A stretch of DNA of 64,000 nucleotides, taken from IMG/VR virus record IMGVR_UViG_3300032050_000072, positions 19,618-83,617 of that record. One strand, given 5' to 3'. Made by a program: the position numbers and the translations under genes. Of this stretch, positions 1 through 64,000 are shown one piece after another. Numbering within the stretch: the stretch's first letter is position 1; each line of letters opens with the position of its first letter. The notes below the pieces were generated by a model. The model saw only the letters and a program-made list of their open reading frames with translations, did not search any database and was not told where the DNA came from. The DNA comes from a virus.

Positions 1-1976
1 GCCTGCATCAACGCACCTTTCTTGAGCGCGTCGAGAATCTTCGGCTTCATGCGGCCTTCCAGGTCGTCGCTCGCTTTGACCCAATCGTCGAGCCGGTCGA
101 TCACTTCCTCTTGCAGCGTGCGGACCATCAAGATCGCAGCCCGCCCCTTGGCGATCTTCTCGGGCTCGATCTCACGACAGCAGCCCAAGCAGGCCGAGAC
201 GATTTCCTCGTCGACATTGCCGCACTCGTCAGCCCCAGTGCCGTCCGGGTACAGCCGCACTTGCGACTCGCCGATCGACATCAGGTACGACTCCAGCAAA
301 ATCGCGGTATCTTCGTGGTCGCCACCGGCCCCGCGTGACGCCGCCTCGGCATCGTTGGCTGGCAGATCAGGAAACGCCTTGGCGAGATTCGCCTTGATCC
401 TCGTGGCCTGCTTCGAGAAATACTTCCGCAGCGTCGGCACGGTCGACGAAACCAGACCATCCAGGTCCGACTCAACCGATCGCGTGATCGTGGCAATCGC
501 CCGCTCGTCTTCCACGCAACTTGTTGCGGGCAGCTTTTCGTTGCAGCAGGTCGACCGCTGCCCGGCTTCGATATCACCGGACAGCGGCCTCCCTGTCTGC
601 GCTGACTTGGCAACCGGCACCGCGTCGGCATTGCTGCCGTCGATAGGCGGCTGGTTTTGATCGACTTGGTTCTGGTCTATTGGAGCCGCCGGATCGCCCT
701 GTGGAGCCGCCGCTGGCTTCATTTGGAGTTCATATAGCCAGCGCGGAACGTCGCCCCACGGCACCTTGGGCTCGCCTCGCTTCTCGCGGATTTCATTGAC
801 CGTCAGGATGCCCGTCAAGGCATCGCGGTTTTCGAGTTGGTTGTCGAGAGCCCGCTCGGCGGGGACCGGATTATCGAACTCGACGCACAGGTCGTCGCCG
901 AACTCGATCGCCAGCGACTTGTTGATCTTCTCTTGAATCTGCACCAGCCTCGGCCAGATCGTCTCCATTGCGAAGACGCGCTCTTGGCTCGCGGTGTTGC
1001 TGTTGTTGGCGTTCTCGACCACACCGGCCAGCAATGGCGGCACGCCGAAGATGCCCAGGATTTCGTCGCGCGTGAACGCCGCCGAATCTTTGAACGCCAT
1101 TTCGCCCCAGGCCCGCTGCGAAGCGATCGGCTTCACACCGCCATAGAGCAGCACCGGCATCCCGGCCTTGTTCACGCCCGTATGCCGCTCGATCAAGTTC
1201 GCCATCATCCTCTTCCAGCCCGGCTCGTCGAGCATCGAGTCGGTCGAGAAATAAAGGCTCGACAGGATATCCTGATCGAACGCCTTTAGCTGTGCCCGCT
1301 TGATCGAATCGTTGGCCGACTTCGCCTCGGCAGCCGCCGCCAGCGTCCCCCAGCCCCAGAAGCGATCGCGCGGATTGTCGTGCTTGATATGCACGATGTC
1401 GGCCCGTGGAATCTGGATCGCCTCGCCTCGGCCCGCCAGAAACTCGTAGCCCCAGAGAACCTCGCCGTCCGTGTGCAGCGGCCTGACGTACTGCGACGGC
1501 AGCACCCAAAGCTCGACCACCTTGCCTCGCCGGTCGCGAACCTTGAGCCAGATGGCATTGCCGGTCAACTCCAAGAACATCACCGTCTGCGACCAGAACT
1601 CGCTCTTGGTGTCGAGCGGGTTTGGGTTTTCGATCAGACGAACGAGTTCGTTCTTCGGGTCGGTGATCTCAACCGGCTTGTCGCCGTTACGGTTCATGCG
1701 GTAGACCCGCATTGGCACTCGCGCGACGCCATTGCGGATTCGATTGACCGCGACGAAGACCCAGCCGGTCATCGACTGGACTTGCTGTGCCACCGACAGG
1801 CCGTTTTGGGCCTTGGTGGTATTCTGGAACCCAAACGCCAGCCGCAGCCGCTCGTTCAAGGCTTCCATATCGGCAGCCCGTTGAATGAACTGCTGATTGG
1901 CGATCGGCGCGCAGAACTCCGCGCCAGGATAATCGCTTGCCTGCCCGTCCGTTCGGATTGTGATTTCGGTGCTCAA
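1..1976 (-). CDS. Phage portal protein (HK97-like), C-terminus cut by window edge
   Basis: Portal ring subunit through which DNA enters the capsid. The frame is open from a TTG codon with AAAGGGG seven bases upstream to the left edge, 658 codons with no stop. HK97-type portal signatures are LIENPNP (residues 114-120), LTGNAIW (137-143) and FGVPPLLAG (310-317). Typical HK97 portals are 400-450 residues, so at least 200 extra C-terminal residues follow a Gln/Pro/Asn-rich linker after about residue 420; this may be a fused domain I cannot identify. One copy of the genome-wide inverted repeat is translated in frame as PATSC near residue 485. A later ATG (36 codons in) is an alternative start. No terminator separates it from the tRNA block upstream. 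Confidence 0.92.
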   Translation of the reverse strand, partial: MSTEITIRTDGQASDYPGAEFCAPIANQQFIQRAADMEALNERLRLAFGFQNTTKAQNGLSVAQQVQSMTGWVFVAVNRIRNGVARVPMRVYRMNRNGDKPVEITDPKNELVRLIENPNPLDTKSEFWSQTVMFLELTGNAIWLKVRDRRGKVVELWVLPSQYVRPLHTDGEVLWGYEFLAGRGEAIQIPRADIVHIKHDNPRDRFWGWGTLAAAAEAKSANDSIKRAQLKAFDQDILSSLYFSTDSMLDEPGWKRMMANLIERHTGVNKAGMPVLLYGGVKPIASQRAWGEMAFKDSAAFTRDEILGIFGVPPLLAGVVENANNSNTASQERVFAMETIWPRLVQIQEKINKSLAIEFGDDLCVEFDNPVPAERALDNQLENRDALTGILTVNEIREKRGEPKVPWGDVPRWLYELQMKPAAAPQGDPAAPIDQNQVDQNQPPIDGSNADAVPVAKSAQTGRPLSGDIEAGQRSTCCNEKLPATSCVEDERAIATITRSVESDLDGLVSSTVPTLRKYFSKQATRIKANLAKAFPDLPANDAEAASRGAGGDHEDTAILLESYLMSIGESQVRLYPDGTGADECGNVDEEIVSACLGCCREIEPEKIAKGRAAILMVRTLQEEVIDRLDDWVKASDDLEGRMKPKILDALKKGALMQ
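515..528. repeat. Inverted repeat copy 1 (inside portal gene)
   Basis: CGCAAC-TT-GTTGCG, translated in the portal frame as part of PATSC. Confidence 0.95.
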
Positions 1977-2140
1977 GGTTTAACCCCTTTGCACCGTCCC
2001 AGGTCTGCCTTGGCGGGCAGGTTGTATTTCGAGGTTCGGACAGCTTCGGTCTATTTGCTTAATTCAACCGGGCCACTCTCGAACGACTTGTCGTAAGCAA
2101 ATGCCGCAGTCGTCGCGAGCCTTTCGGCACGAACCTCAAG

Positions 2141-2213
2141 CATCCACCCAGGGAATCGAACCCCGCCACTCGCTTTTGGAGAGCAAGTCGCCAGCCTTGG
2201 TACATTGGCGGAT
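2141..2213 (-). tRNA. tRNA-Trp (anticodon CCA)
   Basis: The acceptor stem pairs ATCCGCC with GGTGGAT and leaves discriminator G73, as expected for Trp. The anticodon loop CT-CCA-AA sits on a 5-bp stem TTGCT/AGCGA. The T-arm is CGGGG-TTCGATT-CCCTG. The D-stem is weak, with G-U pairs and one mismatch. No encoded CCA was seen. It is the last and most isolated gene of the tRNA block, with about 155 bases of no recognisable content before it. Confidence 0.85.
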
Positions 2214-2369
2214 ATAGATCGCTGATCGGCGTTTGCGCTCGTACGTTTTCCAACGGCGGAATCCTTGTTTCGCGGGCGGCATTTCGCTCTAGCCTATAGC
2301 CTTGGCGACGTTCCGCTCGCACCCGGTTTGACGCCCGGTTTTCCGTTTATTCACCAATCAACGATCAAA

Positions 2370-2441
2370 AGCCAGCGGAGGGACTTGAACCCCCGACCCG
2401 CTGTTTACAAAACAGCCGCTCTGCCACTGAGCTACGCGGGC
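2370..2441 (-). tRNA. tRNA-Thr (anticodon TGT)
   Basis: The cloverleaf has acceptor GCCCGCG/CGCTGGC (one mismatch), D-arm GCTC...GAGC, anticodon arm GCTGT-TTTGTAA-ACAGC and a T-arm with loop TTCAAGT. It reads ACA codons. Confidence 0.9.
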
Positions 2442-2450
2442 AATTTCAGG

Positions 2451-2540
2451 CGGAAGCGGTAGGACTCGAACCCACAAGCCGATCTTTCGATTCGGCCACC
2501 TGTTTTCAGGACAGGCCCCTCATCCAGCCGGATCACTTCC
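2451..2540 (-). tRNA. tRNA-Ser (anticodon TGA), C at position 33
   Basis: The acceptor is a perfect 7 bp (GGAAGTG/CGCTTCC) with discriminator G. A long class II variable arm (stem closed by GAAA) marks it as Ser. The anticodon stem is CCTGT/ACAGG and the loop CCTGAAA, so position 33 is C instead of the near-universal U. The D-stem is poorly paired. Confidence 0.85.
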
Positions 2541-2547
2541 GTATCAG

Positions 2548-2618
2548 TGGACCGTCGCAGAATCGAACTGCGATCTCCCGGTTGCAGGCCGGGCGTCTTC
2601 CCGTTTGACCAACAGCCC
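2548..2618 (-). tRNA. tRNA-Ala (anticodon TGC), C at position 33
   Basis: Acceptor GGGCTGT/ACGGTCC contains the G3-U70 wobble pair that defines tRNA-Ala, with A73. The D-stem is GTC/GAC, the anticodon stem CCCGG/CCGGG with loop CCTGCAA, and the T-arm a perfect CGCAG/CTGCG. As in the neighbouring tRNA-Ser, position 33 is C, not U. Confidence 0.87.
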
Positions 2619-2626
2619 ATTATCAG

Positions 2627-2698
2627 AGTCGCGGGTGGGACTCGAACCCACGGCATCTAGTTTGGAAGACTAGCGTTCTGCCGCTGAACTACCACGAC
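2627..2698 (-). tRNA. tRNA-Gly (anticodon TCC)
   Basis: Acceptor GTCGTGG/CCGCGAC, D-arm GTTC...GAAC, anticodon arm CTAGT-CTTCCAA-ACTAG and T-loop TTCGAGT give a canonical cloverleaf with U33. Confidence 0.93.
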
Positions 2699-2842
2699 TT
2701 GTGCGCTGCACGGCGATCACATACGCGATCTTTAAGCGGATCAGCCCTAGTGGCAGGTCGACAACTGACTGAGGCTTGAGAATCCTTGTCGCCAGCGAGC
2801 AAGCTCGCGGACGCTGCGGCTAGTGCCGCGTCACCGTGCAAG

Positions 2843-2916
2843 TGTCAGGGGTGGGACTTGAACCCACGATCTCCAGCTTATGAGGCTGGCGAGATAGCCG
2901 ACTTCTCTACCCTGGC
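2843..2916 (-). tRNA. tRNA-Met or tRNA-Ile2 (anticodon CAT)
   Basis: D-stem GAGA/TCTC, anticodon arm CCAGC-CTCATAA-GCTGG and T-arm GTGGG/CCCAC are clear. The acceptor stem has one C-A mismatch. The anticodon stem lacks the G-C triplet of initiators, so it is an elongator tRNA-Met or a lysidine-modified tRNA-Ile. It is the first gene of the tRNA block and lies 10 bases from a promoter -10 box. Confidence 0.88.
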
Positions 2917-2926
2917 ATTGACTTCT

Positions 2927-2954
2927 ATCTTATGGCTATACCGAAATCGGTCAA
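2927..2954 (-). promoter_or_regulatory. Sigma70-type promoter for the tRNA block
   Basis: On the minus strand TTGACC is followed by a 16-bp spacer and TAAGAT, ten bases before the first tRNA. It lacks the TATC-N5-GATA element of the protein-gene promoters. Confidence 0.55.
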
Positions 2955-2974
2955 GGGTTTTCGAGCCTCGATGC

Positions 2975-2990
2975 CCGCAACTTGTTGCGG
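2975..2990. repeat. Inverted repeat copy 2 (between terminator and tRNA promoter)
   Basis: Full 16-bp form CCGCAAC-TT-GTTGCGG. It lies three bases from the U-tract of the adjacent terminator. Confidence 0.95.
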
Positions 2991-2992
2991 AT

Positions 2993-3023
2993 AAAAACCC
3001 CGGCCAGCACGAACTGGCCGGGG
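2993..3023 (-). terminator. Rho-independent terminator
   Basis: On the minus strand a perfect 10-bp stem CCCCGGCCAG/CTGGCCGGGG with a 6-base loop runs straight into TTTTT. It lies about 20 bases after the stop of the preceding gene. Confidence 0.93.
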
Positions 3024-3043
3024 TCGCCAAGAACCTGAGACGG

Positions 3044-4279
3044 TTAGGACCGTCCCACTAATGATCGCTTGATCGCCTCCCGTAGCGTAGTCCGCAGCGG
3101 CACCTTGATCTCGGGCGGCACCGTCTTCAAAAATCCTCGCGGCAAATTATCGACCAGAACCTCACTCCACTTGCCGCTTGCCGCGAGCCCGAGAATCTGC
3201 GGAGCGTGATGCCGACCCTCGCCAGCGTCGTACTTGCTGACCTCGATACTGCCGTCGCATCGAATCACCGCGCTGACCGTGAAGTCCTCGGACCATTCGA
3301 CGAACTTTAGCTCATTACTCCAGGCATTGACATCGAACCTCCTGAAATTGATCGCCGGATGGTTCGGCTTGGGCTGGAACGCAACCTCACGCCAGTGCCC
3401 AGGTGTCGCGGTGATCGCCTCAAGCTCCGCGATCGTCCACGGTGGCTTGCTGCCCGTTGCTTCGTAGAAAGCCTCGTTCGTTACGTCGCCGCTAGCATCG
3501 ACAAACCAAACGCGACCACTCACGGAGTCGGTATCGAGAAACTGGAACTTGGCACCTTTCGTCTCGAATCGCCGCACCTTGCTGAACGGCTTGATGACGT
3601 ACGGAATCCAGACGCCACGCCCCACATGCTTGTCGATCGTGCGAACGTCCCAGCTATCGACGCCTTCGGTGGGCTTGCCGTCGTGGCCGATCGCCACCGG
3701 AAACAGGCTGTCGCTCAACTGCTCAACGTAGTGGACCCGGCTCCAGATGCCCGTGAAATTATTGTACTTGTCGCCGTAGCCGACTCCAGAGAGTTCGCCG
3801 TTAAAGCTCTGAAAATAGATCGCCCGCTTCGGATAATGGTCGGCCTGCGGAGCGACCGCATTGGCGTGGTCGGCGGCGTAGATGACTTTCGAGTGTTCAC
3901 CGAACGTGTCGCGGTAAATCCTGTGGTTCGTCTGGTCGTTCCCGTGCCAGTCTTCGTTGATTCTGAAATCGACGGTGCCGTCCGGGTTGATCCGGTCGAT
4001 GCACTTAACGCCGCCAAAATCACGCTCGGCAAACAAGAACGGGTGATGATCGAAGACCTCGACAAAATCGCCTTGCACGACCGAACAGCAGACCGTAAAC
4101 GATCTTAAGGTCGATTGGAGACTACTGTCGTCAAAGTAGTGAGCCAGCCCGCCATGCTCGACGGCTTGTTCTTTGCTCTCGATCTGCCAGTAGAAGTTGC
4201 CGCGACGGTTTGGGTCGGTTGGCACGAATCGGCGTGGATATCGCCGCTCCTCGTTCAAAATATCCAGCACCTTGCTCAT
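3044..4279 (-). CDS. Phage protein of unknown function carrying the shared C-terminal LR(D/E)A(V/I) tag
   Basis: 411 residues, start supported by GGAG eight bases upstream. I do not recognise a domain. The protein is rich in aromatic residues and Asp/His with no membrane segment, and looks like a soluble beta-rich protein. The last residues (TTLREAIKRSL) match the C-terminal tag of four other proteins in this phage, three of them its near neighbours upstream in transcription order. It is the last gene before a strong terminator. Confidence 0.85.
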   Translation of the reverse strand: MSKVLDILNEERRYPRRFVPTDPNRRGNFYWQIESKEQAVEHGGLAHYFDDSSLQSTLRSFTVCCSVVQGDFVEVFDHHPFLFAERDFGGVKCIDRINPDGTVDFRINEDWHGNDQTNHRIYRDTFGEHSKVIYAADHANAVAPQADHYPKRAIYFQSFNGELSGVGYGDKYNNFTGIWSRVHYVEQLSDSLFPVAIGHDGKPTEGVDSWDVRTIDKHVGRGVWIPYVIKPFSKVRRFETKGAKFQFLDTDSVSGRVWFVDASGDVTNEAFYEATGSKPPWTIAELEAITATPGHWREVAFQPKPNHPAINFRRFDVNAWSNELKFVEWSEDFTVSAVIRCDGSIEVSKYDAGEGRHHAPQILGLAASGKWSEVLVDNLPRGFLKTVPPEIKVPLRTTLREAIKRSLVGRS

Positions 4280-4356
4280 GACATTCGCTCCAAAAGACAG
4301 CCACGGCGGCGACGCTCGCTAGCACCTGCCGCCGTGGCACACCACCACAGTGCTCC

Positions 4357-5001
4357 CTAGCTAAACTGCTCGTAGATATCCCGGCAGATCGACTCCCATT
4401 CGCTGAAATGGGCTTGCTCCTCCTCATTCAGCGGCTCTTTGTTCGCGGCTTTCGTGGCGGCACGCTCACCGATCTCGAAGACATGCTTCCAGTCTTGGCC
4501 CTTCTCGGCGGCGATCTGACGCAGCCGCTCGCGGCCCAGCATCCGGCATCGCATCATCGAAATGCCTTCACCGGCCTTGACGATGCTCAGACTGGATCGC
4601 ATCATTTCGCCGACGCTCTTGCGGATCGTCAACAGCATCGCCAGTGCCGACTCCAGAAGTACCCGGCTTTCGCCGTCGCTCGATGCCTTGTCGATCAGCA
4701 TCGGCTCGACCCGAGCCAAGTCGCGGTCGCACTCCTCTTTGCTGTCGTAATTGAGCGGCATGTCGTCGGTGCATTGCGTGAACCGGACTGCCGACTTCAT
4801 CAGCATGACGGCCAGCGTCATCATCGTGCTGCCGACCTCGGCCTTGCTGCACATGCCATCGGCGGATTCCCGCTCGATGTCCATCAGCGTCTCTTCGTAC
4901 ATCGCGAACGCCTCGTCGGCGATTGCGGCGATCGTCTTCGGCGCTGCAATCACAGCCTCGACCAACTCAACATCCTTGACTTCCTTCGCTGCGGCAACCA
5001 T
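4357..5001 (-). CDS. Helical phage protein of unknown function
   Basis: 214 residues, start preceded by GAGGAG. It is predominantly alpha-helical by composition, Met/Glu-rich, with a cluster of Met and Ser in the middle (residues 55-70 and 130-150). There is no signal peptide. It lies between the start of the tagged unknown gene and a 70-residue gene, in the same transcript. Confidence 0.8.
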   Translation of the reverse strand: MVAAAKEVKDVELVEAVIAAPKTIAAIADEAFAMYEETLMDIERESADGMCSKAEVGSTMMTLAVMLMKSAVRFTQCTDDMPLNYDSKEECDRDLARVEPMLIDKASSDGESRVLLESALAMLLTIRKSVGEMMRSSLSIVKAGEGISMMRCRMLGRERLRQIAAEKGQDWKHVFEIGERAATKAANKEPLNEEEQAHFSEWESICRDIYEQFS

Positions 5002-5034
5002 TGCTTGTTCTCCTCGAACTGTGGGGTGGAAAAT

Positions 5035-5247
5035 TTAACCGAACACGACCAGCCAGCCTCGAAAGCTCTCGATCATTGAAGCCCGCACCTTCAAGTGCGT
5101 GATCTCGGCCAGTGCGGCAGCCGCCCGACGCTTGCAGGCATCGCCGAACACCGAACCGCCGAACTTGATGTAACCATCGTTCGCATTGATCGAACCGCCG
5201 AACCGCTTGGCGATCAGCTTGACTTGCTCTAGAACTTGCTGGCTCAT
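5035..5247 (-). CDS. Small protein, 70 residues, unknown function
   Basis: The ATG at the end of the conserved leader GAGATCAAGATC is chosen, because further upstream the frame runs into the promoter. It is a mixed alpha/beta small protein (basic helix KRRAAAALAEITHLK) ending in hydrophobic WLVVFG. First gene behind a family promoter. Confidence 0.8.
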   Translation of the reverse strand: MSQQVLEQVKLIAKRFGGSINANDGYIKFGGSVFGDACKRRAAAALAEITHLKVRASMIESFRGWLVVFG

Positions 5248-5291
5248 GATCTTGATCTCGCTTGACTGGTGGTTATCGTGTTGGCTCCCTA

Positions 5292-5320
5292 AGTATATCG
5301 TCACGCTAGACCAATGTCAA
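5292..5320 (-). promoter_or_regulatory. Family promoter a (TTGACA-N17-TATACT)
   Basis: Perfect -35, 17-bp spacer and TATACT -10. The spacer carries the inverted repeat in the form TAGC-N5-GATA (one mismatch). It drives the 70-residue gene about 45 bases downstream. Confidence 0.85.
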
Positions 5321-5344
5321 TAAGAAAAATCAGCCATTTGAAAA

Positions 5345-5947
5345 TTATCCGCAACTTGTTGCGGGCAAGGATCGCAACAGGCTCGCGCGAACGGCATCAC
5401 GAAGCGTCGGCTTGATTTCCACGGGCAACTCGACGGGCGGCTCGATCTCCACGGGCGTCGCGTTCACGACCGGCTCAAACCGCCAGCAGAACGGCCTGAC
5501 CAGATTGCCCTTGCGATTGATAATGCAGAGCGACGGGAAGTGATTCCGATCGTTATCCAGTACACTCTTGTCGAGTGACTTCTGGAAGTCTTCGCCGAGA
5601 CGAACGAACTCGAACTCGTCGCCATTCTCGCCATAGCAGCGATCGCGATCTGTCTCTATCAGCCGCATCTTGTCGCCCGGCTTGAGCCCGTCGACCCAGC
5701 GCAGGTCTTCCGGCAGCGAGTGCAGCTTGTTCGTGTGGAACAGCGGCTCGAAGAACGATATGAAGTCTGCGAGCCAAGCCGACCATGCCGTTCCGCGTAG
5801 CGTGAAGAGAATCGTATCTTTCCCGTGACACAAATCGCGTCCGGTGACTGTCTCGATATCACCGGGCTGGCAGTCTAACAGATTCTTGATGCAGCGAATC
5901 TTGTCGCCGACCTGCAAGCGGTAGACCCAAGTTGGTATCGCGGTCAT
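5345..5947 (-). CDS. GDK-repeat protein with two beta-barrel-like units
   Basis: 200 residues. Two units of about 70 residues each open with a QVGDK or KPGDK turn followed by hydrophobic beta strands (residues about 10 and 88) and close with an aromatic/FEP motif, suggesting small SH3-like barrels; that fold is inference. The C-terminus has the shared tag (TLRDAVRASLL). It then ends in PATSCG, encoded by a copy of the 16-bp inverted repeat just before the TAA. Overlaps its upstream neighbour by ATGA. Confidence 0.85.
   Translation of the reverse strand: MTAIPTWVYRLQVGDKIRCIKNLLDCQPGDIETVTGRDLCHGKDTILFTLRGTAWSAWLADFISFFEPLFHTNKLHSLPEDLRWVDGLKPGDKMRLIETDRDRCYGENGDEFEFVRLGEDFQKSLDKSVLDNDRNHFPSLCIINRKGNLVRPFCWRFEPVVNATPVEIEPPVELPVEIKPTLRDAVRASLLRSLPATSCG
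5349..5364. repeat. Inverted repeat copy 3 (last codons of a GDK-repeat gene)
   Basis: 16-bp form encoding the C-terminal PATSCG before the stop codon. Confidence 0.95.
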
Positions 5948-6741
5948 GATTCGGTTCCTTGTAGCAGATTGCGTCGGATCGCGTCGCGGAGCGTGAGCTT
6001 TGGCTCCGGTGGCGGCTCGACGCAGGGCTTGTATCTCCAGGCACAGCCATCGAGCGACTGCCGCCGCTTGCCGTCGAGATCATTGCAGTACAGGTAGCAG
6101 TTCTTGCCATCGCCAGCCTGATCGTTGTCATCGCTCATGTAGACCGCGATCGTCCCCGGCTTGGTATTCCTCGAAAACGGCTCGACGATCACCAGCTTGT
6201 CGCCCGGCTTGATCGTGTTGAGCCATTCCAGCCCCGGCAGCGGCTTCTCGAACCGCTTCGCCGCAGGCGTCGGAACATCGGGCTTCGGCGGATCGACCGG
6301 CTCGTAAAGGTATTCAAGCAAGCTCGTGCTCACGCCGAACATGCCACGCTCGTTCTTGATCGACAAGCCTCCAGAATCGGCTTTGACAACCTCAACTGTC
6401 TCGCCGCGCTGATAGCTCGCGTGCTGCGGCTCATCAACCAGCACCCGCAGTTTGTCGCCGCTCTTGACGCTTGCAATCCAGGCCGCACGCTGATCTTCGG
6501 GAATTTTCTTGCACCAGCGGTGGTCGTACTGGGCTGGCTGGAAATGCTCGGCAGCAGAACGGCACTCGAAAACCCAAGCCTGACCCGCATCGGCACCTGG
6601 GCAACCCGTCCAGAATATGTCGTCTTCGATCAGGCCGATCGTGACGATATCGCCAGCTTTAATCGGAGCACAATTCGGATCGTCGACTAGCACGACCAGC
6701 TTCATGCCGCAGTAGATATGCTTGACCCAGCCTGGATTCAT
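5944..6741 (-). CDS. GDK-repeat protein with three units
   Basis: 265 residues; three units start near residues 5, 92 (VKSGDKLRVL) and 178 (IKPGDKLVIV). The units share a pattern of GDK turn, strand, Gly-rich turn and aromatic end with those of both neighbours. The C-terminus TLRDAIRRNLL is the shared tag. ATGA overlaps on both sides indicate translational coupling, so the three GDK proteins should be made together. Function unknown. Confidence 0.85.
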   Translation of the reverse strand: MNPGWVKHIYCGMKLVVLVDDPNCAPIKAGDIVTIGLIEDDIFWTGCPGADAGQAWVFECRSAAEHFQPAQYDHRWCKKIPEDQRAAWIASVKSGDKLRVLVDEPQHASYQRGETVEVVKADSGGLSIKNERGMFGVSTSLLEYLYEPVDPPKPDVPTPAAKRFEKPLPGLEWLNTIKPGDKLVIVEPFSRNTKPGTIAVYMSDDNDQAGDGKNCYLYCNDLDGKRRQSLDGCAWRYKPCVEPPPEPKLTLRDAIRRNLLQGTES

Positions 6742-7961
6742 TGGATGGCTCCCGCTAGACGTTGACGAACAAGTTCCCTGAGCGTCGGCGCGGTCGGCTT
6801 CTGCTTGGCCCGCTGCACCATCGGCTTAAACCACTTCACGAACCGGCCAGCCAGCACCGTGCCGTATTTCGTGCGAACCTTGATCTGAATCTTCGAGGCG
6901 TCGTTCTGAGTCTCGCTGTTTAGGCCCGCGATAATCGCCCGTCGTTTGGCTGGCGGTTCGACAAACTCGACGAACTCAACCTCGCCCGCATAGCCCTTGT
7001 CTTCGGTGTCGTACCACAGCCGGTCGCCCGGCTTGATGTCTTGCAGCCATGCGTACTCCTGCGGAATGTCTTCTAGACCGTCTTCGCGATACGCGATCTC
7101 TTCGAGCAATTCACCGGCTCTAGGCAACAGCCAATGCCACACGCCTCCGTTGCCATAAGCCTCTTTGCCGTCGACGCCGGTGGTCTTGAATTCGCATCCG
7201 CTAAATTCGACTACTCGCACTTTGGAGCCAATCGGCAGAAGATCGCTATGGATGCCTTGGCTGCTCACATCGCCCGTCACTTTGAGCCACATGCCGACCT
7301 TGACCCGCTGATGCCACGGCTCGTCTTTGACGAGTTCGACGTTCCAAAGGAACTCCTTGTTGAACGACCAGTATCCCGGCTTTTCAACATGAACCGACCA
7401 TTTCTGCTCTGAAAAAACATCACTAACGACCGCAATGTCGCCAGCTTTTAAGTTCGGCGGTGCATCTGGAAGTATATTCTCACGATCGAACCCGGCCCGC
7501 ACCAGGAGCTTGTCGCCGACCTTGATCTCCTCGGCGGTCGGGTGCTGCCAGTGATCTACCGGGCAGAACCATTTTTCGAGCGAAGCCATCGGCCAACTGT
7601 ATAAATGGCCTTTCGCGGTGATGCTTCCGCTGCCGACGGTATCGACCTCGATCTCGCCCGTCGCTGATATCGTACCGGCGCTCAGCGGCTTATCGACCAA
7701 AGCCATCAGCTTGTCGCCTGGCTTGAGTCGCTCCTTCCAGTCGTCCTTGACGTTCGCCAGCGGCTCGAAGCGGCTCGCGAAATAACACTGGTCTTTGTGG
7801 ATTTTGCCGATCTTCAAGGCTTGGCAGACCGGCTGGATGCCACCCTCCTTATTGACCATCGCCACGCGCGTGATCGTGCCTGCCGGAATCTTGCTATCAG
7901 GGAAGCCGTTGCAGGTCAGGTATTGGGAAACGCGAACTAGATCGCCGGGTTTGAGTGACAT
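6738..7961 (-). CDS. GDK-repeat protein with five units
   Basis: 407 residues from the ATG behind GGGAGCATAATC; the frame is open further upstream but overlaps the neighbouring gene. Five units begin near residues 3, 70, 140, 205 and 295, each with a K(P/V)G(D/M) turn. The tag TLRELVRQRL closes the protein. Unit number rises 2, 3, 5 over three adjacent genes, which points to tandem duplication. Function unknown. Confidence 0.85.
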   Translation of the reverse strand: MSLKPGDLVRVSQYLTCNGFPDSKIPAGTITRVAMVNKEGGIQPVCQALKIGKIHKDQCYFASRFEPLANVKDDWKERLKPGDKLMALVDKPLSAGTISATGEIEVDTVGSGSITAKGHLYSWPMASLEKWFCPVDHWQHPTAEEIKVGDKLLVRAGFDRENILPDAPPNLKAGDIAVVSDVFSEQKWSVHVEKPGYWSFNKEFLWNVELVKDEPWHQRVKVGMWLKVTGDVSSQGIHSDLLPIGSKVRVVEFSGCEFKTTGVDGKEAYGNGGVWHWLLPRAGELLEEIAYREDGLEDIPQEYAWLQDIKPGDRLWYDTEDKGYAGEVEFVEFVEPPAKRRAIIAGLNSETQNDASKIQIKVRTKYGTVLAGRFVKWFKPMVQRAKQKPTAPTLRELVRQRLAGAIQ

Positions 7962-7963
7962 GA

Positions 7964-8314
7964 TTATGCTCCCTGGACCTTGCCACCCCAGTAGCGAGAG
8001 ATCACTCCCACCAATCCGGCAGCCAAGTCGTTCGTGTAGTGGTCTTGATTGCGTGTCATCACGTATAGGCAGTTGTCGGACGGCCAAACCTCGATCCAGC
8101 GTTCACCGGCTTCGTCCATGACCTCTTGGATCGACTTGCCGCTCGGGCTCAGCCGCTTGAATGGGCAAGACGGTTTGCCGTGCAGACTGACGATCCAGCG
8201 GTCACGATCCCAGTGGACGGTCCCGGCTTCACCGAAGTAGTCTCGCAGCAGTAGCGCAATGTCTTCGTTCTTCGGTTTCACCCTCGGCCAGTCGATGATT
8301 CGATCGCAGGACAT
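7964..8314 (-). CDS. Small phage protein, 116 residues, unknown function
   Basis: The ATG behind GGAGATCGAAA is preferred. That RBS GGAG is formed in part by the 3' edge of an inverted-repeat copy. The protein has an N-terminal helix with LLLRDYF, a strand-rich centre (WIVSLHGK) and a Gly-rich C-terminus. No family recognised; it begins the operon leading into the GDK-repeat genes. Confidence 0.75.
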   Translation of the reverse strand: MSCDRIIDWPRVKPKNEDIALLLRDYFGEAGTVHWDRDRWIVSLHGKPSCPFKRLSPSGKSIQEVMDEAGERWIEVWPSDNCLYVMTRNQDHYTNDLAAGLVGVISRYWGGKVQGA

Positions 8315-8324
8315 TTTCGATCTC

Positions 8325-8338
8325 CGCAACTTGTTGCG
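8325..8338. repeat. Inverted repeat copy 4 (leader of small gene)
   Basis: CGCAAC-TT-GTTGCG, about 10 bases upstream of a start codon and adjoining its RBS. Confidence 0.95.
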
Positions 8339-8358
8339 TGTTTGGTGGTGGTTGTTGA

Positions 8359-8517
8359 TTATCGGCGGCTTTCGAGTTCCAGCCGAGCCGCCTCGCGACG
8401 CTCCTCGCGGCTGTCGAGAGCCATCATCGCCCGCAATTGAGCATCGCTCTTTTGGCTCAGCGAGAGTTCAAGGGTTTCTTGAGTGCGATCGCCGAGTGCT
8501 AGGTGTCGTGCGGTCAT
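8359..8517 (-). CDS. Small charged protein, 52 residues
   Basis: The ATG follows AAGGAAACACGACC in the leader of family promoter b. The sequence is a single Glu/Arg-rich amphipathic helix (DSREERREAARLELESRR). Function unknown; the dedicated promoter supports it as real. Confidence 0.7.
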   Translation of the reverse strand: MTARHLALGDRTQETLELSLSQKSDAQLRAMMALDSREERREAARLELESRR

Positions 8518-8564
8518 GGTCGTGTTTCCTTGTGTTCGGTGGTGGTTGTCATCTGACGCTATTA

Positions 8565-8593
8565 AATATATCGTCAAGATAGACCTATGTCAA
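8565..8593 (-). promoter_or_regulatory. Family promoter b (TTGACA-N17-TATATT)
   Basis: The spacer holds TATC-TTGAC-GATA, a perfect inverted repeat reaching into the -10 box. Confidence 0.87.
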
Positions 8594-8641
8594 CAGTCGT
8601 TTTCAAATAAATCCGAAAATTCTCTGATTTCCGATCGCCCA

Positions 8642-8923
8642 CTAGGTCAAGGCTGTGATGTTAATTTCGGTAACTTCGACGCCCAATTCGATGGCACGAG
8701 CGATGCTGGCGGAGATCGCCAAGCGACGGGCCTCCGGGTAGCCACTGGCCGGAACGAACAGCGGCTCGGCTTCGGTGAACAGGTCGCCGTGGTGATCGCC
8801 AACGTAAGCCTCGACCGAAAAGGCGTAGACGCCGTGGCCGCTCGGCTTCTTGCCGTGGGTCGCTTCGTACTCGTCCGTGAAGAAAGCGATGGCAGGCTTG
8901 GCGGTTTTGGTGGTGGCGGCCAT
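8642..8923 (-). CDS. Small protein, 93 residues, unknown function
   Basis: ATG preceded by AAGGAATCGCAATC in the leader of family promoter c. It has an N-terminal Lys/Thr/Ala tail, a central FFTDEYEATHGKKPSGHGVYAF motif region and a C-terminal helix (ARRLAISASIARAIELG). No family recognised. Confidence 0.78.
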   Translation of the reverse strand: MAATTKTAKPAIAFFTDEYEATHGKKPSGHGVYAFSVEAYVGDHHGDLFTEAEPLFVPASGYPEARRLAISASIARAIELGVEVTEINITALT

Positions 8924-8971
8924 GATTGCGATTCCTTGTTTTTGGTGGTGGTTGTCGTTCTGACGATAGTG

Positions 8972-9000
8972 AATATATCGTCAAGATAGACCTATGTCAA
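8972..9000 (-). promoter_or_regulatory. Family promoter c (TTGACA-N17-TATATT)
   Basis: Nearly identical to promoter b, with TATC-TTGAC-GATA in the spacer. Confidence 0.87.
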
Positions 9001-9030
9001 CAACAAAAATATGAAAAATCGAAAAAATCC

Positions 9031-9044
9031 CGCAACAAGTTGCG
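9031..9044. repeat. Inverted repeat copy 5 (3 bases after terL stop)
   Basis: CGCAAC-AA-GTTGCG on the plus strand, starting three bases after the minus-strand stop codon. Confidence 0.95.
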
Positions 9045-9047
9045 TGG

Positions 9048-10565
9048 CTATTTGAGCAAGTCGCTCATTTTCGGCAGGTCGCCAGCGCCAAGCGAAAGAA
9101 CGCCCGGCTCGCGCGTTTCACGGCTCTCAAGATAGGCCCCTGCGTAAGCCACGACATCGACCTGATCGTCATGCGATCCGCGCGGGAATTGCAGCAGTTC
9201 AGCCTCGAAGTCCGACAGCCACGCCGCACCCGATCGGTGGAATACCTTGTGCGATGCGTACCGCGTCAGAACCGCCTCGGATCGCGTGATCTTATCTCTG
9301 GACGCTTTGAGCGCCCGGAACGGCGTGCCGCGAACCTCGCCCGCCTGGATCAAGCCGATACCGGCACCCGTGTCTTCGATCGCCTGGAATGACAACTGCG
9401 GATAGAGCCGCCGCTGGGCAATCATCATCGCATACTGGTCGGGAATCGCCACCCGCTCGCGCCGCATATCGTAGACGAGCAGGTCGTGGTCGGGTGTTCG
9501 TAGAAACGTGCCGACGACCGTGAAGTCGTTTTCCTTGCCGGTCTTCTGGGCCGTGTCGCAGGTCTGGAACCAAGTGCATCGGCTGGCTTCGTATCGCCTT
9601 GAACCGGCATCATCATCGACCACGACGAACTCGACGCCATCGACAAACTCGATTGTGAAGTAGCGGAAGTCCTCCAGCCGGTAGATCGAGCCGGTCAGCG
9701 GGTTTGGTCGCTGCTGCAATTGGCCTGGCGCGTCGAAGCTGAGCCTGATCTTCGACTGATCGACCTTGGCCCTCGGATAAGCCTGCTCCCAGAGTAGTTC
9801 GCCATCGGTCGTGCGCGGATCGGTCCATCCGAGCGATGTCGGCTCCATGCGGTTCGGCTCGAACTCCATAGGCAGAATGATCTTCTCGTAGCCGCCCTGC
9901 CGAATAACGTGACCAGCCAGATCGTCTTCGTGGAGCCGCTGCATGACGATCAACCGCCGCACGCCACGGATTTCACCACGCATCGAGATCGTGCCATCCC
10001 ACCACTCGCGAACTCGCTGCCGCTTGAGCGGCGACCGTGAATCTTCGGCCTTGATCGGATCGTCGCAGATCACAAAGTCGGGATGCTCGCCCGTACCGCG
10101 ACCGCCAATGCTCGTCGCCAATCGCCAGCCGCCATCCGTGTTCTGAAAGCGGGTTTCCTTGTTCTGGTTTCTCAACAGCCGCCCGAACCGTTCACAGTAC
10201 CAGTCGCTCTCGATCACGCTGCGGCAGTTATTCGACGCCTTGGTCGACAAGTCCTGAGCATAGCTCGCCACCAGAAACCTTGCAGACGGCCACCACGTCC
10301 AGACCCAGGCCGGAAACAGAATCGAGCAGAGTAGCGTCTTGGTTGTTCCTGGCGGCTGGTTGATGAGCAGGTTGCCAATCTTGCCGCGAGCCATCGCCTC
10401 CAGGTGATCGCAGATCGCCTCGATGTGCCAATTGTCCATGTAGGTCGAATCTTCGACCTGATTCCAGGCCAACTGCACGAAGTCATAGAAACGACCGCAG
10501 CGACGCCGCGACTCGGCAATGACATCACCACGACCCGGCACAAGCGAGCTACGCATTTTCGCCAC
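9048..10565 (-). CDS. terL: Terminase large subunit
   Basis: DNA-packaging ATPase and nuclease that docks on the portal. 505 residues, usual length. Walker A-like NQPPGTTKT (residues 69-77), Walker B FVICDDP (164-170) and coupling region IVMQRLHEDD (206-215) form the ATPase. The RNase H-like nuclease has D337 in CDTAQ and the acidic HDDQVD near residue 473. The first codon is GTG within the terS stop region; an ATG three codons later is equally possible. terS overlaps it by 17 bases. Confidence 0.95.
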   Translation of the reverse strand: MAKMRSSLVPGRGDVIAESRRRCGRFYDFVQLAWNQVEDSTYMDNWHIEAICDHLEAMARGKIGNLLINQPPGTTKTLLCSILFPAWVWTWWPSARFLVASYAQDLSTKASNNCRSVIESDWYCERFGRLLRNQNKETRFQNTDGGWRLATSIGGRGTGEHPDFVICDDPIKAEDSRSPLKRQRVREWWDGTISMRGEIRGVRRLIVMQRLHEDDLAGHVIRQGGYEKIILPMEFEPNRMEPTSLGWTDPRTTDGELLWEQAYPRAKVDQSKIRLSFDAPGQLQQRPNPLTGSIYRLEDFRYFTIEFVDGVEFVVVDDDAGSRRYEASRCTWFQTCDTAQKTGKENDFTVVGTFLRTPDHDLLVYDMRRERVAIPDQYAMMIAQRRLYPQLSFQAIEDTGAGIGLIQAGEVRGTPFRALKASRDKITRSEAVLTRYASHKVFHRSGAAWLSDFEAELLQFPRGSHDDQVDVVAYAGAYLESRETREPGVLSLGAGDLPKMSDLLK

Positions 10566-11031
10566 CAGCCGTAGGAATCGCTTGCCCGCCGTACTCGCGC
10601 GAGAGCTTGTCGAGCAATGCTAGCTCTTGATTGCTCAGCTTGCTCAAGTCGATCTGTGCCGGTGGCGGCTCGGGCGGCTTCTGCGTGACCTCGACCTTGC
10701 TCTTGCGGCCCCAGCGATCCGGGTGCTTGCGTTCGAGATAGGTCATGCAAGCCTGCCAGCTTTCCTCCATGTGCTGATTGAGCTTGGCGACGACTCGAAC
10801 CTCGGCCTGAGCCTCGGCGTCTTTAACGGCTTGATGAAACTTTCCGTAGACGCTATTCGGCTTTTGCTCGCCGCGCGTCAGCCAGCGGCTTAGCGTTTCA
10901 GCCGGAATCCCGGCGAACTTCGCCGCCACGCAGAGGTAGTTCCCGGCGAGAATAGCCGAGACAATCCTGCTCTGAATCGCTGCTGTGAGTTTCGTCGGCG
11001 CGCCGCCCGGCCCGCCTTTGTAGTTTGCCAT
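10549..11031 (-). CDS. terS: Terminase small subunit-like HTH protein
   Basis: 160 residues, start chosen at the ATG behind GAGGGCATT. The N-terminal half has a helix-turn-helix of the type that recognises phage pac/cos DNA (AAKFAGIPAETLSRWLTRG). A helical region with a conserved MTYLERKHPDRWG segment follows, typical of phage TerS proteins. The Pro-rich linker and C-terminal helix probably contact TerL. Identification rests on the fold pattern and position directly before terL. Confidence 0.85.
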   Translation of the reverse strand: MANYKGGPGGAPTKLTAAIQSRIVSAILAGNYLCVAAKFAGIPAETLSRWLTRGEQKPNSVYGKFHQAVKDAEAQAEVRVVAKLNQHMEESWQACMTYLERKHPDRWGRKSKVEVTQKPPEPPPAQIDLSKLSNQELALLDKLSREYGGQAIPTAGGENA

Positions 11032-11076
11032 AATGCCCTCTTTGATTGTGCTGCCACGCACGAATACAACAGCTAT

Positions 11077-11748
11077 CTAGCCTTCGATCAGCCAGCCAGC
11101 GAAATCGCCAAACCTGAAAACCTCAACGGCGTGCTCGCCGAGAACCTTCGGGTCAATTGGCCTCTGGACGCCAATGAGTGAAATCTCTTTTGCGAGAACC
11201 TCATTGGCTGGAACACCTGATGCGATCTTGCCAGCCAGCGTAAGCCTAGAAAGAACCAGCGACGGATAGCCGCCAGTTGGGTTGCAGCGATCAAATACCA
11301 CGATCACGCCGCCCTTTCGGCAGCGGCATCGCAGCTTGTCCATGAGATCGCGACGCTTGTCGACCGGCACGAACATCAGCGACAGGAATAAGATCGCGAC
11401 ATCAAACGACTGATAATCAAACTTCTCGGCCTGGGCACAAACAAACTCGCCTGGGCCCTCGTATTTAGCCCGCATCGCCTCCGAGTTGTCTACGCCAACC
11501 AGCTTAGCGCCGCGGTCTTCGAGAGTGCCAGCGATCGCCTTGCCGATATTGCCGGTCGAGCAACCGATGTCGTAGACCAAGCCGCCGTCAGGGATATAGT
11601 GCCTTGCCACATGCGACACGACTCCGGTCGTCAAGTCATACCACGGCAACTGCTCGCGAACATGCCTGTCGAACCCGCTAGCGATATCTGCTGTCTTGAA
11701 TGTCCAGTTCCTTGGAATATCGAACCCGACTGCCCCTGCGGTTTCCAT
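11077..11748 (-). CDS. CmoA-like SAM methyltransferase / candidate carboxy-SAM synthase
   Basis: 223 residues from the ATG behind GGAGGACTGAC. The N-terminal segment WTF...FDRHVREQLPWYD, the SAM loop VYDIGCSTG (residues 58-66), VGVDNSEAM (84-92) and the later LFLSLMFVP...KGGVIVVFDR follow the order and wording of CmoA. CmoA makes carboxy-SAM from SAM and prephenate for tRNA wobble uridine modification. No CmoB partner is visible here. Instead it is coupled to an amidotransferase and a cytosine DNA methyltransferase, so a role in DNA modification is inferred. An ordinary methyltransferase is the alternative; the carboxylate-binding residues cannot be confirmed by eye. Confidence 0.75.
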   Translation of the reverse strand: METAGAVGFDIPRNWTFKTADIASGFDRHVREQLPWYDLTTGVVSHVARHYIPDGGLVYDIGCSTGNIGKAIAGTLEDRGAKLVGVDNSEAMRAKYEGPGEFVCAQAEKFDYQSFDVAILFLSLMFVPVDKRRDLMDKLRCRCRKGGVIVVFDRCNPTGGYPSLVLSRLTLAGKIASGVPANEVLAKEISLIGVQRPIDPKVLGEHAVEVFRFGDFAGWLIEG

Positions 11749-11749
11749 G

Positions 11750-13117
11750 TCAGTCCTCCGGTAAGTAGCCAAACCTCTTGCGAAGCTCGGAGTTATAGAA
11801 TTTCGTCGGTGAAGCAATTCGCCTTGCGATCTCGTCGGCGACGCCACTGGCTCCTTGAAATGTGTCTTTTGGTCGATTGATGATCCACTTCGGCAAGATC
11901 GACTCTGCCGCCAGCTTGAGCAGTTTCTTGCCAGGAGGCGACTCCGACTTGGTTAATTGCACAGCCGACTCAACAAGCCTCTGCTCCATGAACGGCAGCC
12001 TGCACTCGACTCCGCCAGCCATGAACGCCTTATTGCACCTGACGAAGTTTCCGCGAGACATTTTGGCTAACTGCTCAAGCCTAAGCCGGATCACGCCGTC
12101 GTCGGTTTCGCGGCTGGCTTGGATGCAGAAGTTTCCGTATCCGCCAAACAACTCATCGGCGGCCTCGCCTGACAGGCAAGCCTTAAACCCCTCTGCTGCA
12201 ATCCTTTTCGCAAGCGGAACGCACAGCACGGCGATCTCTATCTGAGCCTTGGATGGAATCTCGATCGACTCCATCGCTTCGGCAATCCCGCGATCAGTTA
12301 TTCCGACAGGAACTTCAAACAGCTTTACCCCAAGGTCACTACACAAGCGTCTAGCACACAGCAAGTCATTAGAACGCTGATCGAAGCTCGCCGTAAAGGC
12401 TACGACCTCGCGACCAGTTTCAACAGCAAGGCCAAGGATTATGCTGCTATCAAGGCCGCCTGAAATTAAGCAGCAGACGGGAGCGTCGGCGCTAAGTCTC
12501 TTTGCAACACCGTCGCGAAGACGACCAAGCACATCGCCATGAGTACACCGTTCCACGCTGGGCATTGAGTACCACTTGCGCCACTCGCCTGTCGTTAAAT
12601 TGAAAGCGAATCCTGCTGGAACAGATATCGCCTTGACGCCAGCCGGAAACGCCTTTCTTTCCGATGCCCACAGATACCCACCGTTATGCTTTGCCACATA
12701 AACTGGAACCTTGCCGAACGAATCTCGCACTAGCCAGCTATCGCCTTTAGATGGAGTCCACGCGAACGCAAACATGCCGTCGAGCATCGGCAAGCAATCC
12801 ATGCCGTGCCTACCGAGCATTGCCGCCAAGACTTCCGTGTCCCCTGTTGTCGCAAACTTCTCACCAGATTCGGCTAGCATCAGCTTTAGCTCGCGGTGAT
12901 TCCAGATTTCGCCATTGAACGTCAGCGTCGACCCATTTCGCACGAACGGCTGAGACGAAAGCTCGGATAGATCAACCAGCGACAGCCGGACATGGCCATG
13001 CACGAAACCGCCATGATTCCTGACGCCGATCCCATCTGGTCCGCGATGCTTGATTTTCTCAAGCATTAAATGCACAGACGACTCAAGCCCGTTCGTCGCG
13101 CCAGCAATTCCGCACAC
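11750..13117 (-). CDS. Asparagine synthetase-like glutamine amidotransferase
   Basis: 455 residues. The GTG start is fixed by chemistry: it puts Cys at position 2 (MCGIAG), the glutaminase nucleophile. Class II glutaminase motifs are HRGPDG (24-29), FNGEIWN (67-73) and TGDTEV (91-96). The ATP pyrophosphatase half has the PP-loop SGGLDSS (219-225) and SGEAADELFGGY. It should transfer ammonia from glutamine to an adenylated carboxylate. Free aspartate is the family substrate. The position between a CmoA-like enzyme and a C5 methyltransferase suggests a carboxylated base instead (inference). Both active sites look intact. Confidence 0.88.
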   Translation of the reverse strand: MCGIAGATNGLESSVHLMLEKIKHRGPDGIGVRNHGGFVHGHVRLSLVDLSELSSQPFVRNGSTLTFNGEIWNHRELKLMLAESGEKFATTGDTEVLAAMLGRHGMDCLPMLDGMFAFAWTPSKGDSWLVRDSFGKVPVYVAKHNGGYLWASERKAFPAGVKAISVPAGFAFNLTTGEWRKWYSMPSVERCTHGDVLGRLRDGVAKRLSADAPVCCLISGGLDSSIILGLAVETGREVVAFTASFDQRSNDLLCARRLCSDLGVKLFEVPVGITDRGIAEAMESIEIPSKAQIEIAVLCVPLAKRIAAEGFKACLSGEAADELFGGYGNFCIQASRETDDGVIRLRLEQLAKMSRGNFVRCNKAFMAGGVECRLPFMEQRLVESAVQLTKSESPPGKKLLKLAAESILPKWIINRPKDTFQGASGVADEIARRIASPTKFYNSELRKRFGYLPED

Positions 13118-13121
13118 AAAC

Positions 13122-14438
13122 CTACCCCTGTTTGATCTTCGACAAAATCTGATCTCGAATCGCCGCTGCCACATGCGACATCATTACCGGAGGCACGGCA
13201 CGCCCGAGCCGCTCCCATTGCTGGGCGTAGCTACCAGCTAGAATGAAGTCATCTGGAAATCCGCAGATGCGACGAAGCTCTGCAATCGAGAACTTGCGAC
13301 GCTCGGTTGGATGTGTCACGCCAGCAATTGAACCAGCGCCGCCAGCGGCAGTAATTGTTGGGCATGGTCCGTCTTGATCTGGCCGAACAAGCTGAAAGTA
13401 TTTTTCAGACTGACCTCCAGGGCCGATATTGTCCCACTCCTTGCCGATCGCGAAGCGACTGATATCAGCTTCCTTCTCAATGAAAAGCTGAGGCTTCGTG
13501 GTGACGCATGGCGACGGACGATCAGTGACTTCGCCGTGGCTAAAGCTAGGGTCGGGCGATCCGGTGTCGTGAACCGCCTTCAACTTAAATCCAGCGGTGG
13601 CCTCAACGACAGTTTGATGCTTGCCTTTTCCATTCATGCCGTGAGCCATAACGGTTGGCGAAGGATCGTCGGCGCTGTGCTGACTGACACCAAAGCCGGA
13701 CCTCGCACCAGTGTCGGGGTTGATGCCGGACTCGACGCTATTGATCCACGGAAGCGCGTCGCGAATCGAATAGCGATATGGCAACGGCTTCGGGTGAACC
13801 GGGTCAAGTCCGAGGTCGTTTCTAACGCCGACGAAGATCGTCCGCTGCCTCGCCTGCGGAACCCCGAGCCACTGTGCGTCAAGCACCTTGCACGACACGC
13901 GATAGCCGCACGACTTGAGCTTGGCGAGGATTTCTAGAAAGTACCCCTTGGCCGTGCCTTTGACCAATCCAGATACATTTTCAGCCACAAACGTCTTTGG
14001 CTGCAAGCCTTCGAGTAGCCGGGCGAACTCAAAGAACAGGTCGTCGGTTCGCTGCGCCTTGTCGCTATACTTCTTGACCTTGCCCCAGCCCTTTTCTCGC
14101 TTGCCAGCCGTCGAGAAAGACGCGCATGGCGGCGAACCGTCGAGCAGATCAAGTTCGCCTTGCCGGAGCCCTGTGGCATCAAGGATTTCACTGGCCTTGA
14201 CGAGCCTTATATCACGACCATCAAGAATCGTCGTTGCCGACTTATTGGCGGCATAGCTTTCACGCGCTGAGTCGATAAACTCAGAAGCCCAGACCACCTT
14301 GAACCCAGCCATGCGGTAGCCCAGTGAAGACCCGCCGCAGCCAGAGAATGTAGAAGCAACCTTAAAGCCATTCCAAGGCAGGCCAGCGATTTCAGCCATC
14401 GAAGGCACACGGTACGGTGGCTTGTTATCACTTGCCAT
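13122..14438 (-). CDS. DNA C5-cytosine methyltransferase with Arg in motif X
   Basis: 438 residues from the second ATG, eight bases after GGAG. All hallmark motifs are present: I FSGCGG (31-36), IV with catalytic PPC (103-105), VI ENV (153-155), VIII QARQR (195-199), IX RRICGFPDDF, and X. Motif X reads GRAVPP (412-417), where the family almost always has GN(S/A)V, so the SAM-pocket Asn is Arg413. A long recognition region lies between VIII and IX. The downstream genes encode a Cys2 amidotransferase and a CmoA-like enzyme; a ParB-like protein gene lies just upstream. Confidence 0.95.
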   Translation of the reverse strand: MASDNKPPYRVPSMAEIAGLPWNGFKVASTFSGCGGSSLGYRMAGFKVVWASEFIDSARESYAANKSATTILDGRDIRLVKASEILDATGLRQGELDLLDGSPPCASFSTAGKREKGWGKVKKYSDKAQRTDDLFFEFARLLEGLQPKTFVAENVSGLVKGTAKGYFLEILAKLKSCGYRVSCKVLDAQWLGVPQARQRTIFVGVRNDLGLDPVHPKPLPYRYSIRDALPWINSVESGINPDTGARSGFGVSQHSADDPSPTVMAHGMNGKGKHQTVVEATAGFKLKAVHDTGSPDPSFSHGEVTDRPSPCVTTKPQLFIEKEADISRFAIGKEWDNIGPGGQSEKYFQLVRPDQDGPCPTITAAGGAGSIAGVTHPTERRKFSIAELRRICGFPDDFILAGSYAQQWERLGRAVPPVMMSHVAAAIRDQILSKIKQG

Positions 14439-14468
14439 TTTCATTGCTCCATCAAATCAATGTATTGC

Positions 14469-14999
14469 TCAACTAGACTTTCCACTCCACGAGTAGCCGC
14501 ACTTCGGGCAGCGATGGTCTGTGTTGATCGACTCGTCGACCTCTGGAAAATCAACAGGCGACTCGCTGAGTGGCTCCATTGCTGGAATGGCACCGGCCTT
14601 CTCGGCCAAGCTCGTCACGAGTTGCTGCAAACTCTCGTCACTAAACTGGACACTATCGAGCAACTGGGTCAAAGCACCGGCGTCGGAATCGGCCATCGCG
14701 CCAATTGGGTCCATCGTGGCCAGCAGTTTGTTGGCCTCAAATTCGTCGACATCGAGAATCAAAACAGGCACAAGCTCGTCGGCCCTCGACATGACATCGG
14801 CACGCAGGTGTCCGTCAATAATTTCAAGACGACCATCAATCTCACGGGCAATGACGGCGGAAGCCATTCCGATTTCGCCAATCGCGGCAACCAATGCTTC
14901 GCGCTGCCTGATTCCGTGCCTGCGCCAGTTCTTGTCATTTTCGACAAGATCACAAGCTGGAACCATCCTGAGTTCTTTGACTCGATTTTTAATCGACAT
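14469..14999 (-). CDS. ParB/sulfiredoxin-like domain protein with C-terminal zinc-knuckle-like motif
   Basis: 176 residues; GGAG of the RBS overlaps the upstream stop. The N-terminal third has the ParB N-domain pattern (NDKNWRRHG, then EIIDGHLRADVM). Such stand-alone domains often sit beside phage DNA methyltransferase genes, where their role is unclear. The C-terminus HRCPKCGYSW offers one CxxC. There is no HTH, so it is unlikely to be a centromere-binding ParB. Confidence 0.8.
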   Translation of the reverse strand: MSIKNRVKELRMVPACDLVENDKNWRRHGIRQREALVAAIGEIGMASAVIAREIDGRLEIIDGHLRADVMSRADELVPVLILDVDEFEANKLLATMDPIGAMADSDAGALTQLLDSVQFSDESLQQLVTSLAEKAGAIPAMEPLSESPVDFPEVDESINTDHRCPKCGYSWSGKSS

Positions 15000-15002
15000 A
15001 GG

Positions 15003-15281
15003 CTACTCCGGTTTCTTCGGCTGATACCCGCAGCGGATCGCCGCATCGCGCAGCGCCCAGCGGATCGTCTCAGCGTCGTGAACGAATCCCATGAAACTTT
15101 TTATCTGCTCGATCTGCTCGAACGTGTCCTTGGTGACACGGACATTGACCTGCGTAAGATAGTTGCCAACCGGAGGTCGGCCCATTGGTTTCTTCTCGCG
15201 GGCAGCTTTCGGTGCAACGTCGGACTTGGCAGCACGCTTTGGCATGGCGGTTTTCCTCTTGATTGTGTTTTGATTCACCAT
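15003..15281 (-). CDS. Ribbon-helix-helix DNA-binding protein
   Basis: 92 residues from the ATG behind GGAGGCCGGTTCA. A basic N-terminal tail (about 40 residues) precedes the RHH core: strand TQVNVRVTKD, helix TFEQIEQIKSFMGF, helix DAETIRWALRDAAIR. RHH dimers bind short inverted repeats through the strand. The leader of this gene carries TATC-TTTAT-GATA and further GATAGAC boxes like those in the family promoters, so it is my candidate repressor of that regulon (inference). Confidence 0.82.
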   Translation of the reverse strand: MVNQNTIKRKTAMPKRAAKSDVAPKAAREKKPMGRPPVGNYLTQVNVRVTKDTFEQIEQIKSFMGFVHDAETIRWALRDAAIRCGYQPKKPE

Positions 15282-15375
15282 TGAACCGGCCTCCAAATCT
15301 TACGTGCAAACTGCTAGCAAAGCAATGTCATTTTGTCTATCTCGCCATTTCCTCCTAGATAGACCTCATTTAGTC

Positions 15376-15388
15376 TATCATAAAGATA
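15376..15388. promoter_or_regulatory. Candidate operator (TATC-N5-GATA) upstream of the RHH gene
   Basis: A perfect inverted repeat, TATC-ATAAA-GATA on the plus strand. Two further GATAGAC/GTCTATC boxes lie within 50 bases on the gene side. A weak promoter (TTGCAT, 16 bp, TAGACT on the minus strand) overlaps it. Confidence 0.5.
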
Positions 15389-15400
15389 TTTCGATGCAAG

Positions 15401-15946
15401 TCAGACCACGCCGGTTTTGATCCCATCGCGGAATTTATTGATTCGATCCACCAGCGACGGCAGGCCGATCAGGTAGCTGCCGAGCCGAATGATCTCACGA
15501 TTCGGCGAGTGCTCGTGCGGGCTCAGTAGCTTCATCGCCTCGTCGACCCCGTAGCGGATGGCCGCGATCACGACCGCCAGCGCCGAACTCCGGCTAATCC
15601 CCATGTGGCAGCAGACCAGCAATCGCCTGCGACCATCAGACCACTTGAGCGCGTGCTGCACTTGCTCCACGCGCGGAGCCCTCCAGTCGGCTTCGTCGCG
15701 TGAGACATCATCCATCGGCAGCCTGAGCGTCAGGCCATCGTTGCCGAAGACCGCAGCCGACAACTGCTTGACGAGTTGCCGCGTCTCTTCGCACGGTCGA
15801 TCTGGATGGTGCATCGCCGTATCGTGACAGGCGATCGCGTCCCACGGGCCTTGCTGGCGGAAATCGTGACCCTCCAGTCCAGTCAGCGCCCGAGCGGCCA
15901 CGGACATCGGCATGATTCTGATCTCGCTGCCGTCGTCGAAGATCAT
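15401..15946 (-). CDS. Dual-specificity (tyrosine) phosphatase-like protein
   Basis: 181 residues. The signature CX5R is VCCHMGISRSSA near residue 112-123, with a preceding strand RRLLV and the following long helix, as in DSP/PTP phosphatases. The candidate general-acid Asp would lie in the LPMDDVSRDEADW region. The start overlaps the upstream stop (ATGA). It could remove phosphates from proteins or nucleotides; the substrate is unknown. Confidence 0.8.
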   Translation of the reverse strand: MIFDDGSEIRIMPMSVAARALTGLEGHDFRQQGPWDAIACHDTAMHHPDRPCEETRQLVKQLSAAVFGNDGLTLRLPMDDVSRDEADWRAPRVEQVQHALKWSDGRRRLLVCCHMGISRSSALAVVIAAIRYGVDEAMKLLSPHEHSPNREIIRLGSYLIGLPSLVDRINKFRDGIKTGVV

Positions 15947-16554
15947 ACTCGCACCGCGACTTTCTTGCGACCACGCAACTTGTTGCGGGCAGTTTTCTTG
16001 CGAACCACGACAACCTTCCGCTTGGCGTTGAGCTTTACGCTGACCTCGCGGTGAACGCCTGACGACGGCTTGAAGTTGCCGTTATTGGCAATGATGTTTC
16101 GCAGGATCGCCGCCATGACCTGACGATCTCTGTCGTCTCGATCCCAACCGTCGCGGTCGCTGACGATCTCATTCCACGGCTCAAAATCGCTCGCCGAAGT
16201 CATGTGGAATCGCTCGTAGACATCCTCGATTTCAAGCAGCAAGCTACGATTGAAAACGTCTGCGAGTTTGTCTCTGACTTCAAATCCGCATGACGGAGCG
16301 ACTTTGCCATCTGGGTAATTGATCCAGCCGGTGTCGAATCTTCGCAATCGACCAACCAGCAGCGACCCGATCGCGCAGACCTCGCAGCCATTCAGGTCGC
16401 GTTTACTGCGGACCTCGGAGCCGTTGTCAAACGAGCCGCAAACGTAGACATGCGCTGGCTCGATTTTTCCATGCTCCAACTGCCACAGTGCGTCAGCGGC
16501 AATGTCGACAGCCATACGGTTCTTGCCTTTACGGCACTTGAATACTCGCTTCAT
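15943..16554 (-). CDS. Phage protein of unknown function with basic C-terminal tail
   Basis: 203 residues, RBS AGGAGG. The N-terminus MKRVFKCRKGKNRMAVDIAA is basic with one Cys; further Cys pairs (CGSF, CEVC) could bind metal. The C-terminal 30 residues are strongly basic (KRKVVVVRKK, then ARNKLRGRKK), part of which is encoded by an inverted-repeat copy. It may bind nucleic acid. Coupled by ATGA to the phosphatase gene. Confidence 0.82.
   Translation of the reverse strand: MKRVFKCRKGKNRMAVDIAADALWQLEHGKIEPAHVYVCGSFDNGSEVRSKRDLNGCEVCAIGSLLVGRLRRFDTGWINYPDGKVAPSCGFEVRDKLADVFNRSLLLEIEDVYERFHMTSASDFEPWNEIVSDRDGWDRDDRDRQVMAAILRNIIANNGNFKPSSGVHREVSVKLNAKRKVVVVRKKTARNKLRGRKKVAVRV
15974..15987. repeat. 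Inverted repeat copy 6 (inside gene, 3' end)
   Basis: Translated as RNKLR in the basic tail. Confidence 0.95.
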
Positions 16555-17066
16555 GCTCGTTGTCCTCCTCGTTTTTTGCCACGCAACTTGTTGCGGGCTG
16601 GCTTTTCGGAACTGGGAAATTTCGCGGTCGGATTCTCAATCAGCGTCGCTAGCCATTCGCCGATGAACTCGGCGGCGTCATCCGGGTGGGCGGTGTCGAA
16701 TCTTGCCTTGTAGCGATCCTCGACGACGCTTGAGTTGTTCGTTCTCAGCAACTCGACCTCCAGCCAAGTCGCACTCACCGGATCGGTCGAATTGTCAGTG
16801 CCGCTCGACGCACGAACACGAAGCTCGCCCTGCCGCCACGGAATCATCACATCAAACACCGCGACACCCGCGATCACCTTGGCCGGGCATGGCTCGTGCC
16901 GGTTGATATCAGGGCGAATCTCGAAGATCGGAGCAAGCTCGGCCTCGACCTCTCGCAGTACATTGATGGCTCGCGCCATCTTGACCTTAGCCAGCGATTC
17001 GATCTGATCTTTCTGCCACTTGATCTCGTCTGTCTTGCGGCTGAAAGCAGCCAGTGCTCGACTCAT
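16551..17066 (-). CDS. Phage protein of unknown function with basic RNKLRG tail
   Basis: 171 residues from the ATG behind GGGAGGTCAACC. A helical N-terminus (coiled-coil-like to residue 50) precedes a beta-rich domain (VIAGVAVFDVMIPW). A conserved-looking AEFIGEWLATLIENP helix and a basic tail PARNKLRGKKRG follow. The tail parallels that of the next gene and again comes from an inverted-repeat copy. Confidence 0.82.
   Translation of the reverse strand: MSRALAAFSRKTDEIKWQKDQIESLAKVKMARAINVLREVEAELAPIFEIRPDINRHEPCPAKVIAGVAVFDVMIPWRQGELRVRASSGTDNSTDPVSATWLEVELLRTNNSSVVEDRYKARFDTAHPDDAAEFIGEWLATLIENPTAKFPSSEKPARNKLRGKKRGGQRA
16582..16595. repeat. Inverted repeat copy 7 (inside gene, 3' end)
   Basis: Translated as RNKLR near the C-terminus. 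Confidence 0.95.
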
Positions 17067-17641
17067 GGTTGACCTCCCGGTGACTTTCTGGATTCTTCGA
17101 TCGTGCGAATCAACTCGAACGCTTCGTGGTCGGTCAGTTCGGCCCTGTGACCTTTGCCCGGCAGTCCCTTGACCTTGATCTTGTGCCGCCGAAAGCCGTT
17201 GTAGATACCCGAGCACTCGATGCCGTAATAGGCAGCGATCTGGCGCGGAATCGCACCCGACTCGCACGCCTCACGGGCAATGTCGAGATCGTACTTCCAG
17301 GTACAGTCTCGGCAGGTTTCGGCCTTGCGGCACTTGGTCTTGCCGCACCGGCAGCGGTCGTACATTTGCTTCTTCTGCGATTCGCGGCGCGTCTTTTGAC
17401 GGCACTTCTTCGAGCAATGCGACAGGCTTCCCTGGCGGAACTTTCGGACAAATGCCTTGCCGCAGACAACGCACTCGCACCGCAGACCAATCAGCCCATC
17501 GGCGTGGTGAGCAATCAAGTGCTGGTGAATACATTGCCGCGAGACGCCGAATCGCTCGGCGATCTTGGTGATCGGCATCAACTCGACCAGCCTGAGCCTG
17601 ACGGCCTCGGCTGGATCAACCTTCCTGGCATTGGCGACCAT
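17063..17641 (-). CDS. HTH and zinc-finger DNA-binding protein
   Basis: 192 residues. Residues 20-45 form an HTH (ITKIAERFGVSRQCIHQHL). The centre holds Cys clusters CECVVCGKAF, CSKKCRQ and CRCGKTKC...CRDC, enough for two or three zinc sites. A second HTH-like segment (PRQIAAYYGIECSGIYNGF) follows. It looks like a phage transcription regulator or nuclease-associated DNA-binding protein. The 3' end overlaps the next gene. Confidence 0.82.
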   Translation of the reverse strand: MVANARKVDPAEAVRLRLVELMPITKIAERFGVSRQCIHQHLIAHHADGLIGLRCECVVCGKAFVRKFRQGSLSHCSKKCRQKTRRESQKKQMYDRCRCGKTKCRKAETCRDCTWKYDLDIAREACESGAIPRQIAAYYGIECSGIYNGFRRHKIKVKGLPGKGHRAELTDHEAFELIRTIEESRKSPGGQP

Positions 17642-17644
17642 TGA

Positions 17645-18049
17645 CTAACCCTCAATAGTGACGACGGCTCGATCTCGGACCACGAGCCGATAGCCGTCTG
17701 GGTGTGGAATCTTGGCGTTCACCAGCCCGCCGATCGCTTCGACCACGCCGGGCCGCATGATGTCATCGACAACTGCCTGCAAGTCGATGCCCATCACGCG
17801 CTCGATGTATCGCAGGATCGCGTGCTCGGTGACGATCGGCCCGCCCTGCCGGACCTCTTCGATCTCGGCGTCAACCTCTTGCAGTTCGAGCCGCTTGGCT
17901 TCGATCTTCTTGTCCATCGCCTCGATCGCAGCCTTGATGCCTTCATAGTTGGCGTGCATGTCGTCGAGTTCCTTGACGATTTTGGTTCGCTTAACGTGCA
18001 AGCCTTTGAGCTTGTGGGCGGTTGGCTTCGGTTTTTCGACGGTACTCAT
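17645..18049 (-). CDS. Coiled-coil phage protein
   Basis: 134 residues from the ATG behind GGAGAGCCCA. Residues 10-75 are a charged coiled coil. The rest is a small domain with HAILRYIERVMGIDL and DGYRLVVRDRAVVT, seen in many phage orphans of unknown role. First gene downstream of tRNA-Arg. Confidence 0.8.
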   Translation of the reverse strand: MSTVEKPKPTAHKLKGLHVKRTKIVKELDDMHANYEGIKAAIEAMDKKIEAKRLELQEVDAEIEEVRQGGPIVTEHAILRYIERVMGIDLQAVVDDIMRPGVVEAIGGLVNAKIPHPDGYRLVVRDRAVVTIEG

Positions 18050-18066
18050 TGGGCTCTCCATGTGTC

Positions 18067-18080
18067 CGCAACTTGTTGCG
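18067..18080. repeat. Inverted repeat copy 8 (between tRNA-Arg and coiled-coil gene)
   Basis: CGCAAC-TT-GTTGCG, nine bases after the tRNA 3' end and 17 bases before the start codon. Confidence 0.95.
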
Positions 18081-18088
18081 TGGTTCAG

Positions 18089-18161
18089 CGACCCGAGCAG
18101 GATTCGGACCTGCGACCTGCGGTTTAGGAAACCGCCGCTCTATCCGCTGAGCTACCGAGTC
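18089..18161 (-). tRNA. tRNA-Arg (anticodon CCT)
   Basis: Acceptor GACTCGG/TCGGGTC with G73, D-arm GCTC/GAGC, anticodon arm GCGGT-TTCCTAA-ACCGC and T-arm GCAGG-TCCGAAT-CCTGC. The T-loop has C55 where U (pseudouridine) is usual. It reads AGG codons and stands apart from the six-tRNA block. Confidence 0.9.
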
Positions 18162-18279
18162 GAGTTTGGCTTGGGGCTTTTGTGCCGTTCGGACTATGAC
18201 CTAAGCAAAGGACCGCTGTCGCGATCTGACCAGCCACCCACAGGCTTGAACCTATGAGCCGCTTACCAAGCCAAATTTC

Positions 18280-18747
18280 CTAGCGATCGAACAGCCGTTG
18301 CGGAGCTTGGCCCTCTTCGGCTTGCCTTGGCTTGGGTCGGTTGTTCGCGCGCAGGTATTCAACCGTGTCACGGAGTTCAGTCGGAACCGAGACGCCAAGA
18401 TCATCAGCGACCTTACTGAGCACATCAAATAAGCCGACAATCGCCGACCAACCTGGGCTCATGTGACTACGACCTCCAGGCTTGCGAACCGCAAACGGAG
18501 AGCCGCCGCTCTTGGTCTTCCGCCGCGACTTGATCTCGACTCCGACGATCTCGCCAGCCTGACAGATCGAAGAGAATCCAACCGAGAACCCGAGCGACTG
18601 CACGGCAAGTGCAGTAATCACTTCGCGCTCCAGCGATCCGCTTCGCAGCTTGTCGGCATTTTGCTCGACCCAATCTTCAAGCTGACGAGCCTGCTTGCGC
18701 GTCAGCGTCCTCGCCTTGTTTCTGGCTCCGAGAATTTCAGCACTCAC
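18280..18747 (-). CDS. Phage protein of unknown function, 155 residues
   Basis: GTG start with AAGGAGG ideally placed; GTGA overlap with the previous gene. The N-terminal helical part contains LTRKQARQLEDWVEQN. The centre (SICQAGEIVGVEIKSRRK) has a strand-turn look. No family recognised. The 118-base gap to tRNA-Arg holds a degenerate T-arm-like sequence and nothing else I can support. Confidence 0.8.
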   Translation of the reverse strand: MSAEILGARNKARTLTRKQARQLEDWVEQNADKLRSGSLEREVITALAVQSLGFSVGFSSICQAGEIVGVEIKSRRKTKSGGSPFAVRKPGGRSHMSPGWSAIVGLFDVLSKVADDLGVSVPTELRDTVEYLRANNRPKPRQAEEGQAPQRLFDR

Positions 18748-19811
18748 GATTGACCTCCTTCAAGTGCGACCCGCTCACTGGCGAGATCGCGGTCATTGGC
18801 TTTGGCGGCAGAAAATGCGCTGCCGTATCGCTTCTTGAGCTTGGCGACGTTCCGCTCGATCACCGTCTCGCGTTCGACGCCGAGAATCTTGCGGCACATG
18901 CCCATGTAGAACTCGATCTGCCCGAGCACGCCCGCCGCCTTATCGACGCTGATCGGTCGAGCGTAGAACAGATTCTTCTTGACCAGATCGAGCAGTTCGC
19001 TCGTCTCGATCACCAGATTGCCGAGAGCGTTTTCGTAGGCATCCATTACCGCAGCCGGATCGCTCGGCGGATCGACGACTTTGTAGAACGAGAACATCGC
19101 CGCCCCGGCCACGATCTCGACGCGCGTCATGCCGATCGCCTGCCGCGCCAAGCTGGCGTAGAACTCCAGGTCGCCGAGTTCTTCGATGGCATTGATGCGG
19201 TCGAAGTTGACCGGATCAGGAACGCTCGCCCCGTGCAGCATTTCGCCAACCTCAGTCGACAGGCCCAGAGCCGCGTGCATTAGGTCGCCGGTTTTGCCGA
19301 TCGACTCCATGAAGTCAAAGCCGTCGCCGAGCCCCACGAAGTCCTCGATGGACTCGCCAGGATTCGTGCCCAGGCGTGCCAGGATTGCACCGTACGACGG
19401 TCGGCTGGTGAGTTGGGATACGAACTGGTCGTAGTCGGCATCGCCGCCTAGTGGGCCTGTGGCTGCGTCTGGTGCGTGTTCGGTATTTTGCTCGGTCATG
19501 TTCTCCAAGTCCTTTCGGTCAACAGGGTTATCGAGTTCGTTTTGTTCGGTGTTCGGTTCGGGTTTCGCATCGAACGAACAGCCGAACAGTTCGGTCAGCA
19601 GCTCGGTCGCCGCCTTGGTCATCGCGTAGCGGCGGGCCTCGAATTGTTTCTTCCGCAGGTAGTTGACCCGCTTCGCCATCACGTTCACGAGGTCGATCGC
19701 CTCGCCGCTGGTCGCCACCGCGATCGGCGGGGTTTCCATCGCGAGCATGGCTTCGACAAATGCCTGGGCCAGCCGATCTTGCGACAAGCCCAGGCAGGTT
19801 TCTGGAATCAT
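18744..19811 (-). CDS. MazG-like nucleotide pyrophosphohydrolase with N-terminal extension
   Basis: 355 residues. After about 160 residues of unknown, Thr/Asn/Glu-rich sequence comes a MazG-type helical bundle: AALGLSTEVGEML, then NAIEELGDLEFY. This gives the ExxE...ExxD metal-binding pattern. A second, degenerate copy follows (VIETSELLDLV, LGQIEFYMGM) with the second acidic motif lost, as in tandem MazG proteins. Likely hydrolyses NTPs or dNTPs to monophosphates; substrate unknown. RBS GGAG. Confidence 0.75.
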   Translation of the reverse strand: MIPETCLGLSQDRLAQAFVEAMLAMETPPIAVATSGEAIDLVNVMAKRVNYLRKKQFEARRYAMTKAATELLTELFGCSFDAKPEPNTEQNELDNPVDRKDLENMTEQNTEHAPDAATGPLGGDADYDQFVSQLTSRPSYGAILARLGTNPGESIEDFVGLGDGFDFMESIGKTGDLMHAALGLSTEVGEMLHGASVPDPVNFDRINAIEELGDLEFYASLARQAIGMTRVEIVAGAAMFSFYKVVDPPSDPAAVMDAYENALGNLVIETSELLDLVKKNLFYARPISVDKAAGVLGQIEFYMGMCRKILGVERETVIERNVAKLKKRYGSAFSAAKANDRDLASERVALEGGQS

Positions 19812-19814
19812 TGT

Positions 19815-20681
19815 CTAGCACTCCACGAGATTCGCTTCACCGACCGCGAGCGGAATCAACTTGCGGATCGCTTCGAGCGCCGTCTTGCGGTTCCAGCAAT
19901 CCTCCACCATGATCGCGTTGGCATTGGCGATGTGGTGGATGAACGCCTTGCTGCCACGATGCTGGCCGAGCCCGTACTCCGGCGTGCGACCCTCGCAGAC
20001 ATTGACCAGCGAGAACAGAACGCTTCGGAAGAACCAACCGCTGATGCCGTTAATCAGGCTCGTAATATCGAGACGGTCGTTGTGCCGCTTGAGCCGCACG
20101 CCCATGAACAGACCGAAGCCGTCTCTAAACGCACCCGAAAGCGAACAGCAGGCCCAGAGTTCAACGCGGTAGCCAGCACGCTCCAGCACCTTGGCAGCCG
20201 AGACGGCGGCAACTCCCCGCCAGATCAAGGCTTCGTGGTCGATGTTGCAGTTTCCGCCTACGTCGACACAGATCGTTACGACGTTCGGCCCATTGCCCGA
20301 GCGGCGCTTGCTGGTTCGCCAGAACGGCGCTCCAGTGCGAAAGCGATCGAAGTTGAAATCGTCGCCATCGTCTTCGCTCCAGACACCCGTGCGGCGGCGG
20401 CTCTTGGGGGTCGGCAGTTGCTCGGCCTGAATGTCCGACTGCATCTTGTCGAATAGTTCAATGCCGTGCTGCCACTCGCTTAGCACCGCTTCACCAAGGG
20501 CGTCGTAGCTGGCAAGTTCACGGCCCCGAAATTCGGCTTCGTTGTCCGTGAACTTCAACTCGAACTTGCCGGTCTTGCCGCAGTTCGTGAACTCGCGGCC
20601 CCACTCGTAGGCTTCGATCGTGCCCCCGTCGCAGATCACAACACACTCTTTGGCTTTCGCATCTTGTTCGTAACTTCGCAT
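19815..20681 (-). CDS. Possible vWA-like partner of the MoxR/CobS-type ATPase
   Basis: 288 residues, first gene of family promoter d. The C-terminal half has a Rossmann-like run NVVTICVDVGGNCN with a degenerate MIDAS (D-x-G-x-N). A helix and a YRVELWACC strand follow, as in vWA domains. A charged linker with SRRRTGVWSEDDGDD precedes it. MoxR-type ATPases usually pair with vWA proteins and the neighbour encodes such an ATPase; the assignment rests on this and on the strand pattern, so it is moderate. Confidence 0.6.
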   Translation of the reverse strand: MRSYEQDAKAKECVVICDGGTIEAYEWGREFTNCGKTGKFELKFTDNEAEFRGRELASYDALGEAVLSEWQHGIELFDKMQSDIQAEQLPTPKSRRRTGVWSEDDGDDFNFDRFRTGAPFWRTSKRRSGNGPNVVTICVDVGGNCNIDHEALIWRGVAAVSAAKVLERAGYRVELWACCSLSGAFRDGFGLFMGVRLKRHNDRLDITSLINGISGWFFRSVLFSLVNVCEGRTPEYGLGQHRGSKAFIHHIANANAIMVEDCWNRKTALEAIRKLIPLAVGEANLVEC

Positions 20682-20731
20682 GATCTTGATCTCGTTTTGG
20701 TGGTGGTGGTGGTTGTCGTGTTGACTCTGTA

Positions 20732-20760
20732 AGTATATCGGCAGGATAGACCAAAGTCAA
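20732..20760 (-). promoter_or_regulatory. Family promoter d (TTGACT-N17-TATACT)
   Basis: The spacer carries TATC-CTGCC-GATA. It sits between the ATPase terminator and the vWA-like gene. Confidence 0.85.
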
Positions 20761-20785
20761 TTAGAAAATCGTCGGTTTCTGAAAA

Positions 20786-20829
20786 TAAAAACCAGCCGGG
20801 TGCCGCACCCAAGGGACGCGACACCCGGC
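20786..20829 (-). terminator. Rho-independent terminator after the AAA ATPase gene
   Basis: A 12-bp stem GCCGGGTGTCGC/GCGGCACCCGGC with one mismatch, followed by TGGTTTTTATTTT on the minus strand. Confidence 0.9.
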
Positions 20830-20839
20830 CCACCAAAGA

Positions 20840-22093
20840 TTAGACGCCAGCCTTGGCTTTCTTGGCCTCATCCTCCGGCCAGCCCGCGAAGATCGCATCG
20901 TCGATGTCGGTCATCGTGAAGCCGCCGTTGGTCAGCATGTCGTAGGCCGAGATCATCGTGCGGGTCGACATGATCCGCTCGAAGCGGTGCTTGCGAATCG
21001 CAGCCCGGTAGCCCCACAGCTTCTCGCGGAGCTTCTTGTTCGGGCAGACATGCTCCTCAAGGGCGGTGTCGTAGTCCATCGGCACTTGGCCGATCACGAA
21101 GCGATCAAGGAACGCGCCGTCGAGTTCGGTGCGACCGACGTATTGACGATCGGCACCGCGACCGAACGTATTGGCGGCGGCGATGAAGATGAAGTCAGCG
21201 TGACGCTGGATCACTTCGCCACCGTTACGCTCGACCGACAGCAAGCCGTTCGCCAGGGCCGAGTTGATAATCAGCAGCACGTTCGGGTCAGCCGCGTCGC
21301 ACTCGTCGGCCAGGAACACCCCGCCGTTCTCGAAGCACTTCACGAACTGCGTAATCTGATAGCAATCCTGGCCGGTATGGATGTTCGGCACATTGCGACC
21401 GACTAGCTTGCTTTCGGTGACGCCACCGGCCAGCGAGATCATGCCGAACGGCAAGCCGAGAGCCCGAGCGATCTGAGCCGCCAAGTGCGACTTGCCGCAA
21501 CCAGCCGGACCCGGCAGGAAAATGTTCTGGCGACGAGCCGCCAGCTTGACGATCTTGTCGAACGCCGGGTGGTAGATTTCGTTCTCCAGCTTGACGGCTT
21601 CACCGCCCTTGGGCTGAATCTTGATCGTACGCGGCAGACGAGCCTCCTCGATCCGCTGCTTGACGTAAGCCGCCATTTCGAGCGAGCTTTGTTCGAGCTT
21701 GCTGGTCACAACCTTGGCGACCGCACCAGCCAGTGACGAGATCGTGCTGTCGATCGTGCCGCTCAGCTTGTCGGCCAATTCGCCGCCAACTTCCAGCTTG
21801 ATCTTCTCGACCGCACCGGCGATGTATTTATCAACGACTTCCGAGTCAAACACAGGGCTTTCGGCCCCTTGTTGTACGGAACCGTGCTGCTCGCATTGGC
21901 CTTCAACTTGGGTGCATCCGTAGTGGACATTCCAGACGCTACCATTGAAACGAACCCGCTCCACTCGATCACCCTTGTTGATTTTGCAGCCGCAGCGAAC
22001 GCACTTCGGTCGGCTGAATTTAGCGAGGAAAATTGGGTTGCCAACTTCATCAAATCCTTCTGGCTTGTCGGTCTTTACGGTAACTGGTGTCAT
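20840..22093 (-). CDS. MoxR/CobS-type AAA+ ATPase
   Basis: 417 residues. The N-terminus has a CVRCGCKIN...HYGC zinc-ribbon-like element, then a charged coiled region. The AAA module has Walker A GPAGCGKSH, LVGRN pore-side region, Walker B GGVFLADECDA and sensor 1 IAAANTF with Arg finger FLDRFV. This resembles MoxR and CobS remodelling ATPases, which large phages often carry. Its own promoter (e) and terminator isolate it. The next gene may encode its vWA partner. Confidence 0.88.
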   Translation of the reverse strand: MTPVTVKTDKPEGFDEVGNPIFLAKFSRPKCVRCGCKINKGDRVERVRFNGSVWNVHYGCTQVEGQCEQHGSVQQGAESPVFDSEVVDKYIAGAVEKIKLEVGGELADKLSGTIDSTISSLAGAVAKVVTSKLEQSSLEMAAYVKQRIEEARLPRTIKIQPKGGEAVKLENEIYHPAFDKIVKLAARRQNIFLPGPAGCGKSHLAAQIARALGLPFGMISLAGGVTESKLVGRNVPNIHTGQDCYQITQFVKCFENGGVFLADECDAADPNVLLIINSALANGLLSVERNGGEVIQRHADFIFIAAANTFGRGADRQYVGRTELDGAFLDRFVIGQVPMDYDTALEEHVCPNKKLREKLWGYRAAIRKHRFERIMSTRTMISAYDMLTNGGFTMTDIDDAIFAGWPEDEAKKAKAGV

Positions 22094-22160
22094 GATCTTG
22101 ATCTCCTTGGGGTTGCTGTCGAAAGCGTTTGGTTGTTTGGTGGTTGCTTTCGATGGTTTT

Positions 22161-22189
22161 AATATATCGTAACGCTAGACGATTGTCAA
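22161..22189 (-). promoter_or_regulatory. Family promoter e (TTGACA-N17-TATATT)
   Basis: Spacer has TAGC-GTTAC-GATA (one mismatch from the inverted repeat). The leader ends AAGGAGATCAAGATC before the ATPase ATG. Confidence 0.85.
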
Positions 22190-22209
22190 CAGGAAAAGTT
22201 CAGAAAAAT

Positions 22210-22434
22210 TTAGACGCGATCGGCCTGATAGGCGGCGAAACCGTGATCGAAGCCGAACAGCCAGGTCGACTTCTCTTCGCCTTCCAGCCAAGCCGGGCAG
22301 TAGGCTTCGGCGTGCGGGTTCGACCAGTCAGCCGAATAGCCAGCATCGAAACCTTGATTGTGCAGTTCGCGACGACGCTCATCGGTCATCGTCGAGGGGA
22401 GGCCGAACATGGCGTCGAGTTGTTGCTGGGTCAT
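22210..22434 (-). CDS. Small acidic protein, 74 residues
   Basis: ATG directly after the conserved leader GAGATCAAGATC of promoter f. The sequence is aromatic-rich (GYSADWSNPHAEAY, WLFGFDHGF). A dedicated promoter supports it; function unknown. Confidence 0.78.
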   Translation of the reverse strand: MTQQQLDAMFGLPSTMTDERRRELHNQGFDAGYSADWSNPHAEAYCPAWLEGEEKSTWLFGFDHGFAAYQADRV

Positions 22435-22481
22435 GATCTTGATCTCGCGTGTTTGGTGGTAGTTGCTGATTGACTCTACAA

Positions 22482-22510
22482 AGTATATCGTCCCGATAGA
22501 CCTAAGTCAA
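22482..22510 (-). promoter_or_regulatory. Family promoter f (TTGACT-N17-TATACT)
   Basis: Spacer has TATC-GGGAC-GATA, a perfect inverted repeat. Confidence 0.87.
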
Positions 22511-22546
22511 TCATGTTTTCCGAAAAAATCTGGAAAATAATCGGCC

Positions 22547-22560
22547 CGCAACAAGTTGCG
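22547..22560. repeat. Inverted repeat copy 9 (7 bases after a stop codon)
   Basis: CGCAAC-AA-GTTGCG downstream of the last small membrane protein gene of the lysis-like module. Confidence 0.95.
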
Positions 22561-22567
22561 TGGCAGC

Positions 22568-22738
22568 CTAGCGTTTTCGCCATTCGGCCAGCGATCGCAC
22601 GATAGATGCGACCGGAATCCCGATCGCCAGTGCGAGCAAAGAATAGGCCCCGAGCTTGATCGCGAACACCAAGTCTGGAACCAACCGCAGATAATCCCAG
22701 AGCAGCCGCAGGCCCTCACGATCGCCAATGTCGTTCAC
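22568..22738 (-). CDS. Tiny single-pass membrane protein, 56 residues
   Basis: GTG start ten bases after GGAGG. The protein has a polar N-terminus (NDIGDREGLRLLWDYLRL), a transmembrane segment YSLLALAIGIPVASIV and a basic C-terminus EWRKR. Size and topology would suit a holin or accessory lysis protein, but that is inferred from context only. Confidence 0.7.
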   Translation of the reverse strand: MNDIGDREGLRLLWDYLRLVPDLVFAIKLGAYSLLALAIGIPVASIVRSLAEWRKR

Positions 22739-22741
22739 GGC

Positions 22742-22876
22742 TTACCAGCCTCCGGCCCAGAAAGTTCGCAGCCATTGCCACGCAGGCACCTTAAACAGAC
22801 CGCCGTACGTCAAGCCATCCATGACCACGACTGCGGCAGCCACCAGCAACAAAACGATCGCCCGCCATCGCCTCAT
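22742..22876 (-). CDS. Tiny membrane protein, 44 residues
   Basis: ATG overlapping the upstream TGA. MRRWR is followed by IVLLLVAAAVVVMDGLTYGG, a signal-anchor-like segment, then a Trp-rich tail (WQWLRTFWAGGW). Possibly a holin-like or spanin-like component. Confidence 0.68.
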   Translation of the reverse strand: MRRWRAIVLLLVAAAVVVMDGLTYGGLFKVPAWQWLRTFWAGGW

Positions 22877-23178
22877 GGTGCATCACCAACCTTGCCGCCG
22901 ATCCAGTTCGGTTTGTCGCCTAGCGGCTTAGGCTTGATCGGCTCGCGAGTTTCGCCATTCCAGACTTCGACATCAAAGCCCTTGCTGGTGAGCCGCACCA
23001 TCACGGCGCTATCGTCCGCTTCGATGTAGGTGGTCTTCGCGGTGATCTGCTTGACCGTCACCGGCCCGACAATCGGCGGAAACAGCTTCGCAACGACATA
23101 GACCGAGCCACAGGCGATCGCCGCCACAACGACAATCGTCTTGATCGCGAACTTGAAAAAATCGTCGCCGCCCATCAT
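22873..23178 (-). CDS. Membrane-anchored small protein, about 101 residues
   Basis: The ATG-ATG start (behind GAGGGG) overlaps the upstream TGA. A transmembrane segment IKTIVVVAAIACGSVYVVAKLF spans about residues 10-31. A beta-rich soluble domain of about 65 residues follows. Part of the tiny-membrane-protein series. Confidence 0.75.
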   Translation of the reverse strand: MMGGDDFFKFAIKTIVVVAAIACGSVYVVAKLFPPIVGPVTVKQITAKTTYIEADDSAVMVRLTSKGFDVEVWNGETREPIKPKPLGDKPNWIGGKVGDAP

Positions 23179-23336
23179 CGACCCCTCTTCGCCGCAAGGC
23201 GAAACAAAGCGAGCGAGCACATGACCAGCCCGATCGCGACCCACATATTGACCTGACGAAATGCCGCCAGTTCACTCGCCGCCTTCTCGATGGCCGCGAT
23301 CACTCGCTCGACGTTTTGAGCCCAGTCGGCCTGCAT
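23175..23336 (-). CDS. Tiny membrane protein, 53 residues
   Basis: An N-terminal amphipathic helix (DWAQNVERVIAAIEKAASEL) is followed by the transmembrane helix MWVAIGLVMCSLALF and a basic end RLAAKRGR. Amphipathic helix plus one TM resembles some holin or hemolysin-XhlA-like lysis proteins; this is a resemblance in layout, not sequence. Confidence 0.7.
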   Translation of the reverse strand: MQADWAQNVERVIAAIEKAASELAAFRQVNMWVAIGLVMCSLALFRLAAKRGR

Positions 23337-23338
23337 GA

Positions 23339-23830
23339 CTATGATCCGAATTGGTTTTCTTGCTGCACTCGATCCTTGCCCATCGCCCGCAGTAGATCGC
23401 CCAGGTGCTTGTCCCAGGCTTCAATCGTTTTCTGCTGCCGCTCGTCGGCCTTCTTCTCGATCGTCTCAAGGTGGGTGCGAAACTCGGCCCGCTCCGCTTT
23501 TGACTCGGCGATGAAGTCAGCCCGCGCTGATGCGTGACCGGCTTCGGCTTTCTGAATCACCGCCTCGTAGCTTGTCGCGATCTTCTCGATATGCGACGGA
23601 ATCACGACATAGCCAGCCCAGACCAAGCTGGCAATCACGACCAGTGCGAACTTGACCGTCTGCGGCAGTTCCTTGAAGAAATCAATGCCCGCCGAGATCA
23701 AGGCCCCGACCCACGTCTGCCCCCAGACCACCGTCTGCGGCTGTGGCTGCGATTGACTCGGCGCAGACGGGTAGCTTGTCGGCTTCGGAGCCGGAGCTTG
23801 CGGCGTCGGTGTAGAGTCGGCCCAGGACAT
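23339..23830 (-). CDS. Membrane protein with C-terminal coiled coil
   Basis: 163 residues. A Pro/Gln/Ser-rich N-terminal 35 residues, a membrane segment FALVVIASLVWAGYVVIP near residue 62-79, then an 80-residue charged coiled coil. This is the layout of an inner-membrane (i-)spanin or tail/lysis accessory. The small lipoprotein gene upstream would fit as its outer-membrane partner. Confidence 0.75.
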   Translation of the reverse strand: MSWADSTPTPQAPAPKPTSYPSAPSQSQPQPQTVVWGQTWVGALISAGIDFFKELPQTVKFALVVIASLVWAGYVVIPSHIEKIATSYEAVIQKAEAGHASARADFIAESKAERAEFRTHLETIEKKADERQQKTIEAWDKHLGDLLRAMGKDRVQQENQFGS

Positions 23831-23843
23831 ATTCGAGCCCTCG

Positions 23844-23972
23844 CTATTTGGCTGGCAGGTTTTGATGCACGGCGATCACACCAGCGGCCAGCGGTCGATG
23901 ATCGGCATCGGCCTTTGGCTTGGCGGTGCAGCCCATGGAAAGCAGCAGCAGAATCACAATCGCGGTCTTCAT
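23844..23972 (-). CDS. Tiny lipoprotein, 42 residues (o-spanin-like)
   Basis: The signal peptide MKTAIVILLLLSMGC ends in a lipobox with Cys at residue 15. A 27-residue Lys/Asp/Pro-containing mature part follows. Rz1-type outer-membrane spanins are lipoproteins of this size. The gene lies between the papain-like peptidase gene and the coiled-coil membrane protein gene, in the same operon. Confidence 0.7.
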   Translation of the reverse strand: MKTAIVILLLLSMGCTAKPKADADHRPLAAGVIAVHQNLPAK

Positions 23973-23975
23973 GGT

Positions 23976-25046
23976 TTATCCGTAGGCGTTGGAGATTTCC
24001 GGCAGCGACTTGCGCGGCCAGCCGTTCGCACCACTCAAGGCGATCAGCGACCGCCGTGAGACATCCTCCCACCGCGCCCAGAACGAGCCGAGCGGAATGT
24101 CGAAGTTGGTGCCCATGACTCGACGCGGCCCGCTGTTCCAGTTCGGCCCCCACGAGTTCAAGATCAGCACCAAGCCGCGTGTGCGGTAGTGCGTCTTGAC
24201 GATATCGCGGTCGTCAGCGCCGATCGCCGCCATCGCGTGTGCCCAGCTTCCCTGCTGCCGGGAGACGCCATTCTCGTCGCGCTGATTCGAGAAGCCCTCT
24301 CCACCACAGGTCGAGATACCGTAGCCGTTCGCCAGCATGTCGCGAACCGCCTCGAAGCTATTCAATTGCGTCGCGGTGCGAATCAGGTGCAGACGACCGA
24401 CTTCGGTGATCTTGTCCGGGGGTGGCGACGATCCCCATTTGCCAGCGGTGCCGCCGCTATATCGCGACAGATCGAAGCCCAGGTCGGCATAGTTCTGCCG
24501 AATCCACATCGCCGCCTCTTTGCGGACGACTTGTGCCGCCTCTTCGCATTGCCAGCCATCGCCGCCGTGCCGTCGATACCAGTAGATTGCCTCACTCGAA
24601 AACACGCCGTCGAGCAAGCCAGCCTGCGGAACTTCGGGGGCGACTTCGACCTTGCCCGTGACCTCATCGGCCCGGCCCGAAGCGATATCGCAAGCACAGG
24701 TGAACAGCACCGCATTGCGCGTGTCATGAGAAACGCAGTCACCCCGAGTTTGGGGGGATGCAGGCCAGCAGCCTGGAAAGACCCGTTCGTTGACGTGCCG
24801 CCATGTCGCGACCAATTGACCGGCAGCGCTATCGGCTAAGCCGTAGGCATGGCAAGCCTGCTCGCCGTCCGTCCAGCCACCTTCGGCGCGGATTGAGTCC
24901 CACAGGCTCGCAGCGGCTTCGTCGTCGTGATAACAGCCGGCGAAACCGGCGTTATACATTTTGACGACATCATCCGGCTCCCACTCTTGCAGGTCGCTAT
25001 GCTTCGGCCAGAACTGCATCCCAGCCGGAATTTTCTTTGCCCCCAT
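23976..25046 (-). CDS. Papain-like (C1 family) cysteine peptidase
   Basis: 356 residues, RBS AAGGGG. The catalytic Cys lies in QTRGDCVSHD (Gln of the oxyanion hole included), His in QGSWAHAMA and Asn in LILNSWGPNW, the order and spacing of papain-type enzymes. There is no signal peptide. Amid tiny membrane proteins and a lipoprotein, it could be a lysis enzyme cutting peptide cross-links, or a virion-maturation peptidase; the context favours the former weakly. Confidence 0.85.
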   Translation of the reverse strand: MGAKKIPAGMQFWPKHSDLQEWEPDDVVKMYNAGFAGCYHDDEAAASLWDSIRAEGGWTDGEQACHAYGLADSAAGQLVATWRHVNERVFPGCWPASPQTRGDCVSHDTRNAVLFTCACDIASGRADEVTGKVEVAPEVPQAGLLDGVFSSEAIYWYRRHGGDGWQCEEAAQVVRKEAAMWIRQNYADLGFDLSRYSGGTAGKWGSSPPPDKITEVGRLHLIRTATQLNSFEAVRDMLANGYGISTCGGEGFSNQRDENGVSRQQGSWAHAMAAIGADDRDIVKTHYRTRGLVLILNSWGPNWNSGPRRVMGTNFDIPLGSFWARWEDVSRRSLIALSGANGWPRKSLPEISNAYG

Positions 25047-25061
25047 CGCTTGCCCCTTGTG

Positions 25062-25538
25062 CTAATTGATCTCCGCGAGCGCCGCCACGAACTCGATCAG
25101 CTTGTCGACGTTCGCCTTGTCGCCTTCCTTGCCGAAGACATCGACGAACGACTTCTCGACCGCTGGCCCATAGCCGTCGACTCGCTTGCCAAGCCCACGG
25201 GCGCTGGCATCGAGGTTGATGTATTGGTTGATCGCGTCCTTCGCTCGGGCGACATCGGGAATCTGCTGCTTGTTGGCAACCAACACTGATCCGAACTGCG
25301 ACCAACCGATTGCAATCGCCCGCACGGCCTCGCGATCATTCGCCGCCGCACAGAGCGACTTCACGCCAGCCACCGCGTCACGCATTTCGCGCGACGGAGC
25401 CGGGAGAATTAGCGGCGACGGGTTTGGCGACGGACTTGGAGCGATATCAGGAAGCGGCAGCTTTACGCCGTTCCAGTGCAGCAGCAAGACAGCCGCTCCG
25501 ACCCACAAAATCCAGCGACGATCATGCCCCTGATTCAC
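25062..25538 (-). CDS. Membrane-anchored protein of the lysis-like module
   Basis: 158 residues, GTG start overlapping the upstream TGA. RRWILWVGAAVLLLHW is an N-terminal anchor. A Pro/Ser-rich linker leads to a helical domain of about 105 residues. Topology suggests an N-in, periplasm-out protein. Family unknown. Confidence 0.75.
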   Translation of the reverse strand: MNQGHDRRWILWVGAAVLLLHWNGVKLPLPDIAPSPSPNPSPLILPAPSREMRDAVAGVKSLCAAANDREAVRAIAIGWSQFGSVLVANKQQIPDVARAKDAINQYINLDASARGLGKRVDGYGPAVEKSFVDVFGKEGDKANVDKLIEFVAALAEIN

Positions 25539-25807
25539 GGCGTCGGCTCCTTCTTCATTTCCTTCACAACAGCCGCCGCCACAATCGCGGCAAGCTCTGC
25601 CGGGCTCGGCTGCGGCACGGGCGGAACACTCGGCCCGGCGTCGTAGAAAAATCCCTTGATGAAATTCACGGCGGCATCGACATAGCCGAACACGATCGCT
25701 CGCGACTTCGGAAAGATCGACACCAACAAGAACACCGCCGCCAGCGCAGCGGTCACGACTGAAAATGGGTTCGACGAATCGAAATGCCCGTATGCCCCCA
25801 GGTCCAC
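25535..25807 (-). CDS. Small membrane protein, 90 residues
   Basis: One clear TM (FSVVTAALAAVFLLVSIFP) and a possible second amphipathic segment (IVFGYVDAAVNFIKGFFYD), then Pro-rich and Lys-rich ends. Holin-like size and layout, coupled to the genes on both sides. Confidence 0.75.
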   Translation of the reverse strand: MDLGAYGHFDSSNPFSVVTAALAAVFLLVSIFPKSRAIVFGYVDAAVNFIKGFFYDAGPSVPPVPQPSPAELAAIVAAAVVKEMKKEPTP

Positions 25808-25828
25808 GAGATCACCCCCTCTCGGTTG

Positions 25829-26737
25829 TTAAGGCTTGAGCCACAGGGCTAGATCGCCCGCGCTCATAAAGCCGGTTGCCGTTTTGACCGCCTTGCTGCG
25901 GCCAATGCCACGAACGCCAGGATCAAGAATCATCGTTGTCGGACAAACCCGCACGCGATAGCGATCGAACGCAGCGTGATCCTCTTGCGAGTCCAAGTAG
26001 ACGAACTTGTACTTTTGCAGAGCCGCCTTGGCTGGCTCCTTGTCGAGTTCGGCCTTGAGTTTGCGACACGGCTCGCAGCCGACCATGCCGAATATCGCCA
26101 GCACTTTCTTGCCGTCCTGCTTGGCCTCGGCCAGAGCGGCGTCGAGCTTGTTATTGCCCCGAGCTTCCGGTTCGCGGTAGGAAATACGGCGGCACGACTG
26201 GCAACCCGACTGAACCTTGCTGGCTCGATTCGGACACGACTCGCACTGGCAGTCGCCGCACTTACACGGCCCGCCACTGAGCAAGCAAGTCACCCGCTGC
26301 GGCGTAATCGCCTCGCGATGGCACTCACTGCTCCAGCTTCCGTCAGCCTGCTGGCGGTAGATCACGAGCTTTTCGCCTTCGCCCCATTGCTCGTCGAGTT
26401 CCTTGCGGTACTTGCTCAGCACGCTCACTAGCACGGCCCTGTCGGCAGCCGGATGCAGCGTGTTGTCGCTCACCAGCACGGCCAGCGGCGTCTTGTCGGC
26501 CAGGGCCTTGTCGTAGGCAATCTTGTAATCGTCGACCGGCTCACGCTCGAAAGAACTATCAGGCGGCAGGCCGACATCGACAGCCACCGCAAGCTCATCG
26601 GCGCGCGACTCGAACACAGCCACGACCGGCTTCGACTCCGCAACAAGTTGCGTGACGGCTGGCTTGGCCTGGAGCGAGAACGAATTGAAAACGCAAACGA
26701 CGATCGCCGTCAGCAGCGAGAACTTTCCCGAGTTCAT
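25829..26737 (-). CDS. Secreted thioredoxin-fold protein with Cys-rich centre
   Basis: 302 residues. The signal peptide (LLTAIVVCVFNSFSLQA) ends near residue 24. The C-terminal domain has the thioredoxin-type motif FGMVGCEPCRKL and a later VCPTTMIL (cis-Pro loop). The centre holds a Cys-dense stretch (GGPCKCGDCQCESCP, then CQSC) likely to bind metal. It would act outside the cytoplasmic membrane as a disulfide reductase or isomerase. An inverted-repeat copy encodes TQLVAES after the signal peptide. Confidence 0.8.
   Translation of the reverse strand: MNSGKFSLLTAIVVCVFNSFSLQAKPAVTQLVAESKPVVAVFESRADELAVAVDVGLPPDSSFEREPVDDYKIAYDKALADKTPLAVLVSDNTLHPAADRAVLVSVLSKYRKELDEQWGEGEKLVIYRQQADGSWSSECHREAITPQRVTCLLSGGPCKCGDCQCESCPNRASKVQSGCQSCRRISYREPEARGNNKLDAALAEAKQDGKKVLAIFGMVGCEPCRKLKAELDKEPAKAALQKYKFVYLDSQEDHAAFDRYRVRVCPTTMILDPGVRGIGRSKAVKTATGFMSAGDLALWLKP
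26639..26652. repeat. Inverted repeat copy 10 (inside thioredoxin-fold gene)
   Basis: Translated as QLVA. Confidence 0.95.
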
Positions 26738-27096
26738 TGTCCGGCCTCTTTGTTTTGGAATCGCTTGAAGACTTGATAGGCCGACTCGGTGATATGCGGA
26801 ATCGCCGCCACAATGATCGGATCAAGCATCCACATCGGCAGCCACCATGCGACATAGAGTGACGGTCGCAGCGCCGCATACAGAGCCAGAATCGCTTTGT
26901 CGACCAGGGCCTTCTTGTCGGCACCGCTCATGCCCGCCAGCTTGCTCGCGGCTTCGACCGCTACACTCGCCGCTTCGTTGATCGTCGCCAGGATTTCGCC
27001 CAGCGTGAAGCCGCCTTCGGCCCGCTTCAAAGCGTTCTCGTAGACCGGCACTAGCAACGGGAATTGCGAGATCACATTGGGAATCGAGTCAGGCAT
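26734..27096 (-). CDS. Small helical membrane-associated protein
   Basis: 120 residues from MPDSIPN. A helical N-terminal half (TINEAASVAVEAASKLAG) and a hydrophobic stretch (YVAWWLPMWMLDPIIVAAIP). There is no good RBS at this ATG. The frame is open to an ATG at 27237 that overlaps the upstream gene and would add MLTFGVVLIWTFVKVFA, a membrane anchor. That longer form is a serious alternative. Confidence 0.65.
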   Translation of the reverse strand: MPDSIPNVISQFPLLVPVYENALKRAEGGFTLGEILATINEAASVAVEAASKLAGMSGADKKALVDKAILALYAALRPSLYVAWWLPMWMLDPIIVAAIPHITESAYQVFKRFQNKEAGQ

Positions 27097-27123
27097 AGAG
27101 CACCGTCTTGGTGATGGTGGAAT

Positions 27124-27164
27124 CGCGGCGTCGGTGTCGGCGTGGCAACTGCACCGACGCCGCG
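27124..27164. other. 13-bp perfect hairpin
   Basis: CGCGGCGTCGGTG and its exact complement flank a 15-base loop. There is no U-tract on either side, so it is not an ordinary terminator. It lies between two genes or, if the longer start downstream is used, inside one. Confidence 0.6.
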
Positions 27165-27230
27165 ACTTATGGCTAGTTGCCATGCTGGCGAATACCTTGA
27201 CGAATGTCCAGATCAAGACCACGCCGAATG

Positions 27231-27647
27231 TCAACATTCTCGCCCGCCGAGCACGCAGCCGTAGCACATTTGCTCGTTCGCGGTCGATGGATGGGCGCGG
27301 TTGCCGCAGCCAGGGCACTTGATCCAGCGGAACTCGTCGAACGGCGGCGACGGCGGAACGTCTTCGTCCTCGTCGATCTCACTCAGGCACTTGACGCGCA
27401 TCTCGATCGGCCCGCCCGCGTCAACTCGCTGCTCACCCGTGCAAATGCGATTGACCTGCCTCGGATTGAGGTCAAAGATATCGCCAAGCTCCTTGTAGCT
27501 CGGCTTGGTCGGCAAGGTGATTCTGAGCGTTCTGAGCAGCCTGATCTGGGCATTGCTCAGCTTGGCCTTGCCGTTGGTTTCTCCGGTGCGCGCGTACGAT
27601 GAAACACGCCTAGCACCTAGATGCTCCGTCTTCTTCGTCCCGACCAT
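27231..27647 (-). CDS. HTH protein with C-terminal zinc ribbon
   Basis: 138 residues. The HTH lies in PSYKELGDIFDLNPRQVNRI; the C-terminus IKCPGCGNRAHPS...CYGC is a four-Cys ribbon. Likely a small transcription regulator. The N-terminal 25 residues are basic and Gly/Thr-rich. Confidence 0.8.
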   Translation of the reverse strand: MVGTKKTEHLGARRVSSYARTGETNGKAKLSNAQIRLLRTLRITLPTKPSYKELGDIFDLNPRQVNRICTGEQRVDAGGPIEMRVKCLSEIDEDEDVPPSPPFDEFRWIKCPGCGNRAHPSTANEQMCYGCVLGGREC

Positions 27648-27683
27648 CCTTGACCTCCGACTGCCACGCCGAAGGTTTCTTGA

Positions 27684-28181
27684 CTACCTAGCCGCCAAGC
27701 TCCTAGCGACCGCCACTCTGCGGGCATATTCCGCCAGCAAAATCGCGTCCGCGCGTCCGTCGTGTTTTTTCAGCCGCAGCCATTCGGCTGAGTTCGGAAA
27801 CAGCAGCTTCGCGGTTTTGATCGAAGTCTCTTTGTCAGTGTGATGAACCCTCCCAAGGATGCACTTCTTCCAGACCTCGACCTTGACCACCTGCGGGTCG
27901 ATGCCGATCATCGTCAGCCCGAGCTTCCAGAATCCCTTGTTCTCGCCGAACGTGAACGCTCCTCGCCTGCCGTCGTGCGAGTAGGTGCCGACATCCTCGA
28001 TCACCGCTTCGAGGTAGGCGTAGCGGCTGCCGATGCCGGTCAGAATCCTTGCGAGCTTCTCCAGGTCCGGCTGCTTGCCGTCGAGCGGGAAGTCGTGAAT
28101 CTCAAGCACCGCCCGCTTGTTGACGACTGCGATCGCGCCGTACTTCCCTGGATCGACACCGGCATAGACATATTCGCTCAT
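27684..28181 (-). CDS. RuvC-like Holliday junction resolvase
   Basis: 165 residues from the ATG behind GGAGGG. RNase H-fold acidic residues: D in YAGVDPGKYG (start), E in YLEAVIEDVG, and the C-terminal HDGRADAILLAEY. Phage and poxvirus-type RuvC resolvases share this layout. It would resolve recombination intermediates before packaging, fitting the Erf/RecE system encoded upstream. Confidence 0.85.
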   Translation of the reverse strand: MSEYVYAGVDPGKYGAIAVVNKRAVLEIHDFPLDGKQPDLEKLARILTGIGSRYAYLEAVIEDVGTYSHDGRRGAFTFGENKGFWKLGLTMIGIDPQVVKVEVWKKCILGRVHHTDKETSIKTAKLLFPNSAEWLRLKKHDGRADAILLAEYARRVAVARSLAAR

Positions 28182-28612
28182 GCCAAGTCCCTCCAGTCGA
28201 CCATTGGCTTGTGGGAATATCGCTCGGCCTGAAAGACATCCGGCAGCCCAAGCAGCGGCGGGAGTTCGCGGTGGTAGATTGCCGCCATCTTCTCGGGCTC
28301 CCATTCGTGCGGATCGGCGACGAACTTCAACCAGAGCGTATGGCCCAGCGAAAGCTTCGGCAGCACGACTCCGCGTTCACGAATCGTCTCGCCCTCGGCC
28401 AGCCGGTGACAGCGTTCGCACAGCCGCAGTAGATTCCAAGGCTCGTCGCAGCGGTGCCGCGAGCGCTTGATAATGTGGTGAACCTGAATCCCCGGCCACC
28501 GATCCCGCTCGGCCTTGCGGTGGTCGATCCAGCAGCAAGCACATCGCGGCGACAGGCCCGCCCAGAGCTTCATGGATTCGCCAGCGGTGAGGTCGCCCTC
28601 GGTTTCGATCAT
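28178..28612 (-). CDS. HNH endonuclease
   Basis: 144 residues, ATGA-coupled both sides. The HNH core is IQVHHIIKRSRHRCDEPWNLLRLCERCHRL, here given by its key residues: HH, N of WNLL and the CERCH finger, paired with CACCW upstream. It may be a packaging-associated or homing-type nuclease; next to a resolvase gene the former is more likely. Confidence 0.85.
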   Translation of the reverse strand: MIETEGDLTAGESMKLWAGLSPRCACCWIDHRKAERDRWPGIQVHHIIKRSRHRCDEPWNLLRLCERCHRLAEGETIRERGVVLPKLSLGHTLWLKFVADPHEWEPEKMAAIYHRELPPLLGLPDVFQAERYSHKPMVDWRDLA

Positions 28613-29115
28613 GTTCCGCCCTCGGCCACGATGAACTCGAACTCGATCGCGTCTTGGTCGATCCCCTGATAGCAGGTCTTGTCGATCTTCACCGCCCAGA
28701 ATCCCATGCGACGCAGAAACAACTGGGCATCGAGACACGACTCCGGCACGATCGTCACGATTCGCTCGGCGTTGTCGAGAATCGCGCGAAACTTGACTTC
28801 GCGGATCAACAACTCGCCGACTCGATTGCGACGGTCTTCGGGCAGCACGGCGAACCGCAGCAAGCAGACATCGCCTTTCGACTGAGCACACAAGGCAAAC
28901 CCGGCCACGTTTCGCTCGATCGCGCGCCCTAGGTGATCGACCGCGAAGCCGTAGACTCGCGGCGTCTCGAAGACGCTTTTCATTTCCTTGCGAGACAGGG
29001 CACAGCCGGTCGGCATCGTGGCCCGCTCGATCGCCTGCACCTGTGTGAGATCGGTGTCGTACAGCTTCCGCGCGGCATACTTCGGGAAGTTGCCGACGAT
29101 GAGTTCTCCAGGCAT
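28609..29115 (-). CDS. GNAT-family acetyltransferase
   Basis: 168 residues from the ATG behind GGGGCGAGCC. GNAT order is visible: strand VAGFALC, strand VCLLRFAVLPEDRRNRVGE (acetyl-CoA loop region R-N-R-V-G), helix LLIREVKFRA, strand RIVTIVPE and LFLRRMGF. RimI-like. The target is unknown; phage GNATs can modify host proteins or nucleotides. Confidence 0.82.
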   Translation of the reverse strand: MPGELIVGNFPKYAARKLYDTDLTQVQAIERATMPTGCALSRKEMKSVFETPRVYGFAVDHLGRAIERNVAGFALCAQSKGDVCLLRFAVLPEDRRNRVGELLIREVKFRAILDNAERIVTIVPESCLDAQLFLRRMGFWAVKIDKTCYQGIDQDAIEFEFIVAEGGT

Positions 29116-29125
29116 GGCTCGCCCC

Positions 29126-30196
29126 TTAGCCGATAGCATTGGTGAGCCGCTCCCATAGCTCGTGGACAATTCCCCGCACTAGGTAGCGGCGATCCTCGTC
29201 GTCCAGGTTTTGCTTGGCTTCGATCAGCTTGGCAGCGCGAATGATATCGTCGCCCATGAACTCAAAGCGATCCCGCCCACACTCAGGCCCGCAGACATCC
29301 TTGCCAGATTCGGACACGCAACAAGTTGCGGGCTCAGACTCCGGTGCCGCCTCGACCACTTCCTTTGGCTTTTCGACTGCCTTCTCTGGTACAGGATACA
29401 GGGTGTCGGTTGCTTTCACCAAGTCGGTTAGCTCCTCGCGGGTGTGACCGGCAGCGATCCAATCACTGACATCACCTTTCGGTGGCAGGCCCGGCAGCCG
29501 CACGATCTTGATCGACGACGCCTTACCGACCAGTGACTCGACAATATCGCGGGCGTGTTGCTCGCCGACTGAGTAGCCGAGCTTTTCGTCGACCGGATCG
29601 TTATCGGGCAACACGACCACATGACAGCCCTTGAGAAAATCCGAGTAGCCAGCGTTCCATTTGCCAGCACCCATCGGGTTACAGGTCGCCACCAGCCCGA
29701 GCCCGACCAGCGTCTCGACATCCTTCTCGCCTTCGGGCACGAACACCACTCGCTTCTTGGCGTTAGCGATCAACTCCGGCAGCCGGTAAAGCACCCGACG
29801 ACACTCACCCAGACCCCAGACCCAGCCGTCGCCTTCCGGTCGGCGCTGGCGAAACTGCTTGCCCTCTAGCCGCACGACTTGGTACAGCAGCTTGTGCTCT
29901 TCGTCGCGGTAGTCGTATGTCTTCTCGATGTTACTGCTCATCACCGTCCTCCTTCTCGGTTTCTGACTGTCAAAAAAATCGCTCGCCTTGAGTCCAATCG
30001 CCTGAATCACCTGCTGGAACGAACACCCTCGATGGCAGCGCATTAGCAGGCGGTTATTCTTGACCGCGATCGACAAGCTCGCGTTATGCTTGCCATCGGT
30101 TTCGTGGGCCGGGCAATGGGCCTCCCACCCCCAGCGACGTTCGCGGCACTTGTGCAGCTTCTCGAATACGCCAGAGAACTGCGGCGGATAATTCAC
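29126..30196 (-). CDS. DnaG-type primase with zinc finger and TOPRIM domain
   Basis: 356 residues, GTG start eight bases after GAGGAG and overlapping the upstream TGA. The N-terminal CHC2-like finger comprises HKCRERRWGWEAHCPAH and MRCHRGC. The TOPRIM domain has VVFVPEGEKD (catalytic Glu) and VVVLPDNDP (DxD). The C-terminal 110 residues carry a Cys-rich insert and a helical end. Shorter than host DnaG and without a helicase domain. An inverted-repeat copy encodes PATCC in the linker. Confidence 0.9.
   Translation of the reverse strand: MNYPPQFSGVFEKLHKCRERRWGWEAHCPAHETDGKHNASLSIAVKNNRLLMRCHRGCSFQQVIQAIGLKASDFFDSQKPRRRTVMSSNIEKTYDYRDEEHKLLYQVVRLEGKQFRQRRPEGDGWVWGLGECRRVLYRLPELIANAKKRVVFVPEGEKDVETLVGLGLVATCNPMGAGKWNAGYSDFLKGCHVVVLPDNDPVDEKLGYSVGEQHARDIVESLVGKASSIKIVRLPGLPPKGDVSDWIAAGHTREELTDLVKATDTLYPVPEKAVEKPKEVVEAAPESEPATCCVSESGKDVCGPECGRDRFEFMGDDIIRAAKLIEAKQNLDDEDRRYLVRGIVHELWERLTNAIG
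29317..29330. repeat. Inverted repeat copy 11 (inside primase gene)
   Basis: Translated as ATCC in the linker. Confidence 0.95.
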
Positions 30197-30939
30197 GCGG
30201 CAAACTCCTCTCGCATCTTCTGGCAATAGAGCGGGCTCTTGTCGATCAGCACGCAATGCCGACCAATTCTGCGGCATACCCGGCCTGTGGTTCCGGTGCC
30301 AGCAAACGGATCGACGACCAGATCGCCGGGCTGCGTGCAACTCAGAACGCACCGCTCGACCAAGCCCTCGTTGAGTTGGGTCTTGTGCCAGCTTCGGCGT
30401 TGCTTGCTGTTGCCTGTCACGCGCGGGAAGTCAAAGACATCGCCCGGCACCCGGCCACGCGGATCAGCCCGCTTGTCGCCGTTGAGTTGCCGCCAGCTTG
30501 GCACGCGAATGTTGTCGGCCAGCGTCTTGATCTTTGGGTCGCGGATTCGCCAGAGCGGTCGATGGTTGTTGCCGAAGTCGTGGTGATTGTGCTGACCAAA
30601 GGTGAACGTCTGCACCATCGGCGTGACCCATTCTCGGTCGTACATTTTGAAAAGACTGCTCGCAAACCCGAGCACCCATCGCGAGTTGAACGACAGCCAG
30701 AGCGTTTCGCATCGCACCGAAGCCACACCGACGAACTCGATCAACCAGTCGAGATACTCGCCATCGCTCATATTGTCTTCGTGGTTGTCGTACTCCAGGC
30801 CGATGTTGTCCGGTGGATCGGCAAAGATGCACTTGATCGGCGGCAGGCCCGCTGCTCTACGTCCGCTCGCCACGGAGCCCACAAGCTCGATCGCATCGCC
30901 ACAAAGCACGGTGGGCGTTAAGGTCGCGGTGATGGTCAT
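30193..30939 (-). CDS. DNA N6-adenine/N4-cytosine methyltransferase with DPPD motif
   Basis: 248 residues. Motif IV is FADPPDNIG, with Asp where DPPY or DPPW places the aromatic residue that stacks on the flipped base. Motif I DPFAGTGTTG lies in the C-terminal part, giving beta-class order. A TRD-like region (residues 110-190) is His/Asn-rich. Whether it keeps activity with DPPD is uncertain; related phage enzymes with DPPDN exist as far as I recall. GTGA overlap with the primase gene. Confidence 0.85.
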   Translation of the reverse strand: MTITATLTPTVLCGDAIELVGSVASGRRAAGLPPIKCIFADPPDNIGLEYDNHEDNMSDGEYLDWLIEFVGVASVRCETLWLSFNSRWVLGFASSLFKMYDREWVTPMVQTFTFGQHNHHDFGNNHRPLWRIRDPKIKTLADNIRVPSWRQLNGDKRADPRGRVPGDVFDFPRVTGNSKQRRSWHKTQLNEGLVERCVLSCTQPGDLVVDPFAGTGTTGRVCRRIGRHCVLIDKSPLYCQKMREEFAA

Positions 30940-30941
30940 GT

Positions 30942-31235
30942 CTATCGCTCCAGTAGTTTGAACGTCTTGACCTCTTCAAAGCCGCGACCATCATCGGTGT
31001 GCAGCTTGCGGCAGTTCCTCGTCTCCGACTCAATCGCCTGCTCGCGCTGCTTCGCGGTGTGATACCATCGCGTATAGCTGAACGGCTTGCCGGTGGACCA
31101 TGTTGCCCGCAGCTTGAACGTCAATGTGACCTCGACCCCAAATCGTCGCCTGCCGTCACGCCTGCTATCTCGTTTGAGTCCCCTCGCCGGATCATCACCA
31201 CCGCGAACTTGACTTCGCTTCTTCGTTGGTTTCAT
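30942..31235 (-). CDS. Small basic protein, 97 residues
   Basis: ATG chosen behind AGGACGAAGCCC. A very basic N-terminus (KPTKKRSQVRGGDD, RDSRRDGRRR) precedes a beta-strand domain with YTRWYHTAKQREQAIESE. Could be a nucleic-acid-binding accessory of the adjoining methyltransferase; not recognised. Confidence 0.72.
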   Translation of the reverse strand: MKPTKKRSQVRGGDDPARGLKRDSRRDGRRRFGVEVTLTFKLRATWSTGKPFSYTRWYHTAKQREQAIESETRNCRKLHTDDGRGFEEVKTFKLLER

Positions 31236-31572
31236 GGGCTTCGTCCTGCGTGATTCCAGTTTCCAGTTGGATGGGAGCGTAGTGCGGCCTTGGACGGAGG
31301 CCCGAAGGTCGCATTGAAGCGATACCTTTGCCGGGCTAGCCAAACCTCTTTGCCGATTTCAGGTCTGGTCTATGGATCGGTCACTCGTACGTCGGCGATT
31401 TCAACCAACTCAGCCAGCCCATGTGTCGATCGGCTAACCAAATCGAAGGTAAGGCGCGCTACAGCGAAACCCTTCGACGAATCCGTCCCTTTTGTGACTC
31501 AGCTTTATCGGGCTTCCGCCGCTGCTGGTACTGAGTCCGTTGAACCATTTGCCATCTGGGGCTAGTCGTCAA

Positions 31573-31625
31573 TGATGGCAACGGGAGTCGAACCCGCCAG
31601 CGCTCCCAAGCGAGCGTCGCCACCA
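31573..31625 (-). ncRNA. tRNA-like minihelix lacking one arm
   Basis: TGGTGGC pairs with GCCATCA as a 7-bp acceptor. A canonical T-arm (GGCGGG-TTCGACT-CCCGTT) directly precedes the 3' strand. Between them is only one further hairpin, CGCTC-GCTTGG-GAGCG, which resembles a tRNA-Pro D-arm. No anticodon arm exists, so it cannot be a decoding tRNA; a decayed tRNA or a tRNA-mimic RNA are the options. Confidence 0.45.
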
Positions 31626-31626
31626 G

Positions 31627-31642
31627 CCGCAACAAGTTGCGG
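31627..31642. repeat. Inverted repeat copy 12 (1 base after a stop codon)
   Basis: 16-bp form, CCGCAAC-AA-GTTGCGG, between the end of a small gene and the tRNA-like element. Confidence 0.95.
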
Positions 31643-31643
31643 A

Positions 31644-31937
31644 CTAAAAATTTGCCGCAGTCTCATTCTCGACGACTGCACTTGCCGCCTCGAATGGCAG
31701 TTCCTTCTGACCATCCAACGGCTCCACTCGCGGCACGCCGTCAACCATTCGCTCGACGGCTTCTAGCACCGCCGTGATTGCCTGCGAAGCCTCCGATGCG
31801 TCTTCGCCGATCTGGTCAACGTCGTACATGGCACCGCCGATCGCCGACAGTATTTCCCTGGCTCGGAGGAGAACGTCGACATCCCGCTTGCCGAGCTTGA
31901 GTCGCGGCTTCCTTCCACCGCCAATTAGAATCTGCAT
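31644..31937 (-). CDS. Small acidic protein, 97 residues
   Basis: ATG eight bases after GGAG. A basic N-terminus (GGGRKPRLKLGKRD) leads into a helical acidic body with an ASQAITAVLEAVERMVDG helix. Function unknown. An upstream TATC-N5-GATA element suggests that it belongs to the same regulon as the family-promoter genes. Confidence 0.75.
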   Translation of the reverse strand: MQILIGGGRKPRLKLGKRDVDVLLRAREILSAIGGAMYDVDQIGEDASEASQAITAVLEAVERMVDGVPRVEPLDGQKELPFEAASAVVENETAANF

Positions 31938-31971
31938 GATAAATGCTCCAGTGAATTGAGTCACATCAATC

Positions 31972-31984
31972 TATCACAACGATA
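31972..31984. promoter_or_regulatory. Candidate operator (TATC-N5-GATA) with weak promoter
   Basis: TATC-ACAAC-GATA on the plus strand. The minus strand offers TTGACG, 16 bp, TATCGT overlapping it. A perfect GACGCT-A-AGCGTC palindrome lies eight bases further, across the stop of the next gene. Confidence 0.45.
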
Positions 31985-31995
31985 CACGTAAGACG

Positions 31996-33396
31996 CTAAG
32001 CGTCAACGGATAATTTGCGAAGATTCTGATTTAGGTGCGGCCATTCGTGGTAGCTGTGAATGGAGGCGAAGACGCCCCAGCAAGCGTGACCCAAATGGTC
32101 TTCGCTTCGGTCGCCGCCGAGCCACAAGAACAGGTGCCGAATCGCGTGATTGAGTAAGTCGCTGACAGGAAATCCACGTAACCAATTATGGTCACTATAT
32201 TTGTCGGCTCCTTCCTTGTAGACCGCCGCCAATCGCTCCATGCCACGGAACGGCAGCCCGTCACCACAGAACTCGCCGCCTTCAATCTCGTTGATCGCAT
32301 CGAGCAGGCAGTATGCCGCACGCTCTAGCTGGCCCGAATCCCATTGACCATAAGACGCCAGTAGCATTGCGTCGCACGCCGTCTCGACAAGCTCGCTCGC
32401 TTTCTTGGCGACATCGACGAAACGCCGTTGGTGCTTGCGGATTTCACGCAAGGCGACCGGCGTGATGAGATCAAATCGCACGCCATCGGCGTCCGTGCTG
32501 CGCGTGGCTCCGGTTTCGTGCGTGCGACGGTCGGCCTCTGGCTTTGGCGATGTTTCGATCGTTCCAGATTGGCACGGCTCACCCGGTATTCCGCTGAGAG
32601 TCTCGAACTCGCGAGTATCCAGACGGCCTTCCCATGAATCGACAGCCACACCTGGACCGATCACCGCGACAGCGTGAGCCCAGCCGCTCGCCTCCGCAAC
32701 TTGTTGCGGTGTCATGTCGACCGGCTTTAGCTGCGGCTTGATGGCGGCACTGAGTTCGCAGAAGACCTCCAGAAATAACTGCTCGGCGTCTTCCCACTCC
32801 AGACATTGCAGCGGCTCCCAGCCGCCAGCGAGCAGATCGCTCGTGCCGTTCCAGGCCCACGTTTCGCCACGGTCGGCCATGATGCACTTCGACTCGTAGC
32901 GAGTCACATCGTTGTCGGCCTGCTTGACGAAGCCAGCCACTTGAACATTGTCGGTCAACTCGCCGACTCCGGTGTGCTCGTCAATCAACCGCTGCACCTT
33001 GCGGTCGAGTTCATCCAAGAACCGATAGCAATCTGGGAATCGCCTCTGGAGCATACGCTTGCGCGGTCGAATCATGTCTTGGTTGTAGGCTTCGTGGCCG
33101 TCGTGCATCAAAGCGAGCATCGCGATCCCATTGAGCGGAACCTCGCCACTGATGCCAGCCGACTTGGCAATCTCGACCGCCCGCTTGCTGACCAGCACGC
33201 TATGCTGGGCATTGGAATAGAACACCTGGCAAGCCCCGTTGTAGCGACAGGTCAAGGCTAGAGCGTGAGCAATGTGCTCGATATCCACATCGTCGATCGT
33301 CATCTTGGTCGGCGTCACGAGCGGACCTTTGTAGGTCACTGTGCCACCGTCTTCGCTCACCAAGCCGTCAATCGTTTCATCTGCTTTGCGAATCAT
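31996..33396 (-). CDS. Fusion of HD-domain nucleotide phosphohydrolase and DUF5664 (MazZ-like) domain
   Basis: 466 residues, RBS GAGG. The N-terminal 230 residues form an HD domain: H65 in SNAQHSVLVS, HD at 98-99 in LALMHDGHEA, and Asp in KQADND. This resembles YfbR/DatZ-type deoxynucleotide hydrolases. The C-terminal half (ERLAAVYKEGADKY, then LLNHAIRHLFLWLGG) matches the DUF5664 dATP/dGTP diphosphohydrolase family, which includes MazZ of 2-aminoadenine phages. An inverted-repeat copy encodes TPQQVAE in the linker. It probably shapes the dNTP pool. No PurZ is visible in this window. Confidence 0.82.
   Translation of the reverse strand: MIRKADETIDGLVSEDGGTVTYKGPLVTPTKMTIDDVDIEHIAHALALTCRYNGACQVFYSNAQHSVLVSKRAVEIAKSAGISGEVPLNGIAMLALMHDGHEAYNQDMIRPRKRMLQRRFPDCYRFLDELDRKVQRLIDEHTGVGELTDNVQVAGFVKQADNDVTRYESKCIMADRGETWAWNGTSDLLAGGWEPLQCLEWEDAEQLFLEVFCELSAAIKPQLKPVDMTPQQVAEASGWAHAVAVIGPGVAVDSWEGRLDTREFETLSGIPGEPCQSGTIETSPKPEADRRTHETGATRSTDADGVRFDLITPVALREIRKHQRRFVDVAKKASELVETACDAMLLASYGQWDSGQLERAAYCLLDAINEIEGGEFCGDGLPFRGMERLAAVYKEGADKYSDHNWLRGFPVSDLLNHAIRHLFLWLGGDRSEDHLGHACWGVFASIHSYHEWPHLNQNLRKLSVDA
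32694..32709. repeat. Inverted repeat copy 13 (inside HD/DUF5664 gene)
   Basis: 16-bp form translated as PQQVA in the interdomain linker. Confidence 0.95.
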
Positions 33397-33410
33397 AATA
33401 ACCTCGCGAG

Positions 33411-35072
33411 TTATGTTGCCGTCGCCGACACTCGGCGACTAATCCTAGGATTGATCTCGTCCGTGATCCGCTTTGCCGCCTCGGCCTTGGTGACATTGGT
33501 GTCGTAGCCGTAGGCAGCGAGCAGCTTGGCTTGCTGCGCGGTGCATAGACCAGCCGACTGACGGCGTTTTAGCTCGTCGATCAGCTTGGTTGCTTTGTGG
33601 AGCGAAAGCGTCTCGGGATTGCGGACCCCGTTGCTTCGCAGGTAGGCTCGCTGCCTTTCGGTCGATGGCTTGCCGCGCAAGTAGCCCGGCTCGCGGCCTG
33701 CCCGAATGTCGAACAGGTCAAACGGACTGACATCGCGAACGAAGTAGCTGGCCTGGGCGATCAGCTTGGCCCGCTCCTCGCGGCGACGTTCCGCCATTTG
33801 CTCCTCGACCCACTTCATCGCCTCAAGTACATCGGTGTCGACGCCCTTGGCGGCACGCTCGCGAATTTTCTTCTCGGCTTCTTCGACGATCTCGTCGGAG
33901 TATTTGCCGCCGAGAACATCGCTGGCGTGAATCAGCTTGTGCCTACCCGAGTTGCCGACGAAATCCACGATCACGCAGTCCGGCTTGCTTGAGCGAGCGA
34001 TCGCCGCTCTGCGAGCATCGGCGCTGTCGTGGTGGTCGTCGATTCGAGCTTCGGGCAGCGGTCGTGTGCCTCGGCCAGCAATCTGGGCATACAGGCTGCG
34101 GCTCTTGGTTGGTCGAGCCATGATGATATTGCGGACGTTCGGCAGATCGGTCCCCTCGGTCAGCACGGCACAGTTGACGATCACCTGAATCCGGCCATCC
34201 TTGAACTGCCGCAGATAATGTCGCCGCTTTTCCTTCTCGGTTTCGCCGTCGATCGCAACTGCCATGCCTTGTCGATGACGGTTGAAAATGTCAGCCATCT
34301 GGTGAGCGTGCGAAACACCAGCCGCAAAGACCAGCGTCGGCTGGTCGCCTATCAATTCGATCGACGGCGACACGACCTTGTGCAGCATTGACTCTTCGGT
34401 CATCACCGCTTCAAGCTCGGCAGCATTAAGATCGCCACCAGTCGTCTTGACTCGCGACAGGTCTAGATCACCAACCGTCACCAATCGCTGCCGCACCGGC
34501 ACCAGCCAGCCGCCCTCGATTGCATCTTGAACGCCGAACTCAAACGCCACTGAATCGAACGTCTCGCCGAGCGCCATTTCGTCGGCCCGATCCGGCGTTG
34601 CAGTGATCCCGAAAATCTTGAGGCTTGGATTCTGCGTGAAGTGCCGAACGATACTCATGTAGCTCTTAGCACACCCCGCTGCGTGATGGGCTTCGTCTAT
34701 GATAAGAAGCCCATAGTCCGCTGGATCGTGTTTCATCAACCTGCGACTTTGGCAAAGCGACTGCACGCTCGCGACAATCCCCGGCGAACGAAACATGCCA
34801 CCGCCACTTGCCGCGCTATACTCTGCCATTTCAACCTCAAAGCTCGCCCCGCTCATTTCGTCGAGACGTTGCTTACTCTGCATCACGAGTTCTTCGCGGT
34901 GAGCAATCATGCAGACCCGACCACGATTCAGCGCAAGCCATTTTCTGACGATCTCTCCTGCTATTGCGGTCTTGCCAGTTCCGGTCGCGCTGACTGCAAG
35001 TGTAGAACGCTGCGTTTCGAACTCGCGAAACACGCTCTCAATACATTCTGTTTGATAGGGGCGTATCTTCAT
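33411..35072 (-). CDS. Superfamily 2 DNA/RNA helicase
   Basis: 553 residues, RBS AGGTGACGCG. Motifs: Walker A ATGTGKT (29-35), DEAH box IIDEAHH, motif III ITATP, motif V TEGTDLP and motif VI QIAGRGTRP. The N-terminal RPYQTECI is the Q-motif-like start of restriction-type and recombination helicases. The C-terminal 150 residues hold a second helical region that probably binds other replication proteins. Likely works in replication or recombination restart. Confidence 0.92.
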   Translation of the reverse strand: MKIRPYQTECIESVFREFETQRSTLAVSATGTGKTAIAGEIVRKWLALNRGRVCMIAHREELVMQSKQRLDEMSGASFEVEMAEYSAASGGGMFRSPGIVASVQSLCQSRRLMKHDPADYGLLIIDEAHHAAGCAKSYMSIVRHFTQNPSLKIFGITATPDRADEMALGETFDSVAFEFGVQDAIEGGWLVPVRQRLVTVGDLDLSRVKTTGGDLNAAELEAVMTEESMLHKVVSPSIELIGDQPTLVFAAGVSHAHQMADIFNRHRQGMAVAIDGETEKEKRRHYLRQFKDGRIQVIVNCAVLTEGTDLPNVRNIIMARPTKSRSLYAQIAGRGTRPLPEARIDDHHDSADARRAAIARSSKPDCVIVDFVGNSGRHKLIHASDVLGGKYSDEIVEEAEKKIRERAAKGVDTDVLEAMKWVEEQMAERRREERAKLIAQASYFVRDVSPFDLFDIRAGREPGYLRGKPSTERQRAYLRSNGVRNPETLSLHKATKLIDELKRRQSAGLCTAQQAKLLAAYGYDTNVTKAEAAKRITDEINPRISRRVSATAT

Positions 35073-35157
35073 CGCGTCACCTGAGTGGAATAAATAACCC
35101 GGCTTGAGCTACCGGGCGGGAGCGATTCGGGAGGAGCGAATCGACAAGCGTGGATCA

Positions 35158-35171
35158 CGCAACTTGTTGCG
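35158..35171. repeat. Inverted repeat copy 14 (2 bases after a stop codon)
   Basis: CGCAAC-TT-GTTGCG after the ParB-like gene. Confidence 0.95.
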
Positions 35172-35173
35172 GA

Positions 35174-36127
35174 CTAGAACGCGGCTGCCGGATTCGACCA
35201 GCGTTCGCGATCCTCTTCGCTGGCGAGATCGAACACGCCACGCGGAATCCAGCCCATGCCACGGCATTGATTGCAGCAGTCGCCGTTGCAATGCGGGCAG
35301 ACGGTGTACGGTGCCATCGTCTTGAGTTCTTTCTCAAGGCTCTTGCTCGCGGCGTTCATTTCCGGCAAAGCTCGCTCCAGGTAAGCACCGGCAGCGGTAT
35401 CGCAGAGAACCTTCACTCGCTTGCGGAAATCACGCTGCAAGGCACACAGAGCGTCGAACTCTTTGAGCATGTCCCAGCACTCGCGCAAGTCGGCTGGAAT
35501 TTCGTGGCCGAGTTCGTCGGTCGTGATCTCGTCCTGCTCGTCTTCATCGGGAACGCCCGGCGCGTCGTCGCTTTCCTTGCCGCCCATCAAGTCATCGCCA
35601 AGCTCGTCGATGATCGTTCGCAGCTTCACATCGCCGTTGACGACTTTCTTGAACAGGTCCGGCCTTTCGACTCGCAGCTTGTCAGCGAATCGCAGGTAGC
35701 GGCGATTGGTGCCGATCTGCTTGGCGAGATCGTCAAGCTCCTCGTCAACCGGCTTCGGCTTCGGCGTTGGTTCCCCTGGCTTGGCTGGTTTTGCTTCCTT
35801 CTCGGCAGCGTCACGCAGTCGTCGCTGAATTGACATCGCTTGGCAAGCCACGGCAGCGCGCTGACTGCTCGATAGATGCCTGCGGCTAGCGTTGAGCGAC
35901 ATCACGAACGACACGATCTGATCTTCGGTCCCGGTGTATTCTTGAGTTGGGCACTCGATCCCAAGCTCCTGGCAGCAAATGAAACGGTGCCTGCCGTCGA
36001 TGACCTGATCCTTCCAGACCCAGACCGGAATCCGCACGCCGTTCTGGCGAATGTCTTCGAGCATGGCCCGCTTTTCGTCGGGGTCCATTTCTGGGAATAG
36101 CGTGCAAACCTCATGAAACTTCAACAT
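35174..36127 (-). CDS. ParB-like DNA-binding protein with C-terminal zinc finger
   Basis: 317 residues, RBS GGAGGAG. The N-domain has MDPDEKRAMLEDIRQNG and QVIDGRHRFICCQELG (ParB box). A helix-turn-helix follows (DDLAKQIGTNRRYLRFADKL), then an acidic linker. A CxxC-rich end has CPHCNGDCCNQCRGMGW. With both ParB domains present it is the best candidate here to bind a repeated 16-bp inverted site, by analogy with ParB-parS. That link is inference. No ParA gene is seen. Confidence 0.82.
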   Translation of the reverse strand: MLKFHEVCTLFPEMDPDEKRAMLEDIRQNGVRIPVWVWKDQVIDGRHRFICCQELGIECPTQEYTGTEDQIVSFVMSLNASRRHLSSSQRAAVACQAMSIQRRLRDAAEKEAKPAKPGEPTPKPKPVDEELDDLAKQIGTNRRYLRFADKLRVERPDLFKKVVNGDVKLRTIIDELGDDLMGGKESDDAPGVPDEDEQDEITTDELGHEIPADLRECWDMLKEFDALCALQRDFRKRVKVLCDTAAGAYLERALPEMNAASKSLEKELKTMAPYTVCPHCNGDCCNQCRGMGWIPRGVFDLASEEDRERWSNPAAAF

Positions 36128-36147
36128 AAAGACTCCTCCAAAAAAAA

Positions 36148-36966
36148 TTACTTGCCTGCGTTCAATTCCACCGAACGCACTGAGATCATTTCGCCTAATT
36201 GTTCCAACTCTGGCCCTGAGAAGCCGTAGGTGGACTTCGCAAACTCATTGCCAAGCTGAGCCAGCTTCGCCAGATCGGCAGCCCTGGCGATCGCCGCCTC
36301 GGCCCGCTTGAGTAGCATTTGCTTGTTGCTCTTGGCTTGATCGGCGCTCTGCGGCCTCGCCGGATTCGACATTGCCTGGGTGGCATTGCGTCGGCCAGCA
36401 CCAGCAGCGCCCGCTGGCCTGCGGTCGGACGGCTTTCGCTCCGGCACGCGGTCGTCGTGGTCGCTGTCGTCCATGTCGCCCTCTTCGACCGGGATGCACA
36501 GCCCGAGCGTCATGGCATACTTGTAGGCAACGCTGTGGGCCTTGTTCGCCGCCTTGTCGCCGTTGTGATCGCAGGCCGAACCGAACGCCTCGAAGCTGAC
36601 ATTCGATCCGTCTGGCGCGTAGAGCGTGACCCGCAGGTGAATCTTGGCGAAGATTACCCAGCGGAACTTGGCTTTCAGACGCAGCCATTCATCCAGCTTT
36701 GCCAGTCGAGGGTCTTCGGTCGCCACAAGGTCTTCGGTCGCGGAGACGATCGCAGTCGAGAGTGTGATGCCGCACTTGGTCAGCGCCGGACCCACGGCAT
36801 TGAGAATGTCGTCGATCCCTCGGAAGCGATAACCCTGGCTGTCGTTTTTCTTGGCTTTGACGATCGCGCCGATCTCGGCCCGCACCATCGGAACCAGCCG
36901 GAAGATTTCAGGCCCGCAACTTGTTGCCGCTGGCTCCGGCGTCTCTTCTGCATTTTCACGGATCAC
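36148..36966 (-). CDS. erf: ERF-family single-strand annealing protein
   Basis: 272 residues. ERF signatures: QGYRFRGIDDILNAVGPAL, then the GSACDHNGDKAANKAHSVAY block and TLGLCIP. This family anneals complementary DNA strands in phage recombination. The C-terminal 100 residues are an Ala/Lys-rich linker and helix. An inverted-repeat copy (outer base altered) encodes AATSCG at the N-terminus. Paired by ATGA with a RecE-type nuclease gene. Confidence 0.92.
   Translation of the reverse strand: MIRENAEETPEPAATSCGPEIFRLVPMVRAEIGAIVKAKKNDSQGYRFRGIDDILNAVGPALTKCGITLSTAIVSATEDLVATEDPRLAKLDEWLRLKAKFRWVIFAKIHLRVTLYAPDGSNVSFEAFGSACDHNGDKAANKAHSVAYKYAMTLGLCIPVEEGDMDDSDHDDRVPERKPSDRRPAGAAGAGRRNATQAMSNPARPQSADQAKSNKQMLLKRAEAAIARAADLAKLAQLGNEFAKSTYGFSGPELEQLGEMISVRSVELNAGK
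36916..36927. repeat. Inverted repeat copy 15 (inside erf; outer bases diverged)
   Basis: The core GCAAC-TT-GTTGC is intact; the outer pair is broken (CCG...CCG). Translated as ATSC. Confidence 0.9.
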
Positions 36967-37862
36967 GATTCGATCTCCTGTTGTTCGGTTGCTTCGCCGC
37001 TGTAGCCGAGAACCTCAATCTCGATCACTCCGCGATCGGTTTCGCTCGGCCACGGATATTTGTCGAAGTTCGGCTGGCCTTTGAGTTGTGCGATCTCGTC
37101 GACGATGGCCCGCATTTCGACTGACGCCTCAAGCATCGTCTTCGGACCCAGCCGATAGACCGCCGTATCGTGCGGCCATTGATTGCCGACGACCAAAAAA
37201 TAAAAGCCTTGCAGGTAATCCTCGGGCATCCCGAACGCGAGATTCCTGCCCTCGCAGTACAGTGCCGCCGACAGGTCGTAACGGAACTGCCGCACAGCCC
37301 GCCGAAAGCCAGCCGGACTTGGATCGGCAAGGCACTTGATATCGAGCACCGTGCCGATGATGCCGTCGTCGATCACGCGATCGAACCGGCACTTGAGCGG
37401 CAGGCCGCAGACCGGCTCGGTCCAGAACAGCGAAAGCTCATTGGCTCCCTGCTGTTGAAGTAGCCGCCCGGCCTCCTCGTGATCCCACAGCGAGTTCGCC
37501 ATGATCTCGATCCGCTCCAGGTCTTTCTCTTCGATCGCAACCTGATGCGGCTGGAGCTTGTCGGCAAACTCGCGGAACGCCTTGCTAGCCGATCCATGCG
37601 AACAGACCTGAACTATCGACCCGAACTCACTCGGCTCCAGCACCGCAGCGTGAACCGCCGTGCCGATATTCGCCGAGTAGCCGATTTTCTTAGACTCGCG
37701 ATCTTTCTTGATCCGGTAGTGCCAGTATTCTTTCGGGCTCTTGGCGAACAGCTTGAGCGTCGAACTGCTGTCGTGCTCCGTGCCGTGGTACTCGTGATTC
37801 GGCATCGCCTCAATCACTTCCAAGGCACCGACCGCTCGAATTGTGTCAGCTATGTTTTGCAT
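36963..37862 (-). CDS. RecE-like PD-(D/E)XK exonuclease
   Basis: 299 residues. Start-region pattern MPNHEYHGTEHDSSSTLKLF is typical of the RecE/DUF3799 nuclease family. The catalytic core is FDRVID...GTVLDIKCLADP (D...D-x-K). It would resect duplex ends for Erf. The annotated ATG lies six bases from the -10 box of promoter g, so the mRNA would be nearly leaderless. An internal start at MPNHEYHG would leave a leader of about 57 bases. Confidence 0.9.
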   Translation of the reverse strand: MQNIADTIRAVGALEVIEAMPNHEYHGTEHDSSSTLKLFAKSPKEYWHYRIKKDRESKKIGYSANIGTAVHAAVLEPSEFGSIVQVCSHGSASKAFREFADKLQPHQVAIEEKDLERIEIMANSLWDHEEAGRLLQQQGANELSLFWTEPVCGLPLKCRFDRVIDDGIIGTVLDIKCLADPSPAGFRRAVRQFRYDLSAALYCEGRNLAFGMPEDYLQGFYFLVVGNQWPHDTAVYRLGPKTMLEASVEMRAIVDEIAQLKGQPNFDKYPWPSETDRGVIEIEVLGYSGEATEQQEIES

Positions 37863-37868
37863 ATCGTC

Positions 37869-37897
37869 ACTATATCACAGAGATAGACCATTGTCAA
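37869..37897 (-). promoter_or_regulatory. Family promoter g (TTGACA-N17-TATAGT)
   Basis: Spacer has TATC-TCTGT-GATA. It drives the RecE/Erf operon and faces the plus-strand integration genes. The 170-base divergent region shows no clear plus-strand promoter. Confidence 0.85.
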
Positions 37898-38032
37898 CAG
37901 TTAAAAAATCGGTTTTGGTAAGGCAAATTATTTTGCGTCAGAATTATCGCCCGTTCTGGTGGTTTCCTGCTAGGTAGATTGCCTATAGAATGTCAGTAAA
38001 TAGGGGCTTACTCCAGCCAGCAAAGGTGCCCT

Positions 38033-38380
38033 ATGGGTGAGTGGATGTCGTCGCGTGATATCGAATCGTCTTTTACGGAACCGCTGCTCAAGTTCGTCGG
38101 CTCAATCAATTCCATCTGCGATCGGATGCGTGACCGCCAAGCGCCTCCGATACTCCTAAATACCGCCCAGGCTCGCCGCTCAATTCAGCACTTGTGCTTC
38201 GAGTTCTTGCACGAGCTTGAAGGCAAGAATCGGCAAGACGAACTCGGGATGCTTCGCCGCCGTGGTGCGTCCGACAAGCCCGAAGACGATGAGCCAAAGC
38301 CTTCGCGGCCCGGTCGCGGCAGCAAGAAACCGCAAGCCGCTCGCAAAGCCAAGCGACCACCGAAGCGAAAAGCGGCCTGA
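38033..38380 (+). CDS. Basic protein of the integration island, unknown function
   Basis: 115 residues, RBS AAAGG. The N-terminal 70 residues are helical (LLKFVGSINSICDRMRD). The C-terminal 40 are Lys/Arg/Pro-rich (GRGSKKPQAARKAKRPPKRK), like a histone-type DNA-binding tail. First gene of the plus-strand island; a regulator or recombination accessory is plausible. Confidence 0.75.
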   Translation: MGEWMSSRDIESSFTEPLLKFVGSINSICDRMRDRQAPPILLNTAQARRSIQHLCFEFLHELEGKNRQDELGMLRRRGASDKPEDDEPKPSRPGRGSKKPQAARKAKRPPKRKAA

Positions 38381-38466
38381 CCGCCCATCTGGGTGATTGG
38401 TTTTTTCTCTGGCAGATTGCATGATATTCGCCAGAGGATTCGCCAACCCTGAATGGAGTAAATCTC

Positions 38467-38751
38467 ATGGTTTCCGCCGCCCCGAAAGGTCGCCGCCTCG
38501 GCTCAAAGAACAAGCCCAAGGACGTTTCACTCACGCGCGTCATCGCCGAGAACCGGGCATACGAACGCGACACGCTGCTATCAATCACCGGCATCAGCCG
38601 CCAGCTATTCGAGCAAATGAGGCGCGACGGATTGCCCGCCACGAAGCTCGGCAAGAAGACCTGGATTCTCGGCAAATACTTTCTCGCCTGGATCGACAGC
38701 CAATGCACGACCACCGCGTCTACGTCGTCGAGCCAGCCGGACGAAAACTGA
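38467..38751 (+). CDS. Small HTH protein, probable excisionase
   Basis: 94 residues, RBS GGAG eight bases before ATG. The winged-helix/HTH lies in DTLLSITGISRQLFEQMRRDG followed by TWILGKYFLAWI, as in MerR/Xis-like proteins. The N-terminus is basic (GRRLGSKNKPKD). It overlaps the integrase start by 49 bases, the usual xis-int arrangement. Confidence 0.8.
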   Translation: MVSAAPKGRRLGSKNKPKDVSLTRVIAENRAYERDTLLSITGISRQLFEQMRRDGLPATKLGKKTWILGKYFLAWIDSQCTTTASTSSSQPDEN

Positions 38752-39899
38752 TCCTCAAGTGGTTTTGCCCGCACAAGCGTCGTTGGGTGACTCGCTCGAC
38801 TCGCACGAATGATCGCAAAGAGGCGAACCGGCAGGCCCGCCAATTGCAGGCCGAGTTGATCGCCGGAACTTACACGACCGCAGGCGAAACGCCTTGGCCC
38901 GAGTTTCGTGCCGCCTATACCGAGTTCACCGTCAGCAGCGGCATGTCGCGCAATGGCAAGATCAAGGCCGAGTCGGTGCTCAATGCGGTCGAGAACATCC
39001 TTAGACCGACCACGATCGGCGACGTAGCCAGCAAACCAGCCTTGCGAAAGTTCCGCAGCGACTTTGGCGCGACGATCTCGCCTAAGACCGGCAGCACACG
39101 CTCGCCGAACACGGTTCGCTCGGCCATGCGAACCCTGATGGCAGCCTTGCGATGGGCAGCCAATGAAGCTGACATGATCGACGAGGCTCCCAAGATCGGC
39201 AAGGTCGCGGTCGATTCGGTCGACCCGATGCGTGGCAGGCCATTGAGCGAAGCCGAACTGAAAATGATGCTGGATATCATCCCGTCCGTCGTCGGCCCAT
39301 TGCGGGCAACTGAGTGGGCCAGAATCGTGAATGGGCTGGTTGCCAGTGGGCTCCGGCTCGGCGAAGCTCTCGACGCCCATTGGACCGACGACGACCGCAT
39401 CCGGCCCATTAAGACCGGCTCGTCCTGGCGACTGGTGATCCCGGCGTCGCAGCAGAAAAGCCGCCGCGATAACTCGATCCCGGTCACGCCACAGATGGCC
39501 GCGATCCTCGACGCCGAGACTGACCGCACCGGCTTCGTCTTCCGCGTGCTGAACGCCAAGCAGCAGCGACCGACACCCGACACGGCCTGCCGCACCATTA
39601 GCGAGTTCGGCAGGCGCGCATCGGTCATCGTTAAAGCCAGCGCCTCGTCGCCGCAGTATGCCACGGCCCACGACCTGAGACGGACCTGTGCCCAGCGGTT
39701 GCTGTCGGCGGGAGTTTCGCCCTTGACGGTCCAGCGGATCATGCGTCACAGTAGCCTCGCCGTCACGCTCGCCCACTACTCGCAGGCGGTCATCGAAGAC
39801 GACGCCCGTGAGTTGGAGTCGAAACTTGGTCGCACTTTTGGTCGCACTCATACCACACCACCCGATAGCGAGTCAGATAAAAATGCAGCAAGTGACTGA
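38703..39899 (+). CDS. int: Tyrosine-family integrase
   Basis: 398 residues from an internal ATG of a longer open frame. Catalytic residues in order: Arg in ASGLRLGEALD, His-Leu-Arg in AHDLRRTC, and His plus nucleophile Tyr in MRHSSLAVTLAHY. An N-terminal zinc-free arm-binding region (HKRRWVTRSTRTNDRKE) and a core-binding helical domain precede them. Its 3' end carries two GTCGCACT direct repeats, and a tRNA-Leu fragment follows 24 bases downstream. Confidence 0.93.
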   Translation: MHDHRVYVVEPAGRKLILKWFCPHKRRWVTRSTRTNDRKEANRQARQLQAELIAGTYTTAGETPWPEFRAAYTEFTVSSGMSRNGKIKAESVLNAVENILRPTTIGDVASKPALRKFRSDFGATISPKTGSTRSPNTVRSAMRTLMAALRWAANEADMIDEAPKIGKVAVDSVDPMRGRPLSEAELKMMLDIIPSVVGPLRATEWARIVNGLVASGLRLGEALDAHWTDDDRIRPIKTGSSWRLVIPASQQKSRRDNSIPVTPQMAAILDAETDRTGFVFRVLNAKQQRPTPDTACRTISEFGRRASVIVKASASSPQYATAHDLRRTCAQRLLSAGVSPLTVQRIMRHSSLAVTLAHYSQAVIEDDARELESKLGRTFGRTHTTPPDSESDKNAASD

Positions 39900-40098
39900 A
39901 AAATAACGACTTACGACAACTTGGCCCAGTGGCGGAATAGGCAGACGCAAAGGACTTAAAATCCAACGGCCTATCTTGATGCTATACTGATCTTCGGCAG
40001 ATCGCTAGAACGCCTTGGTTTTAACTGGCAGAATCATCGGCAGATTCCAATGCTTTTGCCAGTTGATTGCAGTTCTTGGTCGCACTTCTTGTCGCACT
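39830..40098 (+). other. Candidate attP: tRNA-Leu core flanked by paired arm repeats
   Basis: GTCGCACT occurs at 39830, 39842, 40079 and 40091. Each pair has 12-base spacing inside a 26-base direct repeat (24 of 26 identical). The pairs flank a tRNA-Leu(TAA) 5' fragment. This is the layout of arm sites around a core in tyrosine-recombinase attP sites. The 200 bases contain no other gene. Confidence 0.6.
39923..39973 (+). other. 5' fragment of tRNA-Leu (TAA), probable integration core
   Basis: Reads as tRNA-Leu from the acceptor 5' strand through the D-arm (TGGCGGAATAGGCAGACGC) and anticodon arm GGACTTAAAATCC into the variable arm, then stops matching. No T-arm or 3' acceptor follows. Confidence 0.75.
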
Positions 40099-40101
40099 CA
40101 A

Positions 40102-40311
40102 TCAGTCACCGCACCTGCACGCCGCAGGCATCTTGCCGCACTCTTCGCACGGCTTAACATCGTCTTCGACGCACTCGCAAACGCCAGCCCGCTTGTCGCA
40201 GAGCCAGCAGATCAAGCCGGAGCCAAGACAGTCGATACATCGACCACCGGACTCGTAGCGGCCCTTGCCGTTGCACCAGATGCAAGGTCGGCGGATCATG
40301 ATTGTGGTCAT
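40102..40311 (-). CDS. Small DnaJ-type zinc-ribbon protein
   Basis: 69 residues. Four Cys pairs (CIWCNGKG, CIDCLGSG, CWLCDKR, CEECG) make two zinc sites of DnaJ central-domain type. ATGA overlap with the glycosyltransferase gene. Probably a metal-binding protein-interaction module; role unknown. Confidence 0.8.
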   Translation of the reverse strand: MTTIMIRRPCIWCNGKGRYESGGRCIDCLGSGLICWLCDKRAGVCECVEDDVKPCEECGKMPAACRCGD

Positions 40312-41021
40312 TTGCGAACCTCGTGCCAGTGATCCCTGTGCGTAGCCGGGTCCAAAATGCCGTCCAGCGGATCGCCGACCCACAGGCGGCAATGCTGATG
40401 CTCGGCGTGCCACTCCGGCCCAGGGCAGTACGTGCCGCCATCGGCTCCGATATTCTGGGCGCGGCTCAAGACCGGATAGACCTGATAGCGGTCGCCACGA
40501 ATGTGCTTGTTGACTCCGATATCCCACGGGTGATAGCCCCAGTTCTTCTTCATTTCGACGAAGCGATCCTCCCAGGTGCCCCAGCCCCAGGGCGAGAACC
40601 ATTGGTCGCGGCCCAATTCCTTGAACATGCCGCGATGGTGTCGATCGGTGCGGTTGTTCCAGGCCGTCACCGTGAAGACTTCGCGGTCGTCGCGGTAGGC
40701 GTTGTTCATCCAGGTGAACATTTCCAGGGCGTCTTCGCCGAGCAGCACATCGTCCTCGACATGTACGACGAACGAGCCGTGATCGAACCCGAGCGACAAG
40801 GCTTGCAGCGTGTTCTCGCCGCAGCCGAGCTTCTGGCGATTCTCGACCAGTACCACATCGCAGGGAATCGTCTCGATCGCCGCGATGATCTCGCCCTTGA
40901 ACTCACTCGGCTCGATGCAGGCGATCAGTGTGGAATTGCCGATGCCACGAACCTTCGCCAGTGCGGCAGCCCATTTTCGCGTGTAGACCGGACGGTTGAA
41001 TTGGCAGGTTGTCAGTATCAT
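40308..41021 (-). CDS. Glycosyltransferase-like protein (GT-A fold)
   Basis: 237 residues. The N-terminal sequence ILTTCQFNRPVYTRKWAAAL and VVHVEDDVLLGEDAL (metal-binding DDV) match the GT-A pattern. A W-rich acceptor region WFSPWGWGTWEDRF follows. Similar phage enzymes decorate DNA bases or virion proteins. It is separated from the main decoration cluster, next to attP. Confidence 0.82.
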   Translation of the reverse strand: MILTTCQFNRPVYTRKWAAALAKVRGIGNSTLIACIEPSEFKGEIIAAIETIPCDVVLVENRQKLGCGENTLQALSLGFDHGSFVVHVEDDVLLGEDALEMFTWMNNAYRDDREVFTVTAWNNRTDRHHRGMFKELGRDQWFSPWGWGTWEDRFVEMKKNWGYHPWDIGVNKHIRGDRYQVYPVLSRAQNIGADGGTYCPGPEWHAEHQHCRLWVGDPLDGILDPATHRDHWHEVRK

Positions 41022-41037
41022 TTCTCGCGCCTATACT
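41009..41037 (+). promoter_or_regulatory. Plus-strand promoter (TTGTCA-N17-TATACT)
   Basis: One mismatch in -35, exact -10, 17-bp spacing. The -35 box lies within the 5' end of the opposing glycosyltransferase gene. There is no TATC-N5-GATA in the spacer, so it may be controlled differently from the minus-strand family. Confidence 0.6.
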
Positions 41038-41078
41038 TTGGTGAATGTCAATCTATTCGCCACCTGGAGTCAATCAGC

Positions 41079-41288
41079 GTGCAACCAGCACAAATGTCTC
41101 GCTTCTGCAAAGTCTGCGACCGAAAGACGCTGCACACTGAGGAACAACGCGGCTGCGGACACCTGATCTTTGCTCTCGTGCTCGCGATCCCGACCGCAGG
41201 CTTGTCGCTGCTCTGGCTGGCGGTGATCGGCTTTGTGCCGACCGTCAAGCGATGCCAAACCTGCGGAACCGGACGAATCCGAATCTGA
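41079..41288 (+). CDS. Small zinc-ribbon membrane protein
   Basis: 69 residues from GTG (GGAG nine bases upstream) or 64 from an internal ATG. A split ribbon, FCKVC at the N-terminus and CQTCGTGRI at the C-terminus, flanks a transmembrane hairpin (LIFALVLAIPTAGLSLLWLAVIGFV). Both Cys pairs would face the cytoplasm. A consensus promoter 41 bases upstream supports it, against the general strand direction. Possibly expressed in lysogens. Confidence 0.7.
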   Translation: MQPAQMSRFCKVCDRKTLHTEEQRGCGHLIFALVLAIPTAGLSLLWLAVIGFVPTVKRCQTCGTGRIRI

Positions 41289-41374
41289 AAATATGACCAG
41301 TGCCGCTCTCGCGGAAACGGCACCGGCCCCTGCGGTAGATGGTAGTTGCAATGCCGCAGGCCAATTGCAAGCTC

Positions 41375-41388
41375 CGCAACTTGTTGCG
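41375..41388. repeat. Inverted repeat copy 16 (directly after ssb stop)
   Basis: CGCAAC-TT-GTTGCG abuts the stop codon with no gap. Confidence 0.95.
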
Positions 41389-41808
41389 TTAAAACGGAAT
41401 GTCTTCGCCGCCGCCGTGATCTTCACCGGCACCGGCTGGTGCTGGCTCACGCTGCGGAGCGCCGCCGCCTTCACGCTTCGACCCGACCATCTGCATCCGG
41501 TCGCCGATCACCTTGAGCTTCTGCCGACGCTGACCGCTTTCGCGGTCGGTCCATTGCTCCAGCTTGAGCTTGCCCTCGATCAAAACCGACGAACCTTTCT
41601 TGAGGTACTCGGCAGCGACCTCGGCTTGACGCTCGAACAACGTGACATCGACGAACGTCGTCTCGTCGACCCATTGACCGCTCGCGTCTTTGCGGCGATC
41701 GTTTACCGCGATCCCAAGATCGCAGACGGCCTTGCCTCCCGGCGTGTAGCGGAGTTCAATGTCCCGCGTCACGTTGCCCATCAGAATCACTCGATTGAAA
41801 CTACTCAC
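41389..41808 (-). CDS. ssb: Single-stranded DNA-binding protein
   Basis: 139 residues, GTG start (VSSFNRVILMGN) behind GGAG. OB-fold landmarks are NRVILMGNVTRDIELRYTPGG and FVDVTLFERQAEVAAEYLKKG. A Gly/Pro-rich tail ends in the acidic tip GGGEDIPF that recruits partner proteins. It overlaps nothing and follows a ParB-like gene. Confidence 0.95.
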   Translation of the reverse strand: MSSFNRVILMGNVTRDIELRYTPGGKAVCDLGIAVNDRRKDASGQWVDETTFVDVTLFERQAEVAAEYLKKGSSVLIEGKLKLEQWTDRESGQRRQKLKVIGDRMQMVGSKREGGGAPQREPAPAGAGEDHGGGEDIPF

Positions 41809-41818
41809 GTTCGATCTC

Positions 41819-42625
41819 CTACCTGTAGAACTTGCTTCGTAACGAACGCGGCACACTTGGCAAAGAGGCCACCAGAATGGCTCTGATGCCTTCCGCCATT
41901 GCAGCCGCACACTTGGAACCCCTGCCGTAAATTTCGATCGACTTGCGAATCCCCTTGGCCTGTGCCGTCTTGAGAATCCCGACCACCCTCCTGTCGTCAA
42001 CTCCTATGTCGATCGAACGAACCGAGAACTCAAAGATGGCCCTCAAAACCTCGCCAGAAATAAGCTCGCCTGGGCGAGTAATTTCAAGCATTGTGTCGAC
42101 GGACTTCTTGGCATTTTCGATCCTGTCTTCGCGCTCAATCATCTTCTCGATCACTCTCCAGCAGCGAACGGTCTTGTACTGGCCGATCACGTTCCTGCCG
42201 TCACTAAAACGATACCCATGCGACAGAAACTTTTCTCGGATGTCGATCAAGGCTTGATTTCCAGCCGTGACCAAGTTTGTCGCCAATGAATTTGGCGTCC
42301 ACGGGCTTCGCGTCGTTTCTATGCGGTACGCTTCGGCTGCACGGTCTGCTCTTGTTTCAATGTCAACCACATTGCAAGTCAGCGACTTGATGCACATCAT
42401 TTCTGCGGCCATTCTCCTGGCCTTGCCATCAAGAACGACGTACATGCCATCTGGCCTTTTGGCAGCACTGATCGCGGTGTACTTTGCGTCGCACCACGAG
42501 AACGCAAGTGCCTCCGCACGCCATCCGTACTCGGCCTGTCTTCCAACTCCGTCTTCGACGATCAGCCGATCGAGAGGAACGCTCTCGATTCGAGGCATTG
42601 GGATTGCATCCACGCTAGGCTCCAT
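41819..42625 (-). CDS. ParB-like (sulfiredoxin-fold) domain protein
   Basis: 268 residues. Residues 15-95 have the ParB N-domain pattern (VPLDRLIVEDGVGRQ, YVVLDGKARRMAAEMM). The helical remainder has no obvious HTH. Third protein of this fold in the window. Overlaps the XRE gene by 11 bases. Confidence 0.75.
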   Translation of the reverse strand: MEPSVDAIPMPRIESVPLDRLIVEDGVGRQAEYGWRAEALAFSWCDAKYTAISAAKRPDGMYVVLDGKARRMAAEMMCIKSLTCNVVDIETRADRAAEAYRIETTRSPWTPNSLATNLVTAGNQALIDIREKFLSHGYRFSDGRNVIGQYKTVRCWRVIEKMIEREDRIENAKKSVDTMLEITRPGELISGEVLRAIFEFSVRSIDIGVDDRRVVGILKTAQAKGIRKSIEIYGRGSKCAAAMAEGIRAILVASLPSVPRSLRSKFYR

Positions 42626-42833
42626 TCAAAAACGACTTCAACTCGATCCCCAAAAACTCGCACAGCCGCATGATCCGCTGGACCTGCACCAGCGACTTGG
42701 TGTTGTTCTCGAACTCGTAGATCACGCTCGCTGGCACGCCGGTCTGCGAGCAAAGCTCGACTGCCGACAGGCCAGCCGCCTTGCGTCGCTTGCGGAGTTC
42801 GCTGCCGAGCGTGCTTTCTTCGATCTTGTTCAT
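42615..42833 (-). CDS. XRE/Cro-type repressor-like protein
   Basis: 72 residues, RBS GGAGG. The five-helix Cro/CI fold is clear: LRKRRKAAGLSAVELCSQTGVPASVIYEFE is the HTH (key residues LSAVEL, SVIYEF), ending in LGIELKSFLNG. It is a candidate lysogeny or early-gene regulator, but no dedicated operator was identified. Confidence 0.88.
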   Translation of the reverse strand: MNKIEESTLGSELRKRRKAAGLSAVELCSQTGVPASVIYEFENNTKSLVQVQRIMRLCEFLGIELKSFLNGA

Positions 42834-43081
42834 GGCTGAACCTCCTCGGCGAAGATATGCCAGATCAGGCCATCGTTCGTGACGGTCCCGATGTAATCGC
42901 CGCCTCTAAGCGGTCTTCCAGTCCAGATGCAATGAAACTTGTACCGCACCAGATTGTTGGTGGTGTCGACGATCGCCCAGACACACGGAACGCCCTCAAG
43001 GTCTTTGCCGACGTTGACGAACTTCGCTCCGGCGTGAATATCGCAGTCGCGGTCGAGTCGATACTTGTAAACGGTTTGCAT
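42830..43081 (-). CDS. DUF7352-like small phage protein
   Basis: 83 residues, RBS GGAG. The pattern VYKYRLD...GAKFVNVGKD..GVPCVWAIVD...FHCIWTGRPL...YIGTV...IW matches the small phage family I know as DUF7352 (name from memory). Function unknown; widespread in early regions. Confidence 0.75.
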   Translation of the reverse strand: MQTVYKYRLDRDCDIHAGAKFVNVGKDLEGVPCVWAIVDTTNNLVRYKFHCIWTGRPLRGGDYIGTVTNDGLIWHIFAEEVQP

Positions 43082-43084
43082 GGC

Positions 43085-43267
43085 TTACTCCGCTGCGATT
43101 GCCAAGCGACGATCGGCGACTTCGGCGCTGATCGCGTGACGGGTGAGGGTATTGAGCAGCACGGTCGTGTTGACGTAGAACGCACCGCGAAAGCCAGTCT
43201 CGGCCAACTCGATGAGTTGCTCGGTGGTCATGTCGGCGAACGCGGCGATTTGTTGGGCTTGGGTCAT
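43085..43267 (-). CDS. Small protein, 60 residues
   Basis: Starts directly after the leader of promoter h. Helical (TTEQLIELAETGFRGAF), C-terminal ADRRLAIAAE. Unknown role. Confidence 0.75.
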   Translation of the reverse strand: MTQAQQIAAFADMTTEQLIELAETGFRGAFYVNTTVLLNTLTRHAISAEVADRRLAIAAE

Positions 43268-43315
43268 GATCTTGATCTCACTGTGTTTGGTGGTGGTTGT
43301 CGTGTTGACTCTTAA

Positions 43316-43344
43316 AGTATATCGTCCCGATAGACAGTTGTCAA
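43316..43344 (-). promoter_or_regulatory. Family promoter h (TTGACA-N17-TATACT)
   Basis: Spacer has TATC-GGGAC-GATA. Likely drives the operon through the XRE, ParB-like and ssb genes. Confidence 0.87.
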
Positions 43345-43373
43345 CAAGTAAAACGGAAAAAATCGAAAAGATT

Positions 43374-43619
43374 TTACGCTCGATGAACTGCCAGAATCTC
43401 GTCCAGGTCGTGCTCGACCGTCTCGCCATTTGCCAACCTGACGTAGACCGTATCGTCGCGACGACCCGCGAACATCCCGGTGACACCGTGCTCGGCCAAG
43501 TGCGATCGAAAGCTATCCTCGGTCGGCTCGACGCCGCCCTGAAATTCAAACGGCAGGATCAGCAGCCGATCGCCGCGCTTGAGTTGGTCGATCTGCTGCA
43601 TCAGTTGAACGGTCTTCAT
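43374..43619 (-). CDS. Small protein, 81 residues
   Basis: ATG overlapping the next stop. Contains a single GDR-type turn (LKRGDRLLILPFEFQGG) resembling one unit of the GDK-repeat proteins, then YVRLANGETVEHDLDEI. May be a single-unit relative. Confidence 0.72.
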   Translation of the reverse strand: MKTVQLMQQIDQLKRGDRLLILPFEFQGGVEPTEDSFRSHLAEHGVTGMFAGRRDDTVYVRLANGETVEHDLDEILAVHRA

Positions 43620-43849
43620 TCTGGCGACCCCCAGATCAGTTCGTGGATTCGGTCGAGCAGCCGCCGAGCGATCCCACGGTATCGGCACATGAATTGAGAT
43701 CGCTGCATTTCATAGACGATGTAGCCGTCAAAGAACGGCCTGTTGCTGCTGATATACTCGCCGGAATCGGTGATCGCCAAGACCTTTACAACCGCTGGCA
43801 TCCCGTCAATTCGAGCCCACCAGCGTTCGCCGACTTTTGGATCAAGCAT
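43616..43849 (-). CDS. Small SH3-like protein, 77 residues
   Basis: RBS GGAGG. VGERWWARIDGMPAVVKVLAI is a strand-turn-strand start, like the GDK units. The C-terminus is a basic helix (IARRLLDRIHELIWG). No C-terminal tag. Confidence 0.72.
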   Translation of the reverse strand: MLDPKVGERWWARIDGMPAVVKVLAITDSGEYISSNRPFFDGYIVYEMQRSQFMCRYRGIARRLLDRIHELIWGSPE

Positions 43850-43859
43850 CGCCAACCTC

Positions 43860-44528
43860 CTAGTTGAGACTCGGCTTCGACTTGGCCGAACGATCGACCG
43901 CATCGAGGCGAACCTGTTGCAACAGCTTCTCGATATCAGGCGACCTGCCGTGGAACGCCCAGGCACCATTGATCGCTAGCCAGTCACGATCGCCGTCCTT
44001 CTTTTCGTGCCGCATGGAAGCCGACCACATCGCGTGATCGTAGGCACTCAGCACGCTCACGGTCAGCAGTATGTCGTGGCCGACTCGGACTACTTCGTCG
44101 ATCTGGCCGTGGCCGATCTCGTCAGCGACTTCGTTGGCCTTTTGGCGAAGCTCGACTTCAAGCTCCTCCCGAGTCTCGGCGTCGGTCTTCAACTTCACGC
44201 CTACGGCCAGCGCCACGATGCCGACGTAATCGCAGCCGCCGAGAAGCATGGCCCGCACGCCTTGAATCAGGTACTTCTGATGCTCGTGAATCGACTCGCC
44301 TTTCGGAATCACCGCGACCTGAAAGCCGCAGTTGCCTTGCGGGTCGAACTTCGCGCCGATCAAGTGGCCGAATAGCTGTCCGTCCCGCTCGACAGTTTCC
44401 TCGGCGACCGCCACGCACTTGCTGGCGACCCTCATCATTAGAGCCTTGTCGCCACTCGGCTTCGGCTTCTCGGCTCCGCTGGCCGGGGACTTGCCTGCGA
44501 AGTCTCCCGGCTTAAAACGACTGGTCAT
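43860..44528 (-). CDS. Phage protein of unknown function, 222 residues
   Basis: RBS AGGAG. Lys/Pro-rich N-terminus, then an alpha/beta domain (LMMRVASKCVAVAEE, GCDYVGIVALAVGVKL) and a helical C-terminus. Gene order with the acidic protein gene upstream suggests a shared role. Not recognised. Confidence 0.78.
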   Translation of the reverse strand: MTSRFKPGDFAGKSPASGAEKPKPSGDKALMMRVASKCVAVAEETVERDGQLFGHLIGAKFDPQGNCGFQVAVIPKGESIHEHQKYLIQGVRAMLLGGCDYVGIVALAVGVKLKTDAETREELEVELRQKANEVADEIGHGQIDEVVRVGHDILLTVSVLSAYDHAMWSASMRHEKKDGDRDWLAINGAWAFHGRSPDIEKLLQQVRLDAVDRSAKSKPSLN

Positions 44529-44539
44529 GGTTCGTGCTC

Positions 44540-45490
44540 CTAGATCAAAGTTGGTTTGTAGGTTGGGTGGATCGACTCCATCGCGATCTTGTGAGCCCAG
44601 AACATTTGCTCGGCGGTCAACTTGCCGAACTGGCGGTACTTGGCGAACAGATTGCGTCCGAAGTTGTTCGTGGTGATCCGCAGGTGCTCGACGGCTTGGG
44701 CATTGGTCAAGATCGTTTCGACCTTCTCGCCCTTCTTCGACGCCAGCACGCGGGCTTCGCTGCCGACATCCTTGAACTCGTTGTCGAAGCCTTTGTGCTC
44801 GGCCTCGCCAGTCGGCTTGCCGTCGCCCTCGCCTTGATCGCCACCTTCCGATCGCTCGTTGTTTCGCTCTTGCTCGCCCGACTCGCCCTGGCCCTCGCCT
44901 TGTTGTTCCTCGGGCTCATCTTGCTTTCCGGCCAGTGCGTCGAGCATCTTCTCGATCATCTTCTGCTCGAACTTGCCTGCGTCGGTATCCGGCAGGCCCT
45001 CGCGGTCTTCGGGTTCGAGTTGGCACTCGGCGGATTGATCGCCCTGGCCCGACTCGCCTTGGCTGCCGCCTTGCTGACCGGCACTCTGGCCTTTGCCATC
45101 GCCGCTTGCCTGCTCGCTGGCTTGCTGGCCCGACTCGCCTTGCTCCTGCGACTCGTCCGACTTGCCGCCATCGCCTTGCTGCTGATCGGACTCCTGGCCG
45201 TCTTTCGGCTTTTGCTGATCGTCCGACTTTTGGCTTTCGTTCTGCTTGTCGCCCTGCTCTTGCTCGGACTTGTTTTGCTTGTTCGGCTTCTGCTCGCCCT
45301 TCTCGCCCTTGCCGTCCTGCTCGTCTTCGCCCGCTTGATCGTCGTCGCCTTGGCTCGGTGGAGGCGGCATCAAGGCAGCCATCATCGCCGCTTCGAGTTC
45401 GCTGGCGGTCGGTTTCTCCTCGGGTGCCTTAAAGGCATTGGTGGCATAGTTGATAACTCGCGCCGGTCGTTCTGCGATTGCTGTGGTCAT
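44540..45490 (-). CDS. Long low-complexity acidic protein (CobT-like composition)
   Basis: 316 residues. Residues about 50-230 are almost entirely Gln, Glu, Asp, Gly, Ser and Lys (GEDEQDGKGEKGEQ, DDQQKPKDGQESDQQQ), surely disordered. The N-terminal 45 and C-terminal 80 residues look folded. CobT, partner of the CobS ATPase, has a similar acidic region, and this phage carries a CobS/MoxR-type ATPase. The resemblance is compositional only. Dedicated promoter i. Confidence 0.8.
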   Translation of the reverse strand: MTTAIAERPARVINYATNAFKAPEEKPTASELEAAMMAALMPPPPSQGDDDQAGEDEQDGKGEKGEQKPNKQNKSEQEQGDKQNESQKSDDQQKPKDGQESDQQQGDGGKSDESQEQGESGQQASEQASGDGKGQSAGQQGGSQGESGQGDQSAECQLEPEDREGLPDTDAGKFEQKMIEKMLDALAGKQDEPEEQQGEGQGESGEQERNNERSEGGDQGEGDGKPTGEAEHKGFDNEFKDVGSEARVLASKKGEKVETILTNAQAVEHLRITTNNFGRNLFAKYRQFGKLTAEQMFWAHKIAMESIHPTYKPTLI

Positions 45491-45534
45491 GATCGTGATC
45501 TCGTTTTGGTGGTGGTTGTCGTGTTGACTTGCTT

Positions 45535-45563
45535 AGTATATCGTCGTGCTAGACCATTGTCAA
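45535..45563 (-). promoter_or_regulatory. Family promoter i (TTGACA-N17-TATACT)
   Basis: Spacer has TAGC-ACGAC-GATA (one mismatch). Confidence 0.85.
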
Positions 45564-45689
45564 TTAGAAAATTTGGCGTTTTCTCGATTTTCAGGTCGAC
45601 TGTCAGGTGCCCCGATCCTTGTGAGAGCGTGGGATTTAACCGTGCTGGCCCTGGGCGGCTCCTCACCGCCCGCCAAACTTTCCATTGAA

Positions 45690-45884
45690 CTAGACTTGCT
45701 GACGACGACGAAGCTCCATCGAGCAGTAGCAAACCTCGTCGGCATAGTAGCCGTTGTTCGGGTTGCTCGGGTTCGCCGCGATCGCCTCCTGGGCGTCCTT
45801 GATCGTGAACATCAGAGCCGCGACATCCATCGTGCGGCACTTGCGTTGGTAAGCTGCGTGATTCATTTGCTTGTCGGCGACCAT
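45690..45884 (-). CDS. Small protein, 64 residues
   Basis: ATG at the end of the leader of promoter j. LMFTIKDAQEAIAANPSNPNNGYYADEVCYCSMELRR is helix-rich, given here by its landmarks DAQEAI and YYADEVCYC. Similar small proteins occur in phages of many hosts. The following 125 bases hold a tRNA-like fragment. Confidence 0.75.
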   Translation of the reverse strand: MVADKQMNHAAYQRKCRTMDVAALMFTIKDAQEAIAANPSNPNNGYYADEVCYCSMELRRRQQV

Positions 45885-45930
45885 GATCGTGATTCCTGTT
45901 TTTGGTGGTGGTTGTCAGTTGACTCTACTA

Positions 45931-45959
45931 AGTATATCGTCACGATAGACGCAAGTCAA
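45931..45959 (-). promoter_or_regulatory. Family promoter j (TTGACT-N17-TATACT)
   Basis: Spacer has TATC-GTGAC-GATA. Confidence 0.87.
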
Positions 45960-45985
45960 CAACAAAAACAAAAAAATCCGAAAAA

Positions 45986-46282
45986 TTATCGCTCGGCGTA
46001 GACGCCCCAGCGGACATGATAGAACGCCCACCAAGTCGACCAGATGATCGCGATCGGCAGCCCGCCGATCAGGTATCCCGACATCGCCCCGACGAAGAAC
46101 CACAGGGCGGCGACCTTCCGCAGCAGGCGGCGATTCTCGACGGCGGCTGCCTGCACTCTGGCCCGCAGGTCGCGATTATGGTTCACGAACTCGCTGGCGA
46201 TCTCTGGCGGCGCGTATTGAGCCAACCAGCGAACCGCCGCAACTTGTTGCGGAGTCAGATCATCGTCGCGGTGGTTGTGCAT
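45986..46282 (-). CDS. Small membrane protein, 98 residues
   Basis: The His/Asp N-terminus MHNHRDDD is followed by TPQQVAAVRWLAQ (PQQVA from an inverted-repeat copy) and a charged helix. A transmembrane stretch ALWFFVGAMSGYLIGGLPIAIIW closes it. Unknown function. Overlaps its upstream neighbour by 23 bases. Confidence 0.75.
   Translation of the reverse strand: MHNHRDDDLTPQQVAAVRWLAQYAPPEIASEFVNHNRDLRARVQAAAVENRRLLRKVAALWFFVGAMSGYLIGGLPIAIIWSTWWAFYHVRWGVYAER
46237..46252. repeat. Inverted repeat copy 17 (inside small membrane protein gene)
   Basis: 16-bp form translated as PQQVA. Confidence 0.95.
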
Positions 46283-46697
46283 TGGGCTCTCCGTTGCTGA
46301 TCGTGATGAACAGGTCGGCCAGCCCGAGTTGCACCTTCGGGTGCTGGCCCGCTTCGGGAAAGCGAACATGCAGCGGCACGCCCATTTGACTGAGCTTGAG
46401 GCACAAGTCGATCAGGCCCATCAGTCGCACGACATTGCCGTCGAGTTTGCGGACCCGATCGGCACTAAAGCCGTCGATCTCGGCGACTCCCAGACAATAC
46501 AGCAGCCACGCCTGTGTGTTGTCGTGCAGTCGATTGACGAGGCTGCCGTGATGCTGGGCAACTTCGGCGTCGATCATAATCGCCCGCTTGACCTCAATCG
46601 GTTCGAGCATCTGGCCCGAACGAGCCAGCAGCGTGAACGGCTTTGCCGGGATGAAGTGCGTATCGTCGCCGACCTTGAGTTCGATGGTTTCGCTCAT
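46260..46697 (-). CDS. Phage protein of unknown function, 145 residues
   Basis: Begins ATGA-coupled. Beta-rich start (IELKVGDDTHFIPAKPFTLLAR), then helices containing LYCLGVAEIDG. Looks like a small globular cytoplasmic protein. Confidence 0.78.
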   Translation of the reverse strand: MSETIELKVGDDTHFIPAKPFTLLARSGQMLEPIEVKRAIMIDAEVAQHHGSLVNRLHDNTQAWLLYCLGVAEIDGFSADRVRKLDGNVVRLMGLIDLCLKLSQMGVPLHVRFPEAGQHPKVQLGLADLFITISNGEPNAQPPRR

Positions 46698-46873
46698 CGC
46701 TTGTCGCCTTTCCTTTGCTGTTTCATGTTTTCGGAGTGCTTGCTTATTTCAAGCCCTCGCAGATACTCTCGTGCGAGAATCTTCAAAGCCTCTAGCGATC
46801 GGCTCCCGTCGTAGAAGCGAACGCCGACTTGCTCGTCGAGCTTGAATTTCTTGATGGCTTCGTCGATCGTCAT
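46694..46873 (-). CDS. Small protein, 59 residues
   Basis: RBS AGGAG, overlaps on both sides by ATGA. Helix-strand start (TIDEAIKKFKLDEQVGVRFYDG) and a charged C-terminus (MKQQRKGDKR). Unknown. Confidence 0.72.
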   Translation of the reverse strand: MTIDEAIKKFKLDEQVGVRFYDGSRSLEALKILAREYLRGLEISKHSENMKQQRKGDKR

Positions 46874-47058
46874 GACTCCTTCTCCGGTAATTCCGCCACA
46901 CCTTCGGGTCGCATCTTGATCCAGACCGCTTCGGCCTGAGCCAGCGCCTCGCGTAGCTTTTCGAGTTGATTGGCCGAGCCTTGGCGGCTGCCGTGGTGTT
47001 CGGTCAGCGTCGCCACCGACTCGGTGAAGAATGGCACGCTCACGCCCTGGTCACTCAT
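46870..47058 (-). CDS. Small helical protein, 62 residues
   Basis: A single amphipathic helix (ANQLEKLREALAQAEAVWIKM) dominates. ATGA coupling on both sides. Unknown. Confidence 0.7.
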   Translation of the reverse strand: MSDQGVSVPFFTESVATLTEHHGSRQGSANQLEKLREALAQAEAVWIKMRPEGVAELPEKES

Positions 47059-47384
47059 TGCAATTCCTCCTTGCCAGTCAGCCGGTCGACCACCTGCTCC
47101 AGTTCGAGCACCCGCTTTTCAAGCTGATCCATTTTGACGACCTGAGTTATCATGATTCGCTCCATCGTCTCGTCGTAGTCGTCGGATGGCCTGCCAATCA
47201 CCGCACCGATCTCCTCTAAATGAACCCATCGGACCTCTCCGCTTTTGACCTCGACAGTGCTTTTCTGTCGCCTCACACGAAACCCAGTAACGACGCCGCG
47301 ACTCAATCCAGCTTTCCAGGCCCGGCTTCCTTCTTTGATAATCACCGTATCGCCAATGCTGATCTGGCTAATATCGAGACTCAT
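47055..47384 (-). CDS. SH3-like domain plus coiled coil, 109 residues
   Basis: RBS GGAG. The N-terminal 60 residues (ISIGDTVIIKEGSRAWKAG, then VTGFRVRRQKSTVEV) resemble a KOW/GDK-type barrel. The C-terminal 45 form a coiled coil (MDQLEKRVLELEQVVDRL). Possibly a single-unit relative of the GDK-repeat proteins. Confidence 0.76.
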   Translation of the reverse strand: MSLDISQISIGDTVIIKEGSRAWKAGLSRGVVTGFRVRRQKSTVEVKSGEVRWVHLEEIGAVIGRPSDDYDETMERIMITQVVKMDQLEKRVLELEQVVDRLTGKEELQ

Positions 47385-47596
47385 CGCACGATCTCCAATT
47401 GAGCCCGAGCGACGACGTAGCCGGTCGGTGCGGTGTAGATTCCGGTGACGCCGTGCTCGATGGTCGCCGCCGCGCGGGACTGGCAGCGGCAACCAAGGAG
47501 CGACAAGACGGCGATCATCAACAACATCCAGCCGGTGAACCCGATCGCCGCATAGACGAGCGAGTAGAAGCCAGCAAACGGATCACGCGGTGGCAT
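47381..47596 (-). CDS. Small membrane protein, 71 residues, with possible lipobox
   Basis: GWMLLMIAVLSLLGC would be a signal or anchor ending at a lipobox-like Cys near residue 36, but it is preceded by a 20-residue N-terminal segment. The C-terminus is beta-rich. Unknown. Confidence 0.7.
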   Translation of the reverse strand: MPPRDPFAGFYSLVYAAIGFTGWMLLMIAVLSLLGCRCQSRAAATIEHGVTGIYTAPTGYVVARAQLEIVR

Positions 47597-47970
47597 CAGA
47601 TCACCCCGCTTTCTTTGAACGACTGCCGCAGGTAGGCGTCCTCGCACATGGCCTCGATCACTCGCTCGCTGATATCCGTCCATTCTTCGCTGTCGAGTTG
47701 ATCGTAGACGCCCAGGCATTTGTCGCCCGGCTCGTTACCGTAATCGCCCACGACCGCAATGCGATCGCCAGCCCAGGAGCCGATGATCGGATTGGTACTC
47801 GACAGGTCGCCGCCGCCTCGGTTGTTGTGACACGCCAGCAGAATCGCCAGCCCGGTCATCGTGCCGCAGCCCGACGAGCCGAACTCCAGCAGCTTGAGCC
47901 CGTCGCCGAACTTGTGCGGGTGCAGAAATTCCTTCTTGTCCAGATTCGCGATCTTGTGGTATTGACCCAT
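47596..47970 (-). CDS. Conserved-looking protein starting MGQYHKIANLDK
   Basis: 124 residues. The start MGQYHKIANLDKKEFLHPHK and following FGDGLKLLEFGSSG and AGDRIAVVGDYG belong to a family of uncharacterised proteins I have seen in phages and bacteria. It overlaps the next gene by one base. It sits behind the leader cassette but has no promoter of its own, so it depends on promoter k. Confidence 0.82.
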   Translation of the reverse strand: MGQYHKIANLDKKEFLHPHKFGDGLKLLEFGSSGCGTMTGLAILLACHNNRGGGDLSSTNPIIGSWAGDRIAVVGDYGNEPGDKCLGVYDQLDSEEWTDISERVIEAMCEDAYLRQSFKESGVI

Positions 47971-48000
47971 GACTTGATCTCCTGAGATTGGTGGTGGTTG

Positions 48001-48018
48001 CCCGCAACTTGTTGCGGG
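48001..48018. repeat. Inverted repeat copy 18 (directly after a stop; longest form)
   Basis: 18 bp, CCCGCAAC-TT-GTTGCGGG, abutting the stop of the upstream gene and inside the leader of the next. Confidence 0.95.
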
Positions 48019-48450
48019 TTAGTTGACGGTCGCCGGTTCGTTGATGATCTCTTCGATCTGCACCTTGCAGCGGACGGCACCGGCTCGCATCTTCGGCGGC
48101 AGGGCTCGCGTGATCTCCTGCACTCGCTTCTCGGCCTTCTCCAAGTCCTTAATGCGGTCGACGATCGAATCTTCCGGCTCGGTTTCGCACTCCAGGGCTT
48201 CGGTCATGGCTTCGATCAGCATGTCGGCAGCCGCCTCGCGGGTGATGCCGCACTTTTCGAGCAAGATCGCCATCGTGGCCTTGAGCGGGATGCTCGTGGT
48301 TGGTGTGTATTCCGAATCCGCTGACTTGCTGACTTCTCCGGTCAGCCGCAGAATCACGACCTGATCCAGCGTGTGTTTGCCGACCGGAATCGAGCCGCTG
48401 GCGAGTTCACCGATCTTTGCTTCGATTGCCATGGCGATGATGGCTTCCAT
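48019..48450 (-). CDS. Phage protein of unknown function, 143 residues
   Basis: ATG at the end of the promoter-k leader (GGAG present). A beta-rich N-terminus (DQVVILRLTGEVSK) leads to helices ITREAAADMLIEAMTEALE and a coiled part. Unknown. Confidence 0.8.
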   Translation of the reverse strand: MEAIIAMAIEAKIGELASGSIPVGKHTLDQVVILRLTGEVSKSADSEYTPTTSIPLKATMAILLEKCGITREAAADMLIEAMTEALECETEPEDSIVDRIKDLEKAEKRVQEITRALPPKMRAGAVRCKVQIEEIINEPATVN

Positions 48451-48496
48451 GATTTTGATCTCCGTGTTTGGTGGTGGCTGTCTCTTGACCCTAGTA

Positions 48497-48525
48497 AGTA
48501 TATCGTACCGATAGACCAATGTCAA
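48497..48525 (-). promoter_or_regulatory. Family promoter k (TTGACA-N17-TATACT)
   Basis: Spacer has TATC-GGTAC-GATA. Confidence 0.87.
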
Positions 48526-48546
48526 CAAGAAAAAAACGAAATTTTT

Positions 48547-49302
48547 TCATCGCATAGAGGCCAGCAGCCGCTCGCGAACCGCCTGTCGGATCGTCGGATT
48601 TTCGACCGCACTTGCCGGGAACCCGATTGGAGCCCAGCCTTCGCAATCGAACTTCCTGTCTTTGCTGTTATGCCAGAACAGCCTGTGCCCAAGCCCGCAG
48701 GCTAGATAATCCTTGGCAAATTCGAGTGAGTTCGTGAATCGCATGAACACCTGCGTCTCGCCGGTTTTGCTGTGCCTGAGCAGCGTTCCCGGCTTGGCCG
48801 TCAGCAGCCATGCGTACTCCGACTTTCGCCACGCCGATTCGGACGGCTTCCAGAGGCAGTTCTTGGGATTACCCCAGCCGTTATTCGGCCCGACGACATT
48901 CGCAAATTCCTTCGGTGCATAGGTCCAAGTCCACTCGTCATCGCCGAAGCCAAAAACATCGACGCCGCCGATCGTCGTGATCGTTCCCTCCTTGATATTG
49001 ACGCCCCTGTACTCCATCGAGACAACCATTTCGATCTCGTCGCCGATCTTCCATTCTGGCTCTGGCAGCGAATCGTGAATTGGTTCCAGAAAATCAGGAT
49101 CAAACCAGCCGTCATCGGCAACAAGAAACGGCACTGTCATTTCGGTTCTGACGAGCGCCACGTTGCCATAGCCGCCGCCATTCGGCCTCATTGCCGGTGG
49201 TGCGATCCTGTCAATCGTTCCAGGGCTAAATACGGCGTTGCCGATATAGACGCTGCTCTTGAACCGCACTCGCTGGCCGACCTTGAATTGATCTGACTTC
49301 AT
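48547..49302 (-). CDS. GDK-type repeat protein with shared C-terminal tag
   Basis: 251 residues from the ATG eight bases after GAGGAG. Three barrel-like units begin at FKVGQRVRF, WKIGDEIEM and AWLLTAKPGTLL. The C-terminus TIRQAVRERLL is the tag found on the 3.0-8.0 kb proteins, 40 kb away. It is thus a dispersed member of that paralog family. Coupled by ATGA to the upstream gene. Confidence 0.82.
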   Translation of the reverse strand: MKSDQFKVGQRVRFKSSVYIGNAVFSPGTIDRIAPPAMRPNGGGYGNVALVRTEMTVPFLVADDGWFDPDFLEPIHDSLPEPEWKIGDEIEMVVSMEYRGVNIKEGTITTIGGVDVFGFGDDEWTWTYAPKEFANVVGPNNGWGNPKNCLWKPSESAWRKSEYAWLLTAKPGTLLRHSKTGETQVFMRFTNSLEFAKDYLACGLGHRLFWHNSKDRKFDCEGWAPIGFPASAVENPTIRQAVRERLLASMR

Positions 49303-49643
49303 GACGGACACTCCTCGGTTGGCAACCGCACCGGCTTGCAGCGTCGGTAACTACGTTCGAGCCGCTCGCCCTGCTCCAGCATGAAGACAGCATGCAGCAT
49401 CCCCTCGGAATTGCCGCTGCTTTCGATCTCCTTGATTGCCATCGCGCCGGACATAATTGCGGTCAGTCGCGACTTGGCAGCGCCAAGCTCCTTGCGGCCC
49501 TCGCGTACCGCTGCCGCGATCTGGTCGCGAGTGACATCGTATTTCAGCTTGCGGGTCAGGCGGTACATTTTCATGCCGTGGAGAATCGCCATCGTCTCCT
49601 CTTTGAGATTCGGGAATCGTTGGCGGAATGGGCTTTCTGACAT
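49299..49643 (-). CDS. Helical basic protein, 114 residues
   Basis: RBS GAGG at the end of a CAACCACC leader. KMYRLTRKLKYDVTRDQIAAAVREGRK is a basic helical region (landmarks RLTRKLK, QIAAAVREG). A Met-containing helix and CxxC-less tail follow. Unknown. Confidence 0.75.
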   Translation of the reverse strand: MSESPFRQRFPNLKEETMAILHGMKMYRLTRKLKYDVTRDQIAAAVREGRKELGAAKSRLTAIMSGAMAIKEIESSGNSEGMLHAVFMLEQGERLERSYRRCKPVRLPTEECPS

Positions 49644-49659
49644 GGTGGTTGTCCTCGGG

Positions 49660-49872
49660 TTAGATGGTGATGGTTTCGTCGATAAAGCCAGCGACCAGCA
49701 GGCAAACCTGCTCGACCGCATCGTCTTGCGAATCGGCCTCGATATCACGGTAGAAGTGCCAGTCGCCGAACCACTCGTACCATGACGAGTAGCGACCGTC
49801 GCCGGTTTCCAGAATCCCGAACACTGTGCCGTCAAAGGCGGCAAAAACACGGTCGAACTTTGGCCGTTGCAT
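49660..49872 (-). CDS. Small aromatic protein, 70 residues
   Basis: Starts in the leader of promoter l. It is Trp/Tyr/Phe-rich (YSSWYEWFGDWHFY) with an acidic helix (DDAVEQVCLLVAG). The aromatic density suggests a beta-rich fold. Unknown. Confidence 0.75.
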   Translation of the reverse strand: MQRPKFDRVFAAFDGTVFGILETGDGRYSSWYEWFGDWHFYRDIEADSQDDAVEQVCLLVAGFIDETITI

Positions 49873-49900
49873 CAGATTGATCTCCTGTGGTGGTGGCGTC

Positions 49901-49914
49901 CGCAACTTGTTGCG
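49901..49914. repeat. Inverted repeat copy 19 (between promoter l and its gene)
   Basis: CGCAAC-TT-GTTGCG in the 5' untranslated region, replacing the central part of the usual leader. Confidence 0.95.
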
Positions 49915-49925
49915 TGACTGTATTA

Positions 49926-49954
49926 AGTATATCGCCTGTATAGCTGCATGTCAA
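49926..49954 (-). promoter_or_regulatory. Family promoter l (TTGACA-N17-TATACT)
   Basis: The spacer is the most diverged of the set: TATA-CAGGC-GATA. Confidence 0.83.
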
Positions 49955-50017
49955 CAGCTAATCCGACGAAAATCTTAAAAAATCTCATGGCAAATGCAAT
50001 AGAATTTGCCACCCAAA

Positions 50018-50057
50018 AACAAAAAAAATTCCGGCCAAGCGACTAGCTCGACCGGAA
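50018..50057 (-). terminator. Rho-independent terminator
   Basis: Stem TTCCGG...CCGGAA extended by GAGC/GCTT, followed by TTTTTTTT on the minus strand, about 75 bases after the phosphoesterase stop. Confidence 0.9.
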
Positions 50058-50134
50058 CCGTCGTTCTGTGCCGGAGATCAATCGAGCACAGGACAACCAC
50101 CGTCTCCAAATTTACCCAAACTGCCGCCGATCGT

Positions 50135-51208
50135 CTAGCGGCAAAACACCGGCATGACTCGCGTCATCCCACGATCCCGGTCGATCACCGCGCAGGTCTG
50201 CACGGGCGGCTCGTAATCGCAGCCGCAGCCCAAAGCGTAGGCGTTGTAGCCGATCACGGAGCCATTGCTCACGAACCTCGCCGGAGCGTACCAGCCGAAC
50301 GTGTGGAAGTGACCCGAGAAGTCATAATGAGCCCGCTTGGCCTTGTTCCATTGGGCGATCTTCTTCGAGTACGGAATGGTCAGACCGCCGACGCCGCCCT
50401 GGTAGCGAATCTTGTCGCCGTGGTGAAAGCGGCAGTCGTATCCCAGTACGTTGAGCCAGTTGTGGTACGACTCGCCGATCTGCCATTTGAGCTTCGGGTG
50501 ATCGAGCGAGTCCCGCAGGCTCAGATACATATCCTGCTCGTAGCTGTGATCCGCCGCCGTGGCTGATCTCATCTTGTGGGTGTCGCGCCCGTGGTTGCCG
50601 TAGCTGGTCAGCACGATCAGTTCATCGAAACCGCCATTCTCCAAGACCATCTGGATGCCCGATCGCAATCGCTGCTTGACCCAGCGAGCCTCGGCCAGCG
50701 GACTGGCCCAGGTGTTCTCCAGAAGCTCCTCGTGAATGTGCCCGGTAATCAAGTCGCCGCCGAGCCAGAGCACGCCCGTCTTGACGTTCGCCAGATTCCT
50801 GGCGTCTTCGGTCAGCAGCAGCCACCGCTCGAAGACCTGCCGCAGCGAGCGGTCGGCAATCTCCTCGTGGTACTCGTTCAATCCGTTGACCGTCCGTGGA
50901 TCGACGATCTCGGCAGCGTGCAGATCGCTCAGCAGCAGAATCGACGCAGCCGCACCGTGCTTGACCCGCTTCGGAGCCGACCATTTGCGGACCTTGGCCT
51001 TGTCGTCCATGCCGGTCAGCGACTCAATCCGCTGCTGGGCAGCAAGTAGATCGCGCTCCTGAGCGGCGTATTTGGCCTCTAGCGACTTGCTTTTCTCGAT
51101 CGCCTGTTGGAGTTGCCGCTCCAGCTTTCGTACCTCTGCGACACTAACCCCCTGGACTTCCATAGACTTAGCGAACGCCTCGACGTTCGGCTTGTTTACT
51201 TTCGACAT
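50135..51208 (-). CDS. Calcineurin-like metallophosphoesterase with N-terminal coiled coil
   Basis: 357 residues. Metal-binding motifs: LLLSDLHAAE (DxH), LGGDLITGH (GD), YGNHGRDTHK (GNH) and GHFHTFG (GHxH). The N-terminal 70 residues are a coiled coil. Related phage enzymes act on DNA ends or on nucleotides, and some assist recombination; the exact substrate is unknown. Ends the decoration-cluster transcript before a terminator. Confidence 0.9.
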   Translation of the reverse strand: MSKVNKPNVEAFAKSMEVQGVSVAEVRKLERQLQQAIEKSKSLEAKYAAQERDLLAAQQRIESLTGMDDKAKVRKWSAPKRVKHGAAASILLLSDLHAAEIVDPRTVNGLNEYHEEIADRSLRQVFERWLLLTEDARNLANVKTGVLWLGGDLITGHIHEELLENTWASPLAEARWVKQRLRSGIQMVLENGGFDELIVLTSYGNHGRDTHKMRSATAADHSYEQDMYLSLRDSLDHPKLKWQIGESYHNWLNVLGYDCRFHHGDKIRYQGGVGGLTIPYSKKIAQWNKAKRAHYDFSGHFHTFGWYAPARFVSNGSVIGYNAYALGCGCDYEPPVQTCAVIDRDRGMTRVMPVFCR

Positions 51209-51235
51209 GCGACTGCCCTCGCGGTGGTGGTGGTA

Positions 51236-51496
51236 TTACTTCGGCTCGCGGAGAAACTTGCGGAACTGCGTTTCGCCGACCTGCACGCCCAGGTGCTCGA
51301 CGGCGTTTCGCCAGTAGTCGACGATTTTCCAGCCGCCCCGGTTGGCCCGAAAATCCTCACGGGCTTGCAGCAGCGCCTCGCGGACCTCGGGCGATAATTC
51401 ACGCAGCCAGATGCAGCCTCCAGCACGCGGTCGCGAGCCAGCGAGATTCTTGCGGAAGGCGGCAATATCAGGCTTGGCTTTCTTGATTCTCTTCAT
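51236..51496 (-). CDS. Small basic protein, 86 residues
   Basis: ATG chosen at MKRIKKAK behind AAGAGGAAG. LSPEVREALLQAREDFRANRGG and a Trp-containing helix (WKIVDYWRNAVEHLG) suggest a small HTH-like fold. It could be a regulator; unproven. Confidence 0.72.
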   Translation of the reverse strand: MKRIKKAKPDIAAFRKNLAGSRPRAGGCIWLRELSPEVREALLQAREDFRANRGGWKIVDYWRNAVEHLGVQVGETQFRKFLREPK

Positions 51497-51827
51497 CGGT
51501 CCACTTCCTCTTGATCCAGTTGAAGATGGTGCCATACAGATCGTCGTGCTCAGAAACGTCGCCGACGTGTAACAGGTGCATCCTGAGAGCGTGTGCCCAC
51601 TCTTCCCAGAGCGTTGTCTGGGTTTCTCGCCAGTTGAGACTGCGGTCGATGTGAATGACAAAGCGAGTTGGCGGGCAGCCGTCGTCTTCGTAGATCACGC
51701 AGCAATGCCCTTGCCCACCGCCAGGAACCCGACCGCGATCGACCAATATCACTCGGCACGGATAAAGCAGCGGAAAGTGCTTCCGCAGCCAGCGCAGCCA
51801 CCGATGAAAAGCCTTGCGGTCGGTCAT
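51468..51827 (-). CDS. Zincin-like small protein with degenerate HExxH
   Basis: 119 residues. TLWEEWAHALRMHLLHVGD has the shape of a zincin helix, but the first His is Glu (EEWAH), so metal-dependent peptidase activity is doubtful. The N-terminus is basic and Trp-rich. Overlaps the previous gene by 29 bases. Confidence 0.7.
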   Translation of the reverse strand: MTDRKAFHRWLRWLRKHFPLLYPCRVILVDRGRVPGGGQGHCCVIYEDDGCPPTRFVIHIDRSLNWRETQTTLWEEWAHALRMHLLHVGDVSEHDDLYGTIFNWIKRKWTDEENQESQA

Positions 51828-51889
51828 GCCAGCCCCCTATACGCATTGCGTTTCGCCCATTAGACCGCACCGCTGGTCGCGGCGTAGCC

Positions 51890-52747
51890 TCAGTGCTGAA
51901 AGACCGCTCCGCTCTGCATTGAAATCACAGGCTTGCCGCTGGTTCGTGCTATCACCGCCGCTGAATCGTCGTGTGACTCAATGAACAAATGGCACGGCAG
52001 GTCGCGGTAGGTTTCACCCTTCCAGCGAGCCGCCCCGTACTTGCGGCGCTCGTCTGGATCAGCGAACGGTGCCATGTGCATCCGGTCGAGCAACCGCACG
52101 CCATTGCGATCCAGCCAGCGCTCGCTCACGGCCCTCCGTGCCTCCAGCCTTCCGGTGACGATATTGCGAATTGGCACGCTCGGCAGATAGAACGGACAGG
52201 CTTGGTCGAGCGATGCCAAATAGGCCGCATCCTCGCCCGGTGAGTAGGGTGGGTCGTAGCAGAGTACGCCGTCGAAGTCGAACGCCGTGGTGGCAAGCTC
52301 GCTGTGGCCGAAGAGATTCCAGGCAAAATATCGCGGCTTCGGAATCGTCTGGTGCGTCAACACTTTGTAGTGCTCGCAATAGTCGCTGCCGTAGATTGCC
52401 GCAGGAACGTAAGCCCACGAGCCACGGCACTTGCGAGCCTCGAACGCCTGGATGGCCCGCCGCATGGCCGAGCCCGAGTGAATCGAATCGTCCAGCAGCA
52501 CGACCACACCCTCGGTCGGTCGCGCACAGTTGAACCGCTCGCCACCTTCGTGCCGCGTGAAGCCATGCTCGCAGAACTCCGGCAGCGTTACGACCGGCAG
52601 ATTCAAGTGCAGGCCGATCATTTCGGCGGGGATGTTCCCGCTGCGTGGAACCGAGACGATGCCGACGATCGCGTCTCGCCGCATCCAGGCCGAGAACTCC
52701 AAGCAGTCGCGCCAAAGCTGCGAATAGGTGACGTAGCTGATTTTCAT
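51890..52747 (-). CDS. Fusion of phosphoribosyltransferase and HAD-like domains
   Basis: 285 residues. The N-terminal half has the PRPP-binding signature VVLLDDSIHSGSAM and a VSVPRSGNIPAEMIG loop. The C-terminal half opens with FDFDGVLCYD (DxD nucleophile of HAD phosphatases), then VTGRLEARR and a late SHDDSA acidic pair. Such fusions occur beside glycan and nucleotide-sugar genes. Here it probably feeds the decoration cluster. Confidence 0.82.
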   Translation of the reverse strand: MKISYVTYSQLWRDCLEFSAWMRRDAIVGIVSVPRSGNIPAEMIGLHLNLPVVTLPEFCEHGFTRHEGGERFNCARPTEGVVVLLDDSIHSGSAMRRAIQAFEARKCRGSWAYVPAAIYGSDYCEHYKVLTHQTIPKPRYFAWNLFGHSELATTAFDFDGVLCYDPPYSPGEDAAYLASLDQACPFYLPSVPIRNIVTGRLEARRAVSERWLDRNGVRLLDRMHMAPFADPDERRKYGAARWKGETYRDLPCHLFIESHDDSAAVIARTSGKPVISMQSGAVFQH

Positions 52748-53079
52748 ACCGCAAGCCTCCTGCCGAACTTCTTATTGACAGCGGTGATCGCGAACTCCAG
52801 AAAAATATCCGCCACCACACGACCGCCGTCGTCGTTGAAGACATGCGATGGCACTTTCGTATTGACGCTCAGACAGCCCTTGCCCGAGTCGGCCAGCTTC
52901 GATCGGTAGCAGTAGCCGTTACGAAGTTCGCCGTACTCCTCGATCAGATCATCAAGCTGAATCTCAATCGCCGCCTCGATCTCGGCGCGGTCGGCGGTTT
53001 CCAGCCACTCGCCGTCGAGACTGACCTCGATCAGCAGCTTTTCGGGTCCAGTAAACCACTCGGCCTTGGTCGCTGTCAT
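52744..53079 (-). CDS. Phage protein of unknown function, 111 residues
   Basis: ATGA-coupled to both neighbours. Acidic helix-strand protein (EIEAAIEIQLDDLIEEYGE), C-terminus FAITAVNKKFGRR. Not recognised. Confidence 0.76.
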   Translation of the reverse strand: MTATKAEWFTGPEKLLIEVSLDGEWLETADRAEIEAAIEIQLDDLIEEYGELRNGYCYRSKLADSGKGCLSVNTKVPSHVFNDDGGRVVADIFLEFAITAVNKKFGRRLAV

Positions 53080-53588
53080 TTAACGCCTCGCATCCCCAGC
53101 CCCACTGGCCCGTGGTCGTAACCTCGCGGCTTGGTGAGCTTCGATCGCTGCACGAACCCGGCCCGCCGCAAGCAGTCGCCGAGATACTCCGCATCGAATG
53201 TCGCGCGGTGGTGATTCGCCAGATCGCCGTAGGCGTAGAGCCTGCCGTTGATCCACTTCATCGGGTCGCCCTCGGGATTGTCCCGTCGCCACGAATCGCC
53301 GCAGGTGCGATAGCGGTAGCACTCGACGATGTACTCGAAGTCGGGAACCCAAACCTCGATCGAGCCGCCTGGCTTGAGTATGCGGTAAGCCTCGGCCAGT
53401 GCGTCGCCGGTCTTCTGCCACGGCACATGCTCCAGCACATGACTGGCGTAGATCAAGTCGACCGAGTTGTCATCGAACGGCAGCCGATCGACGCCCCAGC
53501 AAGCCCAGTGATTCGGCGCGCCAACGCAATCAACCGACTCGAAGCCATCTAGCGGATAAGGCCCTGGCCCGATCTCAATCTGCCGCAT
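53076..53588 (-). CDS. SAM-dependent methyltransferase (class I)
   Basis: 170 residues. A compressed Methyltransf_11-type fold: QIEIGPGPYPL (SAM loop), DRLPFDDNSVDLIYASHVLEHVP (acidic strand and motif IV) and RILKPGGSIEVWVPD. Typical of sugar O-methyltransferases in glycan clusters. The target is inferred from the glycosyltransferase genes around it. Confidence 0.88.
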   Translation of the reverse strand: MRQIEIGPGPYPLDGFESVDCVGAPNHWACWGVDRLPFDDNSVDLIYASHVLEHVPWQKTGDALAEAYRILKPGGSIEVWVPDFEYIVECYRYRTCGDSWRRDNPEGDPMKWINGRLYAYGDLANHHRATFDAEYLGDCLRRAGFVQRSKLTKPRGYDHGPVGLGMRGVK

Positions 53589-53730
53589 GATCTTCCCTCC
53601 AGAAAATCGCCGCCAGCGTCCACAGCACGCTATAGGTCATCATGGCGCAGGCGTTGCTCCCGGTGGCAATGCCGCAGGACAGAGCCGCCACAAAAGAACT
53701 TATCCAGAACACAAGCATCCTTCCGTTCAT
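53575..53730 (-). CDS. Tiny membrane protein, 51 residues
   Basis: Two hydrophobic segments (LVFWISSFVAALSCGIAT and MMTYSVLWTLAAIFW). Overlaps the methyltransferase start. Unknown. Confidence 0.68.
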   Translation of the reverse strand: MNGRMLVFWISSFVAALSCGIATGSNACAMMTYSVLWTLAAIFWREDHAAD

Positions 53731-53906
53731 TCGATCACCACCGCTTCCAGAATCGCCCTGGCCTTTGGGTTTGTCCGGCCCTCTGGATGCTTGGCGTAGT
53801 AGGCACCGTCTCGAACTCCCTCGCGGTATGCCAGTCGATTGCATCGCAGCGCCGCCGCGACAACGATCGCGAACGAAACAAGAGACATCACGCAGTCCGT
53901 GTTCAT
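53727..53906 (-). CDS. Tiny membrane-anchored protein, 59 residues
   Basis: N-terminal anchor CVMSLVSFAIVVAAALRC, then a short basic/acidic tail. Coupled on both sides. Unknown. Confidence 0.68.
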   Translation of the reverse strand: MNTDCVMSLVSFAIVVAAALRCNRLAYREGVRDGAYYAKHPEGRTNPKARAILEAVVIE

Positions 53907-54925
53907 GACTCCATCAACTCCAGCCACTTGGTCGTGTGAATCTCCGGCCTGAACCGATCGGCCACGCCGTACTCGACGCGCGGCATCCAGAGTTGCATCG
54001 CCGCAGCCATCGCCTCAATGTCGCCTGGATTGACCACAACGAGGCCCTCCAGCCCGCGAAACTCTTCATAGGCAATCCCGGTCCCCGCGTAGACGATCGC
54101 CGGTCGACAGCGAGCCAGAGCCTCACAGGCCGACATGCTCAAGCCCCAGGTCTGATAGCTCGGCACGATCGCCCCAGTGCTCGCATCAAGCAGCCCAGGA
54201 ACCTTGTTCGGCCCGCTGCCTGCGACGACTTGCACCGCGTAGCCAGCCAACTCTCCAGCCCGTTCGGCGTCGCGGTGTCCGTGTCGATGCGTGAATGGTG
54301 AACTGGCGACCAAAAAGCAGGGTCGCTGCGGCATCTTGTCGGATCGCGGTCGGAAGAACCGGCTGCCGACCGGGTTGTAGACTAGGGCCAGCTTGGCACC
54401 CGGATAGTATTGCTCGCCGTCCATCAGGTCTTTGCGGCAAGTCACCGCCACATGATCGAAGCTCAGCACCGCCGCCAACTCGGCCCGCAGCCTCGCATCG
54501 CCGACAAGCTCGCTCGGAATCCGCCTGATCTTGTCGTGGGCGTAGAGTGCGTCGATCGTCTTGAGCCAGCCGAGCAATGACTCATGCAGCGTGCAGCCGA
54601 TTCGCCTAACGCAGCCCGGCCTTGACTCCCACCAACGGAGCGTCGGCTCGAAGTCTTCCAGGTGCAGAATGTCCGGCTTGATCGCCTCGCAGATCGCCCG
54701 ACACTCCTCGGCGAAGCGCCCCGACCAACGGCCCGGCTGACCCTCGCAATGATGCACGGCCAGCCCGTCGAAGTCTTGGCGAACGCCCACCTGCGGGTCG
54801 CCGGTCGTGATCGCGTGGACCTCGTGACCAAGCGATGCTAGCTCTTGCGCCCTGATCTCGCAGGTATTTTCCCGCGCCGATCGGCGGTGAGTCGTCCAGG
54901 TCGATGATACGAGTGCAATCCGCAT
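53903..54925 (-). CDS. Glycosyltransferase, GT-B fold (GT4-like)
   Basis: 340 residues, RBS GGGAG. The N-domain has ARENTCEIRAQELASLGHEVHAIT. The C-domain has ALVYNPVGSRFF, VVAGSGPN and the donor-site SYQTWGLSMSACEALAR (E-x7-E region shortened). A nucleotide-sugar donor transferase for virion glycan is likely. Confidence 0.88.
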   Translation of the reverse strand: MRIALVSSTWTTHRRSARENTCEIRAQELASLGHEVHAITTGDPQVGVRQDFDGLAVHHCEGQPGRWSGRFAEECRAICEAIKPDILHLEDFEPTLRWWESRPGCVRRIGCTLHESLLGWLKTIDALYAHDKIRRIPSELVGDARLRAELAAVLSFDHVAVTCRKDLMDGEQYYPGAKLALVYNPVGSRFFRPRSDKMPQRPCFLVASSPFTHRHGHRDAERAGELAGYAVQVVAGSGPNKVPGLLDASTGAIVPSYQTWGLSMSACEALARCRPAIVYAGTGIAYEEFRGLEGLVVVNPGDIEAMAAAMQLWMPRVEYGVADRFRPEIHTTKWLELMES

Positions 54926-54995
54926 TAGGCTCCCTTTCGTCTATCGGGAACCTAGCACGGATCGAGGAAACTCGCCCGGCACGGACCTCGCTAAC

Positions 54996-55184
54996 CTAAG
55001 CGCCAGTCTCGGGGTCGATGTCCCATTTTTTTATTTCGCCAGATCGAACACGTTCTCCAAGATCGTGCTCGTGGTCTTCGAGAATCTCGAAAATCTCGTG
55101 CTTCATCAGACCAATGCGTCGAAGCAACTCAAATTGAGCCACTATCGACTCTTCGGCTGCGAGTTGTGCCTTACCTGTACTCAT
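54996..55184 (-). CDS. Small acidic protein, 62 residues
   Basis: ATG after the leader GGAGATCAAGATA. Helical (FELLRRIGLMKHEIFEILEDHEHD). It has the leader cassette but no promoter nearby, so it depends on promoter m upstream. Confidence 0.75.
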   Translation of the reverse strand: MSTGKAQLAAEESIVAQFELLRRIGLMKHEIFEILEDHEHDLGERVRSGEIKKWDIDPETGA

Positions 55185-55222
55185 TATCTTGATCTCCGTG
55201 GTGGGTGGTGGTTGGCTGGCGG

Positions 55223-55426
55223 CTACTCGCCTCGACGCTCGCGAACCTCGCGCAGCAGGTCATAGGCCATGTCGTTCATGTGATCGAGCAGCATATCCGA
55301 GCCGCTCAGTTCGGTTTCGCTAGCACTCGCCAGTTCGCTATCACTCAGGCGTGCCAGTAGCTCCTTGAGCTTCTCGACCGTCGTCTTGTTGTCTCGTTCG
55401 TAGGCTTGAAATTTATTCTCGGACAC
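55223..55426 (-). CDS. Small helical protein, 67 residues
   Basis: GTG start after AGGAATCGAAGCC. Long charged helix (TTVEKLKELLARLSDSELASAS) then LRERRGE. No function recognised. The leader cassette without a promoter places it in the promoter-m operon. Confidence 0.74.
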   Translation of the reverse strand: MSENKFQAYERDNKTTVEKLKELLARLSDSELASASETELSGSDMLLDHMNDMAYDLLREVRERRGE

Positions 55427-55463
55427 GGCTTCGATTCCTGTTTTTGGTGGTGGTGGTTGATTT

Positions 55464-55691
55464 CTAGAACTTGTTGACGGCATACTCGGTGGCCTTGATT
55501 GCCAAAGCCTTCTGGCGGAGCTTATCGAACTTGGCTTGATCGCAGGATTCGACCTGGATGCAGAAGCCGACACATTCGCCGCTGCCGTTGAATTCAGGGC
55601 TGAACGACGGCTTGTTGTGATCGCCGAGAGCTTCGCAAATTTGAGCAGCGATTTCAGCGGTTTTGACGAAGCAGAGTCCGGTGGTTTTCAT
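55464..55691 (-). CDS. Small Cys-containing protein, 75 residues
   Basis: First gene of promoter m. Three Cys (GLCFVKTAEIAAQIC, GECVGFCIQ) and a C-terminal helix KFDKLRQKALAIK. Unknown. Confidence 0.77.
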   Translation of the reverse strand: MKTTGLCFVKTAEIAAQICEALGDHNKPSFSPEFNGSGECVGFCIQVESCDQAKFDKLRQKALAIKATEYAVNKF

Positions 55692-55732
55692 GGCTTTGAC
55701 TCTTGTTTGATTGGTGTCGTGTTGACTATCTA

Positions 55733-55761
55733 AGTATATCGGCAGGATAGACCTATGTCAA
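55733..55761 (-). promoter_or_regulatory. Family promoter m (TTGACA-N17-TATACT)
   Basis: Spacer has TATC-CTGCC-GATA, identical in that element to promoter d. Confidence 0.87.
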
Positions 55762-55797
55762 CAGTGTTTTCAAAAAAATACGAAAAATAACCGGCCA

Positions 55798-55811
55798 CGC
55801 AACTTGTTGCG
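55798..55811. repeat. Inverted repeat copy 20 (2 bases after a stop codon)
   Basis: CGCAAC-TT-GTTGCG after the sulfotransferase-like gene. Confidence 0.95.
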
Positions 55812-55813
55812 GA

Positions 55814-56440
55814 TTAGGTCCAGTGAACCATTTCTGGCTGGCAGAGTTCAGCCCATTTCTGCGAACCCTTGAGTCGATCCCACTTGAGTTCTCCGAACTG
55901 CGATAGGGCATCGTGAACCTGGGCATAGTCGCTCAGAATCTCTGGGAAGTAGACGAACCGAAACGGCACGCGATTTTCCGCCATCGCCTGCACGGCACTC
56001 AACAAGTCGCCGTTGAGCCGAGCAATCTGCTCGCCCTCGGTCGCGGTTCGCCAGTAGTCGATCGACGAAAAGAACGCCTCACGGCTCGACCTGACGGCGG
56101 CTCGAACTTCGCGGTGCGAGATCACCACCCGTAGGTCTTTGCGTAGCGTCGCCCAGACGCGCATCACACCGGGATGTCTGACGAACCTCGGGTCTTTGAC
56201 GACGCGCGGCTTGAACGCCATGATCTTCGCCGCTAGATCGCCCTCCAGGGCCTCGGCCAGCCGCCGCTGCCTGCCAAGCTCATTGATCCGGTCGTTGATC
56301 TCGACGCACTCCCGGCTCTCCCAGCCCGCGTTGATCGACTTGTCCCAGCCGCCGCCGATCCCTTTGTCGTAGCCGAGTTCGCGGCAAAGCTGAGCCAGTA
56401 GCGACGTACCGCAGCGGCCCGTTCCGGTGATGATTAGCAT
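55814..56440 (-). CDS. Sulfotransferase-like protein
   Basis: 208 residues from MLIITGTGRCGTS, the 5'-phosphosulfate loop of PAPS-dependent sulfotransferases. VVISHREVRAAVRSSREAF gives the 3'-phosphate-binding Arg/Ser region and FVYFPEIL a conserved core strand. It would transfer sulfate from PAPS to a sugar. Phage examples are uncommon. It sits next to a double glycosyltransferase gene. Confidence 0.8.
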   Translation of the reverse strand: MLIITGTGRCGTSLLAQLCRELGYDKGIGGGWDKSINAGWESRECVEINDRINELGRQRRLAEALEGDLAAKIMAFKPRVVKDPRFVRHPGVMRVWATLRKDLRVVISHREVRAAVRSSREAFFSSIDYWRTATEGEQIARLNGDLLSAVQAMAENRVPFRFVYFPEILSDYAQVHDALSQFGELKWDRLKGSQKWAELCQPEMVHWT

Positions 56441-56448
56441 GGCCCGCC

Positions 56449-58101
56449 TCAGTTGTGAGTGAACAGCGTATTCTGGACGTGAACGAGATTCTCCTCGCCG
56501 TAGCGTTCGATGATCCGTTCGATGTAGGTCCAGTCGGCGTCCTTGGCCTTGTCGAGCCAGCCCGCCTCGATCGCGACCTCGCGCTGCACCATCACGCAGC
56601 CGCAGTCGATATTGCCGTGGTGCAGGACCGATCTCAGCGGCTTCCATTGCCAGTAGTTATGCGTCATGTCGCAATAGCCACCAACCGCGCCTGGCTGCTT
56701 CTCGATCGCGTTGACCATGATGTCGCAGAAGCCCGGCGCGTAGTAGTTGTCGCCGTTCGTAATCACCACATAGTCGCCAAGCTCCATCTTGCTGACGATA
56801 TTGAGCCCAAGCTGCCGCAGCGTGTGCCCCCAGTCGTTGTACCGCTTGCGTGTCGTGTACTGGAGAATCCTCGGCTCGCAAACCCGCCGCAGCTTGGCGA
56901 CGACCGGCTCCGGCTTAACCAGCGGCCCATCGTGATAGAGCACCAGCTTCCAGTCTTTGTGCCGCTGATCCAGCAGCGACTCGATCAAGACCGGGTAATA
57001 CTCGTAGAACGGCGCAATGAACGTCACGGTTCGCCCGCGCTCGGCTGGCGATTCCAAGGCTGTGATCGGCACCGGCGTCGGCTCGTCGTGGATCGCCGCA
57101 GGCTCACTCGGCAGATCGAGTTCGTCTTCTGCGAACTTCTTCCGCTGCCTGCCTTGAGCGATCGCCGCCAGGGCCTCGATCGTTTCGCTGGTGATGTTCT
57201 GACCTCGCTCGACGGCCAGCATCGCCACTCGCTCGACGATATCAGGAAGCTCGTCGAACCGCTCGGACGGCTTGCCGTACAGTGCCGCCGCCGTGAAGCT
57301 CCGCAGGTGGATTCGACGTTCGTCCTCTTCGATCTCGCCGGTCGTTTCTTCGCCGACGATGATCGCGTTGAGACTGGCGTCTTTGAGCATTTCGTTGATG
57401 AGCACTTCCGTGTCAGCCCGCTGCGTCTCTTCGCCGGACTCCCACAGGTGCCGATAGTTATTCACCAAGCGGCGAATCGTCCAGCCCGCCTTGATCCGGT
57501 CGATCTGCGGCATGTGCCAGAGCGAAAGCGTATGCGACAGCATCCCCTGCCACCACTCGCATCCTGATCGCGGGATGCTTTGATAGCCGATCGCCGCCGC
57601 CATTTCGCGGTCACAGCGTTCAATCCATTCCTCGACAAGGTTCTGCTGCGTGACGAGGCAGTCCGAATGAACCGTGAGCATCCACTCGGTCTGCACGCAA
57701 GCCTGCCCGGCCTCCATCGCGATCGACACCAACTCGGACGAGTGTCGACCACCGTGGCAGTTGATCTGATGGACTTCGAGGTCATCGGCCCGCAGCGCCA
57801 GCACGTCGTCGAGCATCGAGTCTTGCGTGCCCGTGTCGACCACCACGATATAGACCGGCTCGGTCTGACTGCGCAGCATCGCCACACAGAGCTTGAGCAG
57901 GTCCGGCGTATTGCAATGCGGCACGACCGCCGTCACGCGATGCTGCCAAGGTTTCTTCTCGATCGCCCCTTCCCAGGGTGCCTGCGTGACAGTCGCCCGC
58001 CACGTCGCCGGACAGACAAGCTCGTCGCGGGTGAATTTGCTGTTCGGTTGCCGTGTCTGCGATAGGCGGCGATTGATCGCCTGGGAGATTTTGCGGCTCA
58101 T
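56449..58101 (-). CDS. Double glycosyltransferase (two GT2-type domains)
   Basis: 550 residues. Domain 1: VTAVVPHCNTPDLLKLCVAML, VYIVVVDTG, WMLTVHSDCL. Domain 2 from about residue 350: VTFIAPFYEYYPVLIESLLDQ, KLVLYHDGPL, YVVITNGDNYY (metal-binding D-x-D-like). A helical linker of 100 residues joins them. Bifunctional chain-building transferase is the likely role. ATGA overlap with the tail-tip gene ties decoration to tail synthesis. Confidence 0.87.
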   Translation of the reverse strand: MSRKISQAINRRLSQTRQPNSKFTRDELVCPATWRATVTQAPWEGAIEKKPWQHRVTAVVPHCNTPDLLKLCVAMLRSQTEPVYIVVVDTGTQDSMLDDVLALRADDLEVHQINCHGGRHSSELVSIAMEAGQACVQTEWMLTVHSDCLVTQQNLVEEWIERCDREMAAAIGYQSIPRSGCEWWQGMLSHTLSLWHMPQIDRIKAGWTIRRLVNNYRHLWESGEETQRADTEVLINEMLKDASLNAIIVGEETTGEIEEDERRIHLRSFTAAALYGKPSERFDELPDIVERVAMLAVERGQNITSETIEALAAIAQGRQRKKFAEDELDLPSEPAAIHDEPTPVPITALESPAERGRTVTFIAPFYEYYPVLIESLLDQRHKDWKLVLYHDGPLVKPEPVVAKLRRVCEPRILQYTTRKRYNDWGHTLRQLGLNIVSKMELGDYVVITNGDNYYAPGFCDIMVNAIEKQPGAVGGYCDMTHNYWQWKPLRSVLHHGNIDCGCVMVQREVAIEAGWLDKAKDADWTYIERIIERYGEENLVHVQNTLFTHN

Positions 58102-60947
58102 TTTTTCTGCGAGTAAACTCGGCTATTGGCGGTCATGGGCTGTCGGCACATGATGTCGAAGATACCCTCCGGCCCGCCATCCGTAACCTCGACGACCTCG
58201 CAATCGGTCAGATCGAACGGCACCTTGATCGCCACGATCGCCGTCCCGGTGAACGTCGTCTCACTGGAGCCGGATAGACCTTCGCCTAGCCACACCTTAT
58301 TAACGCCGCCGCGAACAACTTTGATCTTGAACGCACCCTGACTGACGCCGAGTGAGTTTTTCAGCAGCACGTACCTGCCGACGTGGGTTTGATCGAACGT
58401 AAAGTCGCCGGTCGTCACTGGCTTGAGCCAGTAGATATCCTTCTCGTACAGCGTCGCAGTTCCATCAACCAAGTCCCAGCCAACCGGGTTGCAGACGTGA
58501 ACATTCAGCCTCGCACAGCCTTCGACCACTTCCTCTATCGTTCGCGTGCCGCCAAAGGTTGTCGGCAGACTCCCTAAAGGCAGATCGCACGACGTAATCT
58601 CCAGCGTCCTGCCGACATCAACGGCCTTGAACGGCCTGGCTGTCGAGGTGACCCAATAGCCGCGATTCAGCACCGGATCGGCCTTGCCACCGCCAAACGG
58701 ATTCTCGGCACTCACCAAGTCGGTGTAGGTGATCTCAGCTAGTGTGTCTGTCTCGAATGTCGCGGCAAACTCATTGCCGATCTGGCCCTCGAAGTAAGAC
58801 AGCTTAACCCAGTCGCCCGGCTGGAGCTTTAGTGCCTCGTGACACGACTTGAACTTGACGTTTCGATACAGTCGCTTGTACCGCGTAAGGTAGAACTGAG
58901 CCACTGTCGAGACATGCGGAAACCTGCGATAAATCCAGAGCGGCATTTCGAGCGGCTGATTGCCGTAAGCCTGTTGCATGTCGCTATCGAACTCGATATG
59001 CGTGTTGTTCTTGTTGCCGTAGATATCATCCCACGAACGGCGGTAGGTGCCGATAATCATCGTGGTCAGTTCTTCGAGCGGCGAATCAGTGTACTCCAGC
59101 GAGTTCTCCAGAATCTTGTCGCGGTTGAAATGCACCACATGACCAGGGCTGGTGTTGCTCAGCCGCTTGATCCTGATCTTACCTTGATCGAAGAACAGCA
59201 CGCACCGGCATTGCCGCGCGATATCTTGCAGTAGAGCCAGCCCGTCGATGTTGTCGATCTGAGCAAACCCGCAGACTATCGTCGAAAGCTCACCGGCCAC
59301 GGCGTTGAAGCTCGAAGCGTCGATGAACTCATCGGCCACGGCCATCAGATTGTCGTTTTGCAGATACTCGGCAATGATGCCTGCCGGATTGGTAATCAAG
59401 TCGCCAGTGGCGTCGCCTTGATCCTCGATCCCGTCGAGCGTGACCCAAATGCGATCATCACGCAGCCCGCCCTGAGTCATACTTGGTGCCGCGTCAAATG
59501 TGATCGTGGTGATTCTGCGGCCCAGTTCGGTTTCCCAGGTGTTGTCGTTGAGATTCACCGTGTACGGGCTCGCCACGAAGTCGGTCACTTCGACCGTGCC
59601 GCTCAATTCGTCGCTCGTGATCCCGCCCAGGTAGACAAAATCCTCCCGATCGCCACCGCCCGCCCCTTTGGTCTTGCCGAAGCCCTCGACCCGCGTCACC
59701 GACTTGCTCGGCAGAGCATTGACGGCGTAAATGTACTTGCCCGGCCCGGTCGCGCCAGACACCGACCTGATCTGAGCACCCGAGTTGGCCGGTTTCTGCT
59801 GGGCGGTTGAGTTCAAAAACCTGATCGGCTGCCCAGCCGTGAAGTCGTCGCTGTGCGTGGTGAGCGTGATCTCGTAGCTGCCGACCGTGGGCGAATCGGG
59901 CGTAATCGTGGCAATCGTATCAGCGACCCACGAGCCGCCGACCAGAATTTCAACATCGGCACCAGCCGGAAAATCACTCGCCAGCGTGTTGTAGAGCCCT
60001 GCTGGCGAGATCGTGTCGGCCTGGATCACACCGCTACGAGTTGGCGAGAATCCGAATGATTGCGAAATCGTCGCGGTCGCCACAGCGGTCGCGCTGAATC
60101 CGGTGATCGTCACCGTGCTATCGGTCGTGTCCGGCGTGCCTGACGCCGAGACGTAGCCCTCGGCCTTGTCGCCATTGATCCAGATTTCAATCGGCGAACC
60201 GACCGTGCCGCCAGGAAACTCGCCGCCGATGCCGATCTCGTCGGGGTGGCTCGCGATCTGAACCGTGAACGGCGGCGAACTGCTGGCGGGAATCGGCACA
60301 GCGGTCCTCGTGCTCCACGGTGCCGAGATCAAGACCGCCTCGACTCGTTCGCACTTGCCCCACACGACCGGAACCATCTTGCCGCGCGATTCGAGTGGAC
60401 AGTTCGGAAAAATATCTTTGTCGATCCGCAGCCCGACGTTGCCCATGATCCGCCGAGAGATATCCTCCAGTGGAATCGAGATCGTGTTGTCGGCCTCCGA
60501 CCACGAATAGGGCTTGATCGCACCGGCGAAAATCAAGGCTTTGTCGTCATCCCAGACCACATCGTCTTCGTCCCACATGCGATAGATTTTGACGACCTCG
60601 CGCTGCTGCACCGCGTCGTCGAGAAAGCCGCGAATCTCGCCCAGCGTGTCTTCGAGCTTGATCGTCAGATCATCCACCGCGCCGACCTGCCCCTCGCGTA
60701 GCGACAGCTTCACGCTTCCCCAGTCGACGACTCGGCACTTGCTCAAGCCAGCGTCGTAGCCAGGGCAGCGATCCGCCGCCAGGGCGTCGAACTGCGACAG
60801 CGGACGGTCGATGTAATATCGCGTCTTGACGTAGTTCGTCTGCTTGTACGCTTCGCTGTTGACGTACCAGTCGATCTGCAAAACGAGGTAGGGCCTGCTT
60901 GATCGCTTGTTGAGTTGGCTCAAGAACGGCGTGGTGAATGTGCGCAT
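58098..60947 (-). CDS. Tail-tip / central tail hub-like protein
   Basis: 949 residues. The N-terminal 300 residues resemble tail distal or hub proteins (KLSLREGQVGAVDDLTIKLED, ISIPLEDISRRIMGN). A later segment LLQDIARQCRCVLFFDQGKIRIKRL, quoted by its landmarks LLQDIA and GKIRI, matches hub proteins of the gpJ or gp44 type. Gly/Thr/Ser-rich beta regions in the middle may be adhesion domains. Position directly after the tape measure gene fits. Confidence 0.82.
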   Translation of the reverse strand: MRTFTTPFLSQLNKRSSRPYLVLQIDWYVNSEAYKQTNYVKTRYYIDRPLSQFDALAADRCPGYDAGLSKCRVVDWGSVKLSLREGQVGAVDDLTIKLEDTLGEIRGFLDDAVQQREVVKIYRMWDEDDVVWDDDKALIFAGAIKPYSWSEADNTISIPLEDISRRIMGNVGLRIDKDIFPNCPLESRGKMVPVVWGKCERVEAVLISAPWSTRTAVPIPASSSPPFTVQIASHPDEIGIGGEFPGGTVGSPIEIWINGDKAEGYVSASGTPDTTDSTVTITGFSATAVATATISQSFGFSPTRSGVIQADTISPAGLYNTLASDFPAGADVEILVGGSWVADTIATITPDSPTVGSYEITLTTHSDDFTAGQPIRFLNSTAQQKPANSGAQIRSVSGATGPGKYIYAVNALPSKSVTRVEGFGKTKGAGGGDREDFVYLGGITSDELSGTVEVTDFVASPYTVNLNDNTWETELGRRITTITFDAAPSMTQGGLRDDRIWVTLDGIEDQGDATGDLITNPAGIIAEYLQNDNLMAVADEFIDASSFNAVAGELSTIVCGFAQIDNIDGLALLQDIARQCRCVLFFDQGKIRIKRLSNTSPGHVVHFNRDKILENSLEYTDSPLEELTTMIIGTYRRSWDDIYGNKNNTHIEFDSDMQQAYGNQPLEMPLWIYRRFPHVSTVAQFYLTRYKRLYRNVKFKSCHEALKLQPGDWVKLSYFEGQIGNEFAATFETDTLAEITYTDLVSAENPFGGGKADPVLNRGYWVTSTARPFKAVDVGRTLEITSCDLPLGSLPTTFGGTRTIEEVVEGCARLNVHVCNPVGWDLVDGTATLYEKDIYWLKPVTTGDFTFDQTHVGRYVLLKNSLGVSQGAFKIKVVRGGVNKVWLGEGLSGSSETTFTGTAIVAIKVPFDLTDCEVVEVTDGGPEGIFDIMCRQPMTANSRVYSQKK

Positions 60948-60955
60948 GGTTACTC

Positions 60956-60969
60956 CGCAACAAGTTGCG
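60956..60969. repeat. Inverted repeat copy 21 (2 bases after tape measure stop)
   Basis: CGCAAC-AA-GTTGCG filling most of the 24-base gap between tape measure and tail-tip genes. Confidence 0.95.
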
Positions 60970-60971
60970 TG

Positions 60972-63900
60972 CTAGCCTCCCTGTTTGGCGAACGTCGAAT
61001 CGCTGCGGCTAAAGAACCGATTGCGGGTATTGCTTCGCGCGGTGCCGCGACGATCCAGAGCGCCTTCGAGTTGCTTGGCGAACTCGGCATGATCCGTGAC
61101 GCCGTTGAAGTTTTGTACCACAGTGGTCGAACCGGAATCGTGAACCGACATCGCCCCGTACTGACCGGCCTGCGACCCGCGATTGCCGCCGATCGGAGCC
61201 GCCGCTGGCTTGTTCTTGGCAGCCCGCGCGCGATCCTCGGCCTTGCTGCGAGCGTCGGCTTCCTCCCACCAGAGCTTGTTCTTTTGTCGCTGGAGTAAGT
61301 CGAGTTCCTCTTGGACATTGACCTCGGCGCGACGGCTTTCCATGCTGCCCGTGACGGCTGTGTTGTGCATCATCATGCCAGCCTTGGCTTGCAGATTGCC
61401 GATCATCATGTCGAGCCGCTGCATCGGGCTCGCCTCTTCGAGGGCTTGATTAAAGCTCGCCATTCCAGCCCCAATGCCCTGCACCGCCCCGTTGAAGAGG
61501 TTCGTTAGACCAAAGCTCATCTGCATGATCTGCGTCATGGCGCTGCCGACCTGATCGGTGTAGATCGGTGCCCCATTGCCGGTGCCGCCAGCCGACAGAC
61601 TGATGCCGTTGCCTTGATTGGTCAACTTGCGACCACCAGCATAAGTGACGCTGCCGTTGACCATCGAAGCGCCAGAGCCTCCCGCCCCTACCGATTGACT
61701 GGCTGCCTGCTTTTCGATCGCCGCCGATTTTGCATTGGAGACTTCCTGCTCACGGCCCTTCTTGTCGGCCTGAACTCGGCGATCGCTTTCGGCGATTTCC
61801 TTGTCTGCCGTCGCCTTTGCGGTATTCACCTTGGCATCGCCAGCCGTTTTGGCTTGCTCGGTTTCGGCCTTGTAGGTGCCTGCAATCTTGTCGCTGATCT
61901 TCTGGTACGTTGCCGCATACTTGCTTTCAAGCTCTCCGAGCGAGGCGACCATTTCGCCGCGAGCCTCGCCGCTGGCCTGCTTGGCAGCCTGCATGGTTTG
62001 AATAATCTGCTGCCGCAAGCGATCCATTTCGGCAAGGTCTTTGCCTTCGACGCTGCTCGTGCCGCCGCCAGCTTCCTCACGACCCTTGCGTCGGCGCAGG
62101 GCGTCGATCGTGCCCATGCTCATGCGATTAAAGTTGCCGACGTTCTCTTGGATTTGGTTTCGGCTCATCGAAGACCAGTCGCCGTCCAGGTACTTGCCGT
62201 GATCCCCCGGCAGCCCAGGCAGCCCGCGCTTCGCCTCGGCAATCGGCTCATTGACTCGCTCGGCAGGGATTGACGCAGCGCCGCCAGCTTGAGCTTCTGG
62301 TGCAGCCTTGTTTTTGGCGGCAGCCTTCGCTTCTTTGGCTTTATCTTCTCGCTCCTCCCGCTCAAACCGTTCGCGCGAGCGTCGCATTTCGGCAGCGCCT
62401 TCCCGGTCGGCCTTTCGCTTTTCGTTGTCGGCGACAATACTCTCGGCCATCTTGTCCTGCTCTCGCAGAGCAGCCTGACCTTTGGCTCGCTCCTGAGTCG
62501 CTCGCTTGTTGCTGAGATTCGCGCCAGCTTCGTCGCCGATCGCTCGCTTGGCCTCGGCCATTGCGTCGTGGAACGTCGCCAGTGCGTCGTGATAGATTTT
62601 CTTGAGCCCAAGCCCGATCGTTTCGAGCCTGCGAAAGTCGCCGTTGAGCGCATCGAGCCCAGTCTCAATCACGAACATCAGGCTCTCGAAAGCACTCTTG
62701 ATAACGCCGATTGCCCACTCGCCCGCGCTGCCAAACTTACCCCAGGCATCCGACTGCGAAACCAGATTGACGATGTTCGTAATCACGACACCGATATTGA
62801 TCGCCAACTCGCCGAGCTTCTCGACGATCCTCTGCAAGCTGTCGGCGTTCTCAGAAGCCCACTTGCTCAGGCCAGCGCCGACATTTCCAAACAGGTCCAT
62901 GAAGGCGCTCTTGGCTTTCGTGGCCCACTGAACCACGTTGTCCCAGACGAACTTGCCGCGAGCGGCATACTCGTCCGACGACTGCATGGCCTGACGAATC
63001 GCCAAGGCAATCGCACCGATTGCAACCGTGTAAGGATTGACGATCGTCAACACCGTGCCGATCGACCCACCAACGGCGGTCGTCGCGGTCGCAAACATAC
63101 TGGCTGCGGTCGACAGCATCGAGAACGGATTGACCAGATTGCCGATGATCGTAAGCAGCCCGCCTATAATCGGCGTCATCGGCCCGATTGCCCGCAGAGC
63201 CAGGCTCACAGCACTCATCGCGGCACCTAGCGACAGTAAGCCCTGCACGCTCGGCGGCAGCTTGTCAAATAGCGCAAAGAGCCCGCTGACGCCGCTCACT
63301 AATGGCCCAGAAAATTTGTCGACCAGCATCCCGATAACGCGAACGGCTTCGGTGCCACCACGAACGAGACGGTCAACCGCAGAGTCAATCCCCTGACCAA
63401 GCCATTGCTGGTTTTTATCAATCCAAGCCGTCATGGCATCGACGCCGGATCGCAGGGCAGGAGTGAGCCCTTGGCCGAATCGCAGCCGCAGTCCTTCTGT
63501 GGCATTATCCAGCTTCGTGAAGCTGCCGATCAGATTGTCGAGCATTGTCTTGGCGATTCGACTCGCCGTTCCATCGGCAGCTTTGAGAGCTTCCTCCATC
63601 TTGCCGATGGCCTCGCCTCCGGTCGAAGACAGCGCAGCCAGGGCGGTCGCCGAGCGAACGTCCATCGCCGCCGAAGCCTTGGTAATCATCTGCTCGCTGC
63701 TCATGCCCTGACGCTTCATTGAGGCGTCAATGTCTTTGATGATATCCAACAGGTCGCGCATCGCGCCACTCGGCTTGCGCGTCTCGACCCCCATATCGTC
63801 GAAGAATTTCTTCGTGGTCTTGTCGAGCCTCGCCACGTCGGTCATCAGCGACCGCAGTCCAGTGCCAGCCGTACTGCCGTCGAGCCCCTTGTTCTGCATG

Positions 63901-64000
63901 GCCTGCATCAGAGCGATCAGCCGCTCCATCGACATGCCGCTCATCGTCGCAATCGGCCCGACGTATTTCAGGCCCTCGCCGATGCCAAGAATGTCGGTTT
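60972..64000 (-). CDS. Tail tape measure protein, N-terminus beyond window
   Basis: At least 1,009 residues; the frame is open through the right edge, so the start is missing. The first visible segment EGLKYVGPIATMSGMSMERL and the following helices match the TP901-type tape measure core. A hydrophobic region (VSLALRAIGPMTPIIGGLLTIIGNLV) lies near residue 240-290 of the visible part. The rest is coiled coil with long Lys/Glu/Ala stretches. Length sets tail length; this suggests a tail well over 140 nm. Confidence 0.92.
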   Translation of the reverse strand, partial: TDILGIGEGLKYVGPIATMSGMSMERLIALMQAMQNKGLDGSTAGTGLRSLMTDVARLDKTTKKFFDDMGVETRKPSGAMRDLLDIIKDIDASMKRQGMSSEQMITKASAAMDVRSATALAALSSTGGEAIGKMEEALKAADGTASRIAKTMLDNLIGSFTKLDNATEGLRLRFGQGLTPALRSGVDAMTAWIDKNQQWLGQGIDSAVDRLVRGGTEAVRVIGMLVDKFSGPLVSGVSGLFALFDKLPPSVQGLLSLGAAMSAVSLALRAIGPMTPIIGGLLTIIGNLVNPFSMLSTAASMFATATTAVGGSIGTVLTIVNPYTVAIGAIALAIRQAMQSSDEYAARGKFVWDNVVQWATKAKSAFMDLFGNVGAGLSKWASENADSLQRIVEKLGELAINIGVVITNIVNLVSQSDAWGKFGSAGEWAIGVIKSAFESLMFVIETGLDALNGDFRRLETIGLGLKKIYHDALATFHDAMAEAKRAIGDEAGANLSNKRATQERAKGQAALREQDKMAESIVADNEKRKADREGAAEMRRSRERFEREEREDKAKEAKAAAKNKAAPEAQAGGAASIPAERVNEPIAEAKRGLPGLPGDHGKYLDGDWSSMSRNQIQENVGNFNRMSMGTIDALRRRKGREEAGGGTSSVEGKDLAEMDRLRQQIIQTMQAAKQASGEARGEMVASLGELESKYAATYQKISDKIAGTYKAETEQAKTAGDAKVNTAKATADKEIAESDRRVQADKKGREQEVSNAKSAAIEKQAASQSVGAGGSGASMVNGSVTYAGGRKLTNQGNGISLSAGGTGNGAPIYTDQVGSAMTQIMQMSFGLTNLFNGAVQGIGAGMASFNQALEEASPMQRLDMMIGNLQAKAGMMMHNTAVTGSMESRRAEVNVQEELDLLQRQKNKLWWEEADARSKAEDRARAAKNKPAAAPIGGNRGSQAGQYGAMSVHDSGSTTVVQNFNGVTDHAEFAKQLEGALDRRGTARSNTRNRFFSRSDSTFAKQGG

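Follow-up and report, generated by a model that had tools for sequence, protein, structure and literature searches.

A phage operon probably of the CmoA/CmoX/CmoY kind with a glutaminase-type ligase and 5-carbamoylmethylcytosine as its predicted product

A route to DNA hypermodification that uses a carboxylate, not a hydroxyl, as the handle on cytosine was published in December 2025 for Synechococcus phage S-B43 (Yang et al. 2025, PMC12783734). In this system, CmoA produces carboxy-SAM (Cx-SAM), CmoX uses it to form 5-carboxymethylcytosine (5cxmC) at GC motifs, and CmoY joins glycine to the modified base; the virion DNA of S-B43 carries the glycine amide. Resistance of carboxymethylated DNA to HhaI was shown with S-B43 homologues, and E. 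coli CmoA was able to feed Cx-SAM to SpCmoX, whose Arg350 contacts the carboxylate of Cx-SAM (PMC12783734). The same study listed 5,615 CmoX candidates and reported ParB-domain genes as neighbours. Its second-largest ligase cluster has a glutaminase domain; glutamine-derived ammonia was predicted as the amine there, no soluble enzyme was obtained, and other amines were suspected for other clusters (PMC12783734). An earlier note on the DNA analysed here had proposed that Cx-SAM is made, that cytosine is carboxymethylated and that the carboxylate is then amidated. This chemistry matches the proven phage system and the diagnostic residues agree, the amide step staying a prediction. The mechanism is nevertheless not novel, because Yang et al. 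also describe the glutaminase subtype and point to glutamine as the likely source of its ammonia.

The window, that is, the whole stretch of 64,000 nucleotides that we analysed, covers positions 19,618-83,617 of the 83,617-base viral record IMGVR_UViG_3300032050_000072, and all operon coordinates are window positions (Table 1). Three adjacent genes form a tight operon on the minus strand, in the order CmoX-like gene, asparagine-synthetase-like ligase gene and CmoA-like gene. Their family assignments in the earlier note were confirmed by Pfam and NCBIfam models together with the coordinates. As for the spacing, which had been given as two or four bases, the gap of 4 bases between the CmoX-like and ligase genes stands, while the gap between the ligase and CmoA-like genes is 1 base. 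For the latter gene, the start at 11847 in the list of open reading frames is only a longest-ORF call. The upstream ParB-like protein ends in a zinc-ribbon-like tail (CPKCGYSWSG), and the terminase subunits lie downstream of the operon at 9048-11061. The absence of CmoB was borne out over the whole 83,617-base record, and a nucleotide search returned no close phage relative.

Table 1. Window positions of the operon genes and of the gene upstream.
Feature	Position	Strand	Details
CmoX-like DNA cytosine C5-carboxymethyltransferase (predicted)	13122..14444	-	438-440 aa; ATG at 14444 or 14438
Glutaminase-type CmoY (class II glutamine amidotransferase domain + ATP-dependent amide ligase domain)	11750..13117	-	455 aa; GTG start at 13117
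CmoA-like predicted carboxy-SAM synthase, 'QRP' subfamily	11077..11748	-	223 aa; ATG at 11748
ParB-like gene, upstream of operon	14469..14999	-	PHROG 620, E = 6.6e-14

Several other features of the window were recorded. Six tRNA genes (Trp, Thr, Ser, Ala, Gly, Met) are clustered at 2140-2916, and a separate tRNA-Arg(CCT) lies at 18088-18161. The 14-mer CGCAACAAGTTGCG has 20 exact copies in the window, at sites from 515 to 60956, and 26 in the whole record; the reversed 14-mer has 0 copies, and the expectation is about 0.07 at one mismatch. The motif is imperfectly palindromic; most copies lie on the minus strand, several stand at gene ends, and they resemble dispersed operator (stoperator-like) sites. 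A sigma-70-like promoter, TTGACA-17-TATATT, is repeated on the minus strand in a common 29-base context at 8565-8593, 8972-9000, 5292-5320 and 55733-55761, two of these copies being exact and two having 3 mismatches.

The CmoX-like protein belongs to the DNA_methylase family (PF00145, 1.8e-55 in Pfam). Its best match in the PDB is the CmoX structure 8YF3 (E = 1.4e-68), and the next match follows 45 orders of magnitude later (1.3e-23). An SPPC motif with the nucleophilic cysteine occupies residues 104-107, and this cysteine is present in 136 of 136 relatives. According to the PDB match and the alignment, Arg415 corresponds to Arg350 of SpCmoX, with arginine at this column in 128 of the 136 relatives. 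We examined the linkage of this arginine with CmoA in 80 viral loci, which were picked by CmoX similarity alone and searched for CmoA within 3 kb. A CmoA gene lay no more than 3 kb away for 68 of the 72 CmoX genes of the Arg type, and for none of the eight with asparagine, the residue of ordinary methyltransferases. Among the four exceptions of the Arg type, one has a CmoA gene about 4.8 kb off and three have none in the fetched stretch. The eight Asn-type relatives form one clade on the CmoX tree, and the association therefore represents a single evolutionary contrast, not eight. Overall, comparison at the sequence level supports the window transferase as a member of the CmoX family, with carboxymethyl transfer as its predicted activity. 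In a Staphylococcus phage SPbeta-like locus (L005:4989-6688), a cmoA gene is followed by an HhaI-like methyltransferase that has glycine at the column of the CmoX arginine.

The three-gene neighbourhood, which the earlier note had suggested looking for in other phages, is widespread. After contigs with identical proteins were merged, the order CmoX, glutaminase ligase, CmoA was found in 45 non-identical contigs, usually with ParB upstream; this number includes the window and Streptomyces phage TurkishDelight, and it indicates that the arrangement is not due to chance. In TurkishDelight, whose ligase is likely the protein A0A7T0Q3R0, the gene order is ParB, ParB, CmoX, glutaminase ligase, CmoA. 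About 27 contigs have a short CmoY in place of the glutaminase type, and many have CmoX and CmoA without a ligase, as in Moraxella phage Mcat8; some of these states may reflect a ligase sited elsewhere. About 28 changes of ligase state are counted over the CmoX tree, so that the ligase behaves as an exchangeable module. In the ligase-free contigs, the interval between CmoX and CmoA was also screened for a third ligase; it contained only spurious open reading frames, plus one resembling uracil-DNA glycosylase, identified by eye, in two contigs (L175:7538-8005 and L186:7293-7853). Two further loci with AsnB-like genes came to our attention. A viral contig of 60,657 bases (L124) has two such genes, of which one shares about 39% identity with the window ligase, and no CmoX or CmoA was seen in the stretch fetched from this contig. 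In Achromobacter phage Motura (L007:5001-6281), an AsnB-like gene with the glutaminase cysteine lies among the QueC, transglycosylase and QueE genes of a 7-deazaguanine DNA modification cluster, which suggests another use of the family in amidating DNA bases.

The ligase itself is complete and glutamine-dependent in its architecture, as the earlier note had stated. Both domains were found by Pfam (Asn_synthase, 1.8e-40; GATase_6, 9.4e-29), and translation from the GTG start gives the N-terminus Met-Cys-Gly-Ile. The glutaminase residues Cys2, Arg44, Asn68 and Asp93 are present, as are SGGLDSS, Glu318 and Lys417 in the ligase domain, and both sets are conserved in nearly all of the 46 glutaminase-type relatives. 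On the other hand, the aspartate-site residues of E. coli AsnB are not kept: Thr322, Thr323 and Arg325 (numbered from Met) are changed to Ala, Gln and Glu, and Asp385 to Asn, in at least 95% of the 46 phage relatives, the equivalent of Asp385 in the window ligase being Asn357. Asp385 corresponds to Asp400 of human ASNS, a residue of the pocket computed to receive the amino group of bound inhibitors. The change to asparagine is as expected for a substrate that has no alpha-amino group. These replacements also bear on one alternative, namely an ordinary 5mC methyltransferase that neighbours metabolic genes of unrelated function, such as asparagine synthesis or tRNA cmo5U formation. All three families are indeed broad and include common housekeeping members, but Arg415 stands in place of the methyltransferase asparagine, the record has no CmoB, the AsnB residues are lost in nearly all relatives and the operon is conserved over many viral contigs, all of which makes this alternative highly improbable.

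We compared the glutaminase-type ligases with the short (glycine-type) CmoY proteins and with an outgroup of 25 cellular relatives of the asparagine synthetase family, taken from genome-collection matches of the ligase at about 40% identity or less. The three groups separate cleanly on the tree. Four residues, Lys290, Glu294, Arg346 and Gln421, are each present in 46 of 46 glutaminase-type ligases and in 27, 24, 27 and 27, respectively, of the 27 short CmoY, and none of the 25 cellular relatives has all four together. They may contact DNA or 5cxmC. Common descent of both phage ligase types could also account for these shared residues, so they support the same substrate without proving it. Taken together, the substrate-side changes relative to AsnB and the four CmoY-type residues fit a common 5cxmC substrate and a different amine. 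Both the intact state of the glutaminase domain and the retention of Lys417 favour ammonia as this amine. Lys417 is found in 25 of 25 cellular relatives and in the window ligase, while most short CmoY have histidine instead, and several further alignment columns differ between the two phage types. Addition of glycine or another small amine by the same pathway, which would leave a substituted amide as the final base, has a precedent in the S-B43 CmoY and in the amines suspected for other clusters (PMC12783734); given the complete glutaminase domain with its conserved catalytic residues and the differences from short CmoY just described, we consider it unlikely. The glutaminase-type CmoY would thus amidate 5cxmC with ammonia, and its residues offer predictions as to which phages have the neutral amide.

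The CmoA-like protein is the least typical member of the operon. Domain models place it among the class I methyltransferases. CmoA (TIGR00740, 6.2e-14) is the best of the NCBIfam models, at 52.2 bits against a curated equivalog cut-off of 193.3, and the protein also matches PHROG 4752. The structure comparison proposed in the earlier note agreed with a CmoA fold: the predicted structure (pLDDT 91) has E. coli CmoA (4GEK) as its top Foldseek match with a TM score of 0.81, the true methyltransferases BelI and CysG being nearly level. Most SAM-site residues of E. coli CmoA are kept, and the HHDFK motif is absent. The earlier note had also singled out the carboxylate-binding residues, and here the outcome was mixed. 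Arg199, which in E. coli CmoA binds the Cx-SAM carboxylate through a salt bridge, is replaced by Glu in the window protein and its subfamily, but the proven S-B43 CmoA likewise has Glu at this column, with an arginine four residues further on. The well-supported subfamily, which we call QRP, comprises 116 of 141 aligned sequences and is marked by the motif KELSLxGxQRP and by invariant Arg168 and Arg196, one of which perhaps binds the carboxylate.

A CmoA gene was present in 177 loci, of the QRP type in 154, of the canonical type in 18 and of another type in 5, and none of these loci had two. Similarity to the CmoA of the window partly guided the choice of loci, and the ratio of 154:18 is therefore no population estimate; selection by CmoX alone gave 51 QRP to 17 canonical. 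In this sample, annotation based on Arg199 would miss most CmoA genes. The two types occupy the same place in the operon, and over the CmoX tree one is exchanged for the other 11 times; at least 5 of these swaps are forced by well-supported branches. Since they never co-occur and repeatedly replace one another, both probably supply Cx-SAM, the QRP-type protein being a predicted carboxy-SAM synthase. CmoM methylates a carboxylate like that of 5cxmC on tRNA. The CmoA-like protein might similarly be a methyltransferase, acting for example on the 5cxmC carboxylate, with Cx-SAM coming from the host. The loss of Arg199 and HHDFK, the closeness of BelI and CysG in fold and the ability of E. coli CmoA to serve SpCmoX (PMC12783734) speak for this idea. 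It predicts co-occurrence with canonical CmoA, which was seen in 0 of the 177 loci, and it sits poorly with the repeated swaps; moreover, a methyl ester would deprive the ligase of the free carboxylate that it needs. We judge it quite improbable.

Overall, we consider it likely that the operon is a phage DNA hypermodification system of the CmoA/CmoX/CmoY kind, with a glutaminase-type ligase and 5-carbamoylmethylcytosine as its predicted product. Together, its three enzymes very probably place carboxymethyl groups on cytosine in DNA and then convert these to neutral amides. In the proposed pathway, the CmoA-like enzyme would convert SAM, presumably with prephenate, to Cx-SAM. CmoX, by means of the SPPC cysteine and Arg415, would transfer the carboxymethyl group to C5 of DNA cytosine within a sequence motif. 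The ligase would then adenylate the carboxylate, which would be attacked by ammonia freed from glutamine, and the resulting neutral 5-carbamoylmethylcytosine would block host restriction enzymes. We infer the synthesis of Cx-SAM by the QRP subfamily, the use of ammonia, the final base and the protection against the host. In the literature searched, we found no demonstration of 5-carbamoylmethylcytosine in DNA. On balance, we lean towards the combined view that the DNA carries this base, that Cx-SAM comes from a separate and widespread phage CmoA subfamily binding the carboxylate without Arg199, and that CmoX and CmoA form a conserved core around which the ligase module (glutaminase type, glycine type or none) is exchanged. 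The ammonia step and this CmoA subfamily are the points of remaining interest.

Compared with known systems, the operon shares with S-B43 the three enzyme families, a CmoX with SPPC and the carboxylate-binding arginine, and the four ligase residues. It differs from S-B43 in that the order there is CmoA, CmoY, CmoX, the CmoY has no glutaminase domain and takes glycine as its amine, and the CmoA is about 22% identical. The glutaminase-type cluster of Yang et al. (A0A7T0Q3R0) has the same domain architecture and predicted use of glutamine-derived ammonia. TurkishDelight genes 123-125 agree with the window in gene order, ligase architecture and upstream ParB-like genes, but the ligases are about 35-38% identical and the TurkishDelight CmoA falls outside the QRP subfamily. 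With E. coli CmoA (4GEK, 4IWN), the window protein shares the fold and SAM-site residues such as Tyr39, Asp62, Gly64, Phe137 and Lys198; besides the lost Arg199 and HHDFK, Asp117 and Asn132 differ, and invariant arginines occur at E. coli positions 179 and 207. The ligase has both catalytic domains of E. coli asparagine synthetase B (1CT9) at about 33% identity, but apart from the replaced aspartate-site residues its C-terminus is shorter, and its score of 260.9 bits falls just short of the 267.1 bits set as the equivalog cut-off for AsnB. The engineered carboxymethyltransferase M.MpeI N374K is reported to accept Cx-SAM by means of a basic residue at the site equivalent to the CmoX arginine (PMC12783734); the window enzyme has a natural arginine there. 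The phage Mu Mom protein, which the earlier note had also invoked, is a loose chemical analogy; homology was not seen and is not needed. Apart from proof of the ammonia step, the mechanism is already in print, and the window operon extends this newly described route to a well-defined glutaminase-type operon, as a further example with an unusual first enzyme.

Follow-up and report, generated by a model that had tools for sequence, protein, structure and literature searches.

We found that the stretch of phage DNA analysed here (the window; 64,000 nucleotides, positions 19,618 to 83,617 of IMG/VR record IMGVR_UViG_3300032050_000072) encodes, next to a tail-tip gene, a glycosyltransferase with two family 2 domains (GT2x2) and a sulfotransferase-like protein (ST). 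The reading that we favour, tentatively, is that this pair would place a sulfated glycan on the phage's own tail or tail tip, and it is from gene order alone that we infer the virion as the target. ST here has a partner and a set position in the tail operon, its start has been corrected, its binding residues are conserved, and the phage has no PAPS pathway of its own; together these make tail-glycan sulfation a concrete and testable hypothesis. Were it to hold, the surface sulfated by the phage would be its own. The record itself is the complete, circularly permuted genome of an uncultured bacterial virus, with ends that overlap by 258 b.

Gene order and promoters beside the tail tip

The genes concerned all lie on the minus strand. 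The gene for the tail-tip or central fibre J-like protein (949 aa, 58098..60947; phrog_31 'central tail fiber J', E 3.7e-7) shares an ATGA overlap between its stop and the GT2x2 start, at 58098-58101 (gap -4). GT2x2 (550 aa, 56449..58101) is followed by ST (208 aa, 55814..56440), which starts at ATG 56440, 8 nt past the GT2x2 stop. A gap of 122 nt, holding a phage promoter, then separates ST from a small ORF of 75 aa with no Pfam or PHROG family (55464..55691), a GT4-type glycosyltransferase (340 aa, 53903..54925), a class I SAM methyltransferase (170 aa, 53076..53588), an ORF of 111 aa with no family (52744..53079) and a probable, weakly assigned PRTase-HAD fusion (285 aa, 51890..52747). The 111-aa ORF has ATGA overlaps on both sides, one of them with the methyltransferase gene, and an NCBIfam profile search that included this ORF returned nothing over the cut-off. 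The initial annotation had the whole group coupled to the tail tip by an ATGA overlap; this holds for GT2x2 (overlap) and ST (8-nt gap) but not for the remaining genes, which stand behind the promoter-bearing gap.

The two glycosyltransferase genes that had been proposed, one with two GT2 domains, are well supported: PF00535 matches two stretches of GT2x2 (E 2.2e-14; 54.2 bits over the whole protein, above the cut-off), and PF13439 matches the GT4-type protein (2.8e-8). When the GT2x2 halves were found separately in the genome search, the N-terminal half scored 36.4 bits and the C-terminal half 22.4, just below the 23.3 cut-off. The supposed sugar-type methyltransferase is a methyltransferase (PF08241 9.2e-12; phrog_6636 5e-9), but no sugar specificity can be assigned to it. 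For the PRTase-HAD fusion the assignment is weak, with the HAD half matching phrog_415 (polynucleotide kinase; 1.5e-4), the PRTase half at E 0.027 to PF00156, below the cut-off, and an AF2 model of pLDDT 35. A search for this protein in viral contigs led nowhere. Relative to a sister contig, pN/pS is 0.034 for GT2x2, 0.042 for ST, 0.07 for GT4, 0.053 for the methyltransferase and 0.074 for the 75-aa ORF; the comparable genes of the cluster are thus under strong purifying selection and are not chance ORFs. Identity between the window and the sister contig switches between 100% and 95% at 57991, which may be a trace of recombination or an assembly chimera.

The promoter in the gap (TTGAC-N4-GTCTAKC-N5-GATATANT; 55733..55761, minus strand, 41 nt before the 75-aa ORF) is phage-specific and belongs to a family with 15 exact copies in the genome (12 in the window and 3 in locus L002), against 0.00 expected by chance. 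It is kept in the sister contig, and copies of the family often precede small genes. A scan of 10 kb for sigma-70 promoters found 3 overall against 2.7 expected, which is no excess, so that only the repeated element stands out. Because of its position between ST and GT4 we reject a single decoration operon, and the one cluster originally described is therefore split: only GT2x2 and ST are clearly within the late tail operon, and the GT4, methyltransferase and PRTase-HAD genes make up a second transcription unit.

Identity of the sulfotransferase-like protein

The ORF listed for this gene (277 aa, start 56647) is over-long, since it opens with 69 residues read out of frame from within GT2x2 and relatives start near M1 of the shorter form; ATG 56440 is the likely start, giving 208 aa. 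Against Pfam Sulfotransfer_3 (PF13469) the protein scores 23.7 bits (E 6.5e-5) and misses the curated cut-off of 27 bits, and we therefore class it as sulfotransferase-like by fold and residues and not as a PF13469 member. Its AF2 model (a single model from an 8-row alignment; pLDDT 74, pTM 0.76) has a predicted sulfotransferase fold, which by itself shows no activity. With this model, all 7 Foldseek matches at E<=0.001 were tyrosylprotein sulfotransferases. VIA-align placed it on TPST1/2 with PAP bound (Z 12.0, rmsd 3.5-3.6, 181 residues) and on a heparan 3-O-sulfotransferase (Z 11.9), and the small-molecule sulfotransferases Stf0 and Cpz8 were also among the fold matches. The best non-sulfotransferase reached 10.2; adenylate kinases and a sugar kinase come next, at Z about 10, which leaves the sulfotransferases a lead of about 2 Z. 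Searches of the PDB with phmmer, using ST, PRTase-HAD and GT2x2, gave nothing convincing.

PAPS-dependent sulfotransferases carry a 5'-phosphosulfate loop at the N-terminus, and an Arg and a Ser 8 apart bind the 3'-phosphate. The loop GTGRCGT is invariant in 12/12 viral sequences, a conservation that is not independent because the scan that found 10 of the 12 required the loop. R110 and S118 are likewise invariant in all 12, and neither was in the search pattern. A profile of 8 viral sequences had a single PDB match at E<=0.001, 2zq5 (by its title the sulfotransferase STF1 of M. tuberculosis), with the R and the S in register. The gene had been described as a PAPS-type sulfotransferase; the PAP-bound sulfotransferase folds, the loop and R110/S118 support a sulfotransferase-like enzyme, and the sub-cut-off Pfam score counts against it. 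Sulfate transfer from PAPS is a predicted activity of this protein. Genes for PAPS synthesis elsewhere in the genome, a possibility raised in the initial annotation, were not found: the complete phage genome contains no APS kinase, ATP sulfurylase or PAPS-reductase/CysD family member, and PAPS would therefore come from the host.

Possible targets of the enzymes

In the favoured reading, GT2x2 and ST would be late genes, translationally coupled to the tail tip. In the cytoplasm of the host, GT2x2 probably attaches one sugar after another, two in all, to a tail or tip protein, with the host's nucleotide sugars as donors; ST would then move sulfate from host PAPS onto the glycan so built. Released virions would carry, near the end that adsorbs, a small glycan that is sulfated and negatively charged. 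This glycan may be extended by the products of the second unit (GT4, methyltransferase and PRTase-HAD), or these may act otherwise. The enzyme activities, late expression, the order of the steps, the acceptor and presence on the virion are all things that we infer. A wider proposition, possible and somewhat more speculative, is that late two-step glycosylation and sulfation with host PAPS modify the phage's own tail tip, as sulfated glycan or sulfated protein, and so tune adsorption or shield the tip by chemistry and not by fibre sequence, and that related phages do likewise on head or neck proteins. Glycosyltransferase genes do lie in late structural modules of this phage: GT2x2 is at the tail tip, and profile searches of the genome place two further glycosyltransferase genes between the capsid and head-tail adaptor genes, with promoters of their own upstream.

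Those two genes, together with a tyrosine integrase (500 aa, 38397..39899, plus strand; phrog_1 1.2e-34, PF00589 2.2e-14) that bears on the case for a temperate phage, make modification of the host surface a serious rival, if a rather unlikely one. The enzymes would then alter an envelope polysaccharide of the host, early in infection or in the lysogen, in superinfection exclusion or lysogenic conversion, and sulfate would change a phage receptor. It is in keeping with this that the GT4, methyltransferase and PRTase-HAD genes sit behind a promoter common to 14 other sites, many before small genes, and that the head-module glycosyltransferase genes are likewise downstream of such promoters (L002 13978, 15525, 15823). 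Pelagimyophage glycosyltransferases adjoining tail-fibre genes have also been interpreted as O-chain modifiers (PMC7029224). However, the GtrA flippase of gtr serotype conversion (PF04138) is absent from the genome at E<=0.1, GT2x2, ST, GT4 and the methyltransferase have no long hydrophobic stretch (maximum KD19 1.1), and the GT2x2-ST pair is coupled to the tail tip. The integrase, used as a query in genome contigs for host assignment, matched 74 stretches with 0 relatives.

The same coupling, to GT2x2 and the tail tip, speaks against ST being a true auxiliary metabolic gene that acts on a small host metabolite and has nothing to do with the virion; the fold matches to Stf0 and Cpz8 would suit such a role, which we consider improbable. 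Direct sulfation of a tail-protein tyrosine, with the glycosyltransferases working elsewhere, seems about as improbable: the top fold matches are tyrosylprotein sulfotransferases, but others, among them those for heparan sulfate, come within 1 Z of them, so that the fold does not tell the substrate class, and the immediate neighbour of ST is GT2x2. Hypermodification of DNA bases by glycosylation and sulfation, for which PMC10829341 attributes systems to Iyer et al. 2013, is a very improbable role here. The genome encodes, by profile search, a C5-cytosine methylase and a second DNA methyltransferase, but searches gave no Tet_JBP oxygenase and no thymidylate-synthase family hydroxymethylase, so that neither of these two routes to a hydroxylated base is seen, and the location of the genes is among those for the tail.

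Relatives and known systems

By tblastn, none of 50,697 phage records matched the window ST; the tail-tip, PRTase-HAD and GT4 proteins likewise found nothing among phages, nor did the ST genes of loci L013, L018 and L024. In genome contigs the window ST matched 158 stretches with 0 relatives. Among the 18 pattern loci, 6 are not ST: L011, L015, L021 and L025 are large proteins with GTGSCGT, L022 is an unrelated frame and at L010 no ORF carries the motif. In 4/4 contexts picked by eye, which therefore give no frequency, ST is accompanied by a gene for head, neck or packaging (L013, L016, L018, and L023, whose capsid gene runs on the other strand). At L014 the one ST neighbour tested by profile has no functional label. 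The C-terminal GT2 family is present at 38 loci; profiles of the fetched flanks showed no ST in 37 of them, and the one with ST is the sister contig.

A similar layout occurs in the uncultured phage L013 (IMGVR_UViG_3300017971_000310), where a GT2, a sulfotransferase, a glycosyltransferase (phrog_2170) and a methyltransferase (phrog_6636) form one run; it adjoins a neck gene, however, in contrast to the tail-tip site here, and includes, on reading by eye, an epimerase-like gene. The uncultured 595-kb phage LR756511 (L007) has homologues of the two GT2x2 halves (identity 41% and 36%), there as separate genes in a glycosyltransferase array, which fits consecutive steps; unlike the window, its 16.7-kb stretch shows no sulfotransferase by eye. 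Glycosylated mycobacteriophage virions were reportedly described by Freeman et al. 2023. These phages also encode their glycosyltransferases, and glycans are reported on capsid and tail-tube subunits, whereas the excerpts available mention no sulfotransferase and GT2x2 is here coupled to the tail tip (PMC12619734, PMC11256854). Phage sulfotransferases, described as auxiliary metabolic genes of unclear function (PMC10580990), are already on record, some beside glycosyltransferases. Through the L014 gene, and not the window ST, we found them in the cyanophages (208-241 kb) Synechococcus phages S-SRM01, S-SKS1 and S-SCSM1. The S-SRM01 gene has a glycosyltransferase two genes away and a nucleotide-sugar epimerase nearby; in none of the three stretches was tail-tip coupling seen, whereas the ST of the window is coupled to the tail tip.

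Genome organisation and putative transcription units

The IMG/VR record is 83,617 bases long (the window being its bases 19618-83617), and its bases 1-258 match the last 258 at 98.1%. Because of this end match, and because a sister contig (L005, IMGVR_UViG_3300032116_001055) spans the join of the ends, the record is most simply read as a complete, circularly permuted phage genome. Genes lie almost exclusively on the minus strand, and terminase, portal, protease, HK97-type capsid, head-tail adaptor and tape measure are all present, as are seven tRNAs in the window. An uncharacterised gene near the terminase (5944-6741, minus strand) evolves fast, as judged by comparison with the viral locus L067 (84% identity, 15 gap positions, pN/pS 0.50, compared with 0.01 for the terminase).

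The initial annotation had described an enzyme gene cluster coupled to the tail-tip gene (58098-60947, minus strand; J-like by its match to phrog_31), and with corrections this holds. The ATGA at the end of the tip gene is the start of a glycosyltransferase gene with two GT2 stretches (GT2x2, 56449-58101), followed after 8 nt by a sulfotransferase-like gene (ST, 55814-56440, 208 aa). Both calls stand, ST with a corrected start; the PRTase-HAD call is weak. Between ST and the GT4 gene (53903-54925) there are gaps of 122, 279 and 70 nt and two small ORFs, while the methyltransferase (MT, 53076-53588), orf111 (52744-53079) and PRTase-HAD (51890-52747) genes are linked through two ATGA overlaps.

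A repeated phage promoter, TTGAC-N4-GTCTAKC-N5-GATATANT, occurs as an exact match at 12 sites in the window (5320, 8593, 9000, 20760, 22189, 22510, 37897, 43344, 45563, 45959, 48525 and 55761) and three in L002, a stretch of the same genome outside it (13978, 15525 and 15823), all on the minus strand; 100-200 shuffles gave an expectation of 0. Since the pattern was built from these same sites, its count is a description of the family and not a blind test of it. Thirteen of the 15 copies lie outside any predicted gene, and eight end 41-67 nt ahead of the next called gene. The conserved inner GTCTA(T/G)C looks like an operator. Among the viral contigs, the promoter was found in only three, all of the same phage population. 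Directly after ST there is a promoter match of 11/12 that is a member of this family, and the sister keeps two copies between ST and the GT4 side, flanking an extra small gene. Because the repeated promoter follows ST, GT2x2 and ST are predicted to be grouped with the tail genes and GT4 to PRTase-HAD to form another transcription unit. The interpretation as a virion decoration cluster is partly supported: the enzyme calls and tail-tip coupling of GT2x2 and ST stand, a single cluster does not.

Two further glycosyltransferase genes lie between capsid and head-tail adaptor (L002 9422-12178) with an HNH-like ORF (read by eye): a GT2 gene (L002 11375-12178; PF00535, 6.8e-7) and a GT4 gene (L002 9422-10516; phrog_2170, 2.6e-25; PF13692, 1.2e-11). 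Three repeated-promoter copies lie upstream of both.

The predicted sulfotransferase

Profile and model comparisons make it very probable that ST is a sulfotransferase. Pfam sees it weakly (23.7 bits, cut-off 27). A DNA-level scan of viral contigs for a GTG-R-CGT-(S/T)-L-like pattern returned 18 loci, 12 with ST-like genes (10 once L009/L014 and L019/L020 are merged, the sister being one of them). Across 12 aligned viral sequences, which include the near-duplicates L009/L014 and window/sister, only M1, the loop GTGRCGT, P84, R110 and S118 are invariant; the scan demanded the loop in the ten rows besides window and sister, but not P84, R110 or S118. R110 and S118, eight apart, fit the 3'-phosphate site of sulfotransferases. 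With an eight-row profile, the sole PDB chain at E<=0.001 was 2zq5 (7.8e-4; entry title, sulfotransferase STF1), with the loop, K-x-P and R...S in register. In a Foldseek search with the AF2 model (pLDDT 74, pTM 0.76), tyrosylprotein sulfotransferases account for all seven matches at E<=0.001. In VIA-align, TPST1/2 (Z 12.0, rmsd 3.5-3.6, 181 aligned) tied with heparan 3-O-sulfotransferases, the best non-sulfotransferase reaching Z 10.2.

Selection, donor supply and lysogenic conversion

Against the sister, pN/pS is 0.034 for GT2x2 (differences/sites 71/379 synonymous and 8/1271 non-synonymous), 0.042 for ST (30/148 and 4/473), 0.07 for GT4, 0.053 for MT (431 of 513 nt) and 0.074 for orf75; orf62, orf111 and PRTase-HAD fall outside this comparison. 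Tip and tape measure are identical in the sister and therefore yield no ratio. For the head module, compared with L068, values are 0.074 (GT2), 0.076 (GT4; 639 of 1095 nt, 10 gap positions) and 0.045 (capsid). By these ratios, every enzyme gene compared looks like a real gene in use. The sister is nucleotide-identical in both the head module and the tail module (14,087 b of L066; tip, tape measure), and from 57991 downwards, inside GT2x2, identity switches to about 95%, reflecting either a recombination patch or an assembly chimera.

The initial annotation raised PAPS synthesis elsewhere in the genome; family searches of the phage found no APS kinase, ATP sulfurylase (PF01747) or PAPS_reduct/CysD (PF01507), nor NAD epimerase or NTP_transferase, five families that each turned up in 5 or more of the 14 control genomes. 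PAPS and nucleotide sugars would then be the host's. The enzymes may alternatively serve lysogenic conversion, in keeping with a tyrosine integrase (38397-39899) encoded on the plus strand, the other large genes lying on the minus strand. GtrA, thymidylate synthase and Tet_JBP were also absent by family search, the last negative being weaker because its control matched in one genome only, below the cut-off.

Comparison with other phages

Our search of titles and abstract openings, with most subscription journals outside its coverage, found no report of a sulfated phage virion. Phage sulfotransferase function is called unclear (PMC10580990), Iyer et al. 2013 is credited with glycosyltransferase- and sulfotransferase-based nucleotide modification in phages (PMC10829341), and glycans are described on mycobacteriophage capsid or tail proteins (PMC12619734, PMC11256854).

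In the 595-kb uncultured phage LR756511, the GT2x2 halves are separate genes within a glycosyltransferase array (identity 36% for the N half, 41% for the C half). The C-terminal half matches 38 loci in viral contigs, the sister among them; a relative directly precedes terminase and portal genes in L038 and another lies a short way ahead of a major tail protein in L030, both picked by eye among 12 loci shown of 40. Dense runs of GT-like genes occur in the uncultured phages L038, L043, L060 and L035, that of L038 immediately upstream of its terminase/portal genes; outside that context the runs were read by eye.

The uncultured phage L013 carries glycosyltransferases (phrog_2456, phrog_2170), a sulfotransferase gene over the Pfam cut-off (2.1e-25) and a methyltransferase beside a neck gene, the last matching phrog_6636, also the best PHROG of MT. 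Two ST-like genes (the second by eye in each) lie near the terminase with a GtrB-like glycosyltransferase in L018 and near the major head protein in L016; L023 has one near a major head protein gene on the opposite strand. Cyanophages S-SKS1 and S-SCSM1 have an annotated sulfotransferase and no annotated glycosyltransferase inside the stretch examined; a glycosyltransferase gene and an epimerase gene belong to the same run as the annotated sulfotransferase of cyanophage S-SRM01.
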